Source: Corynebacterium sp. HMSC29G08
GTDB taxonomy: Bacteria; Actinomycetota; Actinomycetes; Mycobacteriales; Mycobacteriaceae
Direction of reading: 5' to 3'
Assembly (NCBI RefSeq): GCF_001806875.1
Contig: NZ_KV786260.1
Span: 1-64,000 of the forward strand
Length of the DNA: 64,000 bases
Shown here: piece by piece, positions 1-64,000 of the stretch
Layout: each line of letters opens with the position of its first letter
Numbering within the stretch: the stretch's first letter is position 1
Position numbers and translations under genes: made by a program
Notes under the pieces: model-generated
The model's database searches: none
The model's input: the letters and a program-made list of their open reading frames with translations, nothing else
Told to the model about the DNA's origin: nothing

Positions 1-1010
1 GACTCACGGTACCAACTACCCCGAATCGACACCCCTATCGCATTTACGATCAGGTCTTTATCGACGGCACCTACTTTCACAAGAAATGCCTGCTGGTCGC
101 CTGCACCGACACACACGTCATCGCCTGGCACTGGTGCTTGCGCGAAAGCTCATACGAGTACCTGAAACTGCTCGACAACATTGCTCAACCACTCGTTGTC
201 ACCACCGACGGGGCAGGCGGAGCACTTAAGGCACTGCGTATGAAATGGCCCGACGTTGCCATCCAGCGCTGCCTAGTTCACGTCCAGCGCAACACCTTCG
301 CCGATATCAGCCGCAACCCGATTTATCCAGCGCATAAAGCCATCCGGAAACTGGGCTACATGCTTGTCCAGGTACACAGCCTTGAAGATGCTGCGCGGTT
401 TACTGCTGCAGTCCACCACACCCGCATCACCTTTGCTGATTGGCTTAAACAGCGCACCTACCGCAGTGCTATACCTGCGGGCCAAGTGCCGAAATGGGTC
501 AGCGCTAACCAGAAATGGTGGTACACCCACCGTAACGCCCGCAGGGCTCTAAAACGTTTGGAAAAACTCATCCACGCCGGACAATTATTTACCTTCCTTG
601 CCCCGCCTGAAGGTGTCACACAGGACTTAAAAGCCACCACAAACCTGCTGGAAGGCGGCATCAACAAACAACTCAAAGACTTAGCCGGAAACCATCGTGG
701 CATGTTCGATGAACATCAGCGCATCACCATGGACTGGTGGCTCTACACCCACACCGAAGCCCCGGTAGCCCCGCTGGAGTTAGCCAAGCAACAAGACTTC
801 GGACGCCAAGGAGAAAAAGCCGCACGCAAGGCTTGGGCGAAAGAAGAACTTAAACGGCGCGGTCGCCCAGACGGGCGACCTGCCACATTCGACACCGGCA
901 TCGACAACGAATGGAACCCCAGCTTAGGCGTAAGAAAAGGCTGGGCCGGACGCGCCTAAATCCACACGAAATGTCCCTTAAGCCCAGCGCGCTTAAGCGC
1001 CTACACAAAA
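1..1010 (+). mobile_element. Right-hand part of an IS256-superfamily (IS1249-like) insertion sequence
   Basis: The window opens inside a transposase gene, so only the distal part of the element is present. The gene ends at 959. The following 50 bases, up to the tRNA terminator at 1011, contain two CTTAAG palindromes and should include the right terminal repeat. The exact boundary cannot be set because the left end is outside the window. Confidence 0.55.
3..959 (+). CDS. DDE (mutator/IS256-type) transposase, 5' end outside the window
   Basis: Reading from base 3 gives an open frame to the TAA at 957-959. It carries the three acidic blocks of a mutator-type DDE transposase: FIDGTYF (first Asp), TTDGAGG (second Asp) and NLLEGGINKQL (Glu), with CLVHVQRN between the second and third. 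This spacing and the arginine/lysine-rich C-terminus fit the IS1249-like group found in corynebacteria. The TTG at 138 opens an internal reading frame but would discard the first catalytic Asp, so it is not the true start; the gene begins upstream of this window. No stop codon or frameshift interrupts the visible part, so the element may be active. It sits next to tRNA genes. Confidence 0.85.
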   Translation, partial: LTVPTTPNRHPYRIYDQVFIDGTYFHKKCLLVACTDTHVIAWHWCLRESSYEYLKLLDNIAQPLVVTTDGAGGALKALRMKWPDVAIQRCLVHVQRNTFADISRNPIYPAHKAIRKLGYMLVQVHSLEDAARFTAAVHHTRITFADWLKQRTYRSAIPAGQVPKWVSANQKWWYTHRNARRALKRLEKLIHAGQLFTFLAPPEGVTQDLKATTNLLEGGINKQLKDLAGNHRGMFDEHQRITMDWWLYTHTEAPVAPLELAKQQDFGRQGEKAARKAWAKEELKRRGRPDGRPATFDTGIDNEWNPSLGVRKGWAGRA

Positions 1011-1034
1011 CGCCCCGAGGAAAACCTCGGGGCG
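1011..1034 (-). terminator. Intrinsic terminator after tRNA-Asp
   Basis: A perfect inverted repeat (CGCCCCGAGG / CCTCGGGGCG, AAAA loop) is followed on the minus strand by TTTTGTG. It lies directly 3' of tRNA-Asp and should end the tRNA-Glu-Asp transcript. Confidence 0.85.
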
Positions 1035-1037
1035 ATA

Positions 1038-1114
1038 TGGCGACCCTGACGGGACTTGAACCCGCGACCTCCGCCGTGACAGGGCGGCGCGCTAACCAAC
1101 TGCGCCACAGGGCC
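1038..1114 (-). tRNA. tRNA-Asp (anticodon GTC)
   Basis: The minus strand folds as a cloverleaf. The acceptor GGCCCTG pairs with CAGGGTC (one G-U), the anticodon stem CCGCC/GGCGG encloses CTGTCAC, the T-arm is GCGGG TTCAAGT CCCGT, the discriminator is G and CCA is encoded. It is one base downstream of tRNA-Glu, so both are probably cut from one precursor. Confidence 0.95.
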
Positions 1115-1115
1115 G

Positions 1116-1188
1116 TACCCCCAACGGGATTCGAACCCGTGTTGCCGCCGTGAAAGGGCGGAGTCCTAGGCCTCTAGACGATGGGGGC
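1116..1188 (-). tRNA. tRNA-Glu (anticodon TTC)
   Basis: The minus-strand cloverleaf has acceptor GCCCCCA with TGGGGGT (one G-U), anticodon stem CCGCC/GGCGG around CTTTCAC, and T-arm ACGGG TTCGAAT CCCGT. The 3' CCA is not encoded, unlike the neighbouring tRNA-Asp. It is the first gene of a two-tRNA unit. Confidence 0.95.
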
Positions 1189-1208
1189 GCTGAAAAGACA
1201 GCCCGATC

Positions 1209-1238
1209 ATCATAAGTCAGCCCATGGATACAAAACAA
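1209..1238 (-). promoter_or_regulatory. Candidate sigma-A promoter of the tRNA-Glu-Asp unit
   Basis: On the minus strand, TTGTTT (1233-1238) and TATGAT (1209-1214) are 18 bases apart. The -10 box ends 20 bases before the 5' end of mature tRNA-Glu. The assignment rests on match and spacing only. Confidence 0.45.
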
Positions 1239-1256
1239 ACGAGCAGCTAGGGACCA

Positions 1257-1670
1257 TTATCCAACTACCGGCGTGTAGCGCGATCGATCATCGTTGGAAT
1301 CCACCACACGTGCACCAAACGGGAAACAAGTGACCGGGATCAGCTTCAGGTTTGCCCACGCCAACGGCAGGCCAATGATGGTGACGGCCTGCGCCGCAGC
1401 GGTAACAATGTGCCCAATAGACAGCCAAAGACCGGCCACAATGAACCAGATAACGTTGCCCAGCATCCCCAGCGCACCAACGTTGCCCTGGATCACCTCT
1501 CGCCCGAATGGCCAAATCACGTAGCCCGCGATGCGAAACGACGCCAGACCGAACGGGATAGTCACAACGAGCACACATGCCACAACGCCAGCCAAAATAT
1601 AGCCAATGAACAGCCAGATACCGGCGGTGAAAAGCCAAATAACGTTCAGAATAAATCGCAGTAGACCCAT
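1257..1670 (-). CDS. YccF-domain inner-membrane protein
   Basis: 137 residues with two copies of the YccF repeat, each a long hydrophobic hairpin. Copy one (about 1-55) starts LLRFILNVIWLFTAGIWLF and ends IWPFGREV; copy two (about 66-122) repeats the pattern as LGNVIWFIVAGLWLSIGH through FPFGARVV. Four membrane segments are predicted by eye. The function of YccF proteins is not established. The ATG at 1668-1670 gives the family's usual N-terminus. It stands alone on the minus strand between the tRNA promoter and the broken ZIP gene. Confidence 0.85.
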   Translation of the reverse strand: MGLLRFILNVIWLFTAGIWLFIGYILAGVVACVLVVTIPFGLASFRIAGYVIWPFGREVIQGNVGALGMLGNVIWFIVAGLWLSIGHIVTAAAQAVTIIGLPLAWANLKLIPVTCFPFGARVVDSNDDRSRYTPVVG

Positions 1671-1694
1671 GCGGAAAGTATAGGCCCAGCGCTG

Positions 1695-2506
1695 CTACCC
1701 CGGCAGGATCAGCAGACTTGCGGCCATTACTGCCATGCCGGCCACAGTGCCGTACATGGCGGCGTGGTGTTTGCCGGTAGCAATCGCCGTGGGCAGTAGC
1801 TTATCCAGGCTGACAAAGACCATGATGCCTGCGATCGCTGCGAACGTAATGCCCAGCGTTTCCGGGCCTAGGTAGGGCTGCAGCAGCAGGAAGCCAATCA
1901 GCGCGCCAAGGGGCTCCGCGAGGCCGGATAGCGTGGCCCAGCCGAAGGCCTTCCAGCGCGACCCGGTGGCCTCACGCATTGGCACTGCTACCGCCACGCC
2001 TTCTGGAATGTTGTGGATAGCAATAGCAAATGCTAGCAGTGCCGCTAGCGCAGGATCCGCCAGGGCTACCGCAAAGGTGGCAAACCCTTCCGGGAAATTG
2101 TGGATGGCAATAGCGGCCGCCGCCACCAGGCCAACGTTTCGCATTCGTGACCGCGAGATTCCGCTGGCGCTCAGGTGGCGGGGCTCTTCGTGGGGGTTAA
2201 TCTCTTCGGGCACGCAGCGGTCTATAAAGGCAATCAACGCAAGCCCGCCGAAAAACGCGATAACGCCCCAGAGTTCAGCGCGAGCATTTCCGGCTTCCCC
2301 AAGCCCAGCGATGCCTTCTGGAAGCAGTTCTACAAACGAGATGTAGATCATGACACCGGCTGAAAGCCCAACGCGGAAGCGAGGAACGCCGCCCCTGGGG
2401 CACGTTTGAACACCACCACCAGGCCACCTAGGCCGGTAGCCAGCCCGGCCAGCAGCGAGATGCCAAGCGCAAGCAGTACTGCGCTTGAAGAAGTAGCAAT
2501 GCCCAT
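1695..2506 (-). pseudogene. zupT: ZIP-family metal (zinc) transporter, frameshifted near its N-terminus
   Basis: Two frames together encode one ZupT-like transporter. The first, from the ATG at 2506, gives MGIATSSSAVLLALGIS through FLASALGF; the second continues SAGVMIYISFVELLPEG and carries the two metal-site motifs HNFPEG and HNIPEG of helices IV and V. The join needs one extra T in the minus-strand run GGCTTTCAGCC (AAA at 2363-2365). As written, translation from the ATG stops after about 52 residues, losing seven of eight helices. The remainder is undamaged to its stop at 1695, which suggests a very recent mutation or a sequencing error rather than long decay. ZIP proteins import Zn, Mn or Fe down a gradient. 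Confidence 0.85.
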
Positions 2507-2537
2507 GGGCAAAACGTAGCAAAGCCAGAGTCGCAAG

Positions 2538-2589
2538 GTGCCGACAAACCGTGCGAACAAACCGTGCCGACAAACCCTGCAGATAAACC
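2538..2589. repeat. 13-bp tandem repeat, four copies, upstream of zupT
   Basis: Four contiguous 13-base units (GTGCCGACAAACC, GTGCGAACAAACC, GTGCCGACAAACC, CTGCAGATAAACC) lie 32-83 bases upstream of the zupT ATG, in its presumed promoter or leader. Units 1 and 3 are identical, which suggests recent slippage. Confidence 0.9.
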
Positions 2590-2601
2590 CTGGTACGCAA
2601 A

Positions 2602-2625
2602 ATGCCCCGGCGTTAACCGGGGCAT
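2602..2625 (-). terminator. Intrinsic terminator after tRNA-Lys
   Basis: ATGCCCCGG and CCGGGGCAT form a perfect 9-bp stem with a six-base loop, followed on the minus strand by TTTGCG. It starts six bases after the mature tRNA 3' end. Confidence 0.85.
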
Positions 2626-2630
2626 CACGG

Positions 2631-2703
2631 TGGGCCCTGCGGGGCTCGAACCCGCGACCTGCGGATTAAAAGTCCGTAGCTCTACCAGCTGAGCTAAAGG
2701 CCC
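2631..2703 (-). tRNA. tRNA-Lys (anticodon TTT)
   Basis: The minus-strand cloverleaf has acceptor GGGCCTT with AGGGCCC, anticodon stem CGGA/TCCG around CTTTTAA, T-arm GCGGG TTCGAGC CCCGC and discriminator A. CCA is not encoded. Confidence 0.95.
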
Positions 2704-2718
2704 GACGCGGATATCCTA

Positions 2719-2752
2719 GCGCCCCACCGGCTTCAGCCGGTAATTGGGGCGC
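2719..2752 (-). terminator. Strong compound hairpin between actA and tRNA-Lys
   Basis: GCGCCCC (2719-2725) and GGGGCGC (2746-2752) enclose a perfect 16-base palindrome, ACCGGCTTCAGCCGGT (2726-2741). There is no T-run on the minus strand. It probably ends or protects the actA transcript, but the tRNA-Lys promoter must overlap it. Confidence 0.5.
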
Positions 2753-2770
2753 GGACTACCCGCGGATACT

Positions 2771-2818
2771 GCACATCAGCAGTGCATCAGCTGCACATCA
2801 GCAGCACATCAGCAGTGC
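2771..2818. repeat. Short CATCAGCAG-type direct repeats
   Basis: GCACATCAGC and variants (CACATCAGCAG, TGCATCAGCTG) recur four times in the untranslated stretch after the actA stop codon. They look like replication-slippage products; no function is apparent. Confidence 0.6.
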
Positions 2819-2832
2819 TTCAGGGTGCAGCC

Positions 2833-4335
2833 CTACTTCAACATCGTGCCCGTTTCCTCGATGCGGGTGTGGAAGTCGAAGGCGTGGCGCAGGTCGTGCG
2901 GCGTTGCCTGGTACTTGCACTTGGATGCAAGCTCGACGTACTCCTCCAGCAGCGGACGGTAGGTCGGGTGCGCGATGGAGATCATCTTTGCCACGCGGTC
3001 GCGCGGTGCGAGGCCACGCAGGTCTGCCACGCCGTACTCGGTGATGAACACCATTGCGTCGTGCTCCGTGTGATCAACGTGGGAGACCATCGGCACAATT
3101 GCAGAGATGGCGCCATCCTTAGCCACCGACGGGGAGATGAACGAGGAGATGTAGGCGTTGCGGGTGAAGTCACCAGAGCCGCCCAAAGCGTTCATCAGAC
3201 GGGAGCCGTTGATGTGGGTGGAGTTGGCGTTGCCGTAGATGTCCGCCTCGATCATGCCGTTGGAAGCGATTAGGCCGGTGCGGCGGATGACCTCCGGGTG
3301 GTTGGAGATGGACTGCGGGCGCAGGATGATCGACTCGCGGTAACGCGAAGCCTCGTTGTTCATCTTCTCTGCGTACTCCGGCGACAGGGAGAACGACGTT
3401 GCGGAGGCAACGGTCATCTTGCCCGCGTCAATCAGGTCAACCATGCCATCCTGGATAACCTCGGTGTATGCCTGGATATTCTCAAACTTGGAGTCCATCA
3501 GGCCAGCCATCACGGCGTTCGGGACGTTGCCCACGCCGGACTGCATCACGTAGCCGTCGTAAGTAAGGCGGCCAGCCTTCACCTCGTTTTCCAGGAAGTC
3601 GAGGAAGTTGCCAGCGATCTGCTCGGAAACCTCGTCCGGAGCCTTGAACGGAGCGTTGCGGTCTGGGTCGTTGGTCTCAATGACTGCGACGACCTTCTCC
3701 GGGTCAATCTCAATGTAGGTGGCACCGATACGGTCACCAGCCTTGGTGATCGGGATCGGAATACGGTTCGGCAGCGCCGGCACGGTCCAGATGTCGTGCA
3801 TACCCTCGAGTTCCTCGGACTGCCAAGAGTTGACCTCAATGATGATCTTCTTAGCCGCGTTGAGGAACTCAACGGAGTTACCCACAGACGAAGACGGCAC
3901 GATGTTGCCCTCTTCGGTGATACGGACGGCCTCAACAATTGCCAGGTCCACCTGGCCGAAGAAGCCCTGCTCCACCATCATGCCGGAGTGCGACAGGTGG
4001 ATGTCCTGGAACTTCATCTCACCAGCGTTGATCTTGTTACGCATCTGCGGGTCAGACTGATACGGCATGCGGTAGCGCAGCGCGTTTGCCTCAGCCAGCA
4101 CGCCGTCGCACTCCGGCGCCGTGGAAGCACCCGTGTACAGGTCAATGGAGAAGTCCTGGCCCTTGGCGTGTGCTGCCTTAGCCTTCTCTGCGATTGCTGC
4201 CGGCATGGCCTTGGGGTAGCCAGCGCCGGTAAAGCCGGAGGTACCAACCTTGTCGCCGTGATTGACAAACTGGGCTGCCTCTTCGGCAGTCATGACCTTG
4301 TCACGCAGTTTTGCATAGGCGATGCGATCGCTCAT
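2833..4335 (-). CDS. actA: Acetate CoA-transferase / acetyl-CoA hydrolase family (ActA, Cat)
   Basis: 500 residues, the normal size for class I succinyl-CoA:acetate CoA-transferases. The N-terminal acyl-CoA hydrolase/transferase domain begins near VNHGDKVGTSGFTGAGYPK and the C-terminal domain includes GVADLRGLAPRDRV. The likely catalytic glutamate, which forms the CoA thioester intermediate in this family, is Glu292 in AYTEVIQDG; the glycine-rich VMQSGVGNVPNAV precedes it. The enzyme exchanges CoA between acetate and an acyl-CoA such as succinyl-CoA or acetyl-CoA, in acetate use or overflow. It is monocistronic, divergent from dusB. The intervening 146 bases hold a TCCCGGCG-CGA-CGCCGGGGA dyad but no regulator site I could assign. 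Confidence 0.9.
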   Translation of the reverse strand: MSDRIAYAKLRDKVMTAEEAAQFVNHGDKVGTSGFTGAGYPKAMPAAIAEKAKAAHAKGQDFSIDLYTGASTAPECDGVLAEANALRYRMPYQSDPQMRNKINAGEMKFQDIHLSHSGMMVEQGFFGQVDLAIVEAVRITEEGNIVPSSSVGNSVEFLNAAKKIIIEVNSWQSEELEGMHDIWTVPALPNRIPIPITKAGDRIGATYIEIDPEKVVAVIETNDPDRNAPFKAPDEVSEQIAGNFLDFLENEVKAGRLTYDGYVMQSGVGNVPNAVMAGLMDSKFENIQAYTEVIQDGMVDLIDAGKMTVASATSFSLSPEYAEKMNNEASRYRESIILRPQSISNHPEVIRRTGLIASNGMIEADIYGNANSTHINGSRLMNALGGSGDFTRNAYISSFISPSVAKDGAISAIVPMVSHVDHTEHDAMVFITEYGVADLRGLAPRDRVAKMISIAHPTYRPLLEEYVELASKCKYQATPHDLRHAFDFHTRIEETGTMLK

Positions 4336-4481
4336 GTGATCCCTCTCTTCATACGTACCGGTTATGCATCCCGGCGCGACGCCGGGGACAACCGATTAGT
4401 TACAGTGCGTCCCTATTGTGACCTATAACGCATCGGACGAACGTCGAAAAGCAAAAAGCCCTACCCCCGAAAGTGTGAGTC

Positions 4482-5639
4482 ATGGGAAAATGGGCAGCCA
4501 TGCGTATAGGGGAAATTGAGACAAACTCCCCCGTCATCCTTGCTCCGATGGCGGGGGTGACAAACATGCCGTTTCGCGTGTTGTGCCGCGAAATTGAGCA
4601 AGAACTCACCGGCACAGCATCCGGACTCTACGTCTGCGAAATGATCACCGCGCGCGCCATGGTGGAACGCAACGAAAAAACGATGCACATGACCACCTTC
4701 GCCGACGTGGAACACCCGCGTTCCATGCAGCTGTACACCGTGGACCCGAAGTACACGTATGAAGCGGTGCGCATGATTGTGGACGAAGATATCGCGGACC
4801 ACATCGACATGAACTTCGGTTGCCCGGTGCCCAAGGTGACTCGGCGTGGCGGTGGTTCGGCAATCCCATACAAGCGCAGGCTGTACGGCAACATCGTGCG
4901 CGCTGCGGTTTCAGCAACGGAAGGCACCGATATCCCAGTGACGGTGAAATTCCGCATCGGGATTGATGATGATCATCACACGCACCTAGATGCCGGGCGC
5001 ATCGCCGCCGAAGAAGGCGCTGCGGCTGTGGCACTGCACGCGCGGACCGCAGACCAGCGTTACTCCGGCAGCGCACGGTGGGACGAGATCGCACGCCTTG
5101 TGGATCACCTGGACGGCACCGACGTTCCGGTGATTGGCAACGGCGACATTTTCGCCGCTGAAGACGCAGCGCGCATGATGTCGCAGACCGGCTGCCACGG
5201 TGTGGAAGTTGGTCGCGGCTGCTTGGGCCGCCCCTGGTTGTTTGCACAGCTTGGCGCCCAGCTACGCGGCGAGGAAGTGCCGCCGGAGCCCACGCTTGGC
5301 CAGGTAGCGCGCATTATCTACCGACACGCAGAGCTGCTTGCGCAACATGATGGTGAGGACCACGCGTGCCGCGACATTCGCAAGCACACCGGCTGGTATC
5401 TGCGCGGTTTCCCCGTGGGTGGAGAGTTTCGTAAAAAGCTCGCACAAGTCACGTCACTGGCACAGCTTCAGGCGCTGCTGGACACGATTGCGGATTCCAC
5501 TGAACTAGCCGACAATGCTAATGATGCGCGCGGCCGACAGGGCTCCCCGTCGAAGGTCGCGCTGCCTGAGGGGTGGTTGGATGATCCGGAAGATGAGACA
5601 GTTCCGGAAGGAGCGGAGATAGAAAACAATGGTGGATAG
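4482..5639 (+). CDS. dusB: tRNA-dihydrouridine synthase (DusB family)
   Basis: A flavin-dependent TIM-barrel enzyme that reduces uridine to dihydrouridine in tRNA D-loops. Visible motifs are the FMN-binding start SPVILAPMAGVTNMPFR, the catalytic cysteine in MNFGCPVPKVTRRGGGSA, KFRIGID, ALHARTADQRYSG, VIGNGDIF and the phosphate-binding GVEVGRGCLGRPW. Length is 385 residues from ATG 4482. ATG 4500 gives MRIGEIETNSPV, closer to the usual family start, so the first six codons may not be translated. The end overlaps the start of phoU by 11 bases, so the two are probably coupled. Confidence 0.93.
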   Translation: MGKWAAMRIGEIETNSPVILAPMAGVTNMPFRVLCREIEQELTGTASGLYVCEMITARAMVERNEKTMHMTTFADVEHPRSMQLYTVDPKYTYEAVRMIVDEDIADHIDMNFGCPVPKVTRRGGGSAIPYKRRLYGNIVRAAVSATEGTDIPVTVKFRIGIDDDHHTHLDAGRIAAEEGAAAVALHARTADQRYSGSARWDEIARLVDHLDGTDVPVIGNGDIFAAEDAARMMSQTGCHGVEVGRGCLGRPWLFAQLGAQLRGEEVPPEPTLGQVARIIYRHAELLAQHDGEDHACRDIRKHTGWYLRGFPVGGEFRKKLAQVTSLAQLQALLDTIADSTELADNANDARGRQGSPSKVALPEGWLDDPEDETVPEGAEIENNGG

Positions 5640-6300
5640 CACAGGCTTCGGGCGTGACCCGGTGCCGCTGCGCTTGGTGTACCGCGATGAACTGCACAAC
5701 TACACCAAGGACATGGTCGCAATGGCCGAGCTTGCTCGCGCGAGCATGCGGCATGCTTCGCAGGCGCTAGCGGATCAGGACCTCGAGGCCGCTGAAGGCG
5801 CGATGACGGAGTCTGACGCGTTGGGGGAGATCCACCGCAGGTGTGAGCATCGCTCGTTGCAGCTGCTTGCGCGTGAAACCCCGGTGGCTACGGAGCTGCG
5901 TCAGGTGCTTGCGTACATCCACATCGGTCACGACCTGATGCGTATGAGCTCTCTGGCCAAATCCGTGTCCAAAATCGCGCGCCAATACCACCCTTCCCCC
6001 ACGCTGCCTGCAGATATTGTGCCGTTGGTGATGGATATGGCCCAGGCCGCCGACACCATGGCCCAGCGGGTCTGCGCAATGATTACGGATGGCACACAGG
6101 AGCTTTCGCTTGACGACGCCGACGATGCCATCGACACCATCTCCGCCGAACTGACCGACGCCGCAAAAAGCGAAGCGTGGCAGTACACGAACCGCCACGC
6201 TGTTGATACCGCGCTGATCTCTCGCTTCTACGAACGTTTTGCTGACCACTGCGTCAGCATCGCCCGGCAACTGACGTTTATCGCCACCGCCGAGCGGTAG
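5629..6300 (+). CDS. phoU: Phosphate-signalling regulator PhoU
   Basis: 223 residues of helical PhoU repeats. The two copies of the family's metal-binding signature are recognisable at about 117-125 and in YERFADHCVSIARQL near the C-terminus. PhoU links Pst transporter state to the phosphate sensor kinase. Here it is not part of the pst operon: it follows dusB on the plus strand and ends convergently on pstB, with the two stop codons touching (TAG 6298-6300, CTA 6301-6303). Regulation may therefore differ from the E. coli pstSCAB-phoU arrangement. Confidence 0.93.
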   Translation: MVDSTGFGRDPVPLRLVYRDELHNYTKDMVAMAELARASMRHASQALADQDLEAAEGAMTESDALGEIHRRCEHRSLQLLARETPVATELRQVLAYIHIGHDLMRMSSLAKSVSKIARQYHPSPTLPADIVPLVMDMAQAADTMAQRVCAMITDGTQELSLDDADDAIDTISAELTDAAKSEAWQYTNRHAVDTALISRFYERFADHCVSIARQLTFIATAER

Positions 6301-7074
6301 CTAGCCGAAGCGTCCGGCGATGTAATCTTCGGTTTCCTTCTGGTCCGGGTTCTCGAAGATTTTAGTGGTGTCGTTGAACTCCACCAGGTGGCCCGGACGG
6401 CCGGTTGCCTCAAGCGAGAAGAACGCCGTCTTGTCGGACACACGCGCAGCCTGCTGCATGTTGTGGGTCACGATCACGATGGTGAAGTCTTCCTTCAGCT
6501 CGTGGATCAGATCTTCGACGGCCAGGGTGGAGATGGGGTCGAGGGCGGAGCACGGCTCGTCCATAAGCAGGACCTCCGGGCGAACCGCAATCGCACGAGC
6601 GATGCACAGACGCTGCTGCTGACCACCGGAAAGACCGCCCCCCGGCTTGTCCAGACGGTCCTTAACCTCATCCCACAGGTTGGCGCCGCGCAGAGACTGT
6701 TCAGCAACCTCGTCGAGCTTCTTCTTGTTCTTCTCGCCCGCCAGGGTCAGGCCAGCAACCACGTTGTCACGAATAGACATGGTGGGAAACGGGTTGGCCT
6801 TCTGGAACACCATGCCGATGGTGTTACGCACAGACACCGGATCAACGCCCTTGCCGTAGATATTATGGCCGTCCAAAAGGATCTCGCCCTTCACCGAAGC
6901 GCCGGGGATCACCTCGTGCATGCGGTTGATAGTGCGCAGCACCGTGGACTTGCCGCAACCCGAGGGGCCAATGAACGCGGTGACGGCCTGGGCCGGGATC
7001 TCCATGTTCACGTTCTGCACGGCGTGGAAGTCGCCGTAGTAAATGTTGACGTCTTTCAACGAAAGCTTGGACAT
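6301..7074 (-). CDS. pstB: Phosphate ABC transporter ATP-binding protein PstB
   Basis: 257 residues with the complete ATPase set: Walker [11 protein letters not shown]-loop in [11 protein letters not shown] (the PFPMS-like segment typical of PstB), signature LSGGQQQR, Walker [12 protein letters not shown] and H-loop VTHNM. It energises phosphate import by the PstA-PstC channel. It is the last gene of pstS-pstC-pstA-pstB, 37 bases after pstA. Confidence 0.97.
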
Positions 7075-7111
7075 CAGTAGTTCTCCTGTAATTCGAAGGG
7101 GTTACGGCGGG

Positions 7112-8047
7112 TTACTTCTTCTTCACCGAATACTTAGCTGCGATGAAGCGGGCAAACAGGTTCAGTGCAACAACGATGATCACCAGGGTCAGCGCCGCAC
7201 CCCACAGGCGTTCATTCGCCGGGCCGGTAGCGCCGGTCTTCCACATGTCAAGCATGAACAGCGGCAGCGAAGACTGCGGCTGGTTGAACATGTGGGTCAG
7301 GTTCATCGCCGGGTTGGACCCCACAAGGATCAACACCGGAGCAGACTCACCCATAACACGTGCAATTGCCAGCATGATGCCGGTGACAATGCCAGACAGT
7401 GCGGTTGGCAACACGATGCGTGCGATGGTCTTCCACTTCGGCACACCGAGCGCGTAAGAAGCCTCACGCAGATCCATCGGTACCACACGCAGCATCTCTT
7501 CCGTGTTACGCACCACGACCGGGATCATCAGCAAGATCAACGACAGCGACACCGCGAAACCGGAACGCTGCTGGCCCAGGATCGTAATCCACAGTGCGTA
7601 GATAAACAGCGCCGCGACGATAGACGGCACACCGGAGAGAATATCCACCATGAAGGTAGTCAGCTTGCCCAGCCTGTTGCCGTTGGAGTATTCCACCAAG
7701 TAGATCGCGGTGAACACACCCACGGGGATAGAGAACAGGGACGCAACGAAGGTTTGCAGCAGCGTACCGGCAATGGCGTGGGCCGCGCCGCCGCCTTCCT
7801 TGGAGGCGCGAACGCCAACCATGTCGTGTGTCCACCAGGCAGGATCAACAACGACCTTCCAGCCGTTAATAATCACGGTAAACAGCACCCATAGAAGCGG
7901 AATCAACGCCAGGATCATGCAGAACCACATGAGGCCCCCCATGATGGAGTTTGTGGTCTTACGCCCGCTGGAGATGTGGGTGAATGGGGATCCGCTCTGC
8001 TGCGGGGCAGGAACGCTTGGGCTGGTGCTTGAAATAGCGGTAGACAT
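7112..8047 (-). CDS. pstA: Phosphate ABC transporter permease PstA
   Basis: 311 residues with six membrane segments. The cytoplasmic coupling loop reads EASYALGVPKWKTIARIVLPTALSGIVTG, the EAA motif of binding-protein-dependent permeases. With PstC it forms the membrane channel. It has a longer polar N-terminus (about 35 residues, Ser/Pro-rich) than enterobacterial PstA. It is 18 bases downstream of pstC. Confidence 0.96.
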   Translation of the reverse strand: MSTAISSTSPSVPAPQQSGSPFTHISSGRKTTNSIMGGLMWFCMILALIPLLWVLFTVIINGWKVVVDPAWWTHDMVGVRASKEGGGAAHAIAGTLLQTFVASLFSIPVGVFTAIYLVEYSNGNRLGKLTTFMVDILSGVPSIVAALFIYALWITILGQQRSGFAVSLSLILLMIPVVVRNTEEMLRVVPMDLREASYALGVPKWKTIARIVLPTALSGIVTGIMLAIARVMGESAPVLILVGSNPAMNLTHMFNQPQSSLPLFMLDMWKTGATGPANERLWGAALTLVIIVVALNLFARFIAAKYSVKKK

Positions 8048-8065
8048 TGTGTTTACTCCTCCTGC

Positions 8066-9130
8066 CTACTTGCTCTTGTTCACAATCGCGCGGGCGATCG
8101 AGTTGACAATGAATGTGAGGATGAACAGCACCAAACCAGCAGCGATGTAAGCGCCTGCACTGATCGGGTTGTTGAACTCCGCTGCGGCGTTTGCAATTGC
8201 GGTAGCAAACGTTGTGCCGCCGTCAAAGAGCGAACCACGGTAGTCGTTCGCAGGCGCCACCACCATATAGAGCGCCATAGTCTCACCCAGTGCGCGGCCC
8301 AGACCCAGCATGGCGCCGGCAATGAAGCCGGACCAGCCGAACGGGATAACCGTCATGCGGATCACTTCCCAGCGGGTAGCACCCAGTGCCAAAGCGGATT
8401 CGATCTGGCCCGGAGGGGTCTGCACGAACACTTCGCGGGCGGTTGCCGCGATGATCGGCAGAATCATGATCGCCAGCACAATGCCACCGGTGAGCATGTT
8501 ACGAGCCGTGGAAAACGGCGGGGAGTTTTGGTACGTGGCAAAGAGGAAGAACTCCCCTCCCCAGCTGTTGATCCAGTCGTAGAGTTTGCCCAGCTTCGGG
8601 CCAAGCACCTGCGCACCCCACAGGCCGAACACGATCGACGGCACAGCGGCCAGCATGTCCACCAAAGTGCCCAACGGTCGCACCAGAGACTTCGGGGCGT
8701 AGTTGGACAAAAACAGCGCGATACCAAGCGCGATCGGCATTGCAATCACAAGCGCGATCAGCGAAATAGTCACCGTGGAGAAGAACAGGTTCGGGATACC
8801 AAACTGCATGTTCTCCAGGTCGGACGTGCTCCACTGTCCGCCGTAGGTGAAGAACCCAAGCACACCGCCTTCATTACGAGACAGTGGTGGAACTGCCTGG
8901 CGGAGCAGGAATAGACCCACCGCCGCCACCAACACAGTGATCAGGGTTGCAGAGATAGTTGAGAGAAACTCAAACACTCGGTCACCGGGACGCTTCGTGC
9001 CAGCACCACGACGCGTCGCAACCGCAGACGGCGCACTCTCAGCCTGCGGGTCACCGCCCTCAATAACGGGAGTTGCGGTGGATCGTTGCGCTACCGGATC
9101 AGTGTTTGGTGACAGATCATTGTCAGCCAT
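8066..9130 (-). CDS. pstC: Phosphate ABC transporter permease PstC
   Basis: 354 residues from ATG 9130, chosen because AAAGGA lies ten bases upstream; an in-frame start at 9190 would add 20 residues across the leader. The first 70 residues are polar, followed by a membrane anchor (FLSTISATLITVLVAAVGLFLL) and the permease core with the coupling loop ALALGATRWEVIRMTVIPFGWSGF. It is the partner of PstA. A GC-rich hairpin separates it from pstS. Confidence 0.96.
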   Translation of the reverse strand: MADNDLSPNTDPVAQRSTATPVIEGGDPQAESAPSAVATRRGAGTKRPGDRVFEFLSTISATLITVLVAAVGLFLLRQAVPPLSRNEGGVLGFFTYGGQWSTSDLENMQFGIPNLFFSTVTISLIALVIAMPIALGIALFLSNYAPKSLVRPLGTLVDMLAAVPSIVFGLWGAQVLGPKLGKLYDWINSWGGEFFLFATYQNSPPFSTARNMLTGGIVLAIMILPIIAATAREVFVQTPPGQIESALALGATRWEVIRMTVIPFGWSGFIAGAMLGLGRALGETMALYMVVAPANDYRGSLFDGGTTFATAIANAAAEFNNPISAGAYIAAGLVLFILTFIVNSIARAIVNKSK

Positions 9131-9193
9131 AATTCGCAGTTCCTTTGGGTGGATGAGAACAAAAGTTTCAGGGGCGGGTGTCCTGCGCAATTA

Positions 9194-9227
9194 CGCCCCC
9201 CAGGTGACGAATGTCATGTGGGGGGCG
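9194..9227 (-). promoter_or_regulatory. Intercistronic hairpin between pstS and pstC
   Basis: CGCCCCCC (9194-9201) pairs perfectly with GGGGGGCG (9220-9227), and TGAC-GAAT-GTCA extends the stem inside. There is no T-run after it on the minus strand. Such hairpins after a binding-protein gene commonly stabilise its mRNA and limit read-through into the permease genes, which would give PstS in excess over PstCAB. Confidence 0.65.
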
Positions 9228-9278
9228 CACTCGCCATCCGCGCTAGTAGCGCGGGGAGCAGAAGGTCAACGACCTCGC

Positions 9279-10427
9279 TTACTGGATTGCGTTGATGGCG
9301 TCGCGGAGACGCTCAGCGTGAGCGCCGGTGACCGGGATGAAGCCCTCGGACTCCAGCTCCTCATCCTGGTGGTCAAGCGCCAGGTTCAGGAAGTCCTTGA
9401 TCTGGTTGGAGGTTGCCTCGTCGTAACCAGCGGAGCAAACGATCTCGTAGGTGGTCAGGATCAGCGGGTAGGAGTCAGCCGCGTCAGAAGCAAACAGCTT
9501 GTCCGCGTCAACCACCATGTTGTGGCCTTCGGTCTTGAACTCCATGTTGGCCAGAGCGTTGCCAACGGTGTCCGTGTTCAGCTCAACCGGGCCGTGGCCG
9601 AAGTCAATGTTTGCCTTGTTCTCTGCAAAGCCGGCCTCAACGTAGGTGATTGCACCGTTGGTTGCGTTGACCTCCTGTGCCACACCGGTGGAGCCGTTCG
9701 CGCCGGTGCCGACGTTCTGCGGGAAGGCCTTGCCCTCGCCAGTCCACTTGCCGTCAGATGCGGCAGCCAGGAACTTCTGGAAGTTGTCGGAGGTACCGGA
9801 CTCGTCGGAGCGGAAGACAACCTGGATCGGCAGATCCGGCAGGGTTGCCCCCGGGTTGGACTCAGCCAGAGCCGGGTCGTTCCAGTTGGTGATGGTGCCC
9901 TGGAAGATGTCAACGATGTTGTCAATGGTCAGGTTCAGCTCATCAACGCCCTCAACGTTGTAAGCAACTGCAACCGGGCCGATGACGAACGGCAGGTGCC
10001 ACGCCTCGTTGCCGCCGCAGCGTGCAGCTGCCTCCTCAACCTGCTCATCCTTCAGCGGGGAGTCAGAGCCGGCGAACTTCACCTGGTTTGCAATGAAGTT
10101 CTTCTGGCCAGCGCCGGAGCCGGACGGGTTGTATGCCAGGTTCGCACCCGGAACTTCCTTGGCGTAGATCTCGCCGAAGTAGTCCATTGCCTTCTGCTGG
10201 GAGGAAGCGCCCTCAGCAACCAGCGCGCCGGTCTCGCCGGACAGTACGTAGTCGCCAGCAGCTGCGGTCTCAGAACCCTCAGCCTGGGTCTTGGCAGCCG
10301 AGGACTCAGCAGCAGTCTCGGTAGCGGCGGTGTCGGTGTCATCGGAGCTGTTGCAAGCAACGAGGGAGACAGAGGAAACTGCAACGACGCCAGCGATTGC
10401 GGCGGTGCGCTTAATGTTGCGGATCAC
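9279..10427 (-). CDS. pstS: Phosphate-binding lipoprotein PstS
   Basis: 382 residues. A lipoprotein signal peptide ends at LVAC (Cys25), followed by a Ser/Thr/Ala-rich linker to about residue 60. Phosphate-binding loops are recognisable: GASSQQ, NPSGSGAGQKNF, FAGSDSPL and the RSDESGTSDNFQKFL segment that contacts phosphate in PstS. It starts with GTG at 10427, with AAAGG seven bases upstream. It is the first gene of the pst operon, with a candidate PhoR site 136-154 bases upstream. Confidence 0.96.
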   Translation of the reverse strand: MIRNIKRTAAIAGVVAVSSVSLVACNSSDDTDTAATETAAESSAAKTQAEGSETAAAGDYVLSGETGALVAEGASSQQKAMDYFGEIYAKEVPGANLAYNPSGSGAGQKNFIANQVKFAGSDSPLKDEQVEEAAARCGGNEAWHLPFVIGPVAVAYNVEGVDELNLTIDNIVDIFQGTITNWNDPALAESNPGATLPDLPIQVVFRSDESGTSDNFQKFLAAASDGKWTGEGKAFPQNVGTGANGSTGVAQEVNATNGAITYVEAGFAENKANIDFGHGPVELNTDTVGNALANMEFKTEGHNMVVDADKLFASDAADSYPLILTTYEIVCSAGYDEATSNQIKDFLNLALDHQDEELESEGFIPVTGAHAERLRDAINAIQ

Positions 10428-10562
10428 GGGATAACCTTTCAGGTCATTGGTAGCTCGTTCAAGGAGAACCCGCGCGGGCCCTACGCCATAGGCAGGCAGC
10501 AGCGCTGATTACTCACGGCTGATAAACCTAGAACCCGTGGGTTAACCGAGGGTTGCGTGCCA

Positions 10563-10581
10563 AGTGAACAATCAGTGAACA
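10563..10581 (-). promoter_or_regulatory. Candidate PhoR box upstream of pstS
   Basis: AGTGAACA occurs twice exactly 11 bases apart (10563-10570 and 10574-10581); on the pstS strand this reads TGTTCACT-GAT-TGTTCACT. Direct repeats with an 11-base period are the normal target shape for OmpR/PhoB-type regulators. Similar repeats lie upstream of phoR and the nuclease remnant. Binding by the PhoR encoded at 35.1 kb is inferred. Confidence 0.55.
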
Positions 10582-10616
10582 CGCCATCTGTGCGCACATA
10601 TCCGCAGCGTATCGCC

Positions 10617-11435
10617 CTATTTCTGGTACATCACGTGTGATTCAGCAATTGTGAAACCAGCCTGAGAATACCGCTTTACCGCGGGCTCATTATCGGCCTC
10701 AACATAGAGGATGACCTGCGTAGATCCACCGGCTAAGAGGGACTCCAACCCCAACTGCAGCAGCGGTACCCCCAATCCCTCCCCCCGATGGGCTGAAGAC
10801 AGGCCAATGACATACACCTCGCCGACGTTTTCCGGGTGGCGCTTGGTCCAGTGGAAGCCCGCTAACTGCTCCCCCTTATACAGCAGCCACACGCCTGCCG
10901 GATCGAACCAGTCGGTGTCCATTGCGCTGCGCAAACGTTCAAGGTCCCACCCACCCTGCTCAGGGTGCCAATCAAAGGCGTCATTGTTGACATCCAGCCA
11001 CGCCTGCTCCACACTCTCACGCCCAAAACGCTCAACGGCCTGCCCATACGTCAACGCTGCAAAGCCTTCCGGAAGCTCGGCGGGGGCGCGACTGACCTGG
11101 TCAGCGTCGATGGACATGACCAGCAGCTCGCGTACCGGCCGCAGGCCTAAAGACTCCGCTGTGGCCTGGGCCGCGGGTAGATTGCCGTGGGCCCACAGTT
11201 TGGGGTGGTTCACGTTGGCGTCGACAAGCTTGAAAAGCTCCTTCGCTTTGCCCTGCCTGCGACAATCCGGGTGGACAACCAGCTCAACGCTGCCATCCGG
11301 CGCCGCAAGGGCCAAACCCCCATCCACCGTAAAACGTGCATAATCGCCATCCAGGCCGCGCAAGAAAGCCTCCGACAACGGAGCCACACCATCGTGTTTT
11401 TCCGCAGCTTGCACAAGCTCTACGTAGTCAGTCAT
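10617..11435 (-). CDS. mshD: Mycothiol synthase (acetyltransferase MshD)
   Basis: 272 residues with two tandem GNAT domains. The first has the acetyl-CoA loop ELVVHPDCRRQGKAKELF; the second, catalytic, domain has VIGLSSAHRGEGLGVPLLQLGL and the C-terminal LYVEADNEPAVKRYSQAGF. It acetylates Cys-GlcN-Ins with acetyl-CoA, the last step of mycothiol synthesis, so the host uses mycothiol as its main thiol, a strong marker for Actinobacteria. It is divergent from the nitrobindin-like gene, only 23 bases away. Confidence 0.93.
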   Translation of the reverse strand: MTDYVELVQAAEKHDGVAPLSEAFLRGLDGDYARFTVDGGLALAAPDGSVELVVHPDCRRQGKAKELFKLVDANVNHPKLWAHGNLPAAQATAESLGLRPVRELLVMSIDADQVSRAPAELPEGFAALTYGQAVERFGRESVEQAWLDVNNDAFDWHPEQGGWDLERLRSAMDTDWFDPAGVWLLYKGEQLAGFHWTKRHPENVGEVYVIGLSSAHRGEGLGVPLLQLGLESLLAGGSTQVILYVEADNEPAVKRYSQAGFTIAESHVMYQK

Positions 11436-11458
11436 GCTGCCAGGCTACCCTTGAAGGC

Positions 11459-12112
11459 ATGACTGAAAATGACAAACAAACCGACCAGCAAAGCGACATG
11501 CTCAACGGCAGCGACGCCGTCAACCTCGCCGCCGAACAGTCCAAAGCAACCGCCCACCGCAACATCCCAGGCCTCGGCTTCGAGGAGTTCCCACTGGAAG
11601 ACGACACCGCGAACCTGCGCCAGGGCCCCTCGCTTCACGACGGCCTGCTGGCCCTCCTCCCCCTCGTCGGCGTCTGGCACGGCAGCGGCCAGATCAACGA
11701 ACAGGGCGAAGAATACGCCTTTGGCCAGCAGCTCATCTTCTCCCACGACGGTGGCAATTACCTACGCTTCGACTCCCGCATGTGGCGTCTGGACGAAAAC
11801 GGCGAGTCAACCGGCCCGGAGCAGCGCGAACTCGGTTTCTGGCGCATCTCCGAAAAGGACGAGATTGAGGTTGTACTGGCCAACCCCCGTGGCCTGGTGG
11901 AAATCCTCTACGGCAGCATGCGCAACGAGCGCGCCTGGCAGCTAGAATCCGCATCCACCATCGCCACCGAAACCGGCCCGGCACACCACGGCCCAGGCCG
12001 CCGCCTCTACGGCCTGATGCCCAACAACAATCTCGGCTGGGTCGACGAGCGCGTAGTAGACGGCGAGTTAGTGCCGTACATGTCGGCAGAGCTCAAGCGC
12101 ATCGCGGGCTAG
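11459..12112 (+). CDS. Nitrobindin-like / FABP-family beta-barrel protein
   Basis: 217 residues. A polar N-terminus of about 60 residues is followed by a ten-stranded beta-barrel domain (THAP4/nitrobindin, formerly called FABP-like) with the family start LLPLVGVWHGSGQ and central RELGFWRISEKDEIEVVLANP. Members bind heme, typically ferric, and react with nitric oxide or peroxynitrite. The usual GxWxGxG motif is present. I could not confirm the proximal histidine by eye: the C-terminal segment GLMPNNNLGWVDER lacks an obvious one, while AHHGPGRR lies just before it. Start ATG 11459 is the first in the short divergent gap with mshD. Confidence 0.8.
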   Translation: MTENDKQTDQQSDMLNGSDAVNLAAEQSKATAHRNIPGLGFEEFPLEDDTANLRQGPSLHDGLLALLPLVGVWHGSGQINEQGEEYAFGQQLIFSHDGGNYLRFDSRMWRLDENGESTGPEQRELGFWRISEKDEIEVVLANPRGLVEILYGSMRNERAWQLESASTIATETGPAHHGPGRRLYGLMPNNNLGWVDERVVDGELVPYMSAELKRIAG

Positions 12113-13005
12113 CGCGCCGCAGCGGAGATCAGCGCCTTGATCTCCGCTTCATTTTCAGGGGCGGCAAGCGTCGTGCCATCAATGTGGGTGACGCGTGCAC
12201 ACATGCGCGTCGAGGACACGAGCCACACCGACTCCGCCTTCAGCAGCTCGTTGAGGTAGATGTCTTTGGCTTTACACTTGAAGCCGTCTTTTTCTGCAAG
12301 AGCAAACAGTGCCGCCTGCGTGGTGCCGGCCATAACCCCATGCCCTGGAGCTGGGGTGCGCATGCGCCCGCCCTTCTTCAGCATGATGACGGTACTTGTA
12401 GCGCCTTCCAGCACACGGCCGGTCCCACGCTCAACGTAAATCACGTCATCAGCACCCTGCCCGCGCGCCCAGCGCAGCGCCGCCATGTTTGCCGCGTAGT
12501 TCAGGGTTTTCGCCTCCCCCACCATCCACGGCACGTCCGGGTCCGCCACAAACCCGCGCGGGGTGGTCACTACCTTCACACCGTTTTCACGTTGTTTGCG
12601 CACTTCAGGGTCAATATCGCGCACGGTCAGCCACGCGGTGGCCACACCTGTGGTCTCCCGTCCGCGGCTAAGCGTCCAGGTGCATTTTGCTTCCTTGACT
12701 TCCTTCGGGTTGCCGCCGCGCTCCCGCACGTAATCCGCCACCGCCTCCTGGGTGGCTTTCAGCCAGTGTTCCGCGTCCGGCACCGGCAGCTGAAGCGCCT
12801 CCGCGGAACGGGCGAAGCGCTCCAGGTGGCGCTCCACGTTTCGTGGTTTGCCGTTGCGGATCAGGATGGTTTCAAATACGCCGTCTCCGCGCGTGACGGC
12901 TGCGTCGTCCCAAAACACGTGCGGTGTGTTCGGGTTTTGTCTGCGGATGGATCCGCCGTAGGGCTCTACCAGGTAGATGACGGGTTCTGGCGCTAGGAGT
13001 GACAT
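12109..13005 (-). CDS. pabC: Aminodeoxychorismate lyase-like class IV aminotransferase (PabC)
   Basis: 298 residues of fold-type IV PLP enzyme. The Schiff-base lysine is in GEAKTLNYAANMAALRWA, the cofactor-phosphate loop in LEGATSTVIML, and the N-terminal block reads TRGDGVFETILIRNGK. Among class IV enzymes the position beside ygfZ and the lack of branched-chain transaminase features favour 4-amino-4-deoxychorismate lyase, which makes p-aminobenzoate for folate. D-amino-acid aminotransferase cannot be excluded from motifs alone. Its last four bases overlap the convergent upstream gene. Confidence 0.8.
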   Translation of the reverse strand: MSLLAPEPVIYLVEPYGGSIRRQNPNTPHVFWDDAAVTRGDGVFETILIRNGKPRNVERHLERFARSAEALQLPVPDAEHWLKATQEAVADYVRERGGNPKEVKEAKCTWTLSRGRETTGVATAWLTVRDIDPEVRKQRENGVKVVTTPRGFVADPDVPWMVGEAKTLNYAANMAALRWARGQGADDVIYVERGTGRVLEGATSTVIMLKKGGRMRTPAPGHGVMAGTTQAALFALAEKDGFKCKAKDIYLNELLKAESVWLVSSTRMCARVTHIDGTTLAAPENEAEIKALISAAAR

Positions 13006-13024
13006 ATCTACCCATTATGCCCTT

Positions 13025-14086
13025 ATGATCGGGGCCGTGACTCGAATGTTCTCTGTTGATCTTCCTGGTGCCGTTGCTGATCCGGAGACGCATGTTGCGC
13101 TCCACTTTGGGGATCCTTTAGCGGAGCAGCGCGCGTTGGCTGAAACGCCGACGCTGATTGACCGCTCGTATTACGACGTCATCGCCGTTTCCGGCCCTGA
13201 TGCGCCGACTTTTTTGAACAACCTGCTCTCCCAAAAGCTCGACGATGTAGCCGCCGGTTTTGGTGCTTTCGCGCTTGATTTGAACGCTCAGGGCCACATC
13301 TTGCACCACGTGGGCGTGATGTTTGACGGCACGACGTTCTACCTGGACATGCCACCACAGCAGCGCGAGTCCTTCCTGGAGTTCCTGCGTCGCATGGTCT
13401 TCTGGTCCGATGTCACCATCGAAGAATCCGACCTGGTGTTGGTCTCCACCTTCGGCCGGCCTGTCGATGGCGCCGTTGCCACCCGCACCCGCCAGTTCGG
13501 GAGCTTCTTGCTTCACGACGCCCTGTTGTCCCCCACCACCGTCACCCCCACCCTGGAAGCGTGGCAGGCCGACGGCGGGCGCGTTGCCGGTTTGATGGCG
13601 TACACCGCGGCACGCGTACGCGCAGTCGAGCCGGAGCTGGACGTGGATCTTGATGATCGTTCCATCCCCCACGAGGTGCCCACCTTCATCGGCCGCGGCG
13701 ATCATCTTGGCGCCGTCCACCTGCAAAAAGGCTGCTACCGCGGCCAGGAGACCGTGGCGCGTGTGGAAAACCTGGGCCGCTCCCCGCGCCTGTTGGTCAT
13801 GTTGCAGCTCGATGGCTCCGCCCCTGAGCTTCCCTCCCCCGGCGCCGACATCACGCTTGGCGGCCGCAAGGTTGGCAGGCTTGGCACCGTGGTCCAAGAC
13901 GCCGACTACGGCCCAATCGCGTTGGCGTTAGTGAAACGCTCCGCACTTGCAGACCCAACCGTACCGCTGGACATTTCCGGGGTAGCCGCCAACGTTGACC
14001 CGGATTCGCTGCCCGCGGATGAAGGCGAGCGCGCTGGACGTGTCGCCATTGAAAAACTCCGCGGCGGCCCGAATCTGCGCAGGTAG
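13025..14086 (+). CDS. ygfZ: Folate-binding Fe-S cluster assembly protein YgfZ/GcvT-like
   Basis: About 353 residues related to the T-protein of glycine cleavage. The family signature KGCYRGQETVAR is intact, with the conserved cysteine needed for function, and the folate-binding fold is indicated by VSGPDAPTFLNNLLSQ. YgfZ proteins help repair or assemble some iron-sulfur enzymes. Candidate starts are ATG 13025, GTG 13037 and ATG 13046; none has a strong ribosome-binding site, so the first few codons are uncertain. It is divergent from pabC, both being folate-related. Confidence 0.88.
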   Translation: MIGAVTRMFSVDLPGAVADPETHVALHFGDPLAEQRALAETPTLIDRSYYDVIAVSGPDAPTFLNNLLSQKLDDVAAGFGAFALDLNAQGHILHHVGVMFDGTTFYLDMPPQQRESFLEFLRRMVFWSDVTIEESDLVLVSTFGRPVDGAVATRTRQFGSFLLHDALLSPTTVTPTLEAWQADGGRVAGLMAYTAARVRAVEPELDVDLDDRSIPHEVPTFIGRGDHLGAVHLQKGCYRGQETVARVENLGRSPRLLVMLQLDGSAPELPSPGADITLGGRKVGRLGTVVQDADYGPIALALVKRSALADPTVPLDISGVAANVDPDSLPADEGERAGRVAIEKLRGGPNLRR

Positions 14087-14177
14087 ATGGGTAGAGGGGA
14101 ATTTTTTAGTGGCACAAGCTATTATGTCTGGCAGGACAAATACGATTAGATAAATAGCACCTCAAGGGGGTCACGCC

Positions 14178-14417
14178 ATGGGCCGCGGACGCGCCAAAGC
14201 AAAGCAGACCAAGGTAGCTCGCCAGCTCAAGTACAACTCTCCGGAAATGGATCTCGATTCCCTGCAACGTGAGCTTGCAGCGCAGGTCCCAGGAGGCTGG
14301 GCTGAGGATGACGATGAGGTGGACGACCAGTACGGCGACTACGCCGACTACGCCGACTACGGCAACTGGGACGATGAGGACGAGGACAACCGCGGCCAGC
14401 GTCGCGTTGCTCGCTAA
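14178..14417 (+). CDS. DUF3073 family small acidic protein
   Basis: 79 residues. The conserved actinobacterial N-terminus MGRGRAKAKQTKVARQLKY is followed by an acidic tail rich in Asp and Tyr with DYADYADYG, encoded by repeated 9-base units. The ATG at 14178 follows AAGGGGG. Function is unknown; the basic head and acidic tail suggest nucleic-acid or protein binding. It is conserved next to purM/purF in corynebacteria and mycobacteria. Confidence 0.85.
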   Translation: MGRGRAKAKQTKVARQLKYNSPEMDLDSLQRELAAQVPGGWAEDDDEVDDQYGDYADYADYGNWDDEDEDNRGQRRVAR

Positions 14418-14442
14418 CTCCCCCACCTTCTGAACGCAGCGA

Positions 14443-14485
14443 AAAAGAGCGCAACTCCGAGCAAATACCCGGGGTGCGCTCTTTT
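14443..14485. terminator. Bidirectional terminator between DUF3073 and purM
   Basis: AAAAGAGCGCA (14443-14453) and TGCGCTCTTTT (14475-14485) form an 11-bp stem whose T-rich and A-rich edges give a U-tract on either strand. Inner bases extend the stem. It serves the convergent DUF3073 and purM genes. Confidence 0.85.
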
Positions 14486-14510
14486 CGCGCGCCGTTTTCA
14501 GGCGCTGCGA

Positions 14511-15572
14511 CTAGTACTGCGGGTGTTCGCCGGTGAGCAGGGCGCGGGGTTCGTCGTCGCTAGTAGCGGCGCGGACCTCACCAAGCACCCAGCTGTCAAT
14601 GTGGCGTGCGGCCAAGATGGCAAGTGCACGGTCGCGGTCGCTAGGCGAAACGACGGCAACCATACCCACACCCATATTGAAGGTCTTCTCCATTTCCGCA
14701 TCCGGCACCTGGCCAACAGAGCGGATGGTGCGGAAGATCTGGCCCGGGGTCCAGGTGGCGCGGCGCATCTCTGCAACCAGGCCCTCTGGGATGATGCGCT
14801 CCATGTTGCCTGCCAAGCCACCGCCAGTGACGTGGCAGAAAGTGCGCACATCGCACTCGGCGGCCAACTCAAGGCAGTCAAGGGCGTAGATGCGGGTGGG
14901 CTCAAGTAGTTCCTCACCAAGCGTGCGGCCAAGCTCTTCGATGTGGCCGTCCAGCGGCAGCCCAGCACGCTCAAGAAGCACGTGGCGGGCAAGAGAGTAG
15001 CCGTTGGAGTGCAGGCCGGAGGAGGCCATGGCGATGATGATGTCGCCTTCGCGCACCAGGTGGGGGCCGAGCAGCTCATCAGCCTCGACGATGCCAACTG
15101 CGGTTGCGGAGACGTCGTAGTCATCCGGGTTCATCACACCGGGGTGCTCTGCGGTCTCGCCGCCGAGCAGGGCGCAGCCCGCCTGGACGCAACCCTCGGC
15201 AATGCCGCCGACGATTTCGGCAACCTTTTCCGGAACAACCTTGCCAATTGCAATGTAGTCCTGCAGGAACAGCGGCTCGGCACCGCAGACCACCAGGTCA
15301 TCCACGCACATGGCTACCAGGTCAATGCCGATGGTGTCGTGCTTGTCCATCGCCTGGGCGACGGCCAGCTTCGTACCCACGCCGTCAGATCCTGCCGCCA
15401 GCAACGGCTCCTTATACTTGCCCAAGGCAAACAGGCCGGCGAAGCCGCCGAGGCCGCCGCGGACCTCCGGACGCGTGGCACGCTTAGCGTGCGGCGCGAA
15501 CAGTTCAACGGCCTTGTCGCCGGCTTCGATGGATACGCCTGCGGCCTCGTAGGAAATCTCGGGGTTACTCAT
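14511..15572 (-). CDS. purM: Phosphoribosylformylglycinamidine cyclo-ligase (AIR synthetase)
   Basis: 353 residues. PurM converts FGAM to AIR with ATP, the fifth step of purine synthesis. Landmarks are the SYEAAGVSIEAG start, GGLGGFAGLF, the signature GVGTKLAVAQ, DLVVCGAEPLFLQDY and the C-terminal FCHVTGGGLAGNMERI. Its ATG abuts the purF stop codon (15573), so the two are cotranscribed. Confidence 0.96.
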   Translation of the reverse strand: MSNPEISYEAAGVSIEAGDKAVELFAPHAKRATRPEVRGGLGGFAGLFALGKYKEPLLAAGSDGVGTKLAVAQAMDKHDTIGIDLVAMCVDDLVVCGAEPLFLQDYIAIGKVVPEKVAEIVGGIAEGCVQAGCALLGGETAEHPGVMNPDDYDVSATAVGIVEADELLGPHLVREGDIIIAMASSGLHSNGYSLARHVLLERAGLPLDGHIEELGRTLGEELLEPTRIYALDCLELAAECDVRTFCHVTGGGLAGNMERIIPEGLVAEMRRATWTPGQIFRTIRSVGQVPDAEMEKTFNMGVGMVAVVSPSDRDRALAILAARHIDSWVLGEVRAATSDDEPRALLTGEHPQY

Positions 15573-17039
15573 TTACGCTTCGGCGCCTTTCTTCATGCGA
15601 CGGACAAGGTCCGCGTTCGGGTTACCCTCCGGCAACCCTAATGGGTAATGGCCGGTGAAACACGCGGCGCAAAGATTGTCAGCATCCTGATGGGATGACG
15701 CAACAATATCGTCAATCGGCACAAACGCCAGGGAGTCTGCACCAATCATGGTGCGGATGGATTCCGCAATCTCCTCATCCGAGCCACCGCGACCATGGTT
15801 TGCAATCAGCTCACCGGGGCTGGCGAAGTCAATGCCGTAGAAGCACGGCCACTTCACCGGCGGTGAGGCAATACGCACATGCACCTCCGCGGCACCTGCC
15901 TCACGCAGCATGCGGATCAGCTTGCGCTGCGTGTTGCCACGCACGATGGAGTCATCTACCACGATCAGCTTCTTGCCTTCAATGACCTGGCGCACCGGGT
16001 TGAGCTTCAGACGTAGACCAAGCTGACGCAGCGTGTCAGAAGGCTGGATGAAGGTGCGGCCCACGTAGGCGTTCTTCATCAAGCCCTGTTTGAACGGGAT
16101 GCCGGACTCCTCGGCGTAACCAATCGCGGCCGGGGTACCGGACTCCGGCACCGGCATCACCAAGTCGCCCTCAACCGGGTTGACACGCGCCAGCCTGCGG
16201 CCAATCTCAATGCGAGAGTTGTTTACCGTCTGGCCCTCAATCACAGAATCAGGACGGGCGACGTAGACGTACTCAAACACGCAGTGAGCGCGAGTAGTCT
16301 CGGCGTAACGCTTGGAATGCACCCCCGTCTCATCGATCCAGATCAACTCACCTGGCTCGATCTCACGGACAAAGGCCGCACCCACAATGTCCAAAGCACA
16401 GGTCTCAGAGGCCACAACCCAACCCTCTTCAAGACGCCCCAACGACAGCGGCCGCACACCATGCGGGTCACGCGCGGCGTAGAGAGTATGCCCGTCCGTG
16501 ATCATGAAGCAGAAAGCACCGTGGATGCGCGGAAGGAGTTGCTCACATGCGTCGAGAAGCGTGTGATCCTCACGAATCAGATCCGCCAGCAGCGCAGAGA
16601 CCACCGCAGTGTCAGAGGAAGAACCCTGGCCTTCCACCCCATCAGCGGGCACCAACTTCTCCTCAATAGCTTCTGCCTGCAGCTGAGCGTAGTTGACCAA
16701 GTTGCCGTTGTGCGCCAACGCCACATCGGTGCCGTTTGGCGACGTCCGGAACATCGGCTGCACGTTATCCCAACTATTTCCACCCGCGGTGGAATAGCGA
16801 GTATGGCCAATCGCCACATCACCCTGCAGCGCACCCAGGACGGTTTCATCGAAAACTTGGCTGACCAAGCCAGTGTCCTTAAACACCACGATGTTTTCCT
16901 TATCGCCAACAGCAATGCCGGCGCCCTCCTGACCGCGGTGCTGCAGCGCAAACAGCCCAAAATACGTCAGTTTAGATACGTCTTCTTTCGGCGCCCATAC
17001 CCCGAAGACGCCGCACTCTTCCCTGGCTTCACCTTGCAC
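15573..17039 (-). CDS. purF: Amidophosphoribosyltransferase
   Basis: 488 residues. PurF commits PRPP to purine synthesis. The N-terminal nucleophile glutaminase domain has its catalytic cysteine at position 9 (EECGVFGV) after an eight-residue propeptide that should be removed. LQHRGQEGAGIAV and the oxyanion region follow, and the PRPP loop is LIVVDDSIVRGNT. CxxC-type cysteines near the C-terminus (DNLCAACFTGHYP), with an upstream CFYGIDF, suggest the iron-sulfur-containing type seen in Bacillus. It starts with GTG 17039. Confidence 0.96.
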   Translation of the reverse strand: MQGEAREECGVFGVWAPKEDVSKLTYFGLFALQHRGQEGAGIAVGDKENIVVFKDTGLVSQVFDETVLGALQGDVAIGHTRYSTAGGNSWDNVQPMFRTSPNGTDVALAHNGNLVNYAQLQAEAIEEKLVPADGVEGQGSSSDTAVVSALLADLIREDHTLLDACEQLLPRIHGAFCFMITDGHTLYAARDPHGVRPLSLGRLEEGWVVASETCALDIVGAAFVREIEPGELIWIDETGVHSKRYAETTRAHCVFEYVYVARPDSVIEGQTVNNSRIEIGRRLARVNPVEGDLVMPVPESGTPAAIGYAEESGIPFKQGLMKNAYVGRTFIQPSDTLRQLGLRLKLNPVRQVIEGKKLIVVDDSIVRGNTQRKLIRMLREAGAAEVHVRIASPPVKWPCFYGIDFASPGELIANHGRGGSDEEIAESIRTMIGADSLAFVPIDDIVASSHQDADNLCAACFTGHYPLGLPEGNPNADLVRRMKKGAEA

Positions 17040-17057
17040 GACCCCTATGGTATCCGA

Positions 17058-17453
17058 CTAGCGCCGAACCGCCGAAAGTGAAACGACCGGAAGCCCCCGC
17101 GCCACCTCGCCCGCGCGAGAACCAGAGGAGGTGACGTGGGGGGACTGCAACGCGGCGTCGAAAAGCAAGAGCCCTGTTGCAAGCCGCAACCAAGTCTCCG
17201 GATCCATCTCCACAACATTCGGAGGCGTACCACGCGTATGCCGGGGTCCCTCAACGCACTGCACAGCCACAAACGGCGGAATACGCAGCTCAACCGCATG
17301 CCCCGGCAACTCCTGCGCCAGCGTGCGAGCCGTCGTACGACAGGCTGCCGCAAGCTGCGCACGCGTCGGCTTCTCCCCCTCCCCCTCAAGCCACGCTGCC
17401 ACCTCCGCAACAGCCTCCGCCATCTCCGCCGGATCAACCTTCTTGCTCGCCAT
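17058..17453 (-). CDS. SCP2-like (sterol carrier family) small protein beside purF
   Basis: 131 residues. The sequence shows a helical N-terminus (PAEMAEAVAEVAAWLEGEGEKPTRAQLAAACRTT) and a core with GHAVELRIPPFVAVQC and EMDPETWLRLATG, the latter being typical of SCP2-type domains. Homologous small proteins immediately upstream of purF are common in corynebacteria and mycobacteria, usually named sterol carrier family. The function is unknown. It is 18 bases from purF and probably in the same transcript. Confidence 0.7.
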   Translation of the reverse strand: MASKKVDPAEMAEAVAEVAAWLEGEGEKPTRAQLAAACRTTARTLAQELPGHAVELRIPPFVAVQCVEGPRHTRGTPPNVVEMDPETWLRLATGLLLFDAALQSPHVTSSGSRAGEVARGLPVVSLSAVRR

Positions 17454-17505
17454 AACTGCATAGTGCCATGACGCCTCAACATGCGGCGGTGGCTATTGTG
17501 TTGCT

Positions 17506-18525
17506 ATGTCTGGAAGCAAGTCCGAAACACCCGTAGCCACTGAAAAGTCCCCCTCCATCACGCTGCGCTTTATGGCCGCACCAACAGACGTGCTGCACGC
17601 CGGCGCCCAAGGCGTCAACGGCGGACGTGTCCTGGAATGGATTGATAAAGCCGCCTACGCGTGCGCCGCCCAGTGGTCATCCACCTACTGCGTGACCGCC
17701 TACGTTGGGCACATCCACTTCACCCGCCCGATTCCTTCCGGCCATATTGTGGAAGTCCGCTCACGCGTGGCCATGACCGGACGTTCTTCCATGCACATTG
17801 TCAATGAGGTACTATCGGCGGATCCTCGCCAGGGCATCTTCACGCGCGCCTGCGACTGCCTAGTCATTTTCGTAGCTAAAGACACCGAGACCGGCAAACC
17901 CACCCCGGTTCCTGCCTTTGTGCCATCCACCGATGAGGAACGCCGCGTGGAGCGGGCAGCGCTGAGCCGCATTGACCTGCGCAAGGCCATCGAAACAGAG
18001 ATGAGCGAGCAAACCTACACCAAAGACTCCACCGCGCCGCGGGTAGTGCACCGTTTCCTGGCTAAGCCAACGGACGTGAACTGGGGCGGCAACGTCCACG
18101 GCGGCACAGCTATGGAGTGGATAGATGAGGCGGGGATAGCTTGCACCATGGAATGGTCGGGCGAACGCACCGTTGCCGTGTATGCGGGCGGCATTCGTTT
18201 CTACCGCCCGATCCACATCGGGGATCTGATTGAGGTTGAGGCTCGCCTAACGCGTACAGATAACCGTTCGCTGCACACCTCAATCCACGTGCGTTCCGGC
18301 GACCCGCGGGGCGGGCGCGAGAATCTCGAGGAAGCCATCCATGCGTCCGTGACCTACCTGGCCACGGACATCGACGGCACCCCGCTGCCTGCCCGCCAGT
18401 TCACCCCGGTAACGGCGGAGGACAAGCAGCTATGGGAGCACACGCAGACCTTGAAGGATCTGCGCGGCCAGTACGAGCCGGTGCCTTTGGTGGAGATGCC
18501 AAAGGCCACCCAGCGCGTGGACTAG
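17506..18525 (+). CDS. Acyl-CoA thioesterase with two hotdog domains
   Basis: 339 residues containing two copies of the BFIT/YciA-type hotdog domain. Copy one has GVNGGRVLEWIDKAAYACAA and copy two WGGNVHGGTAMEWIDEAGIAC, each with the conserved N/H-GG-x2-EWID block that carries the active-site residues, followed by HFTRPIPSGHIVEV and RFYRPIHIGDLIEV. It hydrolyses acyl-CoA esters; the chain length is not predictable here. It is monocistronic, divergent from the SCP2-like gene and convergent with purL. Confidence 0.88.
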   Translation: MSGSKSETPVATEKSPSITLRFMAAPTDVLHAGAQGVNGGRVLEWIDKAAYACAAQWSSTYCVTAYVGHIHFTRPIPSGHIVEVRSRVAMTGRSSMHIVNEVLSADPRQGIFTRACDCLVIFVAKDTETGKPTPVPAFVPSTDEERRVERAALSRIDLRKAIETEMSEQTYTKDSTAPRVVHRFLAKPTDVNWGGNVHGGTAMEWIDEAGIACTMEWSGERTVAVYAGGIRFYRPIHIGDLIEVEARLTRTDNRSLHTSIHVRSGDPRGGRENLEEAIHASVTYLATDIDGTPLPARQFTPVTAEDKQLWEHTQTLKDLRGQYEPVPLVEMPKATQRVD

Positions 18526-18534
18526 CTTCCCGGT

Positions 18535-20808
18535 TTAGACCGCAGCGTTCGGCGCCACACTGTGGCCGAAGTGCTGCGGCAGGGTCGCGGCCCAAGCTTC
18601 AGCCAGCTCGTCCACTGCGACTTCCTGGTTACCGAAGGAGAGCTTGCCGCTTGCCGACGTCTCGCCAACCACCACAGCCGACACCCCCACAGCGCTGGCG
18701 CGCTCAAGTGCTGCATCAACGCGGTCGCGGGACACGGCAACGAGTACGCGGGACGCGGACTCGGAAAACAGTGCGGTAAACGCATCCTCGTGCACAGCCT
18801 CCAGGTTGAGGTCTGCGCCCAGGCCGGAGGCGAGCAACAGCTCGAAGACCGCCTGGGACAGGCCACCCTCGGACAGGTCGTGGGCTGCGGAAATACCTTC
18901 AACACCACCAAAGAACTGCGCCAGACGCTCTTCATTGGCCAGATCCACTTGCGGGGGCAGGCCGGCAAGGCCCTGGCCGGAGATGTCCTGCCAGACGGAG
19001 CCGCCGAACTCATCGCGAGTCTCGCCCAAAAGCACAAGCACATGCTCTTCAGCACCGGCAGGCAAGGCGTGCGGGATGGAGTTTTCCACGTTTTCGATCA
19101 CGCCGAGCACGCCAACCACCGGGGTCGGCAGAATCGGGGTGCCGCCCGTCTGGTTGTAGAAAGACACGTTGCCGCCGGAAACTGGGACGGAGAGTTCACG
19201 TGCGCCGTCGGCAAGACCATGCACTGCCTCAGCGAACTGCCACATCACATCCGGATTTTCCGGGGAGCCGAAGTTCAGGCAGTTGGTCACGGCAACCGGG
19301 GTCGCGCCGGTGACGGCAACGTTGCGGAATGCCTCTGCCAATGCCAAGCGTGCGCCCATGTTCGGGTCCAGGTAGGTGTACCGGCCGGAAGCATCCGCGG
19401 AGATGGCCACGCCGCGGCCGGACTCCTCGTTGATGCGCAGCACACCAGCGTTGGCGTGCTTGGCCTGCACGGTGTTGCCGCGCACGTAGCGGTCGTACTG
19501 TTGCGTGATGAAGTCACGCGAGCACAGCGCAGGCGATGCAACCATCTGCTTCCAGGTGCCCACCAGGTCATCGGACTTGGTTACCTCGGTCTTTGCCTGG
19601 ACGCCATCCAGCCACTCCGGGCGTGCGTACGGACGCTCATAGACTGGGCCCGCATCAATCGTTGACGGCGGTGCATCCATCACCAGCTCACCCTGGTGGT
19701 AGACAGCCAGGCGGTCAGTCTCATCCGTCACCTCACCGATGACGGCTGCGCCAACCTCCCACTTCGCACAGATCTCCATGAAGCGGTCCACATTCTCCGG
19801 GGCCACAACAGCACACATGCGCTCCTGCGACTCAGAGGCGAGGATCTCTGCGGCGGTCATGTTCTCTGCGCGCAGCGGGACTGCGTCCAGGTCCACGCGC
19901 ATACCGCCGTCACCGGCAGCAGCAAGCTCGGAGGTAGCGCACGACAGGCCGCCGCCGCCCAAGTCCTGGATGCCCACAACAACGCCGGCCTGGTAGAGCT
20001 CCAAGCAGCACTCGATGAGCACCTTCTCTGCAAACGGGTCGCCCACCTGGACGGCAGGCAGCTTGCGCTCCTCGCCCTGCTCAAACGTGGCGGAGCCAAG
20101 CACGGACACGCCGCCAATGCCGTCAAGGCCGGTGCGAGAGCCGAACAGGATCACCTTGTTGCCGGTGCCGGAGGCGAATGCCAGGTGGAGGTCTTCCACC
20201 TTCAGCGTGCCCACACACAGGGCGTTGACCAGCGGGTTGCCGGCGTATGCCGGGTCAAACACGGTCTCGCCACCAATGTTGGGCAAGCCCAGGCAGTTGC
20301 CGTAGCCGCCAATGCCGTGCACCACGCCCGGCAACACGCGCTTGGTGTCATCTGCATCAATCGCGCCGAAGCGCAGCTGATCCATCACGGCAATCGGGCG
20401 TGCACCCATGGCCATAATGTCGCGCACAATGCCACCGATGCCCGTTGCGGCACCCTGGTATGGCTCCACAAAGGAGGGGTGGTTGTGGCTTTCCACGCGG
20501 AAGGTCACCGCATCACCGCCACCGATGTCCACCACACCAGCGTTTTCACCAATGCCGGCGAGGATCTTGGAGGCCATTTCCTCCGTCATGGTCTCGCCGA
20601 AGTAGCGCAGGTGCACCTTGGAGGACTTGTACGAGCAGTGCTCAGACCACATCACGGAGTAAACGGTCAGCTCCGCATCCGTCGGTCTGCGGCCCAGGAT
20701 CTCCTTGATCTTCTGGTACTCATCGTCCTTCAACCCCAGCTCAGCGTATGGCTGCTCAATTTCCGGGGTTGCTTTTGCATTATCGACGGTATCGTTCACC
20801 ACAGTCAC
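18535..20808 (-). CDS. purL: Phosphoribosylformylglycinamidine synthase subunit PurL
   Basis: 757 residues, the small PurL that works with separate PurQ and PurS. It makes FGAM from FGAR, ATP and PurQ-supplied ammonia. Visible motifs are [35 protein letters not shown], the ATP-site [14 protein letters not shown] and [16 protein letters not shown] start at 20808, six bases after the purQ stop. It is the third gene of purS-purQ-purL. Confidence 0.97.
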
Positions 20809-20814
20809 AGCGTC

Positions 20815-21495
20815 TTACGCTCCAATCTTCGAAATCGCGTCGATGGCGGAATGGAACAGTCCCAGCCCGTCAGTGGAAGGGCCGGTGAGGGCTTCGATAG
20901 CGTGCTCCGGGTGCGGCATGAGTCCGACGACGCGGCCGGTCTCATTGGTCACGCCCGCGATCGCGTTGATCGAGCCGTTGAAGTTATCGGTGTAGCGGAA
21001 AACCACGCGGCCCTCCTTCTCCAGCGCCTCGATGGTTTCCGGCTGCGCCTGGAAGCGGCCCTCACCATGCTTGGCGGGAACGAGGATCTTGTCCCCCTGC
21101 TCGAACTTACTGGTCCAAGCTGTATCGGCGTTTGCCACCTCAAGGTAGGTGTCAACGCAGTGGAAGTTCAGGCCCTGGTTGCGGGTCAGTGCGCCCGGCA
21201 GCAGGCCAGCCTCGGTGAGAATCTGGAAACCGTTGCAAATACCCAGCACCGGCATGCCACGCTTCGCAGCGTCGATCACAGCCTGCATCATCGGCGCCTG
21301 CGCAGCAATCGCGCCGGTGCGCAGGTAGTCACCGTAGGAGAATCCGCCGGGGACGACGACTGCATCAATACCGTCGAGCGAATCATCCGCATGCCACAGC
21401 TGCTTCGGGGTTGCGCCGGCAAGACGGACTGCACGCAGGGCATCTACGTCATCCAGTGTGCCGGGAAAAGTAATGACTCCGATAGTTGCGCTCAT
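20815..21495 (-). CDS. purQ: Phosphoribosylformylglycinamidine synthase glutaminase PurQ
   Basis: 226 residues of class I glutamine amidotransferase. The nucleophile elbow is VLGICNGFQ, and the His/Glu of the triad are in MPHPEHAIE. The first block, [15 protein letters not shown], is characteristic of PurQ. Its ATG overlaps the purS stop (ATGA), implying translational coupling. Confidence 0.97.
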
Positions 21496-21722
21496 CGCAC
21501 AACCTCGAAGTCCTCGATCACAGTGTTGGTCAGCAGGGTTTCAGCCATGTGGCGAAGCTGTTCATCAGTTACGGAATCATCTACCTCGATTTCGAACCGC
21601 TTGCCCTGGCGGACGTCAGTGACGCCCTCCACCCCGATGCGGCCCAGTGCGCGCAGCACTGCTTGGCCCTGCGGGTCCAAAATTTCAGTCTTGGGCATGA
21701 CATTGACGACGACTCGTGCCAT
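21492..21722 (-). CDS. purS: Phosphoribosylformylglycinamidine synthase subunit PurS
   Basis: 76 residues: [22 protein letters not shown] is the family start, with the core [18 protein letters not shown]. PurS dimers bridge PurL and PurQ and help form the ammonia channel. It is the first gene of the operon; the promoter should lie at 21723-21780. Confidence 0.96.
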
Positions 21723-21814
21723 GAGAATCCTTCGTGTTGAGGGAGGTTGGACGCCTTAAACGCCTTTCTTACAAGGACGCGCACCAGTATATCCGACACC
21801 AACACACACCCCTC

Positions 21815-21830
21815 GAACATACGTTGAACA
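21815..21830. promoter_or_regulatory. Candidate PhoR box upstream of the nuclease remnant
   Basis: GAACA at 21815-21819 and 21826-21830 repeat with an 11-base period; on the minus strand this reads TGTTCAACGTATGTTCG. The same spacing and core occur before pstS. The site is 29 bases from the start of the pseudogene. Confidence 0.4.
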
Positions 21831-21858
21831 GCACAAAGACGTCTTCGCACAACTGAAC

Positions 21859-23783
21859 ATGGCAGCAGGTATCGTAACCGTCGTCACGCTAACTGCTCTT
21901 GCAGCTCCGGACGGCTCCAACGTTGTTATGAACGAGGTCTACGGCGGCGGCAACTCCGGCGCGACCTACACCCACGACGAAAAACTCCGTGTCTGTCCAG
22001 CGCCCGCAGGTCGGAGAACCCACAGGCGCCGCCTCCCCGCTGGAGGGTCGAACGGTGACTGCGGAGGGCGTCGATACGCGTGACCGGCAAAGTCAGTGAG
22101 TATTTCAAGCAGACCCAACGCACGGCCTCTGCAATCGAAGAGCTCAGCGAGGCCCTTGAGGCACTGGGTGCGCCTGCAGCCACCTTGCAGCAGCAGGATT
22201 TGGAGCTTGTCACGCTTGACGACGTCCGCACCCACGACTACTTCCAGACCGATGATGTTGCGGATTCCTCCTTTGACAAATGGCGCTTCCACCCGCTGCA
22301 GCCGATCACCGGCAAAACCGCGGCGAAGGAGCTGCCGATTGCGTGGGAGGATTCGCGCCAGACGCCGTACAACGTGCCGGACCACGTTAAAGGCGACTAC
22401 TCCATCGGCTTTTTCAACGTGTTGAACTACTTCAGCAGCCTGGGCGAAAACGAGACGGGCTGCACGACGCACAACGATATTCACGGCGACCCAGTCGCGA
22501 CGAACCGCTGCAACGTCCGAGGCGCGTTTCCCCAGCAAGCGTTCCGGGACCAGCAGGCGAAGATCGTTTCTGCGATTAACAAACTGGACACTGACGTACT
22601 CGGGCTGTCTGAGATTGAAAACACCTACAGCGCGACCGGCGATGTGTCGAAGCGCGATGAGGCGCTGCAGAAACTCGGCTCTGACGAGGACGTCATTCGC
22701 GTCGCATTCATCTACCAGCCAGCGAAGGTGGAGCCGGACCCTCGGCAACGATGAAGATGACAACTTCGTGGCTGTAGTAAACCACTTCAAGTCCAAGGGT
22801 TCCGTTGCCAAGGGCGACAAAGACACCGGTGACGGTCACGGCAACAACGCGCGCCTGCGTGTCCAGCAGTCCAAGTGGGCTGAGCTACCGACGTTCTTGG
22901 TTGGAGACTTCAACACATACTCCAAGCAGGACGCCATCGGCGTCGTTGAGCAAGGTGGCTTCAGCATCGTGGAGTCCGAGCGTGACTTTGACCAGGCGTC
23001 GTACCAGTTCAGCGGCCAGTTGGGGTCGGTTGACCACATCCTTGCCAACGAGGCGGCGCAGAAGCTGATCCAGGATTCTGCGGTCTGGAACATCAACGGC
23101 GATGAGTCGGACGTGTTTGAGTACTCCCGTCGCCTTTACAACGTCCATAATTTCTTCGGCGACGGCAACACGTTCCGCTCCTCCGACCACGACCCGGTGA
23201 AGGTTGGCTTTGGCAAGGCAGTCGAGGCAGTCACGGTTGCACAGGGCAAGTTGCTTACCGACGCCCCATCCGCCCTCACCAACACCACCCAACTGCCCGA
23301 GGGAACGACCTTCGAGTGGACCGCGACGGTGGACACCAACAACGCTGGCGATAATCAGCCTGGTGTGATCACCGTGACCTACCCGGATGGCAGCACCGAC
23401 ACCGTTGAGGTTGTGGTGAACGTCAAGCCGAAGGCCCGCTACATTGTCAAGGCCGAGATTCAGAACGGCAAGGACGGCAAGGACGGCATCACTCCGACGA
23501 ATCCGAGCAAAGATACCAATCAGCGCTGCTTGCTCTGATCCCGCTGGGACTGGCTGCCACCATGGATATCCCGGCGCTGACACCGGTGAAGGATCAGACC
23601 AGCAGCACTATCGACCCGCTTCCGATCAGCAAGCAGGCTCTCCAGCTCGCTGGCGGCCTCGCGGTAACGGCGGCTGCAGTTGTGGCAATCGCAGATATTC
23701 CCGGTTTGGCAGCATGCTGGCGCAACGCAAAATGGTGTACCCGCACCCCAGCTCAAGCACCCGCAATGCCACCCCTCAATTGA
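21859..23783 (+). pseudogene. nucH: Secreted ExeM/NucH-type nuclease with Rib/alpha-like surface tail, multiply damaged
   Basis: Several frames preserve pieces of one secreted nuclease in order. There is a signal-peptide start with VVMNEVYGGGNSGATYTHD (lamin-tail domain), then in another frame an OB-fold segment (VGEPTGAASPLEGRTVTAEG), then from 22080 SIGFFNVLNYFSS and GLSEIENTY of the endonuclease/exonuclease/phosphatase domain. From about 22735 another frame resumes at DNFVAVVNHFKSKGS, FLVGDFNTYSKQDAI and SSDHDPVKVGF. A Rib/alpha-like domain (VTYPDGSTDTVEVVVNV) follows, and after a last shift the C-terminal LIPLGLAATMDIPAL of corynebacterial surface proteins. Internal deletions shorten it to roughly 1.9 kb. 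The intact enzyme would degrade extracellular DNA for phosphate. Confidence 0.85.
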
Positions 23784-23795
23784 AACCCGTTTTCA
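23781..23795 (+). promoter_or_regulatory. Candidate Zur operator upstream of znuA
   Basis: TGAAACCCGTTTTCA is a near-perfect 15-base dyad (TGAAA-N5-TTTCA) ending 20 bases before the znuA ATG. Zur in corynebacteria recognises TGAAAA-type inverted repeats before zinc-uptake genes. The match is partial, so binding is inferred. Confidence 0.5.
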
Positions 23796-23815
23796 GTAGT
23801 GGTTTAATCGCTCGC

Positions 23816-24778
23816 ATGTACAAAACGAAAAAGTTCCCCAGTTTTGCGGTTGTGGCGGCGGTGGCGTTGGTTGGGGCGTCGGTAAGCAGCTGCTCCTCTG
23901 AAAGCCAAAGTGATAACGCAGCAGACATCATTGCCACCACCAACGTGTGGGCCGATGTGGCTGCCGCGGTGACGGGCAACGAGGTTGAGGCCATTATTAA
24001 CGACGCTTCCATCGACCCCCACCACTTCGAACCCGCAGCAAAAGACCTTGCACGCGTCAAGGCTGCGAACCTTGTGGTTGCCAACGGCGGCCACTACGAC
24101 CAGGAAATTTACAAGGTTGCCGAACAAGATCGTGTGATCTTCGCAGTGCCGCCGCACGCACACGAGGGACACGAGCACGAGCATGAGCACGACGGCCACG
24201 ACCACGAGGGCCACGACCACGAGCACGGCTGGATCGACTCCATCCCGGAGTCCATGGATGAACTCGAGCACGTCTGGTTTGCCACCAGCAAGGTCAAGGA
24301 CGTGGCAACGCAGGTAGCGGACCGCACGGGCAGCTCCGCGGACGACGTCGTCGCCCGCATGGACGCGCTCCAGCAGCGTCTAGACTCCTTCAAGCACGTC
24401 CACCTGGCTATGACCGAGCCGATTGCCGCGCCGCTGATCTGGGGCACTGAGCTGCACGACATCACCCCGGAGTCCTACCTTTTGGCAACGCTTAATGAGG
24501 TAGAGCCGTCCGCTTCCGCCGTCGCGGAGACCCTCGCGCTGATTGAGAGTGGCTTCCTCGACTTCCTTGTGGTCAACCCGCAGAGCACCAACAGCGCTAC
24601 GGATCGCCTGGCGCAGGCTGCGAAGGACAACAACCTGCCGATTGTTGAGATACGCGAGACCCCGCCGGAGGGCATGAACTTCCTGGACTACTTTGACCAG
24701 GTAGTTGATGAGATTGAGGCGATCGTGAATGCGGCTGAGCCTCGCCCGGACACGGAGCTTCCGCGTTTCAACAATTAA
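23816..24778 (+). CDS. znuA: Zinc ABC transporter substrate-binding lipoprotein
   Basis: 320 residues from ATG 23816. A signal peptide ends near VSSC, so it is a lipoprotein. The cluster A-I metal-binding fold shows TTNVWADVAAAV, a ligand histidine in DPHHFEP, and a His/Glu/Asp-rich loop (about residues 117-141: AHEGHEHEHEHDG and following HDH repeats) typical of zinc rather than manganese binders. Later blocks are HVHLAMTEP and FLVVNPQ. A longer frame upstream (from 23444) only reads through the nuclease remnant. It is the first gene of znuA-znuC-znuB. Confidence 0.93.
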   Translation: MYKTKKFPSFAVVAAVALVGASVSSCSSESQSDNAADIIATTNVWADVAAAVTGNEVEAIINDASIDPHHFEPAAKDLARVKAANLVVANGGHYDQEIYKVAEQDRVIFAVPPHAHEGHEHEHEHDGHDHEGHDHEHGWIDSIPESMDELEHVWFATSKVKDVATQVADRTGSSADDVVARMDALQQRLDSFKHVHLAMTEPIAAPLIWGTELHDITPESYLLATLNEVEPSASAVAETLALIESGFLDFLVVNPQSTNSATDRLAQAAKDNNLPIVEIRETPPEGMNFLDYFDQVVDEIEAIVNAAEPRPDTELPRFNN

Positions 24779-24789
24779 GCTGCTTTTCC

Positions 24790-25467
24790 GTGATCCTTCG
24801 ATTCACTGACGCTGCCGTCGCCCCATTGTGGCACGGCCTGGATTTTGAGCTTGACCGTGGTGAGTTCCTCGCGGTGCTCGGGCCTAATGGCGTGGGCAAA
24901 TCCACGCTGCTGGGCACGATTTTGGGCACGCGCAAGCTCACACATGGCTCGGTAGAGACCAATGGCCGAGTGGGGTTGATTCCGCAGCAGCGGATGTTTC
25001 CGCGTGATTTACCCATGCGTGGACGCGATTTGGTCTCGCTTGCGGTCAATCACCGGGCTCGTGCTGATCGTGCGCGGGTTGATGCGTTGCTTGACCGCGT
25101 CGGTGCCACACCGTTTGCGGATCAGCGCGTGGGCACGCTTTCGGGCGGCCAGCAGCAGCTGATTCGTCAGGCCCAGGCGTTTGCGCAAGATCCGGAGCTT
25201 TTGCTTGCCGACGAACCCCTGCTCTCCCTCGACCCCTCCAAACAACGGGAAGCCGTAGACAGGTTTATCGAATCCGGCGCCGCTGTGGTGTGCGTAACCC
25301 ACTCGATTAACCCGGTGTTGGGTGTGGTCGATCGCGTCCTGTACCTCGGACCTGAGGGCCATGTGATTGGTGAGGTGGACGAGGTCATGCGCTCCTCAGT
25401 GCTTAGCGAGCTCTACGGCACCCACGTCGACGTTGCCGAGGTCGGCGGGAAGCTGGTGGTCCTGTGA
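24790..25467 (+). CDS. znuC: Zinc ABC transporter ATP-binding protein
   Basis: 225 residues with Walker A GPNGVGKST, Q-loop IPQQRMFP, signature LSGGQQQ, Walker B LLLADEP and H-loop THSI. GTG start at 24790, 11 bases after znuA. The last four bases overlap the permease start, so all three genes are coupled. Confidence 0.93.
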   Translation: MILRFTDAAVAPLWHGLDFELDRGEFLAVLGPNGVGKSTLLGTILGTRKLTHGSVETNGRVGLIPQQRMFPRDLPMRGRDLVSLAVNHRARADRARVDALLDRVGATPFADQRVGTLSGGQQQLIRQAQAFAQDPELLLADEPLLSLDPSKQREAVDRFIESGAAVVCVTHSINPVLGVVDRVLYLGPEGHVIGEVDEVMRSSVLSELYGTHVDVAEVGGKLVVL

Positions 25468-26285
25468 CCACGTTAGAGCTGCTGCAACTCGACTTTGTCC
25501 AAGCAACCCTGATTGCGTGTGCCCTGCTGGGGGTGCTCTCTGGTGTGATGGCGCCGCTGATTGTGCTGCGCCAGATGTCCTTTTCAGTACACGCCACCAG
25601 TGAGCTGGCTCTGATGGGTGCGTCTGCCGCGCTGCTGGTGGGCATCAACGTGGGGGCGGGTGCGATTGTGGGGGCGATCGTCGCGGCACTGGTGCTGGCC
25701 GCCCTGGGGCTGAAAGGGCAGCAAGACTCGGCTGTGGGTGTGGTCATGAGTTTCGGCATGGGCTTATCCGTGTTGTTTATCCACCTCTACCCCGGCAACG
25801 CCAACCGCGCGCTTGCGCTACTTACTGGCCAGATTGTTGGTGTGACCGGCCAAGACTTGTGGCTGCTGGCAGGGACCACGGCGCTGATCGTCGTCGCTGT
25901 GGCGGCGCTGTGGCGGCCGTTGTTGTTTGCATCTGCTGACCCAGAAATGGCTGCCGCCTCCGGCGTGCACGTGCGCACGATGGCGCTTATGTTCGCAGTG
26001 CTGGTGGGTATCGCCTCAGCGCAGTCGGTGCAGATTGTAGGCGCTCTGCTGGTTATGTCGCTGCTGATCACGCCAGGCGCAGCCGCCGCCCAAGTCACTG
26101 CCAACCCAGTGCGTGCGGTGTGGCTGTCCATCCTGTTTGCCGAGGCTGCCGCGGTTGGAGGCATGGTGCTTTCCCTTGCCCCGGGTGTGCCGGTGAGTGT
26201 GTTCGTGGCGTTTATCTCGTTTGGCATCTACTTGGTGTGCCGGGTTATTGCGCGGGTGAAGGACTCACGAATCAAAGCACAGTAA
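25464..26285 (+). CDS. znuB: Zinc ABC transporter permease
   Basis: 273 residues of the ABC-3 permease family with about eight membrane segments: VLSGVMAPLIVLRQMSFSVHATSELALMGASAALLVG and GALLVMSLLITPGAAAAQVT are diagnostic. GTG start overlapping znuC. Its stop codon lies inside the first unit of a 10-base tandem repeat; repeat number therefore does not alter the protein. Confidence 0.92.
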   Translation: MTTLELLQLDFVQATLIACALLGVLSGVMAPLIVLRQMSFSVHATSELALMGASAALLVGINVGAGAIVGAIVAALVLAALGLKGQQDSAVGVVMSFGMGLSVLFIHLYPGNANRALALLTGQIVGVTGQDLWLLAGTTALIVVAVAALWRPLLFASADPEMAAASGVHVRTMALMFAVLVGIASAQSVQIVGALLVMSLLITPGAAAAQVTANPVRAVWLSILFAEAAAVGGMVLSLAPGVPVSVFVAFISFGIYLVCRVIARVKDSRIKAQ

Positions 26286-26320
26286 CGCACAGTAACGCAC
26301 AGTAACGCACAGTAACGCAC
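26278..26320. repeat. 10-bp tandem repeat, four units, across the znuB stop
   Basis: CACAGTAACG is repeated four times without a mismatch, followed by CAC. The first copy holds the znuB TAA. It lies between convergent znuB and the DUF2334 gene. Identical copies indicate recent expansion. Confidence 0.95.
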
Positions 26321-26341
26321 GGCAGTCCGCGCTAGCCCGCG

Positions 26342-27016
26342 CTACAGGTACGCGCGGTAATCCGCAGGCACGCTGCCGGCGCTCACGGCCGCACGAGCGG
26401 CGGCCACAAAATCGCGGCAAACCTTCTTCTCCCCCAACTCACGACCCGAAACTGACAACCTGATCGTGTTGCCGCGCTCCGCGCCACGCACCGCGGCTTT
26501 CATGATGTTGCGGCGCCACCACTTCGCCGCGCCAAAACCCTCGCCCACGGACAGGTTGCGGCACTGCGTGAACTCGCCGGTGCGCAGCTGGTGGATACCG
26601 GCAGTAGATGCAGCCAGGTCAAAGCCAAAGTCCGGCAGCACTGCGAGTGTGCCCTCGGACATCTGCCAGCGCGGGGGCGCAAACATGTCAAAGGCAAAGC
26701 CCAGGGATTCCATCTGCCGTGTTGCTCCTTTGAGACGCAGCCGCGCCTCATGGCCAGGCAACGTGGCAAACTCCGCGCGCCTGCCTTGCACCGCCTGATC
26801 GAACCCATTGAGCAGTACCGCACGGGTGTCCACCTGGCGTTGAAGCCAGGCGCGGGTGGTGGTGTCTTTGGCGAGGTGCCATTTGGCGTCGATATGCGGG
26901 GCGATCAGCAGGGAGACGGGGATGTCCGCACGGTCGAGAGCATCGACGAGGGTGCGGACGCCGTCGAGTGTTTCGTCGAAAATCGAAGAGACGGAAACAA
27001 GCAGACGGCCAGACAT
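26342..27016 (-). CDS. DUF2334-type putative polysaccharide deacetylase
   Basis: 224 residues from ATG 27016 (GTG 27022 would overlap the ptrB stop). The order LLVSVSSIFDETLDGVRTLVDALDRADIPVSLLIAPHID, GFDQAVQ-RRAEFATLPGHEA and FAPPRWQMSEGTLAVLPDFGFDL matches DUF2334 carbohydrate-esterase-like proteins, with the conserved His in IAPHID and H in PGHEA. Substrate is unknown; an actinobacterial envelope glycan is plausible. There is no signal peptide. It is the last gene of purC-ptrB-DUF2334. Confidence 0.75.
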   Translation of the reverse strand: MSGRLLVSVSSIFDETLDGVRTLVDALDRADIPVSLLIAPHIDAKWHLAKDTTTRAWLQRQVDTRAVLLNGFDQAVQGRRAEFATLPGHEARLRLKGATRQMESLGFAFDMFAPPRWQMSEGTLAVLPDFGFDLAASTAGIHQLRTGEFTQCRNLSVGEGFGAAKWWRRNIMKAAVRGAERGNTIRLSVSGRELGEKKVCRDFVAAARAAVSAGSVPADYRAYL

Positions 27017-27021
27017 AGGCA

Positions 27022-29151
27022 CTAGTCTCGCACAGCCAGATCAGCCGCATCCACCGCACCCGCGGTCACTAGCGTCCACGCGTACTCGAATGCGGTTTGC
27101 TTCCACTTTGCGTAGCGCCCGGACACGCCACCGTGGCCGGCGGACATCTCCGTTTTCAGTAGGAATGGGCCACCACGGCCAATCTCGCGCAGTTTGGCTA
27201 CCCACTTGGCGGGCTCGACGTACAGCACGCGGGTGTCGTTAAGACTGGTCACTGCAAGAATTGGCGGGTACTCCACGTCGCGGATGTTCTCGTATGGCGC
27301 GTACGTCGCCATGTAGTCGTACACCTCAGGGTCGTGGTACGGGTCGCCCCACTCCTCCCACTCCCCAACCGTCAGCGGCAGCTCCGGCTTCAAGATGGAT
27401 GTCAGCGGGTCCACGAACGGCACGATCGCCTGGATGCCCGCAAATTTCTCCGGGGCCAGGTTCGCCACCGCGCCCATGAGCAGGCCGCCTGCGGAACCGC
27501 CCTCAGCCACCATCTGCTCATGCGTGGTCAGCCCCAGCTCAACCATCTTGTCCGCGCACGCAATGAAATCCGTGAACGTGTTGGTCTTGTGCAGCATCTT
27601 GCCGTTGTCGTACCACTGACGTCCCATTTCGCCGCCGCCGCGCACGTGCGCGCACGCCCAGATCATGCCGCGGTCCAACAGACTCAGTCGCGCGATGGAG
27701 AACCCGGGGTCCATGGAGGCTTCGTAGGAGCCGTAGCCGTACAGCAACAGTGGGGCGGCTTCAGAGCTTGCTGCTTTACGACGCACCACCGACACCGGCA
27801 CCTCCGCCCCATCCGGAGCCTGCGCCCACACGCGAAACGCCTCATACTCATCCGCGTTGTAGCCGCCCTCAATCTCCTGCTCTTTAAGCAGGGTGAATGT
27901 GCCGGTGTCTACCTCGTAGTCCAGAAGCTGCGAAGGCTGCGTGTACGAGGTGTAGACCACACGCACCACGGGTGCGTCCCACTCCGGGTTACCGGACAGG
28001 CCCACGGTGTAGAGCTCCTCAGAAAATTCAAGCTCCTTGAACTCGCCGAACGTCTCCCCCAGCGGCGCCACGGCCAGGCGTGAGATGCCGCCGCGGCGGT
28101 ATTCCATGAACGCGAAATCGCGGTAGGTATCCACGCCTTCGATGCGGATGGTGTCGCGGTGTGGGGTGATCACGTGAGCGTCGGCAAGCTTGGGAAGCTC
28201 CCCTGTGGGAACTAGTGCCACGCAAAAGTTCGGTCCGTGCGCATTGTGGGTCACCACCCAATGCTCCTGGCCCGCGATTTCGGCGAAGTTCACGTGGTAC
28301 TCAACACCGGATTCGCGCGGCCACAACACCTGCGGGACGGCGGTCGGATCTGCCACCGGCACCACGCGATACTCCGTGGTCAACGAGGAAGACGCGACAA
28401 TAAACAGGTAGCGCTCCGCGCGGTCTGCACCCACGCCGACAGCAAAACGCTCGTCGTCTTCCTGGTAGACCAGCACGTCTTCTCCGGAGCTGCCCACCTG
28501 GTGGCGCCACACCTGGTACGGACGCCACGCCTCATCCGCACGGATGTAGAACAGGTAGTCTTCACCTGCCCAGGTCGCGCCGTAAAACACGTTCTCCAGC
28601 TGGTCTTCTAACAGCTCGCCGGTGTCAAGGTTTTTGATACGCAGCGTGAACCGCTCATCTCCCACCGTGTCCACGGAGTACGCCAAAAACCTGCCGCTGG
28701 TAGACACCGAGGATGCACCAAGCGCGAAAAACTCATGGCCTTGTGCAAGCTCGTTGCTGTCCAGCAGCACCTGCTCGCCAGGCATGTCGTCGGTGACCTC
28801 GGGCGGGGTCCACGGGTCGCCTTCAACCGGCACCCTGCAAGAAATGCCGTAGCTTTTGCCCTCCACCGTGCGGCCGTAGTACCACCAGTTGCCTTGGCGA
28901 CGCGGCACCGACATGTCCGTTTCCTTCACCCGCGACTTGATCTCCTCATAGACCTTCTCAGTCAGCGGAGCCAAGTTAGCGGTCATGGCCTCCGTGTAGG
29001 AGTTTTCCGCCTCCAAGTGCGCAATGACCTCAGGGGTTTCTTTCTCACGCAGCCACTCGTAGTTATCTACAAACTCACGGCCGTGGAAAGTGCGGGTGTA
29101 CGGCTGCTTCTTCGCATGAGGCGGTTGCGGCTGTGTCTGGGAGTTGACCAT
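27022..29151 (-). CDS. ptrB: Oligopeptidase B / prolyl oligopeptidase-family serine peptidase
   Basis: 709 residues. A beta-propeller domain (about 70-420) precedes an alpha/beta-hydrolase domain. Catalytic residues by motif are Ser553 in EGGSAGGLL, Asp639 in SLNDTRV and His673 in SAGHGGVSGR. CAHVRGGGEMGRQWYDNGK is a hallmark of the S9A family. It cleaves short peptides after basic residues in the cytoplasm. Its ATG abuts the purC stop codon, so it is expressed with purine synthesis although no functional link is known. Confidence 0.93.
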   Translation of the reverse strand: MVNSQTQPQPPHAKKQPYTRTFHGREFVDNYEWLREKETPEVIAHLEAENSYTEAMTANLAPLTEKVYEEIKSRVKETDMSVPRRQGNWWYYGRTVEGKSYGISCRVPVEGDPWTPPEVTDDMPGEQVLLDSNELAQGHEFFALGASSVSTSGRFLAYSVDTVGDERFTLRIKNLDTGELLEDQLENVFYGATWAGEDYLFYIRADEAWRPYQVWRHQVGSSGEDVLVYQEDDERFAVGVGADRAERYLFIVASSSLTTEYRVVPVADPTAVPQVLWPRESGVEYHVNFAEIAGQEHWVVTHNAHGPNFCVALVPTGELPKLADAHVITPHRDTIRIEGVDTYRDFAFMEYRRGGISRLAVAPLGETFGEFKELEFSEELYTVGLSGNPEWDAPVVRVVYTSYTQPSQLLDYEVDTGTFTLLKEQEIEGGYNADEYEAFRVWAQAPDGAEVPVSVVRRKAASSEAAPLLLYGYGSYEASMDPGFSIARLSLLDRGMIWACAHVRGGGEMGRQWYDNGKMLHKTNTFTDFIACADKMVELGLTTHEQMVAEGGSAGGLLMGAVANLAPEKFAGIQAIVPFVDPLTSILKPELPLTVGEWEEWGDPYHDPEVYDYMATYAPYENIRDVEYPPILAVTSLNDTRVLYVEPAKWVAKLREIGRGGPFLLKTEMSAGHGGVSGRYAKWKQTAFEYAWTLVTAGAVDAADLAVRD

Positions 29152-30042
29152 TTACGCCCCCGGCCAGTCGGCGAAGCGTTTCCCACTGAGGCGCTCGTAG
29201 GCCTCAATGTAGCGATCCCTGGTCGCCTCCACCACAGAGCCCGGCAGCTCCGGCGGCTGCACACCGCTGGCCGGGTCCCAATCCGCCTTCGGGCCGGTCA
29301 GCCAGTTGCGCACGTACTGCTTGTCAAAGCTCGGCTGCACCTTGCCCACTTCGTACGAGTCAGCGGGCCAGTAGCGAGAGGAGTCCGGGGTCAGCACTTC
29401 GTCCGCCAAGACAATCGTGCCGTCAGCGTCCAGGCCAAACTCCAGCTTGGTGTCCGCCAGAATGATGCCGTGTTCCGCCGCATGCTCGGCGGCGGTGGTG
29501 TAGACGTGCAAGGTGAGATCGCGAAGTTTCTCTGCAAGCTCCACACCCAGCTTGTTAGCCATGTACTCGAAGGTGACGTTCTCATCGTGGTCGCCCTGCT
29601 CCGCCTTCGTCGCGGGGGTGAAAATCGGCTCCGGCAGCTTCGACGCCTCAACTAGGCCCTCCGGCAGGGAAACGCCGCAGACCTTGCCGCGAGCGTCATA
29701 TTCCTTCTTGCTGGATCCGGTGAGGAAGCCGCGCGCCACACACTCAAACGGCACCATCTCCAGTTTTTTGACCACCATGGCGCGCCCCAGCACACTCTCC
29801 GGGATGCGCGGGTCTTCCACGCCGCCGACCAGGTGGTTCGGCACGCCTTCGAGCAAGTCAAAGAAGAACATCGACGTTGCCGTGAGGATGCGCCCTTTGT
29901 CTGGGATCGCCGGCTCCAGGGAAAAATCGAAGGCCGAAATGCGGTCAGACGCCACCATCAGCAGCGTTTGGTCATCTACTTCATAAATCTCGCGTACTTT
30001 GCCGCCAGAAATATGCTTGTAATCAGAAAGATCTGCAGGCAT
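29152..30042 (-). CDS. purC: SAICAR synthetase
   Basis: 296 residues. PurC joins CAIR and aspartate with ATP. Motifs are [27 protein letters not shown] (ATP loop), [21 protein letters not shown] and [31 protein letters not shown]. It is the first gene of a three-gene unit; purD-purB lie on the same strand upstream, separated by the lipoprotein gene on the other strand. Confidence 0.97.
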
Positions 30043-30094
30043 GCGTCACAGTGTATGCCCTTGGGCAGGTTTTCACGGTGGTAGGCTCCCGCTC

Positions 30095-30619
30095 ATGAGA
30101 TTGCGCAGGTGGACGGTTGGAGCCTTTTGCTTTACGACGCTCACGTTCACCTCCTGCACACCCCCTCCCCCATACACCGAATCCATTGCGGTGACGGAGA
30201 CGAAAACCCAAACTCGATCATTTGGCCAAAGCGCCAAGGTGGTGACGCGAGATGTGCGGTATGGGGTGCCGGTGGTGTGGAGCGTGGACGTCGATAAGCC
30301 AAAGCTCAAAGCCGCAACCCCCACATTCCCGGAAGTGTTGTGCTTTGCGGTGACCATGACACCTGAGGAGATCGGTGAGTACCCGGTGGACGTCACGGTG
30401 GCAGTGCCGAAGTTCACCGCCGCGGCAGGTGACTTAGCAGCCAACTACCTCGACGACGCCTCCATCTGCGGCCCCGAAACCCCACCCCATGGCTACACCG
30501 GCGAGCTTAAGGTGGGCACCCCGTTTGAGTTCTATGTAGCCAGCTGGGACGGCCTCTACGGCACCGCAGCGACCGGGATCCGCCTGCGCACGCAGACACA
30601 GACGGTGACCTGGGAGTAA
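30095..30619 (+). CDS. Small secreted lipoprotein of unknown function
   Basis: 174 residues from ATG 30095. A short signal peptide ends in FTSC, a usable lipobox, followed by Pro-rich TPPPPY. The rest is mostly beta-strand (VVTRDVRYGVPVVWSVDV, YPVDVTVAVPKF, FEFYVASWDG) with two cysteines, consistent with an extracellular beta-sandwich. I do not recognise a family. It lies alone on the plus strand between purC and purB. Confidence 0.7.
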   Translation: MRLRRWTVGAFCFTTLTFTSCTPPPPYTESIAVTETKTQTRSFGQSAKVVTRDVRYGVPVVWSVDVDKPKLKAATPTFPEVLCFAVTMTPEEIGEYPVDVTVAVPKFTAAAGDLAANYLDDASICGPETPPHGYTGELKVGTPFEFYVASWDGLYGTAATGIRLRTQTQTVTWE

Positions 30620-30628
30620 CTGCCCCAG

Positions 30629-32062
30629 CTAGAGGATGTCGCCCGGGCGATACTGGGCGGCCTCTGGGTGGGCGTCCACAACCTGCTGGATGCGCGCCAA
30701 CACGCGATCCACCTGAGACTCCGCCGCACCAATAAACGCGTGACGATCCGCCAGCGCCGCCTCCAGATCCTCCTGAGTCAGCGGCAGACGCTCATCCCGC
30801 GCAAGACGCTCCACCAGGTTCTGCTCCGCACCACGCTCACGCATATCCAACGCCATGGCAACCGCGTTTTCCTTGATTACCTCGTGAGCAGTCTCCCGGC
30901 CAACACCCGCGCGAACACTGGCCATGAGAATACGGGTGGTAGCCAAAAACGGCAGGTAACGGTCCAGCTCACGGCCAATCATGGCCGGAAACGCACCAAA
31001 CTCATCCAGCACGGTGAGCATGGTCTCCAGCTGGCCGTCGATGGCAAAGAACGCATCCGGCAGCGCCACGCGACGCACCACGGAGCAAAACACGTCACCT
31101 TCATTCCACTGCTGGCCAGCCAAATCAGCCACCATCGTGAGGTAACCGCGCAGAATCACCTGGAAACCGCCCACACGCTCGCAAGAACGGGCGTTCATCT
31201 TGTGCGGCATCGCAGAAGAACCAACCTGGCCTTCCTTAAAACCCTCCGTGACCGTCTCGTTGCCGGCCATCAGGCGGATCGTAGTTGCCAAGCTCGACGG
31301 GCCAGCACCCAACTGCACCAACGCAGAAACCACATCAAAGTCCAAGGAGCGCGGGTATACCTGCCCCACCGAGTCAAAGACGCGCTCAAAGCCCAGGCCC
31401 GCAGCAATACCCTGCTCAAGCTGGGCAAGCTTCGCCTCGTCGCCACCCAAAAGATCCAGCATGTCCTGGGCAGTACCCATCGGACCCTTGATGCCACGCA
31501 GCGCATAGCGGCCCAGAAGCTCCTCGATGCGCTCAATAGCCACCAAGATCTCATCCGCAGCGGACGCAAAACGCTTGCCCAACGTGGTGGCCTGCGCCGC
31601 CACATTGTGGGAACGGCCAGCCATAACCAAAGACTTGTACTCGCCCGCACGGTTGCCCACTGCCTTCAGCAGCGCCACCGCCTTGTCGCGGGTCAGCTCC
31701 AGCGAGCGGTACAGCTGCAGCTGCTCGACGTTTTCCGTCAGGTCGCGCGAGGTCATCCCCTTATGGATCTCCTCGAAACCAGCCAGCGCGTTAAACTCCT
31801 CAATACGCGCCTTCACATCATGGCGGGTGATCTTCTCACGAGCCGCGATGGAGTCCAAGTCCACCTGGTCAATCACACGCTCATACGCCTCGATTGCACC
31901 CTTGGCAACCTCCACACCCAAAGCCTCCTGTGCACGCAGCACAGCAATCCACAGCTGGCGCTCCAGAATGATCTTGTGCTCAGGCGCCCACAGCGTCGCC
32001 ATTTCCGGCGAAGCGTAGCGGTTACTCAAAACATTGGCGTTATTCGGTTTCACGGCACTCAC
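30629..32062 (-). CDS. purB: Adenylosuccinate lyase
   Basis: 477 residues of the fumarase/aspartase superfamily. The signature [10 protein letters not shown] carries the catalytic serine in the flexible loop. [12 protein letters not shown] and the catalytic histidine in [17 protein letters not shown] are also seen. It splits SAICAR and adenylosuccinate, acting in both purine branches. GTG start at 32062 overlaps the purD stop (GTGA). Confidence 0.97.
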
Positions 32063-33321
32063 TTTAGGGTGATCCTTCCATCAATAGCAGGGCGGGCAAT
32101 GTCACGACGGTAATGCGCACCATCCAGGTTTATCGCTTCAATCACCTCGTAGGCGTTTGCAACCGCGGCCTCAAGCGTCTCGCCCTGGCCCAAAGCGTTG
32201 AGCACGCGGCCCCCCGTGGCCACCAGCTGGCCATCAGCATCCTTGCCGGTACCTGCGTGCAGCACGCGGGTTGGATCATCCAGGCGCTGACCCGTGATCA
32301 CGCCGCCAGTTTTCGGCTGCGCCGGGTAGCCCTCGGCGGCCAACACCACCGTGGCGGCGTAGCCGGGCTTCCATTGCAGGGGTGGGAGTTCACGCAAGCG
32401 TCCACAAGCAACTGCCCAAAGCGGCTCCAAAAGCGGGGTTTCCAGCATGCTGAGCACCGGCTGGGTCTCCGGATCACCAAAGCGAGCATTGAACTCCACT
32501 ACCGACGGGCCCCCGGCACCCCACGCCGCCCCCACATAGAGCAAACCGCTGTACGGGATGCCACGCTTGACCATCTCGGCCGCAACCGGCTTGGCAACCT
32601 CCTCAACAATGCGCTCAACCCCACCTTCCGGCAACCACGGCAGCGGACAGTACGCGCCCATTCCGCCCGTGTTCGGACCCTCATCGTTGTCATACGCACG
32701 CTTGTGGTCCTGCGCAGGCAGAAGCGGCACAACAGTCTCACCATCAACCAGACAGAACAGGCTGACCTCCGGGCCGTCCAGGAAGGACTCCATCAATACC
32801 GGGTTACCCGCCGCGATCACCGCCTGCGCGTGCGCTTTCGCCTCATCGCGATCATGGGTCACCACAACGCCCTTACCGCCGGCAAGACCGTCGTCCTTGA
32901 CCACATACGGCGCGCCAAACACATCCAGCGCGACACCAATCTCATCCTCCGCCGTCACACGACGCGCCTTGGCAGTACGCACACCAGCTGCCGCCATGAC
33001 GTCCTTTGCAAACGCCTTCGAACCCTCAAGCTGAGCAGCCTGCTTCGAGGGCCCAAACGCAGGAATTCCTGCCGCCACCAAGGCGTCTACCGCCCCGGCA
33101 ACAAGCGGGATCTCTGGCCCGATAACCACCAATTCAGCGCTGATCTCTTTCGCCAACGCCACAATGGCCTCAGGGTTTTTCACGTCAACGTCACGAACCG
33201 TAGCTAAAGACGCCATCCCGGCGTTACCCGGCGCGACGGTGAGTTCAACGGAAGAGTCTTTGGCTAAACCTGCAAGCAGGGCGTGTTCACGGCCGCCCGA
33301 ACCGATGACAAGGATGCGCAT
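32059..33321 (-). CDS. purD: Phosphoribosylamine-glycine ligase (GAR synthetase)
   Basis: 420 residues of ATP-grasp enzyme from ATG 33321, the normal family start [15 protein letters not shown]; longer in-frame starts overlap the HIT gene. Motifs are [44 protein letters not shown] and [13 protein letters not shown]. It begins the purD-purB operon, 31 bases from the divergent HIT gene. Confidence 0.96.
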
Positions 33322-33352
33322 ACAGACAAATTTACAGGTAGCTTGGGCAACC

Positions 33353-33760
33353 ATGAGCACCGTATTCAGCAAGATCATCGCCGGCGAGATTCCCGGCCGC
33401 TTTGTGTACCGCGATGAGACCGTTGTCGCGTTCCTCACCATCGAGCCGATTGCGTACGGCCACACGCTGGTCGTACCAGTTGAGGAGGTGGATAAGTGGA
33501 CCGACCTCTCCCCCGAAGTTTGGGCTCACCTTAACGACGTCGCGCAGAAGGTCGGCCAGGCCGTCCTCGACGTGTGCGGCAGCGAGCGTGCCGGATACCT
33601 CATCGCAGGCTTTGAAGTCCCCCACACCCACATCCACGTCTTCCCTGCCAATGACATGAGCGGCTACAACCTGGCAAACGTCATGGCCGCAGACGCTACG
33701 GACCCGGCCAAGATGGACGAGGTTGCCGAAGCGCTTAGGCAGGCATTGGCAGCGAAATAG
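33353..33760 (+). CDS. HIT-family nucleotide-binding hydrolase
   Basis: 135 residues from ATG 33353: [21 protein letters not shown] is the classical start, and the histidine triad is [11 protein letters not shown] enzymes hydrolyse nucleoside phosphoramidates or AMP-lysine. The 3' end overlaps the convergent phoS gene by 26 bases, so the two transcripts are antisense there. Confidence 0.93.
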
Positions 33761-35108
33761 TAAACGTTGAGCCTTCGCCCGGTGCGGTTTTCACGCTGAT
33801 GGTGCCGTCGTGCTGCTCAATCAGCGACTTGGTAATAGCAAGGCCCAGCCCTGAGCCGCCGCCGGTGCCGCGGGTGCGCGAGGTATCCGCACGGTAGAAG
33901 CGGTCAAAGATGTGCGCCGCATCCTTCGGATCCATGCCAATGCCGTTGTCTGCGATATCTATAGACACTCGGTCCAGGTACTCCCTGAGCGTCACCGTGA
34001 CTTCCGCGTCGGGACCGGCGTGCTTAAACGCGTTGGTGATCAGGTTCGTCAGCACCTGGTAGAGACGGTCCGGGTCCCCGTTTACTACAGGCGGGCGGCT
34101 GCAATCGTGGTTGACGCGAAGCACACGGTCAGGGAACGCCGCGCCGAGTGAGCTTGCCACGGAGGCGGTCAGCTCCAGCATGTCCACCTCACGCTTGTTT
34201 AAGCGTGCACCCTCGGCGCGGGTGAGCGCCAACAGGTCCTCCACCAGCAGCTGCATGCGTGCAGACTCCTCGTCGATCTTGCGGATCACCATGTCCGCGT
34301 CCGGCGCCATCCCCTTGTTGTACAGCTCCGCAAACCCGCGCACGCTGGTCAGCGGGGTGCGAAGCTCATGCGACGCATCGCCCACGAAGCGGCGCATCTG
34401 TTCCTCTTTCGCCTCTGCTTCCTTCACGGATTCCTGCAGCTGCGACACCATGGTGTTCATCGCGTAGGAAAGTTTGCCCACTTCAGTCTCACGCGACCAA
34501 CGGGGCACGCGTCGTGACTGCTCGCCAGCCGCAATCGCCAGCGCGGTGGACTCCACCACCCTCAACGGCTCCAGCGCCCGGTCCACTTGCCTGCGGCCTA
34601 CGTAGACAATGCCCAATGTAGCCAGCGCACCAATTGCGGACTCTGCAATCGCAAGCGCTGTCAGCGTCCTGCGTTCCTGGTCCAACTTCTTGGCCACAAA
34701 CTTCACAGTCCCGTCCGGTTCTAGGCGTTTCATGGCACGCCACTGGCGGTTGAAATCTGCCCCCTCTTGGGAACCGATGGTTTGGCCATTGTTGAAGCTG
34801 CGCAGCTGGGTGTAGTCCGGCGGCGTCGCACTGTAAGATGGCTCCCACAAATGCGTGTATCCAGGAAACAGCATCCCCTGGTGGAAATCGCTCGGCGCAC
34901 CATAGGACGGCAGCCACGCGGTTTGGCCCACCCAGGTATCCAAACCGTCTTCAAGCTGATCGTCCGCACGCTGGTACAGCAGCGAACGCATCAGCAGGTA
35001 GACGGTGACAAAGCTGAGCAGCATCGCCAGCGAAGACACGGCCACCACCACTGTCACCAGCTTCTTCTGCAGTGGGGTGTTCTGGCCGTAGGACTTGAAA
35101 AACAGCAT
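33735..35108 (-). CDS. phoS: Phosphate-responsive sensor histidine kinase PhoS
   Basis: 457 residues. Membrane helix 1 is about 17-41, an extracytoplasmic domain follows (about 42-147), then helix 2 (about 150-171) and a HAMP linker. HisKA has the phospho-acceptor His247 in DASHELRTPLTSVRG, and HATPase_c shows LTNLITNAFKHAG (N box), DNGIGMDPKD (G1), FDRFYR and GTGGGSGLGLAI. By order and family it corresponds to the phosphate-limitation kinase of C. glutamicum. Its start overlaps phoR by one base. Confidence 0.88.
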   Translation of the reverse strand: MLFFKSYGQNTPLQKKLVTVVVAVSSLAMLLSFVTVYLLMRSLLYQRADDQLEDGLDTWVGQTAWLPSYGAPSDFHQGMLFPGYTHLWEPSYSATPPDYTQLRSFNNGQTIGSQEGADFNRQWRAMKRLEPDGTVKFVAKKLDQERRTLTALAIAESAIGALATLGIVYVGRRQVDRALEPLRVVESTALAIAAGEQSRRVPRWSRETEVGKLSYAMNTMVSQLQESVKEAEAKEEQMRRFVGDASHELRTPLTSVRGFAELYNKGMAPDADMVIRKIDEESARMQLLVEDLLALTRAEGARLNKREVDMLELTASVASSLGAAFPDRVLRVNHDCSRPPVVNGDPDRLYQVLTNLITNAFKHAGPDAEVTVTLREYLDRVSIDIADNGIGMDPKDAAHIFDRFYRADTSRTRGTGGGSGLGLAITKSLIEQHDGTISVKTAPGEGSTFTISLPMPA

Positions 35109-35812
35109 TATTGGCGCGGGGTGCGCAGCACGTAGCCGACGCCACGCACCGTGTGGATCAGCTGCTGCTCGCCTTGGTCCACTTTGCGACGCAAATACGA
35201 AATATACGACTCCACCACATTGCCATCACCACCGAAGTCGTAATGCCACACGTTGTCCAAAATCTTCGCCTTGGACACCACAACCTCAGCGTTCAGCATA
35301 AGGTAGCGCAGCAGGTTGAACTCAGTCGGTGAAAGATCCACGATCTTGCCCGCCTTGGTTACCTCATGAGTCTCATCGTTGAGCGTCAGGTCCGCGTAGC
35401 GCAGGGTGCCGTCACCCTTCTCGTCCTCCATCACGTGTCCGCGACGCAGAATTACACGCAGCCGGGTAATAACCTCCTCCAAGGAGAACGGCTTGGTCAC
35501 ATAGTCGTCTGCACCAATGGTCAGACCGTGGATACGGTCCTCCACGGCATCCTTCGCGGTAAGGAACAGCACCGGCGCATCCAACCCCTCAGAGCGCAGG
35601 GCGGTCAACAACTCAAAGCCATCCATCCCAGGCATCATGACGTCCAGGATGTAGGCGTCCGGTTTAAAGGAACGCGCCAACTCAAGCGCCTCTTGGCCTG
35701 ACGTCACGCTTTCAACCTCAAAACCTTGAAATTTCAGGGACACGGTCAACAGTTCAACAATGTTCGGCTCGTCATCAACAACAAGCACCTTTACCGCCTG
35801 ATTTTCAGCCAT
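35108..35812 (-). CDS. phoR: Phosphate-response regulator PhoR (OmpR family)
   Basis: About 234 residues. The receiver domain has the acidic pair DDE near 13-15, phospho-acceptor Asp57 in ILDVMMPGMDGF and Lys in LTAKDA; the winged-helix DNA-binding domain ends with VRGVGYVLRTPRQ. ATG 35812 is preferred over 35824 because AAGGAG touches the latter directly, while it lies 12 bases before the former. It should activate pstSCAB and other phosphate genes when phosphate is scarce. The naming is that of C. glutamicum, where the kinase is PhoS and the regulator PhoR. Confidence 0.88.
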   Translation of the reverse strand: MAENQAVKVLVVDDEPNIVELLTVSLKFQGFEVESVTSGQEALELARSFKPDAYILDVMMPGMDGFELLTALRSEGLDAPVLFLTAKDAVEDRIHGLTIGADDYVTKPFSLEEVITRLRVILRRGHVMEDEKGDGTLRYADLTLNDETHEVTKAGKIVDLSPTEFNLLRYLMLNAEVVVSKAKILDNVWHYDFGGDGNVVESYISYLRRKVDQGEQQLIHTVRGVGYVLRTPRQ

Positions 35813-35931
35813 GTGCGGGGTCATCTCCTTTTTGTTTCTGCCGAAGTCCTAGCTTCAGGGCCAGCTTTATGGCCAGCTGGATGGCAGCTCAAACGTGTAT
35901 CTCACAGGTATCTAACACCTACAGACTGTAC

Positions 35932-35949
35932 GTTTCCTGAACGTTCACT
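35932..35949. promoter_or_regulatory. Possible PhoR box upstream of phoR
   Basis: GTTTCCT (35932-35938) and GTTCACT (35943-35949) are separated by four bases, the same geometry as the box before pstS, although one half is poorly matched. The overlapping TGAACGTTCA is also palindromic. It is about 120 bases upstream of phoR, suggesting autoregulation. Confidence 0.3.
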
Positions 35950-36030
35950 GCATGTGCAACGGGAAGTTCCGCGACGTTGAATCAGAGTGCAGAAACCCAA
36001 CCCCCAAACAAACCCGCCCAAAAAAAGAAA

Positions 36031-36106
36031 TGGAGCTGGAGACGAGACTTGAACTCGCAACCTACGGTTTACAAGACCGTTGCGCTACCGATTGCGCCAC
36101 TCCAGC
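36031..36106 (-). tRNA. tRNA-Thr (anticodon TGT)
   Basis: The minus-strand cloverleaf has acceptor GCTGGAG with CTCCAGC, anticodon stem ACGGT/ACCGT around CTTGTAA, T-arm GCGAG TTCAAGT CTCGT, discriminator T and an encoded CCA. A run of A residues (36018-36024) downstream gives a U-tract on its strand. Confidence 0.95.
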
Positions 36107-36165
36107 AATGGGAGACAGCCTACAGAACGAAACCGAAAAGTGGTACATCGGCTAGGGTTTGACGC

Positions 36166-37629
36166 GTGAAATCAATGTGGGACATGCTGCGCGGCTCGCG
36201 GCAACGCGTGGCCACAATTGACGCTGCACGAACTTCTCCGCCGCCGAGCGTGCTCGCTCCTGTCGTCCTGACGGACCCGACGCAGGTCGCTGCTGTGATG
36301 ACTATCGCCGCGCGCATCGGCGAGATTTTGATTGCGAACGGCACGACGTCGTCGGACGCAATTGCCCAGATCCGTACCGTGACCTCCTCGTATGGCCTTC
36401 ACTACTGCCACGTGGACATTACGGTGAATACGATCACGATGAATACGGTGATCGTCGGTAAGGAGAAGCGAACCCCGGTCACCGTCTTCCGTGTGGTGAC
36501 CATGATGAGCGAGAACTACCACAAGCTGCAGGAAGCAGACCGGCTGATCCGTTCCATCCGAGCCGGCGCGACGCGACCAGAGATGGCCGAAAAGATTCTG
36601 GAGGACATTGATCGCTCCCCCATCCCGTACCGCAACACTCGTTTCCTCGCGGGCTGGTTTGTCATGGGCGCCGCCGTTTCCATTCTGCTTGGTGGAGACT
36701 GGCTGATGTCGCTCATCGGCGGTATCACCGCGTTTTTGATCATGGGGTTCAACAAAATCCTGTCCAGAAACTCGCTGCCGTATTTCTTCCACTGCGTCAT
36801 CGGTGGTTTCCTGGCCACCATCCCGGCGGCGGTGTTTTATGACTTCTCGGCGCACATCGGCCGCACCATCGTGCCCAGCCAGGTCATCGCCTCCGGGATC
36901 GTGGTGTTGCTTGCTGGTTTGACGCTGGTGCAGTCGCTTCTCGACGGCATAACGGGCTCCCCCGTCACCGCCTCCGCCCGCTTCTTCCAAACAGTCCTTT
37001 TCACAGGCGGCATCGTTGCCGGCGTGGCCATGGGACTGTACGTCTCTGATGTGGTGGGCGTGAGCCTGCCGCCAATTGAAACGATGCTGGGCAAGCCGTC
37101 TTTGGACTCCGTAGTGTGGCGCATCCTCGGCGGCGCGACAGCAGCCGGCGCGTTTGCCGTGACCTGCTTCGCAGAAAAACCTGCCGTGTTTTTGTCATTC
37201 ATCACCGCCGGCGCAGGTTCTGCGATGTACTACCTGTTCCTGCTGCCGCTTGGCACTGGGCGGTTCATTGCAACCACCGCCTGCGCAATCGTCATCGGAC
37301 TCGCTGGCGGATTGATCGCACGCCGCTACCTGATCAGCCCTGTGATCACCGCCGTTGCAGGTGTCACCCCGTTTTTGCCGGGTTCCGGCATCTACCGCGG
37401 CATGTATGCGGTAATGAACGAGCAAATGGTTGTTGGCCTGACTAACATTTTCATGGCAATCGCTACCTGCATGGCTTTGGCCGGCGGCGTGGTCTTCGGC
37501 GAATGGATCGCCCGCAGGCTGCGCGCACCGCAAACATATCTGCCATATCGTGCACTGAAGCGCGTTGGGCGGATGACCTTCGGTAGCATGACCGGAGTAT
37601 CTCGTAAACGTCCAAGGAGGAATCCCTAG
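36166..37629 (+). CDS. thrE: Threonine/serine exporter ThrE
   Basis: 487 residues, the length of the C. glutamicum exporter. An N-terminal soluble region of about 150 residues (VMTIAARIGEILIANGTTSSDA, SSYGLHYCHVDITVNTITMNT) is followed by about ten membrane helices. Conserved blocks include SQVIASGIVVLLAGLTLVQSLLDGITGSPVTASARFF and GVTPFLPGSGIYRGMYAVMN. It exports threonine and serine using the proton gradient. GTG 36166 and ATG 36175 are both possible starts. The stop codon overlaps the next gene (TAGTG). Confidence 0.95.
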   Translation: MKSMWDMLRGSRQRVATIDAARTSPPPSVLAPVVLTDPTQVAAVMTIAARIGEILIANGTTSSDAIAQIRTVTSSYGLHYCHVDITVNTITMNTVIVGKEKRTPVTVFRVVTMMSENYHKLQEADRLIRSIRAGATRPEMAEKILEDIDRSPIPYRNTRFLAGWFVMGAAVSILLGGDWLMSLIGGITAFLIMGFNKILSRNSLPYFFHCVIGGFLATIPAAVFYDFSAHIGRTIVPSQVIASGIVVLLAGLTLVQSLLDGITGSPVTASARFFQTVLFTGGIVAGVAMGLYVSDVVGVSLPPIETMLGKPSLDSVVWRILGGATAAGAFAVTCFAEKPAVFLSFITAGAGSAMYYLFLLPLGTGRFIATTACAIVIGLAGGLIARRYLISPVITAVAGVTPFLPGSGIYRGMYAVMNEQMVVGLTNIFMAIATCMALAGGVVFGEWIARRLRAPQTYLPYRALKRVGRMTFGSMTGVSRKRPRRNP

Positions 37630-38024
37630 TGCCACCGAAGATCACGGACTCGCGGCCCGCACCCGATGCTGTTCTTGAGATGGAGGAGCAGACCGCAGCA
37701 GGCACACGTCGGATCGTGGCCACCTACGCGGAGGACTTTTTTGACGGCGTAACGCTCATGTCCATGCTTGGCGTGGAGCCGAAGGGCTTTGTTTACAAGC
37801 GCTACGCAGAGCAGATTGAAGCGGAAGCAGCAGAGGCAGCGGCAGCGCAGCCTGCCAAGAAGACCACCAAGAAGACTGCCAAGAAGGCGGCGAAAAAGAC
37901 AACGAAGAAAACTGCCAAGAAGGCCGCAAAGAAGGCGACCAAGAAAACCACCAAGAAGGCCGTCAAGAAGGCGGCGAAAAAGACGACAAAGAAGGCTGCA
38001 AAGAAAACGACGACCACCGAGTAG
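37629..38024 (+). CDS. Small protein with a histone H1-like lysine-rich tail
   Basis: 131 residues. The first 75 form an unrecognised domain (RPAPDAVLEMEEQTAAGTRR, YAEDFFDGVTLMSMLGVEPKGF). From about residue 76 to the end nearly everything is K, A and T in repeats of KKTTKKAAKK type, like the tails of histone H1 and mycobacterial HupB, which bind DNA electrostatically. GTG 37629 is supported by AAGGAGG nine bases upstream and overlaps the thrE stop, so production is coupled to ThrE. A nucleoid role is an inference. The repeat DNA is likely to vary in length between strains. Confidence 0.8.
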   Translation: MPPKITDSRPAPDAVLEMEEQTAAGTRRIVATYAEDFFDGVTLMSMLGVEPKGFVYKRYAEQIEAEAAEAAAAQPAKKTTKKTAKKAAKKTTKKTAKKAAKKATKKTTKKAVKKAAKKTTKKAAKKTTTTE

Positions 38025-38026
38025 TC

Positions 38027-38461
38027 ATGGCGCGTGCGCTTTACGCTCTTGCGACAGCCGCGGCGCTCACGCTGAGCGCATGCGGCGCCAAGGAGGACAT
38101 CTGGCAGGTCACGGCGGTTTACACCGACCCTTCGGTTCCCGGGGATCTGCCTGCGGACGCCCACGGCTCCGCCAACTTCTCCCTATCCGGCAGCACTGTG
38201 CACGGCACAACTCCTTGCGCACTGGTCACTGCTCAGGTCACGCTAGAAGATGAGCAGGTGAGTATCGACAGCGTCGACATGCGCCCCCGTAGCGGCGTTG
38301 ATTGCACCGGCGGCCGCCTCCACACGCACGAGCAGCTTGCGTCGCTTTTGGAACCTGGTTTGCTTTTCGACGTCAACGTCCACCCCAACTCCCGCCTCTC
38401 CCTAGTGAAAGTCGACCCGGACGTGGTGGACACCCCCATCATCACCCTGCGCAAGCTCTAA
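38027..38461 (+). CDS. Small lipoprotein of unknown function downstream of thrE
   Basis: 144 residues. The signal peptide MARALYALATAAALTLSAC ends in a lipobox (LSAC). The mature part has two further cysteines (TPCALVTAQ, GVDCTGG) that could form a disulfide and is predicted mostly beta. It starts two bases after the previous stop, so it is the third gene of the thrE unit. No family recognised. Confidence 0.75.
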   Translation: MARALYALATAAALTLSACGAKEDIWQVTAVYTDPSVPGDLPADAHGSANFSLSGSTVHGTTPCALVTAQVTLEDEQVSIDSVDMRPRSGVDCTGGRLHTHEQLASLLEPGLLFDVNVHPNSRLSLVKVDPDVVDTPIITLRKL

Positions 38462-38480
38462 CGCTGGGTCAGTCCGTAGG

Positions 38481-39488
38481 TCAGTCCGTGCGCGGGGGTG
38501 CGATGGTGGCGCCGGGGATGAACTCGGTATCAAGAAGCACGCGGGAAGCACCCGTGGAAAGGCTGCCAGTGTGTCCGGCAAGGAGACCGCTGAGCAAGGT
38601 GGCGGCTGTGGTGCCTTTGAGGTGGTTGGGTTGGTGGACCGTCGATAAGCTGCGAAGCTCTGCTGCCTCAATGCCATCGAACCCGGTGACTGAGAGGTCG
38701 TGAGGAACGCGGTCGCCATAAGCGCCGAGCACTCCAAGTGCCATGGAGTCCGTGGTACACAGCACTGCGGTGAGGTCCGGGTGGCGGGTGAGCAGTTCGC
38801 GGGCTCCGTCAGCGGCCGAGTCAATGTCGTTGAGATGACGGGTGACCACAGGAACGTTGCCCAGCACCGCGCGTGCACCTTCGACACGGGCGCGCTGCAC
38901 TTGAAGGTCTGCCAGAGATACATCGGCAACCTCCCCGTTGAACGGTGTGGAGAACATGCGCTTAGCCAAAATGCCCACACGCGTATGCCCGGCAGCCTTC
39001 AACGCATGCGCCGCGGACTGAATCGCCGTGTAGTCATCAATGCCAACAAACGGGGCATCGATCTGTTTCGGCTGATCACACACAACAAGTGGCAGACCAC
39101 GGGCGATGGCTTCCTGCAGCTGGGGGTCGTTTTCGGGGACGGAGTAGACCACGATGCCGTCCACAATCGCGTCGTGCACACTGGCGCACTCGGGGATCAA
39201 CGTCAGCGAGTAGTTCTTGATGGACGACAGCCCTGCCAGGAAATCAACGGAGGCGCGGTCTTCGAAGGCGAAGCTGAGTTCTTCTGTCAGCACTACCCCC
39301 ACAGCCCCGGTTTTCTGCGTACGCAGGGAGCGGGCCATGGGGTCCGGCCCTGCGTAACCTTGGGCTTTCGCGACGGCTAGGATTCGTTCGCGCAGCGCCT
39401 CTGAAAGCTGGTCTGGGTTGTTGAAGGCGTTGGACACTGTGGTGCGTGAAACGCCTAGTTCTGCGGCCAGTGAAGCAAGAGACGGCAT
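38481..39488 (-). CDS. LacI-family transcriptional regulator (IpsA-like)
   Basis: 335 residues from ATG 39488. The N-terminal helix-turn-helix and hinge are classical: LASLAAELGVSRTTVSNAFNNPDQLSEALRERIL through DPMARSLRT. The sugar-binding-like core follows, with ELSFAFEDRASVDFLAGL and TDSMALGVLGAYGDRVPHDLSVTGFDGIEAAEL. Location after thrE and the sequence style resemble the inositol-responsive regulator IpsA of C. glutamicum, which controls inositol phosphate and cell-wall genes; orthology is likely but unproven. It is divergent from the esterase remnant with starts only 22 bases apart. Confidence 0.85.
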   Translation of the reverse strand: MPSLASLAAELGVSRTTVSNAFNNPDQLSEALRERILAVAKAQGYAGPDPMARSLRTQKTGAVGVVLTEELSFAFEDRASVDFLAGLSSIKNYSLTLIPECASVHDAIVDGIVVYSVPENDPQLQEAIARGLPLVVCDQPKQIDAPFVGIDDYTAIQSAAHALKAAGHTRVGILAKRMFSTPFNGEVADVSLADLQVQRARVEGARAVLGNVPVVTRHLNDIDSAADGARELLTRHPDLTAVLCTTDSMALGVLGAYGDRVPHDLSVTGFDGIEAAELRSLSTVHQPNHLKGTTAATLLSGLLAGHTGSLSTGASRVLLDTEFIPGATIAPPRTD

Positions 39489-39510
39489 GCAGCCGATAGT
39501 ATCGCGTCCC

Positions 39511-40312
39511 ATGCGGCACTCCATGGACTACGGCGGGCATGAACGCACTTGGATTCAGATCGACGGCAAGCATGACACGGCGATCATGTTTCTTCACGGC
39601 TCACGCCAGTCGGCGTCCGTGGTGCGTAACTTCACAAACCGCCAGTTTGAGGGCCTTGGAACCACGGTGATTTACCCGGATGGCTACCACCATCATTTCA
39701 ACGATCTGCGGGTTGGGTTCCAGGAGCGTGCCCGCCGCAACAACATCGATGATGTGGGCTTTCTCACCGCACTGGCTAGCCGCTTCGACCGGGTTATCGC
39801 CTGCGGGTTTTCCAACGGCGGGCAGATGGTGCTCAGGCTCTTGTGGGAGTCTCCGGTCAGCTTCCAGGCGGCAGCGCTCTTCGGAGCCTCTTTGCCTATC
39901 GACGCCAACGTCATCCCCCTTACCACCCCCTTCACCCCCACTCCGCTGCTGATTGTCCAAGGCACTGAGGACCCGCTCGTGCCGTACCACGGCGGCATGG
40001 CTGGCATCGGCAACGCCAACCGCGGGGGCGACAATGTCCGCCATGGATTCCGCAAGGCGCCTGGCACGCTACAACGGTGCGGACCCGGATGCCGCCACAA
40101 CCCAGCACACCCACACGCAGCATGACGGCTACACGCAAGATACCTGGCATGCGCCAGGCGCCCAGCCGGTGAGGCTGGTGTCGGTGGCGGGGGTGGGGCA
40201 TCTCGTGCCCGTCGATAAGAAACTAGACCCCCGGCTCGGACCAGGAACCGACAAAGTGACCGGGGCGCAGCTGCTTACGCGTTTCCTCGACGCTGCCGCG
40301 CAAACTCACTGA
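39511..40312 (+). pseudogene. Poly(3-hydroxybutyrate) depolymerase/LpqC-like esterase, frameshifted
   Basis: An alpha/beta hydrolase of the PHB-depolymerase/feruloyl-esterase type. The first frame, from ATG 39511, has AIMFLHGSRQSASVVRNF, the nucleophile ACGFSNGGQMVLRLL and the acid GTEDPLVPYHGG. The catalytic histidine (VAGVGHLVPVDKK) is in the next frame, which runs to 40312. Removing one G from GGGGG at 40024-40028 joins the two as NRGATMSAMDS. As written, translation stops at 40125 without the histidine, so the enzyme would be dead. No signal peptide is visible. The end overlaps rlmB by 38 bases. Confidence 0.82.
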
Positions 40313-41216
40313 GCACAACACCCGCGGCAACAGAAGCGTTGAGGGACTCCACCCACGGCGCCATCGGCACGGACATGATCACGTCACAATTTTCACGTAC
40401 CAGGCGGGAAATCCCCTTGCCCTCACTGCCAACCACAATGACCACCGGGTCAGTACCACCGTCGAAAGTATCCAAGGTGTGCTCCCCACCGGCATCGAGG
40501 CCCACGACCATGTAGCCGTTGTCCTTGAACTGCTTGATGGTGCGCGTCAGGTTCGTCTCACGCGCCACCGGAAGGCGAGCCGCAGTACCGGCAGAGGTAC
40601 GCCACGCCACACCCGTGACCTGTGCGGAGCGACGCTCCGGGATCACCACACCGTGGCCACCAAACGCTGCGGTTGAACGAATCACCGCACCCAGGTTGCG
40701 CGGGTCTGTGATGTTGTCCAGCACGACGAACATGCCGACCTCGCCACGCTCCTTCACACCAGCGATCAGGTTGAAGACGTCAGCGTACTTGTACGGCTGG
40801 ATCTTCAAACCCACGCCCTGGTGCATACCGTTGCCGGTCATGTCATCCAGCTGCTGGCGCGGCACCTCATGCACCGGGATGTTACGAGAGTGTGCCAAGG
40901 TCACGGCTTCGCTCAAGCGGTCATCGTGGCCGGTGCCAAACGCAACATAGAGTGCTTCTGCAGGCACCTTGGCGTGCAGACACTCCACCACTGGGTTGCG
41001 GCCAACAACCAGGTCAGCCTGCTCCTTTTCGTGGCGACCCTGGTTGCGACGCTGCTGCTCCAACTTGCGCTTGTGTGCCGCGTGGTACACGCGGTCCTCC
41101 GCCTTCGGCGTAGCGCCCTTGCCGCGCAGCCCGCGGCGGATCTGCCCGCCAGAGCCTTTCGTTGCGCCTTTCTTGTTTTTCTTCTGTTTATCGGGACGGC
41201 CGTACGGTTTCGCCAT
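40275..41216 (-). CDS. rlmB: 23S rRNA (guanosine-2'-O-)-methyltransferase RlmB / TrmH family
   Basis: 313 residues. A basic, disordered N-terminus (about 1-60, Lys/Gly-rich) leads into the substrate-binding domain [11 protein letters not shown] and the SPOUT domain with [47 protein letters not shown] and [26 protein letters not shown], the knotted SAM site. It starts two bases from the cysS stop. Expected target is G2251 of 23S rRNA. Confidence 0.92.
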
Positions 41217-42569
41217 TTACTTCATCTCCCATTTCGGTCCCTCGGGGGTGTCCGTGACCTCGATGCCGGCCGCGGCCAGCCTGTCACGCACTGCGTCCGC
41301 CTCGGCCCAGTCCTTATTTGCACGTGCCGTGGCACGCCTCTCAAGCTCTGCGCTGACCAGCACGTCGAGTGCCTTGGTGCTGTCAGCGGCCTCGTTGTCA
41401 CGCCACTGGCCTGGGTCAATGCCCAACACTGCCGACATTGCGCGCACTTGTGCCGCAGCCGCAGTGACTGCCTCAGCGTCTTTCGCCTTGTTGCCTTCGC
41501 GCACCGTGTTGTGGATTTCTGCCAGCGCGCGCGGTACCGCGAAATCATCGCACATCGCGGCTGCGAACGCATCGGTCCAGGTTGTCGGCTCAGGGTAGCC
41601 GGCGCGCTTCACAAACTCCTCAATGCGCCTGTAGCCCGCAGCCGCCTCTTGAAGTGCTTCTGGCGAGTACTCCAGTACACTGCGGTAGTGCGCGGAGCCC
41701 AGGTAGTAGCGCAGCTCCACCGGTCGCACCGGCATGGCATCTAAGGAGAGCACGTTGCCTAAAGACTTGGACATTTTCTCGCCCGCCATGGTCACCCAGT
41801 GGTTGTGCATCCAGAAGTTGGCAAAGCCATCGCCCGCTGCGTGTGACTGTGCCTGCTCGTTCTCGTGGTGCGGGAACTGCAGGTCAAGCCCGCCGCCGTG
41901 AATGTCAAACTCTGGGCCCAGGTACCAGGTGGACATTGCCGAGCACTCCAGGTGCCAGCCCGGCCGTCCGTCACCCCAGGGAGTTGGCCAGTGCGGCTCA
42001 CCCGGCTTGGCCGCTTTCCACAAGGCGAAGTCCAGGGCATTTTGCTTATCGACGCCCCCCTCACCCCTCAAATCCTCAACCCTATTACCGGAAACCGAAC
42101 CGTAGTCTCCGCCAGCCGAGACCCACGCGTTGACGTCGAAGTAGACCGACCCTTGAGATGCGTAGGCAAAGCCCTTGTCAATCAGGCGCTGCATGTAATC
42201 CACCATCTGGGTCACGTGCCCAGTGGCGCGCGGCTCAGTACTTGGCGGCATGACACCAAGCGCGTTGTAAGCGCGGGTGAACTCGCGCTCATAGGTGGAC
42301 ACCCACTCCCACCAAGGCCGGTTGTTGTCTGCAGCTTTGGTCAAAATCTTGTCATCAATATCGGTGACGTTGCGGACAAACGCCACGTCATACTCGTTGG
42401 CCAAAAACCAGCGACGCACAATGTCAAACGCCACGCTGGAGCGCAAATGCCCAATATGTGGGGCGGATTGCGGGGTGGCTCCGCACACGTACATGGAGAC
42501 GTGGCCGGGTTTTAGCGGCTCGAAATCTCGAAGCGTTTTGGTGGCAGTGTCGAAAATCTTTTGTTGCAC
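41217..42569 (-). CDS. cysS: Cysteinyl-tRNA synthetase
   Basis: 450 residues of class I synthetase. The zinc and HIGH region is [18 protein letters not shown], further zinc ligands are in WHLECSAM and PHHENE, and the KMSKS loop is [11 protein letters not shown]. The C-terminal anticodon-binding DALR region is shorter than in E. coli. The related MshC ligase of mycothiol synthesis shares this fold, but the C-terminal part and position beside rlmB and ispF point to CysS. Confidence 0.93.
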
Positions 42570-42574
42570 GTTTC

Positions 42575-43075
42575 TTACCCTACTTTGACCAGCGCCGTCG
42601 CAATCGCAGCGCGCCCCTGACCAGACCCGGTGAAACCCATGTGGTCCGTAGTGGTTGCAGACACAGACACCGGCGCGCCCAACGCATCACTCAACACCCG
42701 CTCGCATGTCTCTCGCACTGCCGCCATTTTGGGGGTCTGCGCGATGAGTTGGGCAGAGGCGTTGATGATGGTGACGCCTTTAGCGTCGCAAAGCTGCCTC
42801 AGCTCCTGCAACAACTGCACACCGCGCACACCGTCATACTCCGGTCGGCCGACACCAACAAAGGAACCGAGATCACCCAACCCCGCGGCTGAAAGCACAG
42901 CATCCACGATGGCGTGGCTGACCACGTCTCCATCAGAATGGCCCTCACAGCCATCCTGATCAGGGTGAAGAATGCCAGCGATCCAGCAATCCTTGCCAGG
43001 CTGGATCTGATGGGCGTCAAAGGCGGTACCAACGCGGAGGACGGAAAGCAGGTTCGGGGTCTGGGTAAGTTCCAT
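42575..43075 (-). CDS. ispF: 2-C-methyl-D-erythritol 2,4-cyclodiphosphate synthase
   Basis: 166 residues from ATG 43075. The metal-binding motif [11 protein letters not shown] (Asp-x-His) and [29 protein letters not shown] are intact, as is the C-terminal [23 protein letters not shown]. It makes the cyclic diphosphate of the MEP isoprenoid pathway. Normally next to ispD; here the HNH gene separates them. Five bases upstream of cysS. Confidence 0.94.
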
Positions 43076-43086
43076 GACCCACGATC

Positions 43087-44193
43087 CTAGTTGGCGTGAA
43101 CTACCACCTTCGCCGGGTCGTGGTTGAACAGGGATCGCATCCCGCCGAAGGGGTGCAACTTGTTCGCCCGGGCGAACCCACGTGGGGAGACCCACACCGG
43201 TGCCCCGCCACGCATTTCGACGTGGCCGCGACGAGCCAAGTGCGCGTCATCGTCGTTGACGCGGTTGTGGTAGCGGCACAACGGCGCCAGGTTGTTCACA
43301 TTGGTCTCACCACCGTTCTTCCACGCTTCAATGTGGTGAATCTCGCACTGGTCCGCGCCACGGCGACAGTCCGGGCTCGTGCAGATCGGCTGCGTAGCCC
43401 TCGACATGTCACGCTGCTTCGCGTTGGCGAAGCGACCCAGACGGTACTGGTTCACCGCGCCTTCCGTGGGGTGGAAGACCACCGCTTCCAATTCGTTGTC
43501 CGGATTGGCGGTGTGGGCAGTGAGGAACTCGGCGCCGGTGATGGTGGTACCGTCAGTAAGACCAAGCACGACATCATCGCCCTCGCCGCGGATAATGCGC
43601 ACCCACTCTGGCAACGGGATAAGCAGCTGCGGCCGCGGAACGGCGTGCGGCACTCCCCCGCCACTGCGTATGAGCGCAAGGAAATGTTCAAGCAATTGCT
43701 CCGCAAGAGGTAAGTCTGGGTCCACCCTCTGCAGCAACGCATGCTCCAAGTCGGCGACATCGCGCTCATCCGCCCAAAACATCACCCGACGCCGACCATA
43801 ACGCGACGCCGAAATAGTCATCTTCTTCTCCGGCGCCTTGTCCGCACTCGGCAGAATCTTCCTGACCAGCGCGAGAAGCGCCGTGTACGTGCCGCGCACG
43901 GAAAGCATAGTCAGCCGGAGCTTGTTGCGCGTCCGGTTGTTCTTAATCTGCTTGAGCTTTTTCTCAATATGCACAAGTTTGTCAAGGCTCACCCCCTCCG
44001 CCCGAGCTTTTTCCCGCGCCTGTCGTTGCTTCGACGGCGACGTCGTCGGACCGTAATACGCCTCGTGCACGAGCTTCCAGTTATTCGCAGTTGTCTGCGA
44101 CATCCCGGCGTCCAACGCGGCTTCGCGGTCAAACCCTTCCAACATTTCTATTGCGCCCCCCGATAAGGCCGCGATCACATTTTTGAAGTTCAT
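43087..44193 (-). CDS. HNH endonuclease of the DUF222/13E12 repeat type
   Basis: 368 residues from ATG 44193, which follows TTTGGGGGC. An N-terminal helical DUF222-like region (LEGFDREAALDAGMSQTTANNWKLVHEA) precedes a C-terminal HNH nuclease: CTSPDCRRGADQCEIHHIEAWKNGGETNVNNLAPLCRYHNRV, with the H-H-N-H pattern and four cysteines for zinc. These genes are multicopy and mobile-like in corynebacteria and mycobacteria; their role is not settled. Its AT-rich leader (44194-44305) and position between ispD and ispF support insertion. Confidence 0.85.
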   Translation of the reverse strand: MNFKNVIAALSGGAIEMLEGFDREAALDAGMSQTTANNWKLVHEAYYGPTTSPSKQRQAREKARAEGVSLDKLVHIEKKLKQIKNNRTRNKLRLTMLSVRGTYTALLALVRKILPSADKAPEKKMTISASRYGRRRVMFWADERDVADLEHALLQRVDPDLPLAEQLLEHFLALIRSGGGVPHAVPRPQLLIPLPEWVRIIRGEGDDVVLGLTDGTTITGAEFLTAHTANPDNELEAVVFHPTEGAVNQYRLGRFANAKQRDMSRATQPICTSPDCRRGADQCEIHHIEAWKNGGETNVNNLAPLCRYHNRVNDDDAHLARRGHVEMRGGAPVWVSPRGFARANKLHPFGGMRSLFNHDPAKVVVHAN

Positions 44194-44309
44194 GCCCCCA
44201 AAGATATTGATCAAAAGTGCCCTTCTACAAGGGTTTTTGAGATTTCCCACATTTCCAAAATTTATGGAACCAACAAGGAATACAGGCAGTCTAAGTAAGG
44301 ATGGGGGTT
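44194..44309 (-). promoter_or_regulatory. AT-rich leader of the HNH gene
   Basis: This stretch is markedly richer in A/T than its surroundings and contains TTCCA-TAAATTT-TGGAA, an inverted repeat on the minus strand, plus several A/T hexamers that could act as -10 boxes. It probably holds the HNH gene's own promoter. Confidence 0.4.
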
Positions 44310-45059
44310 TTAAGCGCCCGGATTGTCGGGCGCGCCCAGAACGGCAGGTTGCGCCTCGTCGGTAATGCGCTGTGCCAACACAAGGTCGATCGGAGTGGTG
44401 ATCTTGAAGGCCATCGGGTCGCCCTGCACCGTGAACACGGGAATATCGAACCATTCCATGAGGCTCGCGTCGTCGGTAGGCACAAAATCCACGCCATCAC
44501 CGGACGCCGAAGCCGCGAAGTAAGCCCTGTTCGCCTCACGAAGTGTACGCAGGTCAAAACCCTGCGGCGTTTGCACCGCACGCAGGCGAGAACGATCGGG
44601 CGTAGACTCCACGAATCCGTTGTCCACCACCTTGATGGTGTCAGCCACCGGCACAACCGGAATCACCGCTTGAGCGCCGTCTTCAACAGCGGCGGCAACG
44701 CGCGCGATCATGGCAGACGGGGTAAGGGCGCGGGCGGCGTCGTGGATGAGCACCGTTGCGTCGTCAAGCTGAATGCTCTGCAACGCATTCCACACAGAGT
44801 CGGCGCGCTCGGCCCCACCGTGGATAAACGTCACATCATGGCCCTGCAGCAAACGTGCAGCGAGCGGCTCCATCTCGGGGGACACCACAACGTAAATAGC
44901 GTCAACTACCCCCGATTGCGCCATCGCACTCACAGAACGCTCAAGCAAACTGCGGCCGCGAAGCTCCACAAAAGCCTTCGGCAGCGCAGCACCCAGACGA
45001 GTGCCCAAGCCCGCCGCCGCCACAATAGCGATAACGGAGGGCTTAATCCTCATCCTCAT
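44310..45059 (-). CDS. ispD: 2-C-methyl-D-erythritol 4-phosphate cytidylyltransferase
   Basis: 249 residues. The nucleotide-binding start [25 protein letters not shown], the central [10 protein letters not shown] and the catalytic region [11 protein letters not shown] with TDDASLMEW are all present. It makes CDP-methylerythritol in the MEP pathway. The ATG lies inside the end of carD (17-base overlap), so translation is coupled to CarD. Confidence 0.94.
44314..44333 (-). terminator. Hairpin overlapping the ispD stop
   Basis: GCGCCCG and CGGGCGC enclose six bases and are followed on the minus strand by TTAAAACC. The stem lies within the last ispD codons. It may end carD-ispD transcription before the HNH gene. 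Confidence 0.6.
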
Positions 45060-45627
45060 CGTCGAAGCTTAGGTCATCCAGATCCAGATCCTCATCGTCC
45101 ACTACATTCGGATCCTCGCTAATACCGGCTTTTACCTGCTCCTCGATGATCTTGGCAATGCCGGACTCCATCTCCTCGACCTTCTTCTCATCCACCGGCT
45201 CAGCCAGCGCGAGCTCACCCACCAGAATCTGGCGGGCCTTGCCCAACATGCGCTTCTCGCCCGCAGACAAACCCTTACCCTGGTCGCGACGCCACAGGTC
45301 ACGCACCACCTCAGCAACCTTGTTGATGTCACCTGACGCCAAACGCTCCTGGTTTGCCTTGTAGCGGCGAGACCAGTTGCCAGCTTCCTCAACGTCGGTT
45401 TCACGCAGCACCGAGAACACACGCTGCAAACCCACTTCATTGACCACGTCGCGCACGCCGACAAGCTCAGCGTTCTTGATCGGCACACGGACCTCAAGAT
45501 CGGACTGAAGAATCTGCAACACCAGGTAGTCGAGGGTTTCCCCGCCAATCTCACGCTGTTCAATATCTGCGATCTTTGCGGCACCGTGGTGCGGGTACAC
45601 CACGACTTCCCCGACCTTGAACTCCAT
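45043..45627 (-). CDS. carD: CarD-family RNA polymerase-binding regulator
   Basis: 194 residues. The N-terminal RNA polymerase-interaction domain [25 protein letters not shown] is followed by the helical DNA-binding domain with the wedge tryptophan region [32 protein letters not shown]. The last 30 residues are almost all Asp/Glu. CarD stabilises open complexes, especially at rRNA promoters, and is essential in mycobacteria. It leads the carD-ispD unit. Confidence 0.95.
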
Positions 45628-45780
45628 ACGTCACTCCTTAGTGGCTCAATTGCCCCACAAGACTACCACTGGGAAAGTTAGAAATAACTGGCAGCGGAGA
45701 CTAGAGTTATTCCCATTGTCATTGCCTTGGTTATTGCCTTGCGCGAAAGAATATCCAAAAAGATTATGGAGGCACTCCCC

Positions 45781-46302
45781 GTGAAGTCCCTGAAGCCGGT
45801 TGCTGCAATCGCTTGCGCTTTGGTCCTGGCTGGCTGCTCTGCAGGTCAGATCACCCAGACCGCAGACCAGGTCGCTGCTGTTGATGGCGCCACCGCATTC
45901 ACCGAAGACGGCGCAGTGTCCGTCCAGGATGTCACCCTGGTTCTCACCGAGGACGGCCATGCTGCACTGAAGTTTGTGGCAACCAACCAGGACACCTCTA
46001 TGAAGGACCACACCCTGCAGTCCGTCAGCGTTGCAGGTACCCCGGTCAACCTGGGCGTGTCCAAGCCGGTGACCTACAACTGCACCCTGGTATCTGACTC
46101 CGCTGAGGGCCTGAACCGCATCCCGCAGTCTGATGATCCCTGCATCCAGTACGTGCCCAACACTGTTGTAAACAAGGACTTCGCATTCGCAGGCAACGTC
46201 CCGGTTTCCTTCACCTTTGACAATTCGACCGTTGAGGTGGACGCAACCGTGTCCGCACCAAACGTGGTTTCCGGCCAAGAAGACCGCGACGTTACCAAGT
46301 AA
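45781..46302 (+). CDS. Small cell-envelope lipoprotein upstream of radA
   Basis: 173 residues from GTG 45781, which follows GGAGG with an eight-base gap; earlier in-frame starts (45727, 45766) have no ribosome-binding site. The signal peptide ends LAGC. The mature domain is beta-rich (VSVQDVTLVLTEDGHAALKFVATNQD) with two cysteines. No family recognised. It is divergent from carD and 25 bases upstream of radA. Confidence 0.78.
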   Translation: MKSLKPVAAIACALVLAGCSAGQITQTADQVAAVDGATAFTEDGAVSVQDVTLVLTEDGHAALKFVATNQDTSMKDHTLQSVSVAGTPVNLGVSKPVTYNCTLVSDSAEGLNRIPQSDDPCIQYVPNTVVNKDFAFAGNVPVSFTFDNSTVEVDATVSAPNVVSGQEDRDVTK

Positions 46303-46327
46303 GCACGCAAAGGCAAAGTAGAAACAC

Positions 46328-47713
46328 TTGGCCAAAAAGGCGCGGGTAATCCACACCTGCTCTGAATGCGGGTATTCCTCCCCCAAATGGTTGGGGAGGT
46401 GCCCCGAATGTGGATCTTGGGGGACGCTGCAAGAAGAAACTCTTGTCAGCACTGGTGGTGCCGCAAAAAGCGGCATCGGGGGAAACGTCAGCGTGACCGC
46501 AGGAGCACTGACTCCTGCCACCCCGGCACGCCCAATCACCAAAGTTGCGGCCGACGCCGCCCATGCTGTGCCTTCCGGTATCGGCGAACTTGACCGCGTA
46601 CTTGGCAACGGCGTGGTCCCCGGCTCCGTTATTTTGCTTGCCGGTGAGCCTGGCGTGGGTAAATCCACGTTGTTGTTGGAGGTGGCGTCAAGGTGGGCGT
46701 CGATAGGCAAAAAGGCTCTTTATGTCACCGCCGAGGAATCTGCCGGACAGGTGCGCGGGCGAGCAGGGCGCACAGGCGCACTGCAGGACACACTGTTTCT
46801 AGCCGCAGAATCCAACCTAGATACAGTGTTTGGGCACGTCAAAGAGGTCAAACCCAGTCTGCTGATTGTGGATTCGGTACAGACCATCCACGCCTCCGGA
46901 GTGGAAGGAGTAGCCGGCGGTGTGGCGCAATCGCGCGCCGTGACCGCCGCCCTGACCACGCTGGCCAAAACCACAAACCTGCCAGTGCTACTGGTGGGGC
47001 ATGTGACCAAAGACGGCAACGTAGCCGGCCCCCGGGTGCTTGAGCACCTCGTGGATGTGGTGCTGAACTTTGAAGGCGACCGACAGTCCAGCCTGCGCAT
47101 GCTCCGCGGGCTGAAGAACCGGTTCGGCGCCACCGATGAGGTTGGCTGTTTCGAGCAGACCGCGGACGGTATCCGTGAAGTGTCGGATCCATCGGGGCTA
47201 TTTTTGAGCCACCGCGGCCAAACCCCGGACGGCTCGGCGGTAACCGTAGCCATGGATGGTGTGCGCCCCATGCTGGCTGAGGTGCAGGCGCTGACGGTAG
47301 ACCCGGTAAATAAGTCGCCACGCCGCGTGGTCACGGGCCTAGACGGCAACCGCGTGCCCATGGTGCTTGCGGTGCTGCAGGCTCGCTGCGGGGAGCGCAC
47401 CAACGATAAGGACGCCTACGTAGCCACTGTGGGTGGCGTGCGCATTACGGAAACGGCCACGGACCTGGCGGTGGCGCTGGCCACATGGTCCTCGCTGCAC
47501 GAACAACCACTGCCGGAAAAGACGGTGGTGGTGGGCGAAGTTGGCCTTGCAGGCGAGTTGCGCCGGGTGCCTAACCTTGCCCGTCGCCTGCAGGAGGCCG
47601 CGCGCCTGGGCTACACGCGTGCGATCGTGCCCGCCGGCGAGAAGATCAGCGTGAAGGGTATGCGCGTCCAGCAAGTATCCACGGTGGCCGAGGCGATAGG
47701 GTTGCTTGCGTGA
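46328..47713 (+). CDS. radA: DNA repair protein RadA (Sms)
   Basis: 461 residues. The N-terminal zinc finger has cysteines 11, 14, 25 and 28 (CSECGYSSPKWLGRCPEC). The RecA-like domain has Walker A GEPGVGKST at 106-114 and the RadA-specific LKNRFGATDEVG; the C-terminal Lon-like domain includes GEVGLAGELRRVPNLARRLQEA. It is a helicase in branch migration. TTG start at 46328 gives the standard N-terminus. Its stop overlaps disA (GTGA). Confidence 0.96.
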   Translation: MAKKARVIHTCSECGYSSPKWLGRCPECGSWGTLQEETLVSTGGAAKSGIGGNVSVTAGALTPATPARPITKVAADAAHAVPSGIGELDRVLGNGVVPGSVILLAGEPGVGKSTLLLEVASRWASIGKKALYVTAEESAGQVRGRAGRTGALQDTLFLAAESNLDTVFGHVKEVKPSLLIVDSVQTIHASGVEGVAGGVAQSRAVTAALTTLAKTTNLPVLLVGHVTKDGNVAGPRVLEHLVDVVLNFEGDRQSSLRMLRGLKNRFGATDEVGCFEQTADGIREVSDPSGLFLSHRGQTPDGSAVTVAMDGVRPMLAEVQALTVDPVNKSPRRVVTGLDGNRVPMVLAVLQARCGERTNDKDAYVATVGGVRITETATDLAVALATWSSLHEQPLPEKTVVVGEVGLAGELRRVPNLARRLQEAARLGYTRAIVPAGEKISVKGMRVQQVSTVAEAIGLLA

Positions 47714-48747
47714 CACTGCGTGAAATCTTGGCCAAGCTCTCCCCCGGCACTCCGCTTCGCGACGGCTTGGAGCGCATCCAACGCGGCCGCAGCGGAGGGC
47801 TGATTGTGCTGGGAGATCCCCCAGAGGTAACCAAGATTTGCGACGGCGGCGTAACCTTCGACGCCCCCTTCTCCCCCACCTTGTTACGCGAGCTTTCCAA
47901 AATGGACGGCGCGGTAATCCTTTCTGCCGACGGCTCACGAATCACGCGTGCAAACGTCCAACTTGTGCCCTCGCCGGAGTATTTGACGGTTGAATCCGGC
48001 ACCCGCCACCGCGCCGCCGAACGCACCGCCCTGCAGACCGGCGTTCCGGTGGTCAGTGTGTCCGCATCCATGAACACGGTGACGTTGTACCACGACGGCA
48101 CCCGCCACCGCTTGGAAGAATCCGCCGTGCTGATTGCACGCGCAAACCAGGCGCTTTCCACCATTGAGCGCTACCGTCAACGCTTGGACATGGCAAACCA
48201 GCGCCTGTTCGTCGCAGAGATGAACGGCTACGCCACCGTAGGTGATGTGGTGGGCACGCTGCAGCGCCAAATGATGCTTGAGCGCGCCGCCATGGACCTA
48301 GACCTGACGATTGTGGAGCTTGGTTCAGACGCCCGCCAGCTGATCCTGCAACTGACTGAATTGGAAGGCTCCAACGCCACCGACATTGAGATGCTGGTGC
48401 GCGACTACATCGCCGCCGACACGGTGCCAGCCGATGAGCAGGTCGCCCACGCCGTGCGCGCACTCGAAGCGCTTCCGGACGCTGAGCTTTTGCACAGCTC
48501 TGCACTCGCGCGCCAACTTGGGCTTCCGGCTTCCGAGGAAAACCTCATGCAATCAGTGGTGCCGCGCGGCTACCGCGCGCTTTCGCGCGTACCGCGTGTG
48601 CAGAAGTTCCTCATGGATCACATCGTTTCGGCCTTCGGCGAGCTGCCCGCGATTGTCAACGCCACGCCCGAGGAGCTCGCCAGCGCCAACCACGTTTCCG
48701 GCCTGTGGGCGCGCCACATCGCAGAAGGCCTGCGCCGGATTAGCTAG
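47710..48747 (+). CDS. disA: Diadenylate cyclase / DNA integrity scanning protein DisA
   Basis: 345 residues. The DAC domain shows the DGA motif (66-68, in ELSKMDGAVILSAD) and RHR (99-101, in ESGTRHRAAERTA); a helical linker and a C-terminal helix-hairpin-helix (RALSRVPRVQKFLMDHIV) follow. It makes cyclic di-AMP and responds to branched DNA; in Bacillus and mycobacteria RadA restrains it, consistent with this coupled pair. GTG start. Confidence 0.95.
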   Translation: MTLREILAKLSPGTPLRDGLERIQRGRSGGLIVLGDPPEVTKICDGGVTFDAPFSPTLLRELSKMDGAVILSADGSRITRANVQLVPSPEYLTVESGTRHRAAERTALQTGVPVVSVSASMNTVTLYHDGTRHRLEESAVLIARANQALSTIERYRQRLDMANQRLFVAEMNGYATVGDVVGTLQRQMMLERAAMDLDLTIVELGSDARQLILQLTELEGSNATDIEMLVRDYIAADTVPADEQVAHAVRALEALPDAELLHSSALARQLGLPASEENLMQSVVPRGYRALSRVPRVQKFLMDHIVSAFGELPAIVNATPEELASANHVSGLWARHIAEGLRRIS

Positions 48748-48767
48748 CGCAGGTTGGAGGTGAGCGG

Positions 48768-49493
48768 CTAAGCCGTGAAGTTGAACGGTGCGGCGTCCGA
48801 AGCGTTGTCACCGATCACCGCGTGCAGGTAGTAAGAGCCCGTCGGCACGGTCTTGCGGTCAGTGCACACACCCGGCGCGGATGCGGTGCCGGACCACACT
48901 GCCTGGTACGGGCGTTTCTCGCCTGCTGGGAAGGTCTCCTGGCCAACCACGATAGAGGCGTAGCAGTCCGTATCACTCCACACTCGGGCGTTGGTGGCCA
49001 TGTCGTAGACTTCGAAGCGCATGTCGCCGTCGTTAAGGTCGAGCACACAGTCGGTATCGGTGGGGTTTTCCACCTCCATGAAGATCTTCGGCGAATCGCC
49101 CACCTTAAACGATGGGAACTCCGTCAGTGCGGTGATGCGCAGGTCAGACAGCTCGCAGGAGCCTTTCGCGATGGGCTCGTCGCTTGCCGACGCCTCCTCG
49201 CCCTCCCCCTCCGTCTCTTCCTTGGTTGCCGCAGTCGTGGCCCCGGTGGTGGATTTGGTGGTGGATTCGGCATCCTCCGGGGCAGGTACCGTCGGCTCGG
49301 TCACAGGTGTGACACTCGGGGTGGAGTCAGTGGTGGACACCGCAGCGTCGGAGCCGTCGCCGGACCTATTTCCGGACTTCGCTACCGCACTTAAACCCCA
49401 GATCACCAGGGCAACAAGGACCAAAAGAATGACAAGCGCACCGACCCTGCGGCGCACATAGATCTCATCTGGGAGCGGGCGCTGGTTTGTCAT
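48768..49493 (-). CDS. Membrane-anchored extracytoplasmic protein of unknown function
   Basis: 241 residues. A cytoplasmic head with MTNQRPLPDEIYVRRRV leads to one membrane helix (about 17-38, GALVILLVLVALVIWGLSAV), then a Ser/Thr/Glu-rich linker (about 40-110) and a beta-rich domain with paired cysteines (GSCELSDL, TDCVLDLNDG, DTDCYASIV, GVCTDRKTV). The topology suggests a surface-exposed domain on a flexible stalk. It is widespread near disA/mutY in corynebacteria; function unknown. Confidence 0.75.
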   Translation of the reverse strand: MTNQRPLPDEIYVRRRVGALVILLVLVALVIWGLSAVAKSGNRSGDGSDAAVSTTDSTPSVTPVTEPTVPAPEDAESTTKSTTGATTAATKEETEGEGEEASASDEPIAKGSCELSDLRITALTEFPSFKVGDSPKIFMEVENPTDTDCVLDLNDGDMRFEVYDMATNARVWSDTDCYASIVVGQETFPAGEKRPYQAVWSGTASAPGVCTDRKTVPTGSYYLHAVIGDNASDAAPFNFTA

Positions 49494-49502
49494 GCCCTCA
49501 CT

Positions 49503-50105
49503 CTAGTTCGCGAAATGCTCCCAGACGGTCTCGACGCGGCCGCAGTCAAGGAGGTAGCGTGCAGCCACCACACCCGTGCCCTCTTTGTTAATGGAGGGGA
49601 TGCGCTCCACCAGGTGCTGCGCCGTGATCTTTGCGTGGGTCTCTTCGATCTTCTCACGGGAGTTCTCGCCCGCCGCACGCGCAGCCAACACGGACGGTGC
49701 GATCTTTTCCGTAAACACGCGGGTCAAGCCGTGTGGGGCGTGTTCCGGGTCCTCCACCGAACCAATTGCTGCACCGATAGCGCCACAAGACTCGTGCGTT
49801 AGCGCTACAACCAGTGGGACGCCAAGGCCCTCAACGGCGTACTCCACACTCGCCGAAACTGCCGCGTCCACGCAGCCTCCTGCGGTACGGATGACAAACA
49901 GGTCTCCGAAACCGGCATCAAACAGCAGCTCTACCGGCACGCGGGAGTCACTGCACGCCACGATCGCAGCGACCGGGTTTTGGCCTTCGATGATCTCTGC
50001 GCGGCGCCGCGGATCCCTATGCGGTGTCGTTGCCTGCTCTGAAGCGAAGCGCTCGTTGCCTTCCAAAAGGCTGTTCCAAACCTGACGTGGGGAAGAATGT
50101 TCCAT
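49503..50105 (-). CDS. Beta-class carbonic anhydrase
   Basis: About 200 residues from ATG 50105. The zinc ligands Cys51 and Asp53 (CSDSR), His104 and Cys107 (THESCGA) are in place. It interconverts CO2 and bicarbonate for carboxylases. Divergent from mutY, with starts 22 bases apart. Longer in-frame starts overlap mutY and are not favoured. Confidence 0.92.
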   Translation of the reverse strand: MEHSSPRQVWNSLLEGNERFASEQATTPHRDPRRRAEIIEGQNPVAAIVACSDSRVPVELLFDAGFGDLFVIRTAGGCVDAAVSASVEYAVEGLGVPLVVALTHESCGAIGAAIGSVEDPEHAPHGLTRVFTEKIAPSVLAARAAGENSREKIEETHAKITAQHLVERIPSINKEGTGVVAARYLLDCGRVETVWEHFAN

Positions 50106-50127
50106 AGCCACTATTGTTGCACTCATT

Positions 50128-50973
50128 GTGAGCCTGCAAGACGAAATCATCCACTGGTATTCCAACAATGCCCGCGACCTGCCGTGGCGTAATGAAGCGA
50201 CCACCCCGTGGGGCGTGTTGGTCAGTGAAGTGATGAGCCACCAAACCCAAGTTGAACGCGTGGCACCCATCTGGGTCGACTGGATGCAGCGCTGGCCCAC
50301 CCCCGAAGCGTTTGCCGCCGCCAGCACCGCCGACGTCCTACGCGCCTGGGGGTCGCTGGGTTATCCCCGCCGTGCGCTGCGGTTGAAGGAGTGTGCGCAG
50401 GTTCTTGTGGACGATTACGGTGGGCTGGTTCCACGTGACGTCGATAAGCTACTGGCCCTTCCAGGGATTGGTGAGTACACCGCGCGGGCCGTCGCCGCTT
50501 TTGCCTACGGGCAGAACGTAGCGGTGGTGGACACCAACGTGCGCCGCGTCCATGCCCGTGTGGTGCTTGGTGAGGAAAACCAAAAGCCCCGCAAATCAGA
50601 AATCGCCGACCTTGCTGAGCTGCTGCCCGCTGAGCAAGGTCCGGTGTTCTCCGAGGGGCTCATTGAGCTCGGCGCGCTGGTCTGCAAAACCAAACCGCTG
50701 TGCCAGGTGTGTCCGGTCAGCTCGTGTCTGTGGCGCGAGCGCGGCTGCCCCAAAGCGTTTGTGAAAGCTCCCTCGCAGAAATTCGCCGGCACCGACAGAC
50801 AGGTGCGCGGCAAAATCATGCGCGTGCTTCGCCAGGCCCCCGACCCTGTCCCCCAATCCGACATCGACGTGGTGTGGCCCGACGATGCGCAACGTTCGCG
50901 AGCGTTGTACTCCCTGCTTGAAGACGGCCTTGCCGTCCAAAACGAACGCGGCTACTTCCATTTGCCGCACTGA
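50128..50973 (+). CDS. mutY: A/G-specific adenine DNA glycosylase MutY
   Basis: 281 residues of the HhH-GPD family. Catalytic Glu34 (SEVMSHQTQV), helix-hairpin-helix LPGIGEYTARAV (about 111-122) and catalytic Asp135 (VVDTNVRRV) are present. Four cysteines 186, 192, 195 and 200 could hold the [4Fe-4S] cluster but are spaced x5-x2-x4 rather than the usual x6-x2-x5. It removes adenine opposite 8-oxoguanine. GTG start 50128. It lacks most of the C-terminal 8-oxoG recognition domain of the 350-residue E. coli enzyme. Confidence 0.9.
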   Translation: MSLQDEIIHWYSNNARDLPWRNEATTPWGVLVSEVMSHQTQVERVAPIWVDWMQRWPTPEAFAAASTADVLRAWGSLGYPRRALRLKECAQVLVDDYGGLVPRDVDKLLALPGIGEYTARAVAAFAYGQNVAVVDTNVRRVHARVVLGEENQKPRKSEIADLAELLPAEQGPVFSEGLIELGALVCKTKPLCQVCPVSSCLWRERGCPKAFVKAPSQKFAGTDRQVRGKIMRVLRQAPDPVPQSDIDVVWPDDAQRSRALYSLLEDGLAVQNERGYFHLPH

Positions 50974-51156
50974 GCTTGATGCTTGTCGTGGCAGCGGGGC
51001 TCGGTGGATATCTGTGGATTTCCGTGGATATATAGCGTGGGCGCAGCGACGGAGAATCTTTGGGTAGATGCTGAGCCTACGACCCACCCCTGAAGGTTAC
51101 GATCAAAGACCCCCTACACGCCACCTTTTTCCCAAGACCTCTCTACACTCCCTCTT

Positions 51157-53652
51157 ATGTCATCTTCAGATAATGCGGCTATTGAGAAGCAATGGGACAC
51201 CCTCGTTCAACAGCTCTACGATGGTATGCCAAAGGTGGATTTCCTCGTCGGAGTTGAAGGGCTGCTTGATCAGCTCGACCCGGCTGACCCCTTGGCATAC
51301 GCAATGCGCCTGCACGCCATCTACCCCCGCACCTCCCTCGACCCAGTTGCGGCACTGGACGAGTTTGAGGCGCTTTTGTCCATACATGAGTCAAACCCGC
51401 AAACCTATGCGGCGCACCCTTTTGAGCAGGAGGGTAGCTGGTTTGAAACCATAGCGGAGTACCTCATCTGGTGGCTCACGCAGAAGTCCGGCCGCGAAGC
51501 AGTCGAACGGCTGATGTTTCTTGCTCCGCGGGTTTTCCATGACCCGGAGGGTCTTCGCCACCTTCAAATCATTGCCTACACAAACCTGGGCGAAGGCGAA
51601 AAAGTGATTCCGCTTTTGCGCGGCTACCTGCCTCCTGTAGAGGCGTATGAGAACCAGCAGATCAGCGCGGATGATTGGTTAGAGCGCTATGACATGGCGG
51701 CGATGGCCTACCTGCAGCAAGACATGCTGGAGGAATGCAACACCACGGTCGATCAGATGCTTCGCTCCGGAATTGCACATGACACGCAGCCGCTTGTGAT
51801 GGTGGCTGAATCCTTGCTGCCCTTGGCGGAACACATCCCGCTTGAAACCTCGGTAGACCGCAGCCTGTTCGTGTTGAAAGGCTGCTTCGCATCCCCAGAA
51901 AAAGCCGAGGCGACAATTCAGGCGGCGACGTTTCTTCTGCTCGGCGGGCTTGTCCAGGAGGCGTTTAATCTTGTGCATTTCACGGAACCATTCATTGCAC
52001 AGACGGAAAACGCAGTTGAGGCTTTGTACCGCTTCTTCCGCTTTGCTACGGAAAATGGCTACGGCGACCGGGCGTCGATACGCTATAGCTCGCCGCGTTG
52101 GCAGATGGAGCTGGGAATTTCGGCATCCCCACTGGTAGCTGATCTAGCGGAGGGTTTCGAACGCGCTGCACGTGCGGAGGCGCTCAAGACGAAGGAAACC
52201 ACCGGGTCGGAGGTGGCGTTGCGGCGTTTTGAGCAGCGTTTCTCTGTGCCGCAACTTGACCCGGAAGTGTACGCACTCACTGTCGCAGCCTTAGCTCAAA
52301 CCATGGCCGACCGCTCGCTGCACTACTACGCTGTGGGCACTGAACTTCACCCTGAGCTGGTTGCGTTTACTGAGGCACTGCTGGGCAACAGGGCTTCATT
52401 TAACTTCGATATGATCCCGCAACGTGTCCTGGATGATCCGCATGTAGGACATCTCTGGAAGCAGTTTCCGGTGGACAGCTTGGGACAGCTTCACGACATC
52501 ATGCAAGAGCTGAGCCAGTGGGTCAGCAGCCGGGAACTTGACCCTTTTGTCCGTCAGGTCACTGAAGTCTTCATATTGAGCCACGTTGGTTTTGAGGGTC
52601 TCCATCTTGGCTCAGTGGCGATTGCAGCGTTGCCTGCGGCTGCGCACGTCATTCCACAACAGGCTGCGGCGTTTGCAGTTGGCGTGTTGGAGGACCTGTG
52701 GAAGCGCGACGGTCATCTTTCTTCCCCGGAAGCGCATACCGTTTTCGATTTCGTTGGTGGGCTGGTGCGCACTGGCGCAATCACTGTGCAAGTGTCGGAG
52801 TACTTAAAGCAGCAAGCTCTTGCGGCGAATCGCGGCATGGACGTCCTAGCCTTCATCAGTGTCACTCAGGAGGCACTTGCTATCGACCCTGAGCTTTCAG
52901 AAGATGCTGAAGCTGACCTCATCACCAACCGAGCTTTGAAGGGGATTCGCCTCACGCGCCTGGGCAACCCTGTGGGAGGCTCAAAGGAACTGGTCGAGGC
53001 TGCGCGAATGTGCCTGCAGCGCGGGGATATGACCAATTTTTTGGCTAACCTTGCTTCCGCCTCCAACTTGCTGATGGACTACATGGAGTTTGAACGCGCC
53101 GGCGTCTTACATAATGAGCTGACTGAGATTATCGATGACCCCAATCTCGGTGCTGAGCCGTGGGCGCAGCTTGAAGGCGCCAAAGCAATTGCTCGGTTCA
53201 TCACGCTGTTGAAGGATCCGTTTTTTGGCCAGTCATGGCCGCAGGCGCGGGAGCGTGTTCAGCGTTTGCTCATCCAGGTCCTTGAAGAGGATGAGGATGC
53301 GCCAGACATGATGGACACGCTTGCAAATGTTGCAGTTTTGCTGATCCGCGGGTTGAGTTGGCAGGATCGCCACGAAGAGGCGATCGATTTCAGTGTGTGG
53401 GCGCGCTCGGTGTTCAGCCAGGACGGTGAGACTGACCAAAGTGTGCTGCTTATGGGCGAGTACGCCATTGCGCTTGGTAACGCGGGGCGTGATAAGGATG
53501 CGGCGTTGGTGCTTGAGACCATGTGGCAGCGTTCAAGGGACGCTGGTGCCAGCCATCTGATGGACTTCGCCGTGTCTCACCTCAAAAAGTTTGCTGAGTG
53601 GGACAACGTCGGAGACCCGGCGCCGTATGTTGAAGTGCTGTCCCGAATGTAA
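51157..53652 (+). CDS. 831-residue all-helical repeat protein of unknown function
   Basis: A long soluble protein with no signal peptide or membrane helix. It consists of amphipathic helices throughout, many with TPR-like spacing (for example LQIIAYTNLGEGEKVIPLLRGY, YDMAAMAYLQQDMLEECNTTVDQML, QSVLLMGEYAIALGNAGRDKDAALVLETMW), so a helical solenoid for protein binding is likely. I do not recognise a family or a catalytic motif. Acidic overall. The ATG at 51157 has no strong ribosome-binding site. It stands alone between mutY and the DUF4236/lipase pair, in the most accessory part of the window. Codon use looks like that of neighbours, so recent transfer is not obvious. Confidence 0.85.
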   Translation: MSSSDNAAIEKQWDTLVQQLYDGMPKVDFLVGVEGLLDQLDPADPLAYAMRLHAIYPRTSLDPVAALDEFEALLSIHESNPQTYAAHPFEQEGSWFETIAEYLIWWLTQKSGREAVERLMFLAPRVFHDPEGLRHLQIIAYTNLGEGEKVIPLLRGYLPPVEAYENQQISADDWLERYDMAAMAYLQQDMLEECNTTVDQMLRSGIAHDTQPLVMVAESLLPLAEHIPLETSVDRSLFVLKGCFASPEKAEATIQAATFLLLGGLVQEAFNLVHFTEPFIAQTENAVEALYRFFRFATENGYGDRASIRYSSPRWQMELGISASPLVADLAEGFERAARAEALKTKETTGSEVALRRFEQRFSVPQLDPEVYALTVAALAQTMADRSLHYYAVGTELHPELVAFTEALLGNRASFNFDMIPQRVLDDPHVGHLWKQFPVDSLGQLHDIMQELSQWVSSRELDPFVRQVTEVFILSHVGFEGLHLGSVAIAALPAAAHVIPQQAAAFAVGVLEDLWKRDGHLSSPEAHTVFDFVGGLVRTGAITVQVSEYLKQQALAANRGMDVLAFISVTQEALAIDPELSEDAEADLITNRALKGIRLTRLGNPVGGSKELVEAARMCLQRGDMTNFLANLASASNLLMDYMEFERAGVLHNELTEIIDDPNLGAEPWAQLEGAKAIARFITLLKDPFFGQSWPQARERVQRLLIQVLEEDEDAPDMMDTLANVAVLLIRGLSWQDRHEEAIDFSVWARSVFSQDGETDQSVLLMGEYAIALGNAGRDKDAALVLETMWQRSRDAGASHLMDFAVSHLKKFAEWDNVGDPAPYVEVLSRM

Positions 53653-53658
53653 GAGGTT

Positions 53659-53829
53659 TTACTTCCAGCGGCCGCGGTAGGTCATGCCGCCGGGCAATTT
53701 GACCCACACGCCGCCGCGCGAGTTAAACGTCACCGGCCCAACCTTGGTGGATACTGAGGCGCCGGTGCCTGTCTGGTTGATCCAGACGTTTTTGCCCACT
53801 TTGTGTTTCTTCCGATACTGAAGGCCCAT
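53659..53829 (-). CDS. DUF4236-type small basic protein
   Basis: 56 residues, too short to be noticed easily. The start MGLQYRKKHKVGKNVWINQT resembles DUF4236 (which begins MGFRFRKRIKLGPGVRLNLS), and the alternation of short strands with GASVSTKVGPVTFNSRGG and VKLPGGMTYRGRW also fits. Strongly basic (net positive). Function of the family is unknown. Its ATG (53827-53829) is two bases from the lipase GTG on the other strand, so any promoter for either gene must lie inside the other. The stop is six bases after the end of the convergent 831-residue gene. Confidence 0.75.
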   Translation of the reverse strand: MGLQYRKKHKVGKNVWINQTGTGASVSTKVGPVTFNSRGGVWVKLPGGMTYRGRWK

Positions 53830-53831
53830 GC

Positions 53832-55289
53832 GTGAAAGCTTACACTTTGTCTATATCTCGTTTCCTCCCCTTGGCGCTCGCAGCTGCCGTCACAGTCCCT
53901 TTGTTCTGCGCTCCTGATGCTTCTGCTTCAGATGCTTCCACTACTCCAGATTTGAGTGCTGATTCCCTGTCATCGGGCGCTGATTTTGGTTCGTCGATGG
54001 CGGGGGTGTTGTCGAGCGTCGGCAAGCAGCGCACTGGTGAGCGTATTGTGTACGACTCGGTAGATGAGCGGGGGGAGGCTGTGCGGGTCAGTGGTGCCTT
54101 GTTTGATGTGGATAACGCCAAGGGGTTGGTGGCGCTGGCGCCGGGTACACGCGGCATGGGGGTGCATTGCGCGCCGAGCTCGCCGAAAAATGGTGTGTCT
54201 TCACTCAGTGGCAGCTCGGTGAATGTGAACTATGAGGCGCCGGTGGTGCGCATGCTCAATGACGCCGGCTACCGGGTGGTTGTCACGGATTACATGGGCT
54301 TGGGTGAGCGCGGCACCGTCCGGACACACACGTATCTCAACAGGATTGATCAGGGCCATGCGCTTATCGACGCCGCACGCCACACCGCCCACGAAAACGA
54401 AAAAGTCGCGTTTTGGGGCTACTCCCAGGGCGGCGGCGCGGCCGCTGCGGCAGCCGAGCTTGTTGCGGATTACGCGCCGGAGCTGAACGTGGTGGGCACG
54501 TTTGCGGGCGCTCCCCCGGCCGACCCGCTGCGCGTGTTGGACCAGCCAAGTGGTGCGTTGCTCACCACCGTCGCCGGTTTCGGCGTGATCGGTTTTTCCG
54601 ATTCGAACCCCGAGTTCAAAAAAGCCATCGAAGAGGTGATGAATGATGAGGGCTTGGCAATGCTTGAGCAGCTGCGCACCGCGTGCGTGCTCGACGGACC
54701 GAAGATTGCCCCGAAACCGTTTGAGGCGTACACCAAAACTGGGATGTCGCTAGCGCAGCTGGCGCGTTCAGACGAACGTATCTCTTCCGTGTTGGCCCGC
54801 AACGCGCTTGGCCATGCAACCACGTCCGCGCCGATTATGGTGCTGACGAACCCGGATGATGATTTGGTGCCAGAACCGCAGGCCACGCAGCTTGCGCGTG
54901 ATTACTGCTCGATTGGTGCGCCGGTTGAGTACCGCAAGGTACTGGTACCGGGTACCGCGTCAGCGCCGCTGTTCACCGCTTCCAGTGGCGGCTCGTCGTA
55001 CCCCGCGAAGCGTTTTCCCGGCAGCGGGCATGCGGTGCCGGTGCTGCTGCAAACGAAACATGCGATCGCCTGGCTAGACGATCGCATGGCGGGCAAAGAA
55101 TTTACGCAGGTTTGCCCCGGTGAGGACACCCCGGTAGAGCTTGACGGTGAGTTGAATTCCGTGGAGAAAACCGCCGTTGCCTTAGGCGTGCTCGCGGCGG
55201 TGGCGGGGATTGTCGGGTTGGGCGGCTGGGCCGCCTACAACCTGGGACTTATCCCCAGCGAGTGGCTGGGGATGGTGCCGCAGCTTTAG
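53832..55289 (+). CDS. Secreted lipase of the LIP family
   Basis: 485 residues. The signal peptide (MKAYTLSISRFLPLALAAAVTVPLFC) ends near Ala-Ser-Ala about position 32. The alpha/beta-hydrolase core has the nucleophile Ser198 in WGYSQGGGAAA, the likely acid in TNPDDDLVPEPQ and histidine in FPGSGHAVPV, the order of secretory (PF03583-type) lipases. A hydrophobic C-terminal stretch (about 450-475, VALGVLAAVAGIVGLGGWAAY) could anchor it to the membrane or mycomembrane. GTG 53832 is the only start that keeps the signal peptide whole. It probably releases fatty acids from skin or host lipids. Confidence 0.9.
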   Translation: MKAYTLSISRFLPLALAAAVTVPLFCAPDASASDASTTPDLSADSLSSGADFGSSMAGVLSSVGKQRTGERIVYDSVDERGEAVRVSGALFDVDNAKGLVALAPGTRGMGVHCAPSSPKNGVSSLSGSSVNVNYEAPVVRMLNDAGYRVVVTDYMGLGERGTVRTHTYLNRIDQGHALIDAARHTAHENEKVAFWGYSQGGGAAAAAAELVADYAPELNVVGTFAGAPPADPLRVLDQPSGALLTTVAGFGVIGFSDSNPEFKKAIEEVMNDEGLAMLEQLRTACVLDGPKIAPKPFEAYTKTGMSLAQLARSDERISSVLARNALGHATTSAPIMVLTNPDDDLVPEPQATQLARDYCSIGAPVEYRKVLVPGTASAPLFTASSGGSSYPAKRFPGSGHAVPVLLQTKHAIAWLDDRMAGKEFTQVCPGEDTPVELDGELNSVEKTAVALGVLAAVAGIVGLGGWAAYNLGLIPSEWLGMVPQL

Positions 55290-55308
55290 CGTTTAGGCCG
55301 GCTGGCGC

Positions 55309-58155
55309 TTAGGCCGGTTCCATCGGGCCGCGGCCGCTCGGGCCGGCCTCGCCGTCCTCGCCCTCACTGTTGTCGGTGCCGGTGCCGTTGCCGTTGTCGC
55401 GGTCGTCACCGTTGCCGGTGTTGTTGTCGGAGTCAGCAGCGTCGTCCGTGTTCAGGTCCCGCTCCAGGTCCCGGTCCAGGACAGTGCCTGCCGACTCCTG
55501 ATCAGCACCAGTGTCCACAGTGTCAGCCTCGTCCGGGAACTCTGAGGCCGGGCTTGCCGGCTCAACGCGGGACGGGTCGATCTCGCGGACTTCGCTTTCC
55601 AGCTCGATGTCAGCCTCGTCGAAAGTCTCAGCCGGCAGCGGACGCGGACGCGGGGTAAACGTCAGCTTTGCGCCCTTCTCGTCGGCTTCGATGTCGCCGT
55701 CGACGTCGACAGTAATGATCTCGCCAGCACCGATCTCGCCGAAGAGGATCTTCTCCGACAGGACGTCCTCCACCTCGCGCTGGATGGTGCGACGCAACGG
55801 GCGCGCACCCAGCACCGGGTCGAAGCCACGCTTGGCCAGGAGGTTCTTCGCAGCGTCCGTAAGCTCGATGCCCATGTCCTGAGCAGCCAGGTTCTTGTCC
55901 ACTCGGCCGATGAGCAGATCAACCATCTGCACAATCTCTTCCTGGGTGAGCTGGCGGAAGACCACAATCTCATCAATACGGTTGAGGAACTCGGGGCGGA
56001 AGTGCTTCTTCAGCTCATCATGCACCTTGTTCTTCATGCGCTCGTACTGCGCATCCGCATCGGTGGCGGTGCTGCCGGAAAAGCCCAGGCCGACAGCCTT
56101 CGAGATGTCACCAGTACCCAAGTTGGAGGTAAAGATCAGCACGGTGTTTTTGAAGTCCACCATGCGGCCTTGGCCGTCGGTGACGTGGCCCTCTTCCAGC
56201 ACCTGGAGCAGGGTGTTGTAGATCTCCTTGTGGGCTTTCTCGATTTCGTCGAAAAGCACGACCGAGAACGGCTTGCGGCGCACCTTCTCGGTGAGCTGGC
56301 CGCCCTCTTCGTAGCCCACGTACCCCGGAGGCGCACCGAACAGGCGCGAAGCGGTGAAGCGGTCATGGAACTCACCCATGTCCACCTGCACCAGCGAATC
56401 CTCATCACCAAAGAGGAACTCAGCCAGCGCCTTCGACAGCTCCGTCTTACCCACACCGGACGGTCCGGCGAAGATGAACGAACCGCTTGGGCGCTTCGGA
56501 TCCTTCAGGCCAGCACGGGTACGGCGGATGGAACGAGACACGGCGCGCACCGCTTCGTCCTGGCCGATGATGCGCTTGTGCAGCTCGCCTTCCATGTTGA
56601 GCAGACGTGAGGACTCGGACTCGGTCAGCTTGAACACCGGGATGCCGGTCCAGTTGGCCAGGACCTCTGCAATCTGGTCCTCACCAACCTCGGCGATGTC
56701 CTCAAGGTCATCGGAGCGCCACTTCTTTTCCTTCTCCGTGCGCTCCTCACCGAGCTTGCGTTCGGTGTCGCGCAGGCCAGCGGCCTTCTCAAAGTCCTGG
56801 GCGTCAATCGCCGCTTCCTTCTCGCGGCGGACCTCTGCGATGCGCTCATCCACCTCGCGCAGGCCCTCCGGCGCCGTCATGCGCTTAATGCGCATGCGTG
56901 CACCTGCCTCATCCAGCAGGTCCACGGCCTTATCCGGCAGGAAGCGGTCATTGATGTAGCGGTCCGCCAGGTTGGCTGCGGCCTTCAGCGCATCGTCGGT
57001 GTAGGAGACGCGGTGGTGTGCCTCGTAGCGGTCGCGCAGGCCTTTAAGAATCGTGATGGTGTCTTCCACACTCGGCTCATCTACCTGCACCGGCTGGAAG
57101 CGACGTTCCAGCGCCGCGTCCTTCTCAATGTGCTTGCGGTACTCATCCAGGGTGGTGGCACCGATGGTCTGCAGCTCACCGCGGGCAAGCTTGGGCTTGA
57201 GTAACGACGCCGCGTCGATCGCACCTTCCGCCGCACCCGCACCAACCAGCGTGTGGATCTCATCAATAAACAGGATGATGTCGCCGCGCTGGTTGATCTC
57301 CTTGAGCACCTTCTTCAGGCGTTCCTCGAAGTCACCGCGGTAGCGTGAGCCCGCAACCAGCGAGCCTAAGTCCAGGGAGTACACCTGCTTGTCACGCAGC
57401 GTCTCCGGGACCTTGCCGTTAGCAATGTCGAGCGCCAGACCCTCCACGACGGCGGTCTTACCCACGCCCGGCTCACCAATAAGTACCGGGTTGTTCTTCG
57501 TGCGGCGGGAGAGCACCTGCATGATGCGCTCAATTTCCTTGTCACGGCCTACCACCGGGTCCAGCTTGCCTTCCTTAGCAGCTGCGGTGAGGTTGCGGCC
57601 GAACTGGTCAAGCACCAGCGAGTTAGAGCGCTCGCCCTGCCCACGCGGGCCCGGGCCGGCAGCGGCTGGGGATCCCGGCGCTGAGGTCGGAGCCTCCGGG
57701 TTCTGCGCCTCGCCGCCCTCGTAGCCACTCAAAAGCTGGATAACCTGCTGGCGCACACGCGGCAGGTCTGCGCCCAGCTTGATCAGTACCTGCGCTGCTA
57801 CGCCTTCGCCCTCACGGATCAGGCCGAGCAGCAGGAACTCAGTACCGATGTACTTGTGCCCCATCTGCAGACCCTCGCGCAGGGAGAGCTCCAGGACCTT
57901 CTTGGCACGCGGGGTAAACGGGATGTGGCCGGTAACCGGCTGGGTGCCGTGGCCGATGATCTCGATGACCTCATTGCGTACGTCATCAAGATTGATGCCC
58001 ATGGACTCTAAAGCCTTGGCGGCAACACCCTCGCCCTCCTTAATCAGGCCAAGCAGGATGTGTTCGGTGCCCATGTAATTGTGATTCAGCGCGCGCGCCT
58101 CCTCCTGGGCAAGAACGATGACGCGACGGGCGCGATCCGTAAACCGTTCAAACAT
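55309..58155 (-). CDS. clpC: ATP-dependent Clp protease ATPase subunit ClpC
   Basis: 948 residues. Two N-domain repeats ([21 protein letters not shown] and [17 protein letters not shown]) are followed by AAA+ domain 1 (Walker A GEPGVGKT), the UVR-containing middle domain ([24 protein letters not shown]) and AAA+ domain 2 ([20 protein letters not shown]). The core ends near residue 850; the last ~95 residues are an acidic tail of Asp, Glu, Asn, Gly and Ser. Mycobacterial ClpC1 is about 848 residues. It unfolds substrates for ClpP1P2. A candidate ClgR site lies 123-139 bases upstream. Confidence 0.96.
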
Positions 58156-58216
58156 GTGGGCTACCCCTTCTCAAAACAGATTCCCTAAATAGTCGTTCTC
58201 ACACCATAACGCCGAA

Positions 58217-58255
58217 GCCCCACACTTCTTCCCTGCATTTCGGTCAGTGTGGGGC
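58217..58255. terminator. Hairpin between metQ-like gene and clpC
   Basis: GCCCCACACT (58217-58226) and AGTGTGGGGC (58246-58255) form a perfect 10-bp stem. It lacks a clear T-run, so termination may be partial. It follows the lipoprotein gene on the minus strand. Confidence 0.55.
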
Positions 58256-58277
58256 ATATCTGCAGGTAGGGGGCAAT

Positions 58278-58294
58278 GTTCGCCAGTAGCGAAC
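58278..58294 (-). promoter_or_regulatory. Candidate ClgR operator upstream of clpC
   Basis: GTTCGC-CAGTA-GCGAAC is a perfect 17-base dyad. The CGC-N5-GCG core with T/A flanks matches the known ClgR target in C. glutamicum except for one central base. ClgR activates clpC and clpP1P2 after heat or redox stress. The site touches the metQ-like stop codon (58297). Confidence 0.6.
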
Positions 58295-58296
58295 GG

Positions 58297-59166
58297 CTAG
58301 TTCACCGGCAAAACAGCATTGCCGTACTCCTCACGAATCCACTCGGCAGCCTGATTCGACTGCAGCGCTTCGGCCACGTCCTTGACGCGCGGATCGACGG
58401 CGGATTCCTGGCTTGCAACAAACACGTTGACGTACGGGTTGTTTTCGGGGGACTCGGACAGCACCGCGTCATCCACCGGGTCATAGCCGGATTCTAGGGC
58501 AAGGGAGGACGCCGCGATGACGCCGTAGACGTTGTTGTCACGAATCGACTGCAGCACCATCAGATCCTCCACCGGCACGATATTCAAGTTGCGCGGGTTG
58601 TCTTTAATGGACAGCAGGTCTATCGACGTCACCGCCTCCGGATCCAAATCCGCATCCAACGTAATCAGCCCATTCTTTTCCAACAGCAGCAGACCACGGG
58701 CGAGGTTGGACGGGCTCGACGGCACCACAATGTCCGCGCCGTCCGGAATCTGGTCCGCAGAGGTGATCTTCTCCGAGTACATCGACGTCGGCTCCAAGTG
58801 CACACTGGCCAAATTGACCAGCTGCTTGCCGGTCTGGGCCTCCCAGTCACGCAGGTACGGCACATGCTGGAAGAAGTTCGCATCCACCGAACCATCAGCG
58901 ACGGCCATATTCGCCGCCGACACATCCGTGACGGTTTTTATGTCCAACGTGAACGAGTCATTGATCTCGTCCAGGTGTTCCAGAATCTCCAGGTGCGGCA
59001 CAGGGGAGGCAAGAATCGTCAGCGGGGCAGCTGCATCAACGGGCGCACTGTCACCAGTTGCATCGGTTGAGGCAGAGGGCGAAGACCCGCAGGCGGCGGT
59101 GGTGAAGATAATGGCGGTGGTGGCGAGGGCGGTTGCGATGGGGCGTCGAAAAGCAAGAAGGCTCAT
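58297..59166 (-). CDS. MetQ/NlpA-family substrate-binding lipoprotein
   Basis: 289 residues. Signal peptide to lipobox TAAC. The NlpA/MetQ fold shows LTILASPVPHLEILEHL, DGSVDANFFQHVPYLRDWEAQTGKQLVNLASVHLEPTSMYS, PSSPSNLARGLLLLEKNGLI and NPYVNVFVAS. The family binds methionine or similar compounds for MetNI importers, but no metN or metI is nearby. Its start codon abuts the oxygenase stop, so the two are one transcript and the ligand may be the oxygenase substrate or product. Confidence 0.88.
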   Translation of the reverse strand: MSLLAFRRPIATALATTAIIFTTAACGSSPSASTDATGDSAPVDAAAPLTILASPVPHLEILEHLDEINDSFTLDIKTVTDVSAANMAVADGSVDANFFQHVPYLRDWEAQTGKQLVNLASVHLEPTSMYSEKITSADQIPDGADIVVPSSPSNLARGLLLLEKNGLITLDADLDPEAVTSIDLLSIKDNPRNLNIVPVEDLMVLQSIRDNNVYGVIAASSLALESGYDPVDDAVLSESPENNPYVNVFVASQESAVDPRVKDVAEALQSNQAAEWIREEYGNAVLPVN

Positions 59167-60183
59167 TTACAGCTCCTGGAATTGATCAGCAATAGATTGG
59201 TTGAATTTCGCTGTGGTCTCGGGGTGCGCACGAATGCGGGACTTCAGGGTGTTGAGACCCGAGTTTCCATAAATCTGCTGCCCCTGCATGTCCTGGCCAA
59301 CACCCCGCGACTCCGCACGGTAGGCCTCCGGCAGCTCAAGCGTGGGCAGCGTCGTATCCAGATTCGGGGTGAGGAAAAACGGGAAGGAGTAACGCTCCGA
59401 ACCCTTCGCCGTAGGCAGCACGCGGTGGCGCGTGGCCACGAGGTAGCCATCGGTGGCGCTTTCCAGCAGCTCACCAATATTGACCACGTACGTGTTTACA
59501 ATGGGCTGGACATCGATCCAACCGTTGTCCGTCTCCACCTGAAGCCCAGAAGAATCTGGCTCAATGTAGAGCAGCGTGATCACTCCCGAATCCTTATGGG
59601 CGCCAACGCCCTGGGTGGCCTCGTTATGCTCAACCGCGGGGTAACGCACCAGTTTCAGCAGCGGGAACGGGTGTGCAAACTGCTCATCAAACACGCCTTC
59701 GTCCTGGCCAAGCGCTTTCGACCACGCGCGGATAATGTTTTGTGAGATCCCCGTGAGGTGCTGGATGTACCCGTTGACAGCGTCCTTCAGCTCCGGCACC
59801 TGGGCTGGCCACGGGTTCGGCCCCTCAACCACGCGCCACGGGCGCTGTGCGTACTCAGCCTCGTCGTGCGCGGGCAGGTCGAAGGAGTAATCCAGTTGCT
59901 CGCGCCAGTCCACCTTGTTTTGCGTGCGCTCATCGCCGAGGCTGGAGTAGCCGCGGTAGTGGCGGTTGTTCAGGTTGGAAATCTCGTTCTTCTGCTCCAG
60001 TGGCAGTGCGAAGAATTCTTTGGACTTGGCAATTACGGTGTTGCGAAGCTTCTCGTCCACACCGTGGTCCGTGAGGTAGAAAAACCCGATCTTGTGAGTA
60101 ACTTGGCGTAGTCGATCTATTTCTTCTACATCTCCGGCCGCAAGCTTTGCGTAGGAGATGATGGGAAGCGCGGCTTCTGACAT
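59167..60183 (-). CDS. 2-Oxoglutarate/Fe(II)-dependent oxygenase, isopenicillin N synthase-like
   Basis: 338 residues from ATG 60183, which has AAAGGA nine bases upstream (an in-frame start 15 bases earlier is weaker). The DIOX_N region GFFYLTDHGVDEKLRNTVIAKSKEFFALP and the 2OG-Fe(II) domain are complete: iron ligands His196, Asp198 (GAHKDSG) and His253 (TRHRV), and 2-oxoglutarate-binding Arg264-x-Ser266 (RYSFPFF). So it is probably an active oxygenase; the substrate is unknown. Cotranscribed with the MetQ-like lipoprotein. Confidence 0.9.
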   Translation of the reverse strand: MSEAALPIISYAKLAAGDVEEIDRLRQVTHKIGFFYLTDHGVDEKLRNTVIAKSKEFFALPLEQKNEISNLNNRHYRGYSSLGDERTQNKVDWREQLDYSFDLPAHDEAEYAQRPWRVVEGPNPWPAQVPELKDAVNGYIQHLTGISQNIIRAWSKALGQDEGVFDEQFAHPFPLLKLVRYPAVEHNEATQGVGAHKDSGVITLLYIEPDSSGLQVETDNGWIDVQPIVNTYVVNIGELLESATDGYLVATRHRVLPTAKGSERYSFPFFLTPNLDTTLPTLELPEAYRAESRGVGQDMQGQQIYGNSGLNTLKSRIRAHPETTAKFNQSIADQFQEL

Positions 60184-60200
60184 GGTCAATCCTTTCATAA

Positions 60201-60216
60201 TGAACAGCTTGGTTCA
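60201..60216 (-). promoter_or_regulatory. Candidate operator before the oxygenase/MetQ-like operon
   Basis: TGAAC-AGCTTG-GTTCA is a perfect 5-bp dyad with six-base spacer, 18-33 bases upstream of the oxygenase ATG, where a repressor would block transcription. The regulator is not identified. Confidence 0.4.
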
Positions 60217-60289
60217 GTTTCTAGAAGGCAACCCTAGACCGTTTTGTTCGTTCTGAAAGTATGCGGCAGGTTTTTATTCAACGCCGTCC

Positions 60290-61933
60290 CTAGCGGGCAT
60301 ACTCCTGCGCTGCCTGCCGGCACTCCTCCAAGCTGCTGCTACCCAGCGCAGCCTGCACCGCCGGAATCTTCACGGCGGCCATGGACAGCGAGCTAACCCC
60401 CATCCCTACCAACACCTGCGCCAGCCTCGGATCGCCCGCGGCCTCACCACACACCCCGATGGGCTTACCCTTCACGACGCCCACCTGTGCCACCATCCGA
60501 ACCATCCCCAGCACCGCCGGCTGCCACGGGTCCTGCAACGCACCTAAATCCCCGTGCATCCTGTCGGCTGCCATCACGTATTGCGCCAGGTCATTCGTGC
60601 CAATGGAGGCGAAATCCACCTCCTCCAGGATCTCTTGCGCCATGATCGCGGCCGCCGGGGTTTCAATCATCACGCCCACGTTTTTCAGCCCGTGAGCACG
60701 GGCGCGCCGCGCGAACCAGCGCGCCTCATCTGCCGACACCACCATCGGCGCCATCACCCACAGCTCCGAGTCCGGGACCTGCCCGGCGGCGTTCGCAAGC
60801 GCTTCAAGCTGCGTCTCCAACAGCTCTGGGTACCGCTGCAACATGCGGATCCCCCGCAGTCCCAGCGCCGGGTTTTCCTCCTCCTGTGCAGGCACGAATC
60901 GCAGCGGTTTATCCGCCCCCGCGTCCAGCGTGCGCACCACCACCCTGCGTCCGGCCGCTGCCCGCAGCGCTAAAACATACTGATCTGTCTGCTCCTTGAC
61001 CCCCGGCGCGTCATCACGGTCCAAGAACAGAAACTCCGTCCGGAACAAACCAACGCCCTCCGCAGCCAAACTTTCCGCAGCCAAGGCGTCCATCTCGGCG
61101 GCACTGCCGATGTTGGCCAGCAGTTTCACCGGGTAGCCGTCGCTGGTCCGGCCAGCGCCAGCGCCTGCCCCAGCGCCAGCTTCAGCCACAGCGCCAGCAC
61201 CAGCGCCAGTACCAGCGCCTGCGCCAGCCTCTCGCACGGCCAACTCCAAGCCAGCCACCTCCTCGGGCGTGGGGTTGACGTGCACTTCACCGGTGGTGGC
61301 GTGGAGGGAGATGCGGTGGGCGTCGCTAAGCAAAATGCCCCTGACCTGCACCACCGCAGGAATCCCGAGCTGCGCCGCGAGGATCGCCGTATGCGATGTC
61401 GGCCCACCCGCCTCCGTGACAATGCCCGCGACCAGCGCCGGATCCAGCGAGGCTGTCTGCGCCGGCGCCAAATCGTGCGCCACAATGATGCTCGGGCGCT
61501 CAAGCTGCGGCACCCCCGGCTCCGGCAGGCCGCGCAGCCGCGCGATCGCGCGATCTCGAATGTCATAGAGATCCACCACCCGCTCCGCGAAGTACCCGCC
61601 CAGATTACGCAGCTTTTCCGCATACACCTCCACGGCATTGGCCACCGCGGTAGTTCGCCCCGCGCCGCGCGCCAGCTCCTTGTCAATCGCCTTGATCAGC
61701 GCCCGATCAGTAGCCAAAGAAGCCGTGGCCTCGAGCATGCTCTTGTGCGGCCCATCGCCCGCAGCCCTCACCGACGCAGCAACCGCATCCAGCGTTTCGC
61801 GGATCTGCTGGCCGTCGGCTGTCGGATCCGTCGAGGGAGCCTCTTGCTTATCGACGCCCACCGGACGCCCCACCCCCACAACCGGCGCCGTTACAAACCC
61901 CGGACAAACACTGATGCCGCGCAAAGTAACCAT
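60290..61933 (-). CDS. ptsI: PTS enzyme I (phosphoenolpyruvate-protein phosphotransferase)
   Basis: 547 residues. The phosphorylated His181 is in GGPTSHTAILA; the C-terminal PEP-binding barrel has GVGLFRTEFLFLDRDDAPG, RTLDAGADKPLRF, SIGTNDLAQYVMAADR and the cysteine of GKPIGVCGEAAGDP. Residues about 235-261, between the two halves, are replaced by an Ala-Gly repeat linker. It transfers phosphate from PEP to HPr for sugar uptake. Unusually, no ptsH or sugar permease is adjacent; the gene follows two envelope-protein genes by 15 bases. Confidence 0.93.
   Translation of the reverse strand: MVTLRGISVCPGFVTAPVVGVGRPVGVDKQEAPSTDPTADGQQIRETLDAVAASVRAAGDGPHKSMLEATASLATDRALIKAIDKELARGAGRTTAVANAVEVYAEKLRNLGGYFAERVVDLYDIRDRAIARLRGLPEPGVPQLERPSIIVAHDLAPAQTASLDPALVAGIVTEAGGPTSHTAILAAQLGIPAVVQVRGILLSDAHRISLHATTGEVHVNPTPEEVAGLELAVREAGAGAGTGAGAGAVAEAGAGAGAGAGRTSDGYPVKLLANIGSAAEMDALAAESLAAEGVGLFRTEFLFLDRDDAPGVKEQTDQYVLALRAAAGRRVVVRTLDAGADKPLRFVPAQEEENPALGLRGIRMLQRYPELLETQLEALANAAGQVPDSELWVMAPMVVSADEARWFARRARAHGLKNVGVMIETPAAAIMAQEILEEVDFASIGTNDLAQYVMAADRMHGDLGALQDPWQPAVLGMVRMVAQVGVVKGKPIGVCGEAAGDPRLAQVLVGMGVSSLSMAAVKIPAVQAALGSSSLEECRQAAQEYAR
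61151..61228. repeat. Imperfect GCCAGC hexanucleotide repeat inside ptsI
   Basis: About thirteen units of GCCAGC-like hexamers encode alternating Ala and Gly. Being six bases long, gain or loss of units keeps the frame and changes only the length of the linker between the phosphohistidine and PEP-binding halves of enzyme I. Confidence 0.9.
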
Positions 61934-61948
61934 AGTTTCTCTCGGCCG

Positions 61949-62926
61949 CTAGCAGATGGGCAGGCGCATGCGCAGGTTCGCCGCACTATCGCCGTTGACC
62001 AGGATCAGGTAGTTGCTCCAGTGGCTGTTCGGCGCCATGTAGTACGTCTCGGTGTCCTGGCCGGGGATTTTCGCGGAAGTGAACTCGCAAACCTCGTTGC
62101 CGTAGTGCTCTACTGACTCGCTAGGCGGGATGGCTGCCTCGCGGGCTGCTTCCGTGTCGTACTGGATTACGGTGATGCCAACCTTGTCATCGACACAGCG
62201 GATCTTCGCCGTCTCATCATTGCCGTATTCACGCGCGGTGCACGGCAACCCGTCGATGCCGCGGCCGCCATCGTTGGCAGCGATGATGTTCGGAAAATCC
62301 TCCGCCACCATCGCATACGGCTGCTCCCAGGCCGTGCCCTGCGTAGCGTTTGGACCTGTGCCTTGGCCAGCGAACCACCACAGCCCGCCACCCACAAGTG
62401 CCACTAGCGCCACCGCCGCGGCAGCGATCGGCCACACCGTGCGCTTCTTTTTGTCAGACTCTTGGCCTTCCTCCACTTTCGGAATCGGCTCGGTTGAGTG
62501 GTGCTGCTGCGGGAGCGACGACGTCTGCCTACTCGGCCCATACTGATACGGCCGACCCGTCAACGGCGCAGCCTCCGCAGGTTTCTCCGCGGTCATGCCT
62601 GCATCCATGCCCGAAGCATTGCCCGAAGTCATGCCCGAAGCATTGCCCCCGCCCAAATTCGTGTGGGCCAACTGACGCAAAGAATCCGGCGTCATCGCCG
62701 GCGCATTCGGGTCGTTCAAGCGTTGGTCGTAGGCTGAACGTCGATAAGGATCCCCCAGCACCGCACGCGCCACCTGCAGTTCCTCCAACCCGCCCGGGTT
62801 CCGCGTGCTGCCAGCCTGAATCCGCTGGTCAATCTCCTGGGCCAACGCGGCCGCGTCCTTCGCCCGATCAAGGCGAAGCGAGTCATACAGGTTGTAGTGG
62901 GCCATCATCCAATCCTCACGGTTCAT
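61949..62926 (-). CDS. Envelope protein with degenerate J-domain-like N-terminus
   Basis: 325 residues. The first ~70 (YNLYDSLRLDRAKDAAALAQEIDQRI through VARAVLGDPYRRSAYDQRLNDP) resemble a DnaJ domain but lack the HPD tripeptide, so Hsp70 stimulation is unlikely. A disordered Gly/Ser/Met-rich region follows (NASGMTSGNASGMDAGMT). One membrane helix (about 167-190, VWPIAAAAVALVALVGGGLWWF) leads to an extracytoplasmic domain with cysteines (LPCTAREYG, KIRCVDDK, NEVCEFTS, RLPIC). Start MNREDWM at 62926 or MMAHYN (62908-62911). Only 15 bases precede ptsI. Function unknown. Confidence 0.75.
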   Translation of the reverse strand: MNREDWMMAHYNLYDSLRLDRAKDAAALAQEIDQRIQAGSTRNPGGLEELQVARAVLGDPYRRSAYDQRLNDPNAPAMTPDSLRQLAHTNLGGGNASGMTSGNASGMDAGMTAEKPAEAAPLTGRPYQYGPSRQTSSLPQQHHSTEPIPKVEEGQESDKKKRTVWPIAAAAVALVALVGGGLWWFAGQGTGPNATQGTAWEQPYAMVAEDFPNIIAANDGGRGIDGLPCTAREYGNDETAKIRCVDDKVGITVIQYDTEAAREAAIPPSESVEHYGNEVCEFTSAKIPGQDTETYYMAPNSHWSNYLILVNGDSAANLRMRLPIC

Positions 62927-62928
62927 CC

Positions 62929-63753
62929 CTAGCAGGGATCAAAATACTCAGCACGGTCAACCAGCACGCGACCATTACCACCGTACTGCGCCTTCGCCCG
63001 ACACATCCCATCAACATCGGACAAAAAATCCAGATACACCGGGTAAATGTCATCACCTTCGAGCTGCCCGCGTAACGACGCACACCGCCCCGGCACCGTA
63101 AACTTCACACTCCTACCCGACGGGTGCGCCGCCAACACCTGCCTTGCAATCTTGTGTGCGGTATCCGGCTCATTATCAATCACCGAATCCAAGATCAGAA
63201 TGTTGCGGCCATCGCAGGCGGGGTAGCTGGCGGCCTCACCGGCCTCACCAAGATTGACCACCGTGATGTACGGGCTCGACGGGTCCCCCTTCGGCGCCGT
63301 CTCAACATACTCATCAAACCCGGTCTTACCCGTTGGGCACTTGCGCATCTTCACCAAAATGGTCTCCGGCACCCCAATGTCGCGCATGTGTGCAGTGTCC
63401 CAGCAGGGGGCTTCGCCCCATTTGGTGTCGGTGACGTGGCCGTCGGCAAGCAAAGGCCCCCACTGGCTGCCATCCCACTGCAGGAAGCTGAACTCATCTG
63501 ACGACGGCACACCCGCATACGCGAAGCCACCCTCGCAGTCGAAGAACTTGTGCTGCATGCCCACCGAGTTGGTGGGAAGCAGCGCGTTGTCGCACACCGG
63601 CGGGGATGTCGGCGTTTCCCTAGGCGCAGCTTCCACCGAGGTGAACAGCGGGGTCGGCTCCGCGATCTCCCGCACTGCTGTAGGCGTGCATGCCACCAGG
63701 CCGGCAGTCAGCCCAGCGGCAGTGATGAGCGTAAAGATCCTGTGAGAGCGCAT
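62929..63753 (-). CDS. Lipoprotein of unknown function, first gene of the ptsI unit
   Basis: 274 residues with a signal peptide ending LVAC. Cysteine-rich mature domain (PPVCDNALL, FFDCEGGF, EAPCWDT, MRKCPTG, SYPACDGRN, PGRCASL, GMCRAKA, FDPC), suggesting disulfides outside the cell. Two bases separate it from the J-like gene, so they are cotranscribed and probably act together at the envelope. No family recognised. Confidence 0.75.
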   Translation of the reverse strand: MRSHRIFTLITAAGLTAGLVACTPTAVREIAEPTPLFTSVEAAPRETPTSPPVCDNALLPTNSVGMQHKFFDCEGGFAYAGVPSSDEFSFLQWDGSQWGPLLADGHVTDTKWGEAPCWDTAHMRDIGVPETILVKMRKCPTGKTGFDEYVETAPKGDPSSPYITVVNLGEAGEAASYPACDGRNILILDSVIDNEPDTAHKIARQVLAAHPSGRSVKFTVPGRCASLRGQLEGDDIYPVYLDFLSDVDGMCRAKAQYGGNGRVLVDRAEYFDPC

Positions 63754-63794
63754 GCGCGAATCCTAACCCACGCAAGCCAGCCTCATTTGCAATG

Positions 63795-63828
63795 TCTGCT
63801 AGGAAGGATCCCCTTACCTACTAGCAGA
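63795..63828. repeat. Inverted repeat, copy 1 of a related pair
   Basis: TCTGCTAG (63795-63802) and CTAGCAGA (63821-63828) pair, with AAGG/CCTT inside. It shares TCTGCTAGGAAGGAT with copy 2. It is upstream of the 62929-63753 lipoprotein gene. Confidence 0.8.
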
Positions 63829-63881
63829 TAAAGTTTTGGGCCGGGCATTTCCGCAGGTGGCCACTCGCTTCCAGAAGGCGA

Positions 63882-63934
63882 AAAAGCGTTATCTGCTAGG
63901 AAGGATTGTCTAACTCCTAGCAGATAACGCTTTT
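63882..63934. terminator. Perfect 20-bp inverted repeat, copy 2 of a related pair
   Basis: AAAAGCGTTATCTGCTAGGA (63882-63901) and its exact reverse complement (63915-63934) flank a 13-base loop. It ends in TTTT on the plus strand and its complement ends likewise on the minus strand, so it can act as a terminator in both directions. The loop begins AGGAT as in copy 1. Confidence 0.75.
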
Positions 63935-64000
63935 CGACAACTTCCCCCCCCAACGCCCCGGGCGGCTCGGCTCAAGCCTGGGCACAGCCCCGGCAGAACC
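63935..64000. other. Window edge, no gene seen
   Basis: GC-rich sequence after the hairpin with a run of eight C. Too short to show a coding frame. Confidence 0.5.

Follow-up and report, generated by a model that had tools for sequence, protein, structure and literature searches.

PTS enzyme I (EI) serves as a model enzyme for the study of large domain movements. In E. coli, a long connecting helix formed by residues 231–260 links its two halves (PMC5537066). The ptsI, fruK, ptsF, and ptsH genes of C. glutamicum form one cluster (PMC2222622). The phosphoryl-transfer proteins of the PTS can also be kept without PTS transporters, and Comas et al. (PMC2405797) and a report on Brucella (PMC2937029) describe such cases. 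A coding hexamer repeat is known from Salmonella mutL, in which, according to PMC2955026, three GCTGGC copies and two copies were interconverted in a mutator strain and conversion was undetected in non-mutators. No paper on the determinants of EI connector length was found in searches of the open-access literature.

The window, i.e., the whole 64,000-nucleotide stretch of DNA analyzed here, contains an open reading frame for ptsI on the minus strand (60290..61933), the 547-aa product of which matched TIGR01417 with 353.1 bits, above the curated cut-off of 341.7. Three Pfam domains followed one another in the expected order, all encoded on the minus strand: the PEP-utilisers_N domain (PF05524, residues 5–118, 61580..61921), the mobile phosphohistidine domain with His181 (PF00391, residues 145–215, 61289..61501), and the PEP-binding domain (PF02896, residues 262–530, 60344..61150). 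The identification of the gene as PTS enzyme I in the first-pass annotation was thereby confirmed. Between the latter two Pfam domains lies a degenerate hexanucleotide array (61151..61228, minus strand) of 13 GCTGGC units on the coding strand, which makes up 26 in-frame codons of the ORF and encodes the Ala-Gly residues 236–261, AGAGAGTGAGAGAVAEAGAGAGAGAG. Since TRF returned exactly this interval (period 6, 13.0 copies, 75% matches, score 86), the array described earlier as an in-frame repeat between the two catalytic halves of EI is real. The whole interdomain linker, delimited by the alignment anchors EVHV and VKLLANIG, comprises the 53 residues 216–268 (61130..61288, minus strand).

The lag-6 identity of the array over its 78 nt was 0.75, the maximum of the window, with 0.64 at the next best place. 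This value was reached by none of 5000 codon shuffles of ptsI, the top value of which was 0.61. GCT accounted for 10 of the 12 Ala codons in the tract vs. 50 of 305 elsewhere in six CDS from this region (Fisher p 1.5e-6), and this bias suggests copying at the DNA level. When the peptide was held fixed, 14% of the synonymous resampling draws equaled the observed lag-6 identity, so that synonymous choice beyond what the peptide demands was not significant (P 0.14). The longest perfect period-6 run in the array was 15 bp, and 16-bp runs were present at two other places in the window. At 2.5 units at most, the array did not contain the run of several perfect repeats that would mark a phase-variable simple sequence repeat. 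A better slippage candidate than the ptsI array is found at window positions 26277–26320, where a 10-bp unit (GCACAGTAAC) is repeated perfectly in tandem for 4.4 copies across the extreme end of a 273-aa ORF and into the gap that follows.

Linker length was surveyed in two genome sets, each with one genome per species. A search for EI in 242 Corynebacterium genomes (E 1e-40) was positive in 213, and the EI loci of all 213 were fetched and aligned. The linker was measured in a MAFFT alignment from the EVHV anchor to just before VKLLANIG; this alignment was used in place of regex linker parsing, which missed or mis-cut many loci. Genome G098 and the second copy of G035, in which the linker was uncovered, were left out of the linker count, and the second copy of G229 is contained in the sequence count (213) and lies outside the genome count (212). 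Of the 212 genomes with a measurable linker, 207 had one of exactly 39 residues. The five exceptions were the window's genome (G000) with 53 residues, i.e., 14 above the genus norm, G146 (taken as C. riegelii FDAARGOS_1114, NZ_CP068159.1) with 55, G020 with 32, and G105 and G204 with 38 each. The linker of G020 (L131), a genome in which no permease was found, was the only strongly shortened one among the 212. In a named collection, for which 80 loci of 185 relatives were kept, mostly from other actinobacteria, the linker had 39 residues in 68 loci, 38 in seven, and 40 in three, and the remaining two linkers were those of C. riegelii (55) and of one Pseudonocardiales MAG (36). The earlier expectation that the linker length varies between lineages holds for the two nearest lineages, with 53 and 55 residues.

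The linker of C. riegelii, REAAAAEEAAAGVAAVAAGPGSISGQIRNG, lacks the GCTGGC array and is not conserved in sequence with that of the window EI. It carries its own 15-bp repeat of approximately three copies with 83% matches (TRF, L031 5688–5733), which rules out its classification as non-repetitive. The first-pass annotation had stated that its reading would fail if a relative had a linker of the same length without repeats; C. riegelii answers this description only in part, its 55-residue linker being free of the hexamer array but containing a repeat of another unit. The hexamers here and the 15-bp unit in C. riegelii indicate that the two linkers were lengthened to a similar size with different repeats.

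A PF02378 permease was found in 206 of the 242 Corynebacterium genomes. Eight EI-bearing genomes had no PF02378 match (G000, G020, G105, G122, G146, G168, G204, and G223), and all five linkers deviating from 39 residues fell within these eight. PF02378 was ruled out as the sole permease test by G122, a genome with a 39-residue linker, in which it missed a FruA with EIIA and EIIB domains encoded beside fruK and HPr. This FruA matched PF00359 and PF02302 and shared approximately 55% identity with its G100 and G033 counterparts across some 480 residues. With G122 recounted post hoc as permease-bearing, deviant linkers were present in five of the seven genomes without a detected permease vs. none of the 205 others (Fisher 6e-9, kinship ignored), and the pattern also held without the recount (5/8 vs. 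0/204). Regarding kinship, the tree needs only two linker-state changes, and independent pairs yielded two for, none against, and two ties (p 0.5), too few informative pairs for significance; the association between linker and permease spans only two or three independent lineages. In G168 and G223 no permease was detected, yet the linker has 39 residues. Both are weak cases, G168 being 87% complete and G223 consisting of approximately 220 contigs and being sister to G186, which has a weak PF02378 match. The genome of G204 is 77% complete. Calls of permease absence can be wrong, as shown by the FruA of G122 that PF02378 overlooked.

Searches with PF02378, PF00359, PF03610, PF03611, PF00367, and PF00358 yielded no PTS permease component for the window's genome. 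The last five of these families were also without a match in G146 and G020, while PF00367 and PF00358 were absent in G105, G204, G168, and G223, and PF03611 was absent in G105 and G223. The PF00359 search covered G000, G146, G020, and three permease-bearing genomes. A GAT/ascorbate-type permease was considered and set aside on the absence of PF03611 in the 10 genomes tested. A DhaM-dependent dihydroxyacetone kinase as the remaining EI output was likewise set aside on the absence of EIIA-man in the six genomes tested, which presumably implies the absence of DhaM. EIIA-man, EIIA_1, and EIIA_2 were not detected, and no EIIA-type output protein was found in these searches. Since no permease component was found with the six Pfam families, there is, as far as these searches see, no PTS sugar uptake in this genome for the repeat to tune, contrary to what had been proposed from the array alone. 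C. riegelii is reported to ferment maltose and not glucose (PMC5374234), and its non-fermentation of glucose fits the absence of a permease.

The gene neighborhoods of the two long-linker species also differed from those of their relatives. In 22 of the 29 best-scoring relatives' EI loci, a ptsG homologue in the same orientation was found within 1.5 kb upstream of ptsI, and it is missing from this place in the window and in C. riegelii. The order in G033 is clpC-nlpA-ptsI-ptsG-'lipo', in which 'lipo' denotes a putative lipoprotein gene assigned by eye, and the order in both the window and C. riegelii is clpC-nlpA-oxygenase-ptsI-unknown gene-'lipo'. The gene directly upstream of ptsI in the window (61949..62926, minus strand) occupies the spot held by ptsG in G033 and G096, has no Pfam match, and has a start that appears DnaJ-like by eye only. 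It is fast-evolving (dN/dS 0.245), so that the value of ptsI is not the highest among its neighbors, and it contains a 12-bp repeat of 3.4 copies (TRF, 62608–62648). The 2OG-Fe(II) oxygenase gene between nlpA and ptsI (window 59167–60198), shared with C. riegelii, matched nothing in the loci fetched from G033 and G096. At the second locus, the order in G122 is lexA-fruK-fruA-ptsH, with lexA and ptsH flanking a cluster that contains ptsI, fruK, and fruA. Conversely, lexA adjoins ptsH in the window's genome, in C. riegelii, and in G020, and fruK-fruA is missing between them. In G096, where ptsG is present and the linker has 39 residues, lexA is near ptsH without a fruA match and no PF00359 match was obtained, which indicates that a missing fruA is by itself insufficient to release the linker.

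The window EI possesses H181, R298, R334, E424, N447, D448, R458, and C495, which we take to be the catalytic residues of EI, and these residues are also intact in the C. riegelii protein. Outside the linker, the dN/dS of ptsI between the two species was 0.18. The open frame, the low dN/dS, and the retained residues rule out ptsI as a pseudogene, and from the latter two it looks as if the constraint on EI is relaxed rather than absent. All six genomes searched for HPr, including G000, G146, and G020, proved to have it. In G000 it was identified by a PF00381 match, and the protein contains GLHARPA, presumably the HPr motif with the phosphorylatable His. Since purifying selection on EI persists, EI probably keeps a non-transport job.

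In this locus, EI evolved faster in the window lineage, and the main body of ClpC did not. Over the first 820 residues, the ClpC of the window was 93.5% identical to that of G033, the values of eight normal relatives being 90–98% (of 15 loci searched for ClpC, 10 contained it), while EI was 62% identical to its G033 counterpart vs. 75–86% in normal relatives. In the PEP-binding domain, the identity to G033 was 62.5% for the window vs. 80–82% in G119, G022, and G063, and it was 72 and 67.5% in G112 and G186, which have only weak PF02378 matches. An EI tree of 68 of 215 rows, made with a quick method, with the linker columns left out and with a long-branch warning that includes G020, gave a patristic distance from the reference pair of 1.98 for G000 and G146 vs. 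0.91–1.63 in 51 permease-bearing genomes. G020 and G223, at 1.63, tied the permease-bearing maximum, and G105 and G204 grouped with the reference pair, outside the distance comparison. The number of inserted residues in the PEP domain was at most two in 204 EIs of permease-bearing genomes, five rows having been left out of this count, and three in the window. The EI of C. riegelii carries a 16-aa PAPGQAP-type insert in this domain before the conserved NPALG motif, which corresponds to a near-perfect 24-bp duplication (L031 6032–6082).

In the EIs of G105 (L310) and G204 (L305), Thr replaces a Lys that is conserved without exception in a 40-sequence alignment (K342 in the window EI), and eight residues are deleted from their PEP domain vs. 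at most seven in 204 others; on these substitutions and deletions, both proteins are possibly decaying or altered. The HPr proteins of G000 and G146 are 83–85% identical to those of G033, G096, and G100, which are 93–96% identical among themselves, so HPr and EI may share some of the change.

AlphaFold2 models were built from 40 aligned sequences, the alignments comprising 39 of the 80 named-collection loci and the window protein. For the window EI, a helix was predicted at residues 223–239, followed by pLDDT values below 50 at residues 238–258. For a relative with a 39-residue linker (L032, C. haemomassiliense), the predicted helix spanned residues 226–244, and no segment of at least three residues had a pLDDT below 50. 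According to these models, the insertion probably adds a flexible stretch between the connecting helix and the PEP domain.

The repeat is thus probably a trace of a released constraint and not a device for tuning sugar uptake. We lean towards the reading that permease loss relaxed the length constraint on the EI linker, that repeat copies lengthened it, and that EI was kept for a non-transport job. The lineage would have lost the sugar permeases ptsG and fruA while keeping EI and HPr. In the permease-bearing state, swiveling between PEP binding and HPr under sugar flux presumably needs a set connector geometry of 39 residues; once the flux ended, the length constraint would have relaxed and repeat copies would have been tolerated. 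The array would then be a slippage-born, now degenerate Ala-Gly expansion, with the different 15-bp unit as its counterpart in C. riegelii, and would add a flexible segment behind the connecting helix. Purifying selection would have preserved EI, most likely for a non-transport task at low flux, e.g., phosphorylating HPr for regulation. The steps in this chain that go beyond the observations are that slippage built the array, that a relaxed constraint allowed it, that flux had set the linker length, and that EI has a residual function of this kind. A wider proposal, that sugar-uptake flux fixes the EI connector length genus-wide, that permease loss leaves a transport-free phosphorelay, and that linker length consequently reads out transport, is put forward as a doubtful one. 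The corynebacterial genomes constitute a natural experiment: the linker stays at 39 residues in 207 of the 212, and every departure from this length falls in a genome for which no permease was detected. The connector-length question becomes testable with linker variants in laboratory strains, and orphan EI-HPr pairs in corynebacteria, with C. riegelii among them, are brought to attention.

It is unlikely, in our estimate, that permease loss is coincidental and that a clade-wide mutational tendency expands GC-rich repeats in any tolerant segment. Such a tendency may be enough by itself, considering that ClpC, with its low-complexity C-terminal tail, has 948 aa in the window (55309–58155) and 955 aa in C. 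riegelii vs. 906–926 in nine relatives, that the next gene upstream of ptsI contains the 12-bp repeat, and that different repeats occur in the linker and the PEP domain of the C. riegelii EI. However, the connector is length-invariant elsewhere, so that expansion would still need tolerance, and the tendency does not explain the shortened linkers of G020, G105, and G204, nor why EI changed fast and ClpC outside its tail did not.

Recruitment of EI to a new partner, with selection for a longer flexible connector, is less probable still. It would account for the similar lengths of 53 and 55 residues reached via different repeats, and both long-linker species keep the EI residues, HPr, and a low ptsI dN/dS. 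However, no partner was found in the searches, in which EIIA-man, EIIA_1, and EIIA_2 were undetected, the linker sequence differs between the two species, and the linker became shorter in other genomes in which no permease was detected. A contingency locus, in which slippage of the array tunes EI and hence sugar uptake, is very improbable: despite the in-frame position of the array in the hinge, the repeat of another unit and the two-residue difference in C. riegelii, and the ability of three GCTGGC copies to slip in Salmonella mutL (PMC2955026), no permease component was found in the genome, the longest perfect run is 2.5 units, and C. riegelii reportedly does not ferment glucose.

Several known systems resemble that of the window's genome in part. 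The hexamer is identical to that of the mutL (GCTGGC)3 switch of Salmonella and E. coli and is likewise in frame and coding, and by analogy with mutL, even a small number of units could in principle slip. In contrast to the three perfect copies encoding Leu-Ala in mutL, with conversion observed in a mutator (PMC2955026), the window array is degenerate and encodes Ala-Gly. Unlike the C. glutamicum cluster (PMC2222622), the window's genome is without fruK/fruA between lexA and ptsH, and its ptsI is located elsewhere. The window EI aligns with E. coli EI (2HWG, 2KX9) over residues 95–544, but it has a predicted disordered stretch of approximately 21 residues after the helix, and approximately 10 of its linker residues face gaps in the E. 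coli protein. The transporter-less PTS chains resemble the window's genome in that phosphoryl-transfer proteins are kept without transporters found. They differ in that the loss here occurred within one genus, with a changed EI linker and with no EIIA-type output found. By analogy with these chains, the retained EI and HPr would probably constitute a low-flux, non-transport phosphorelay.
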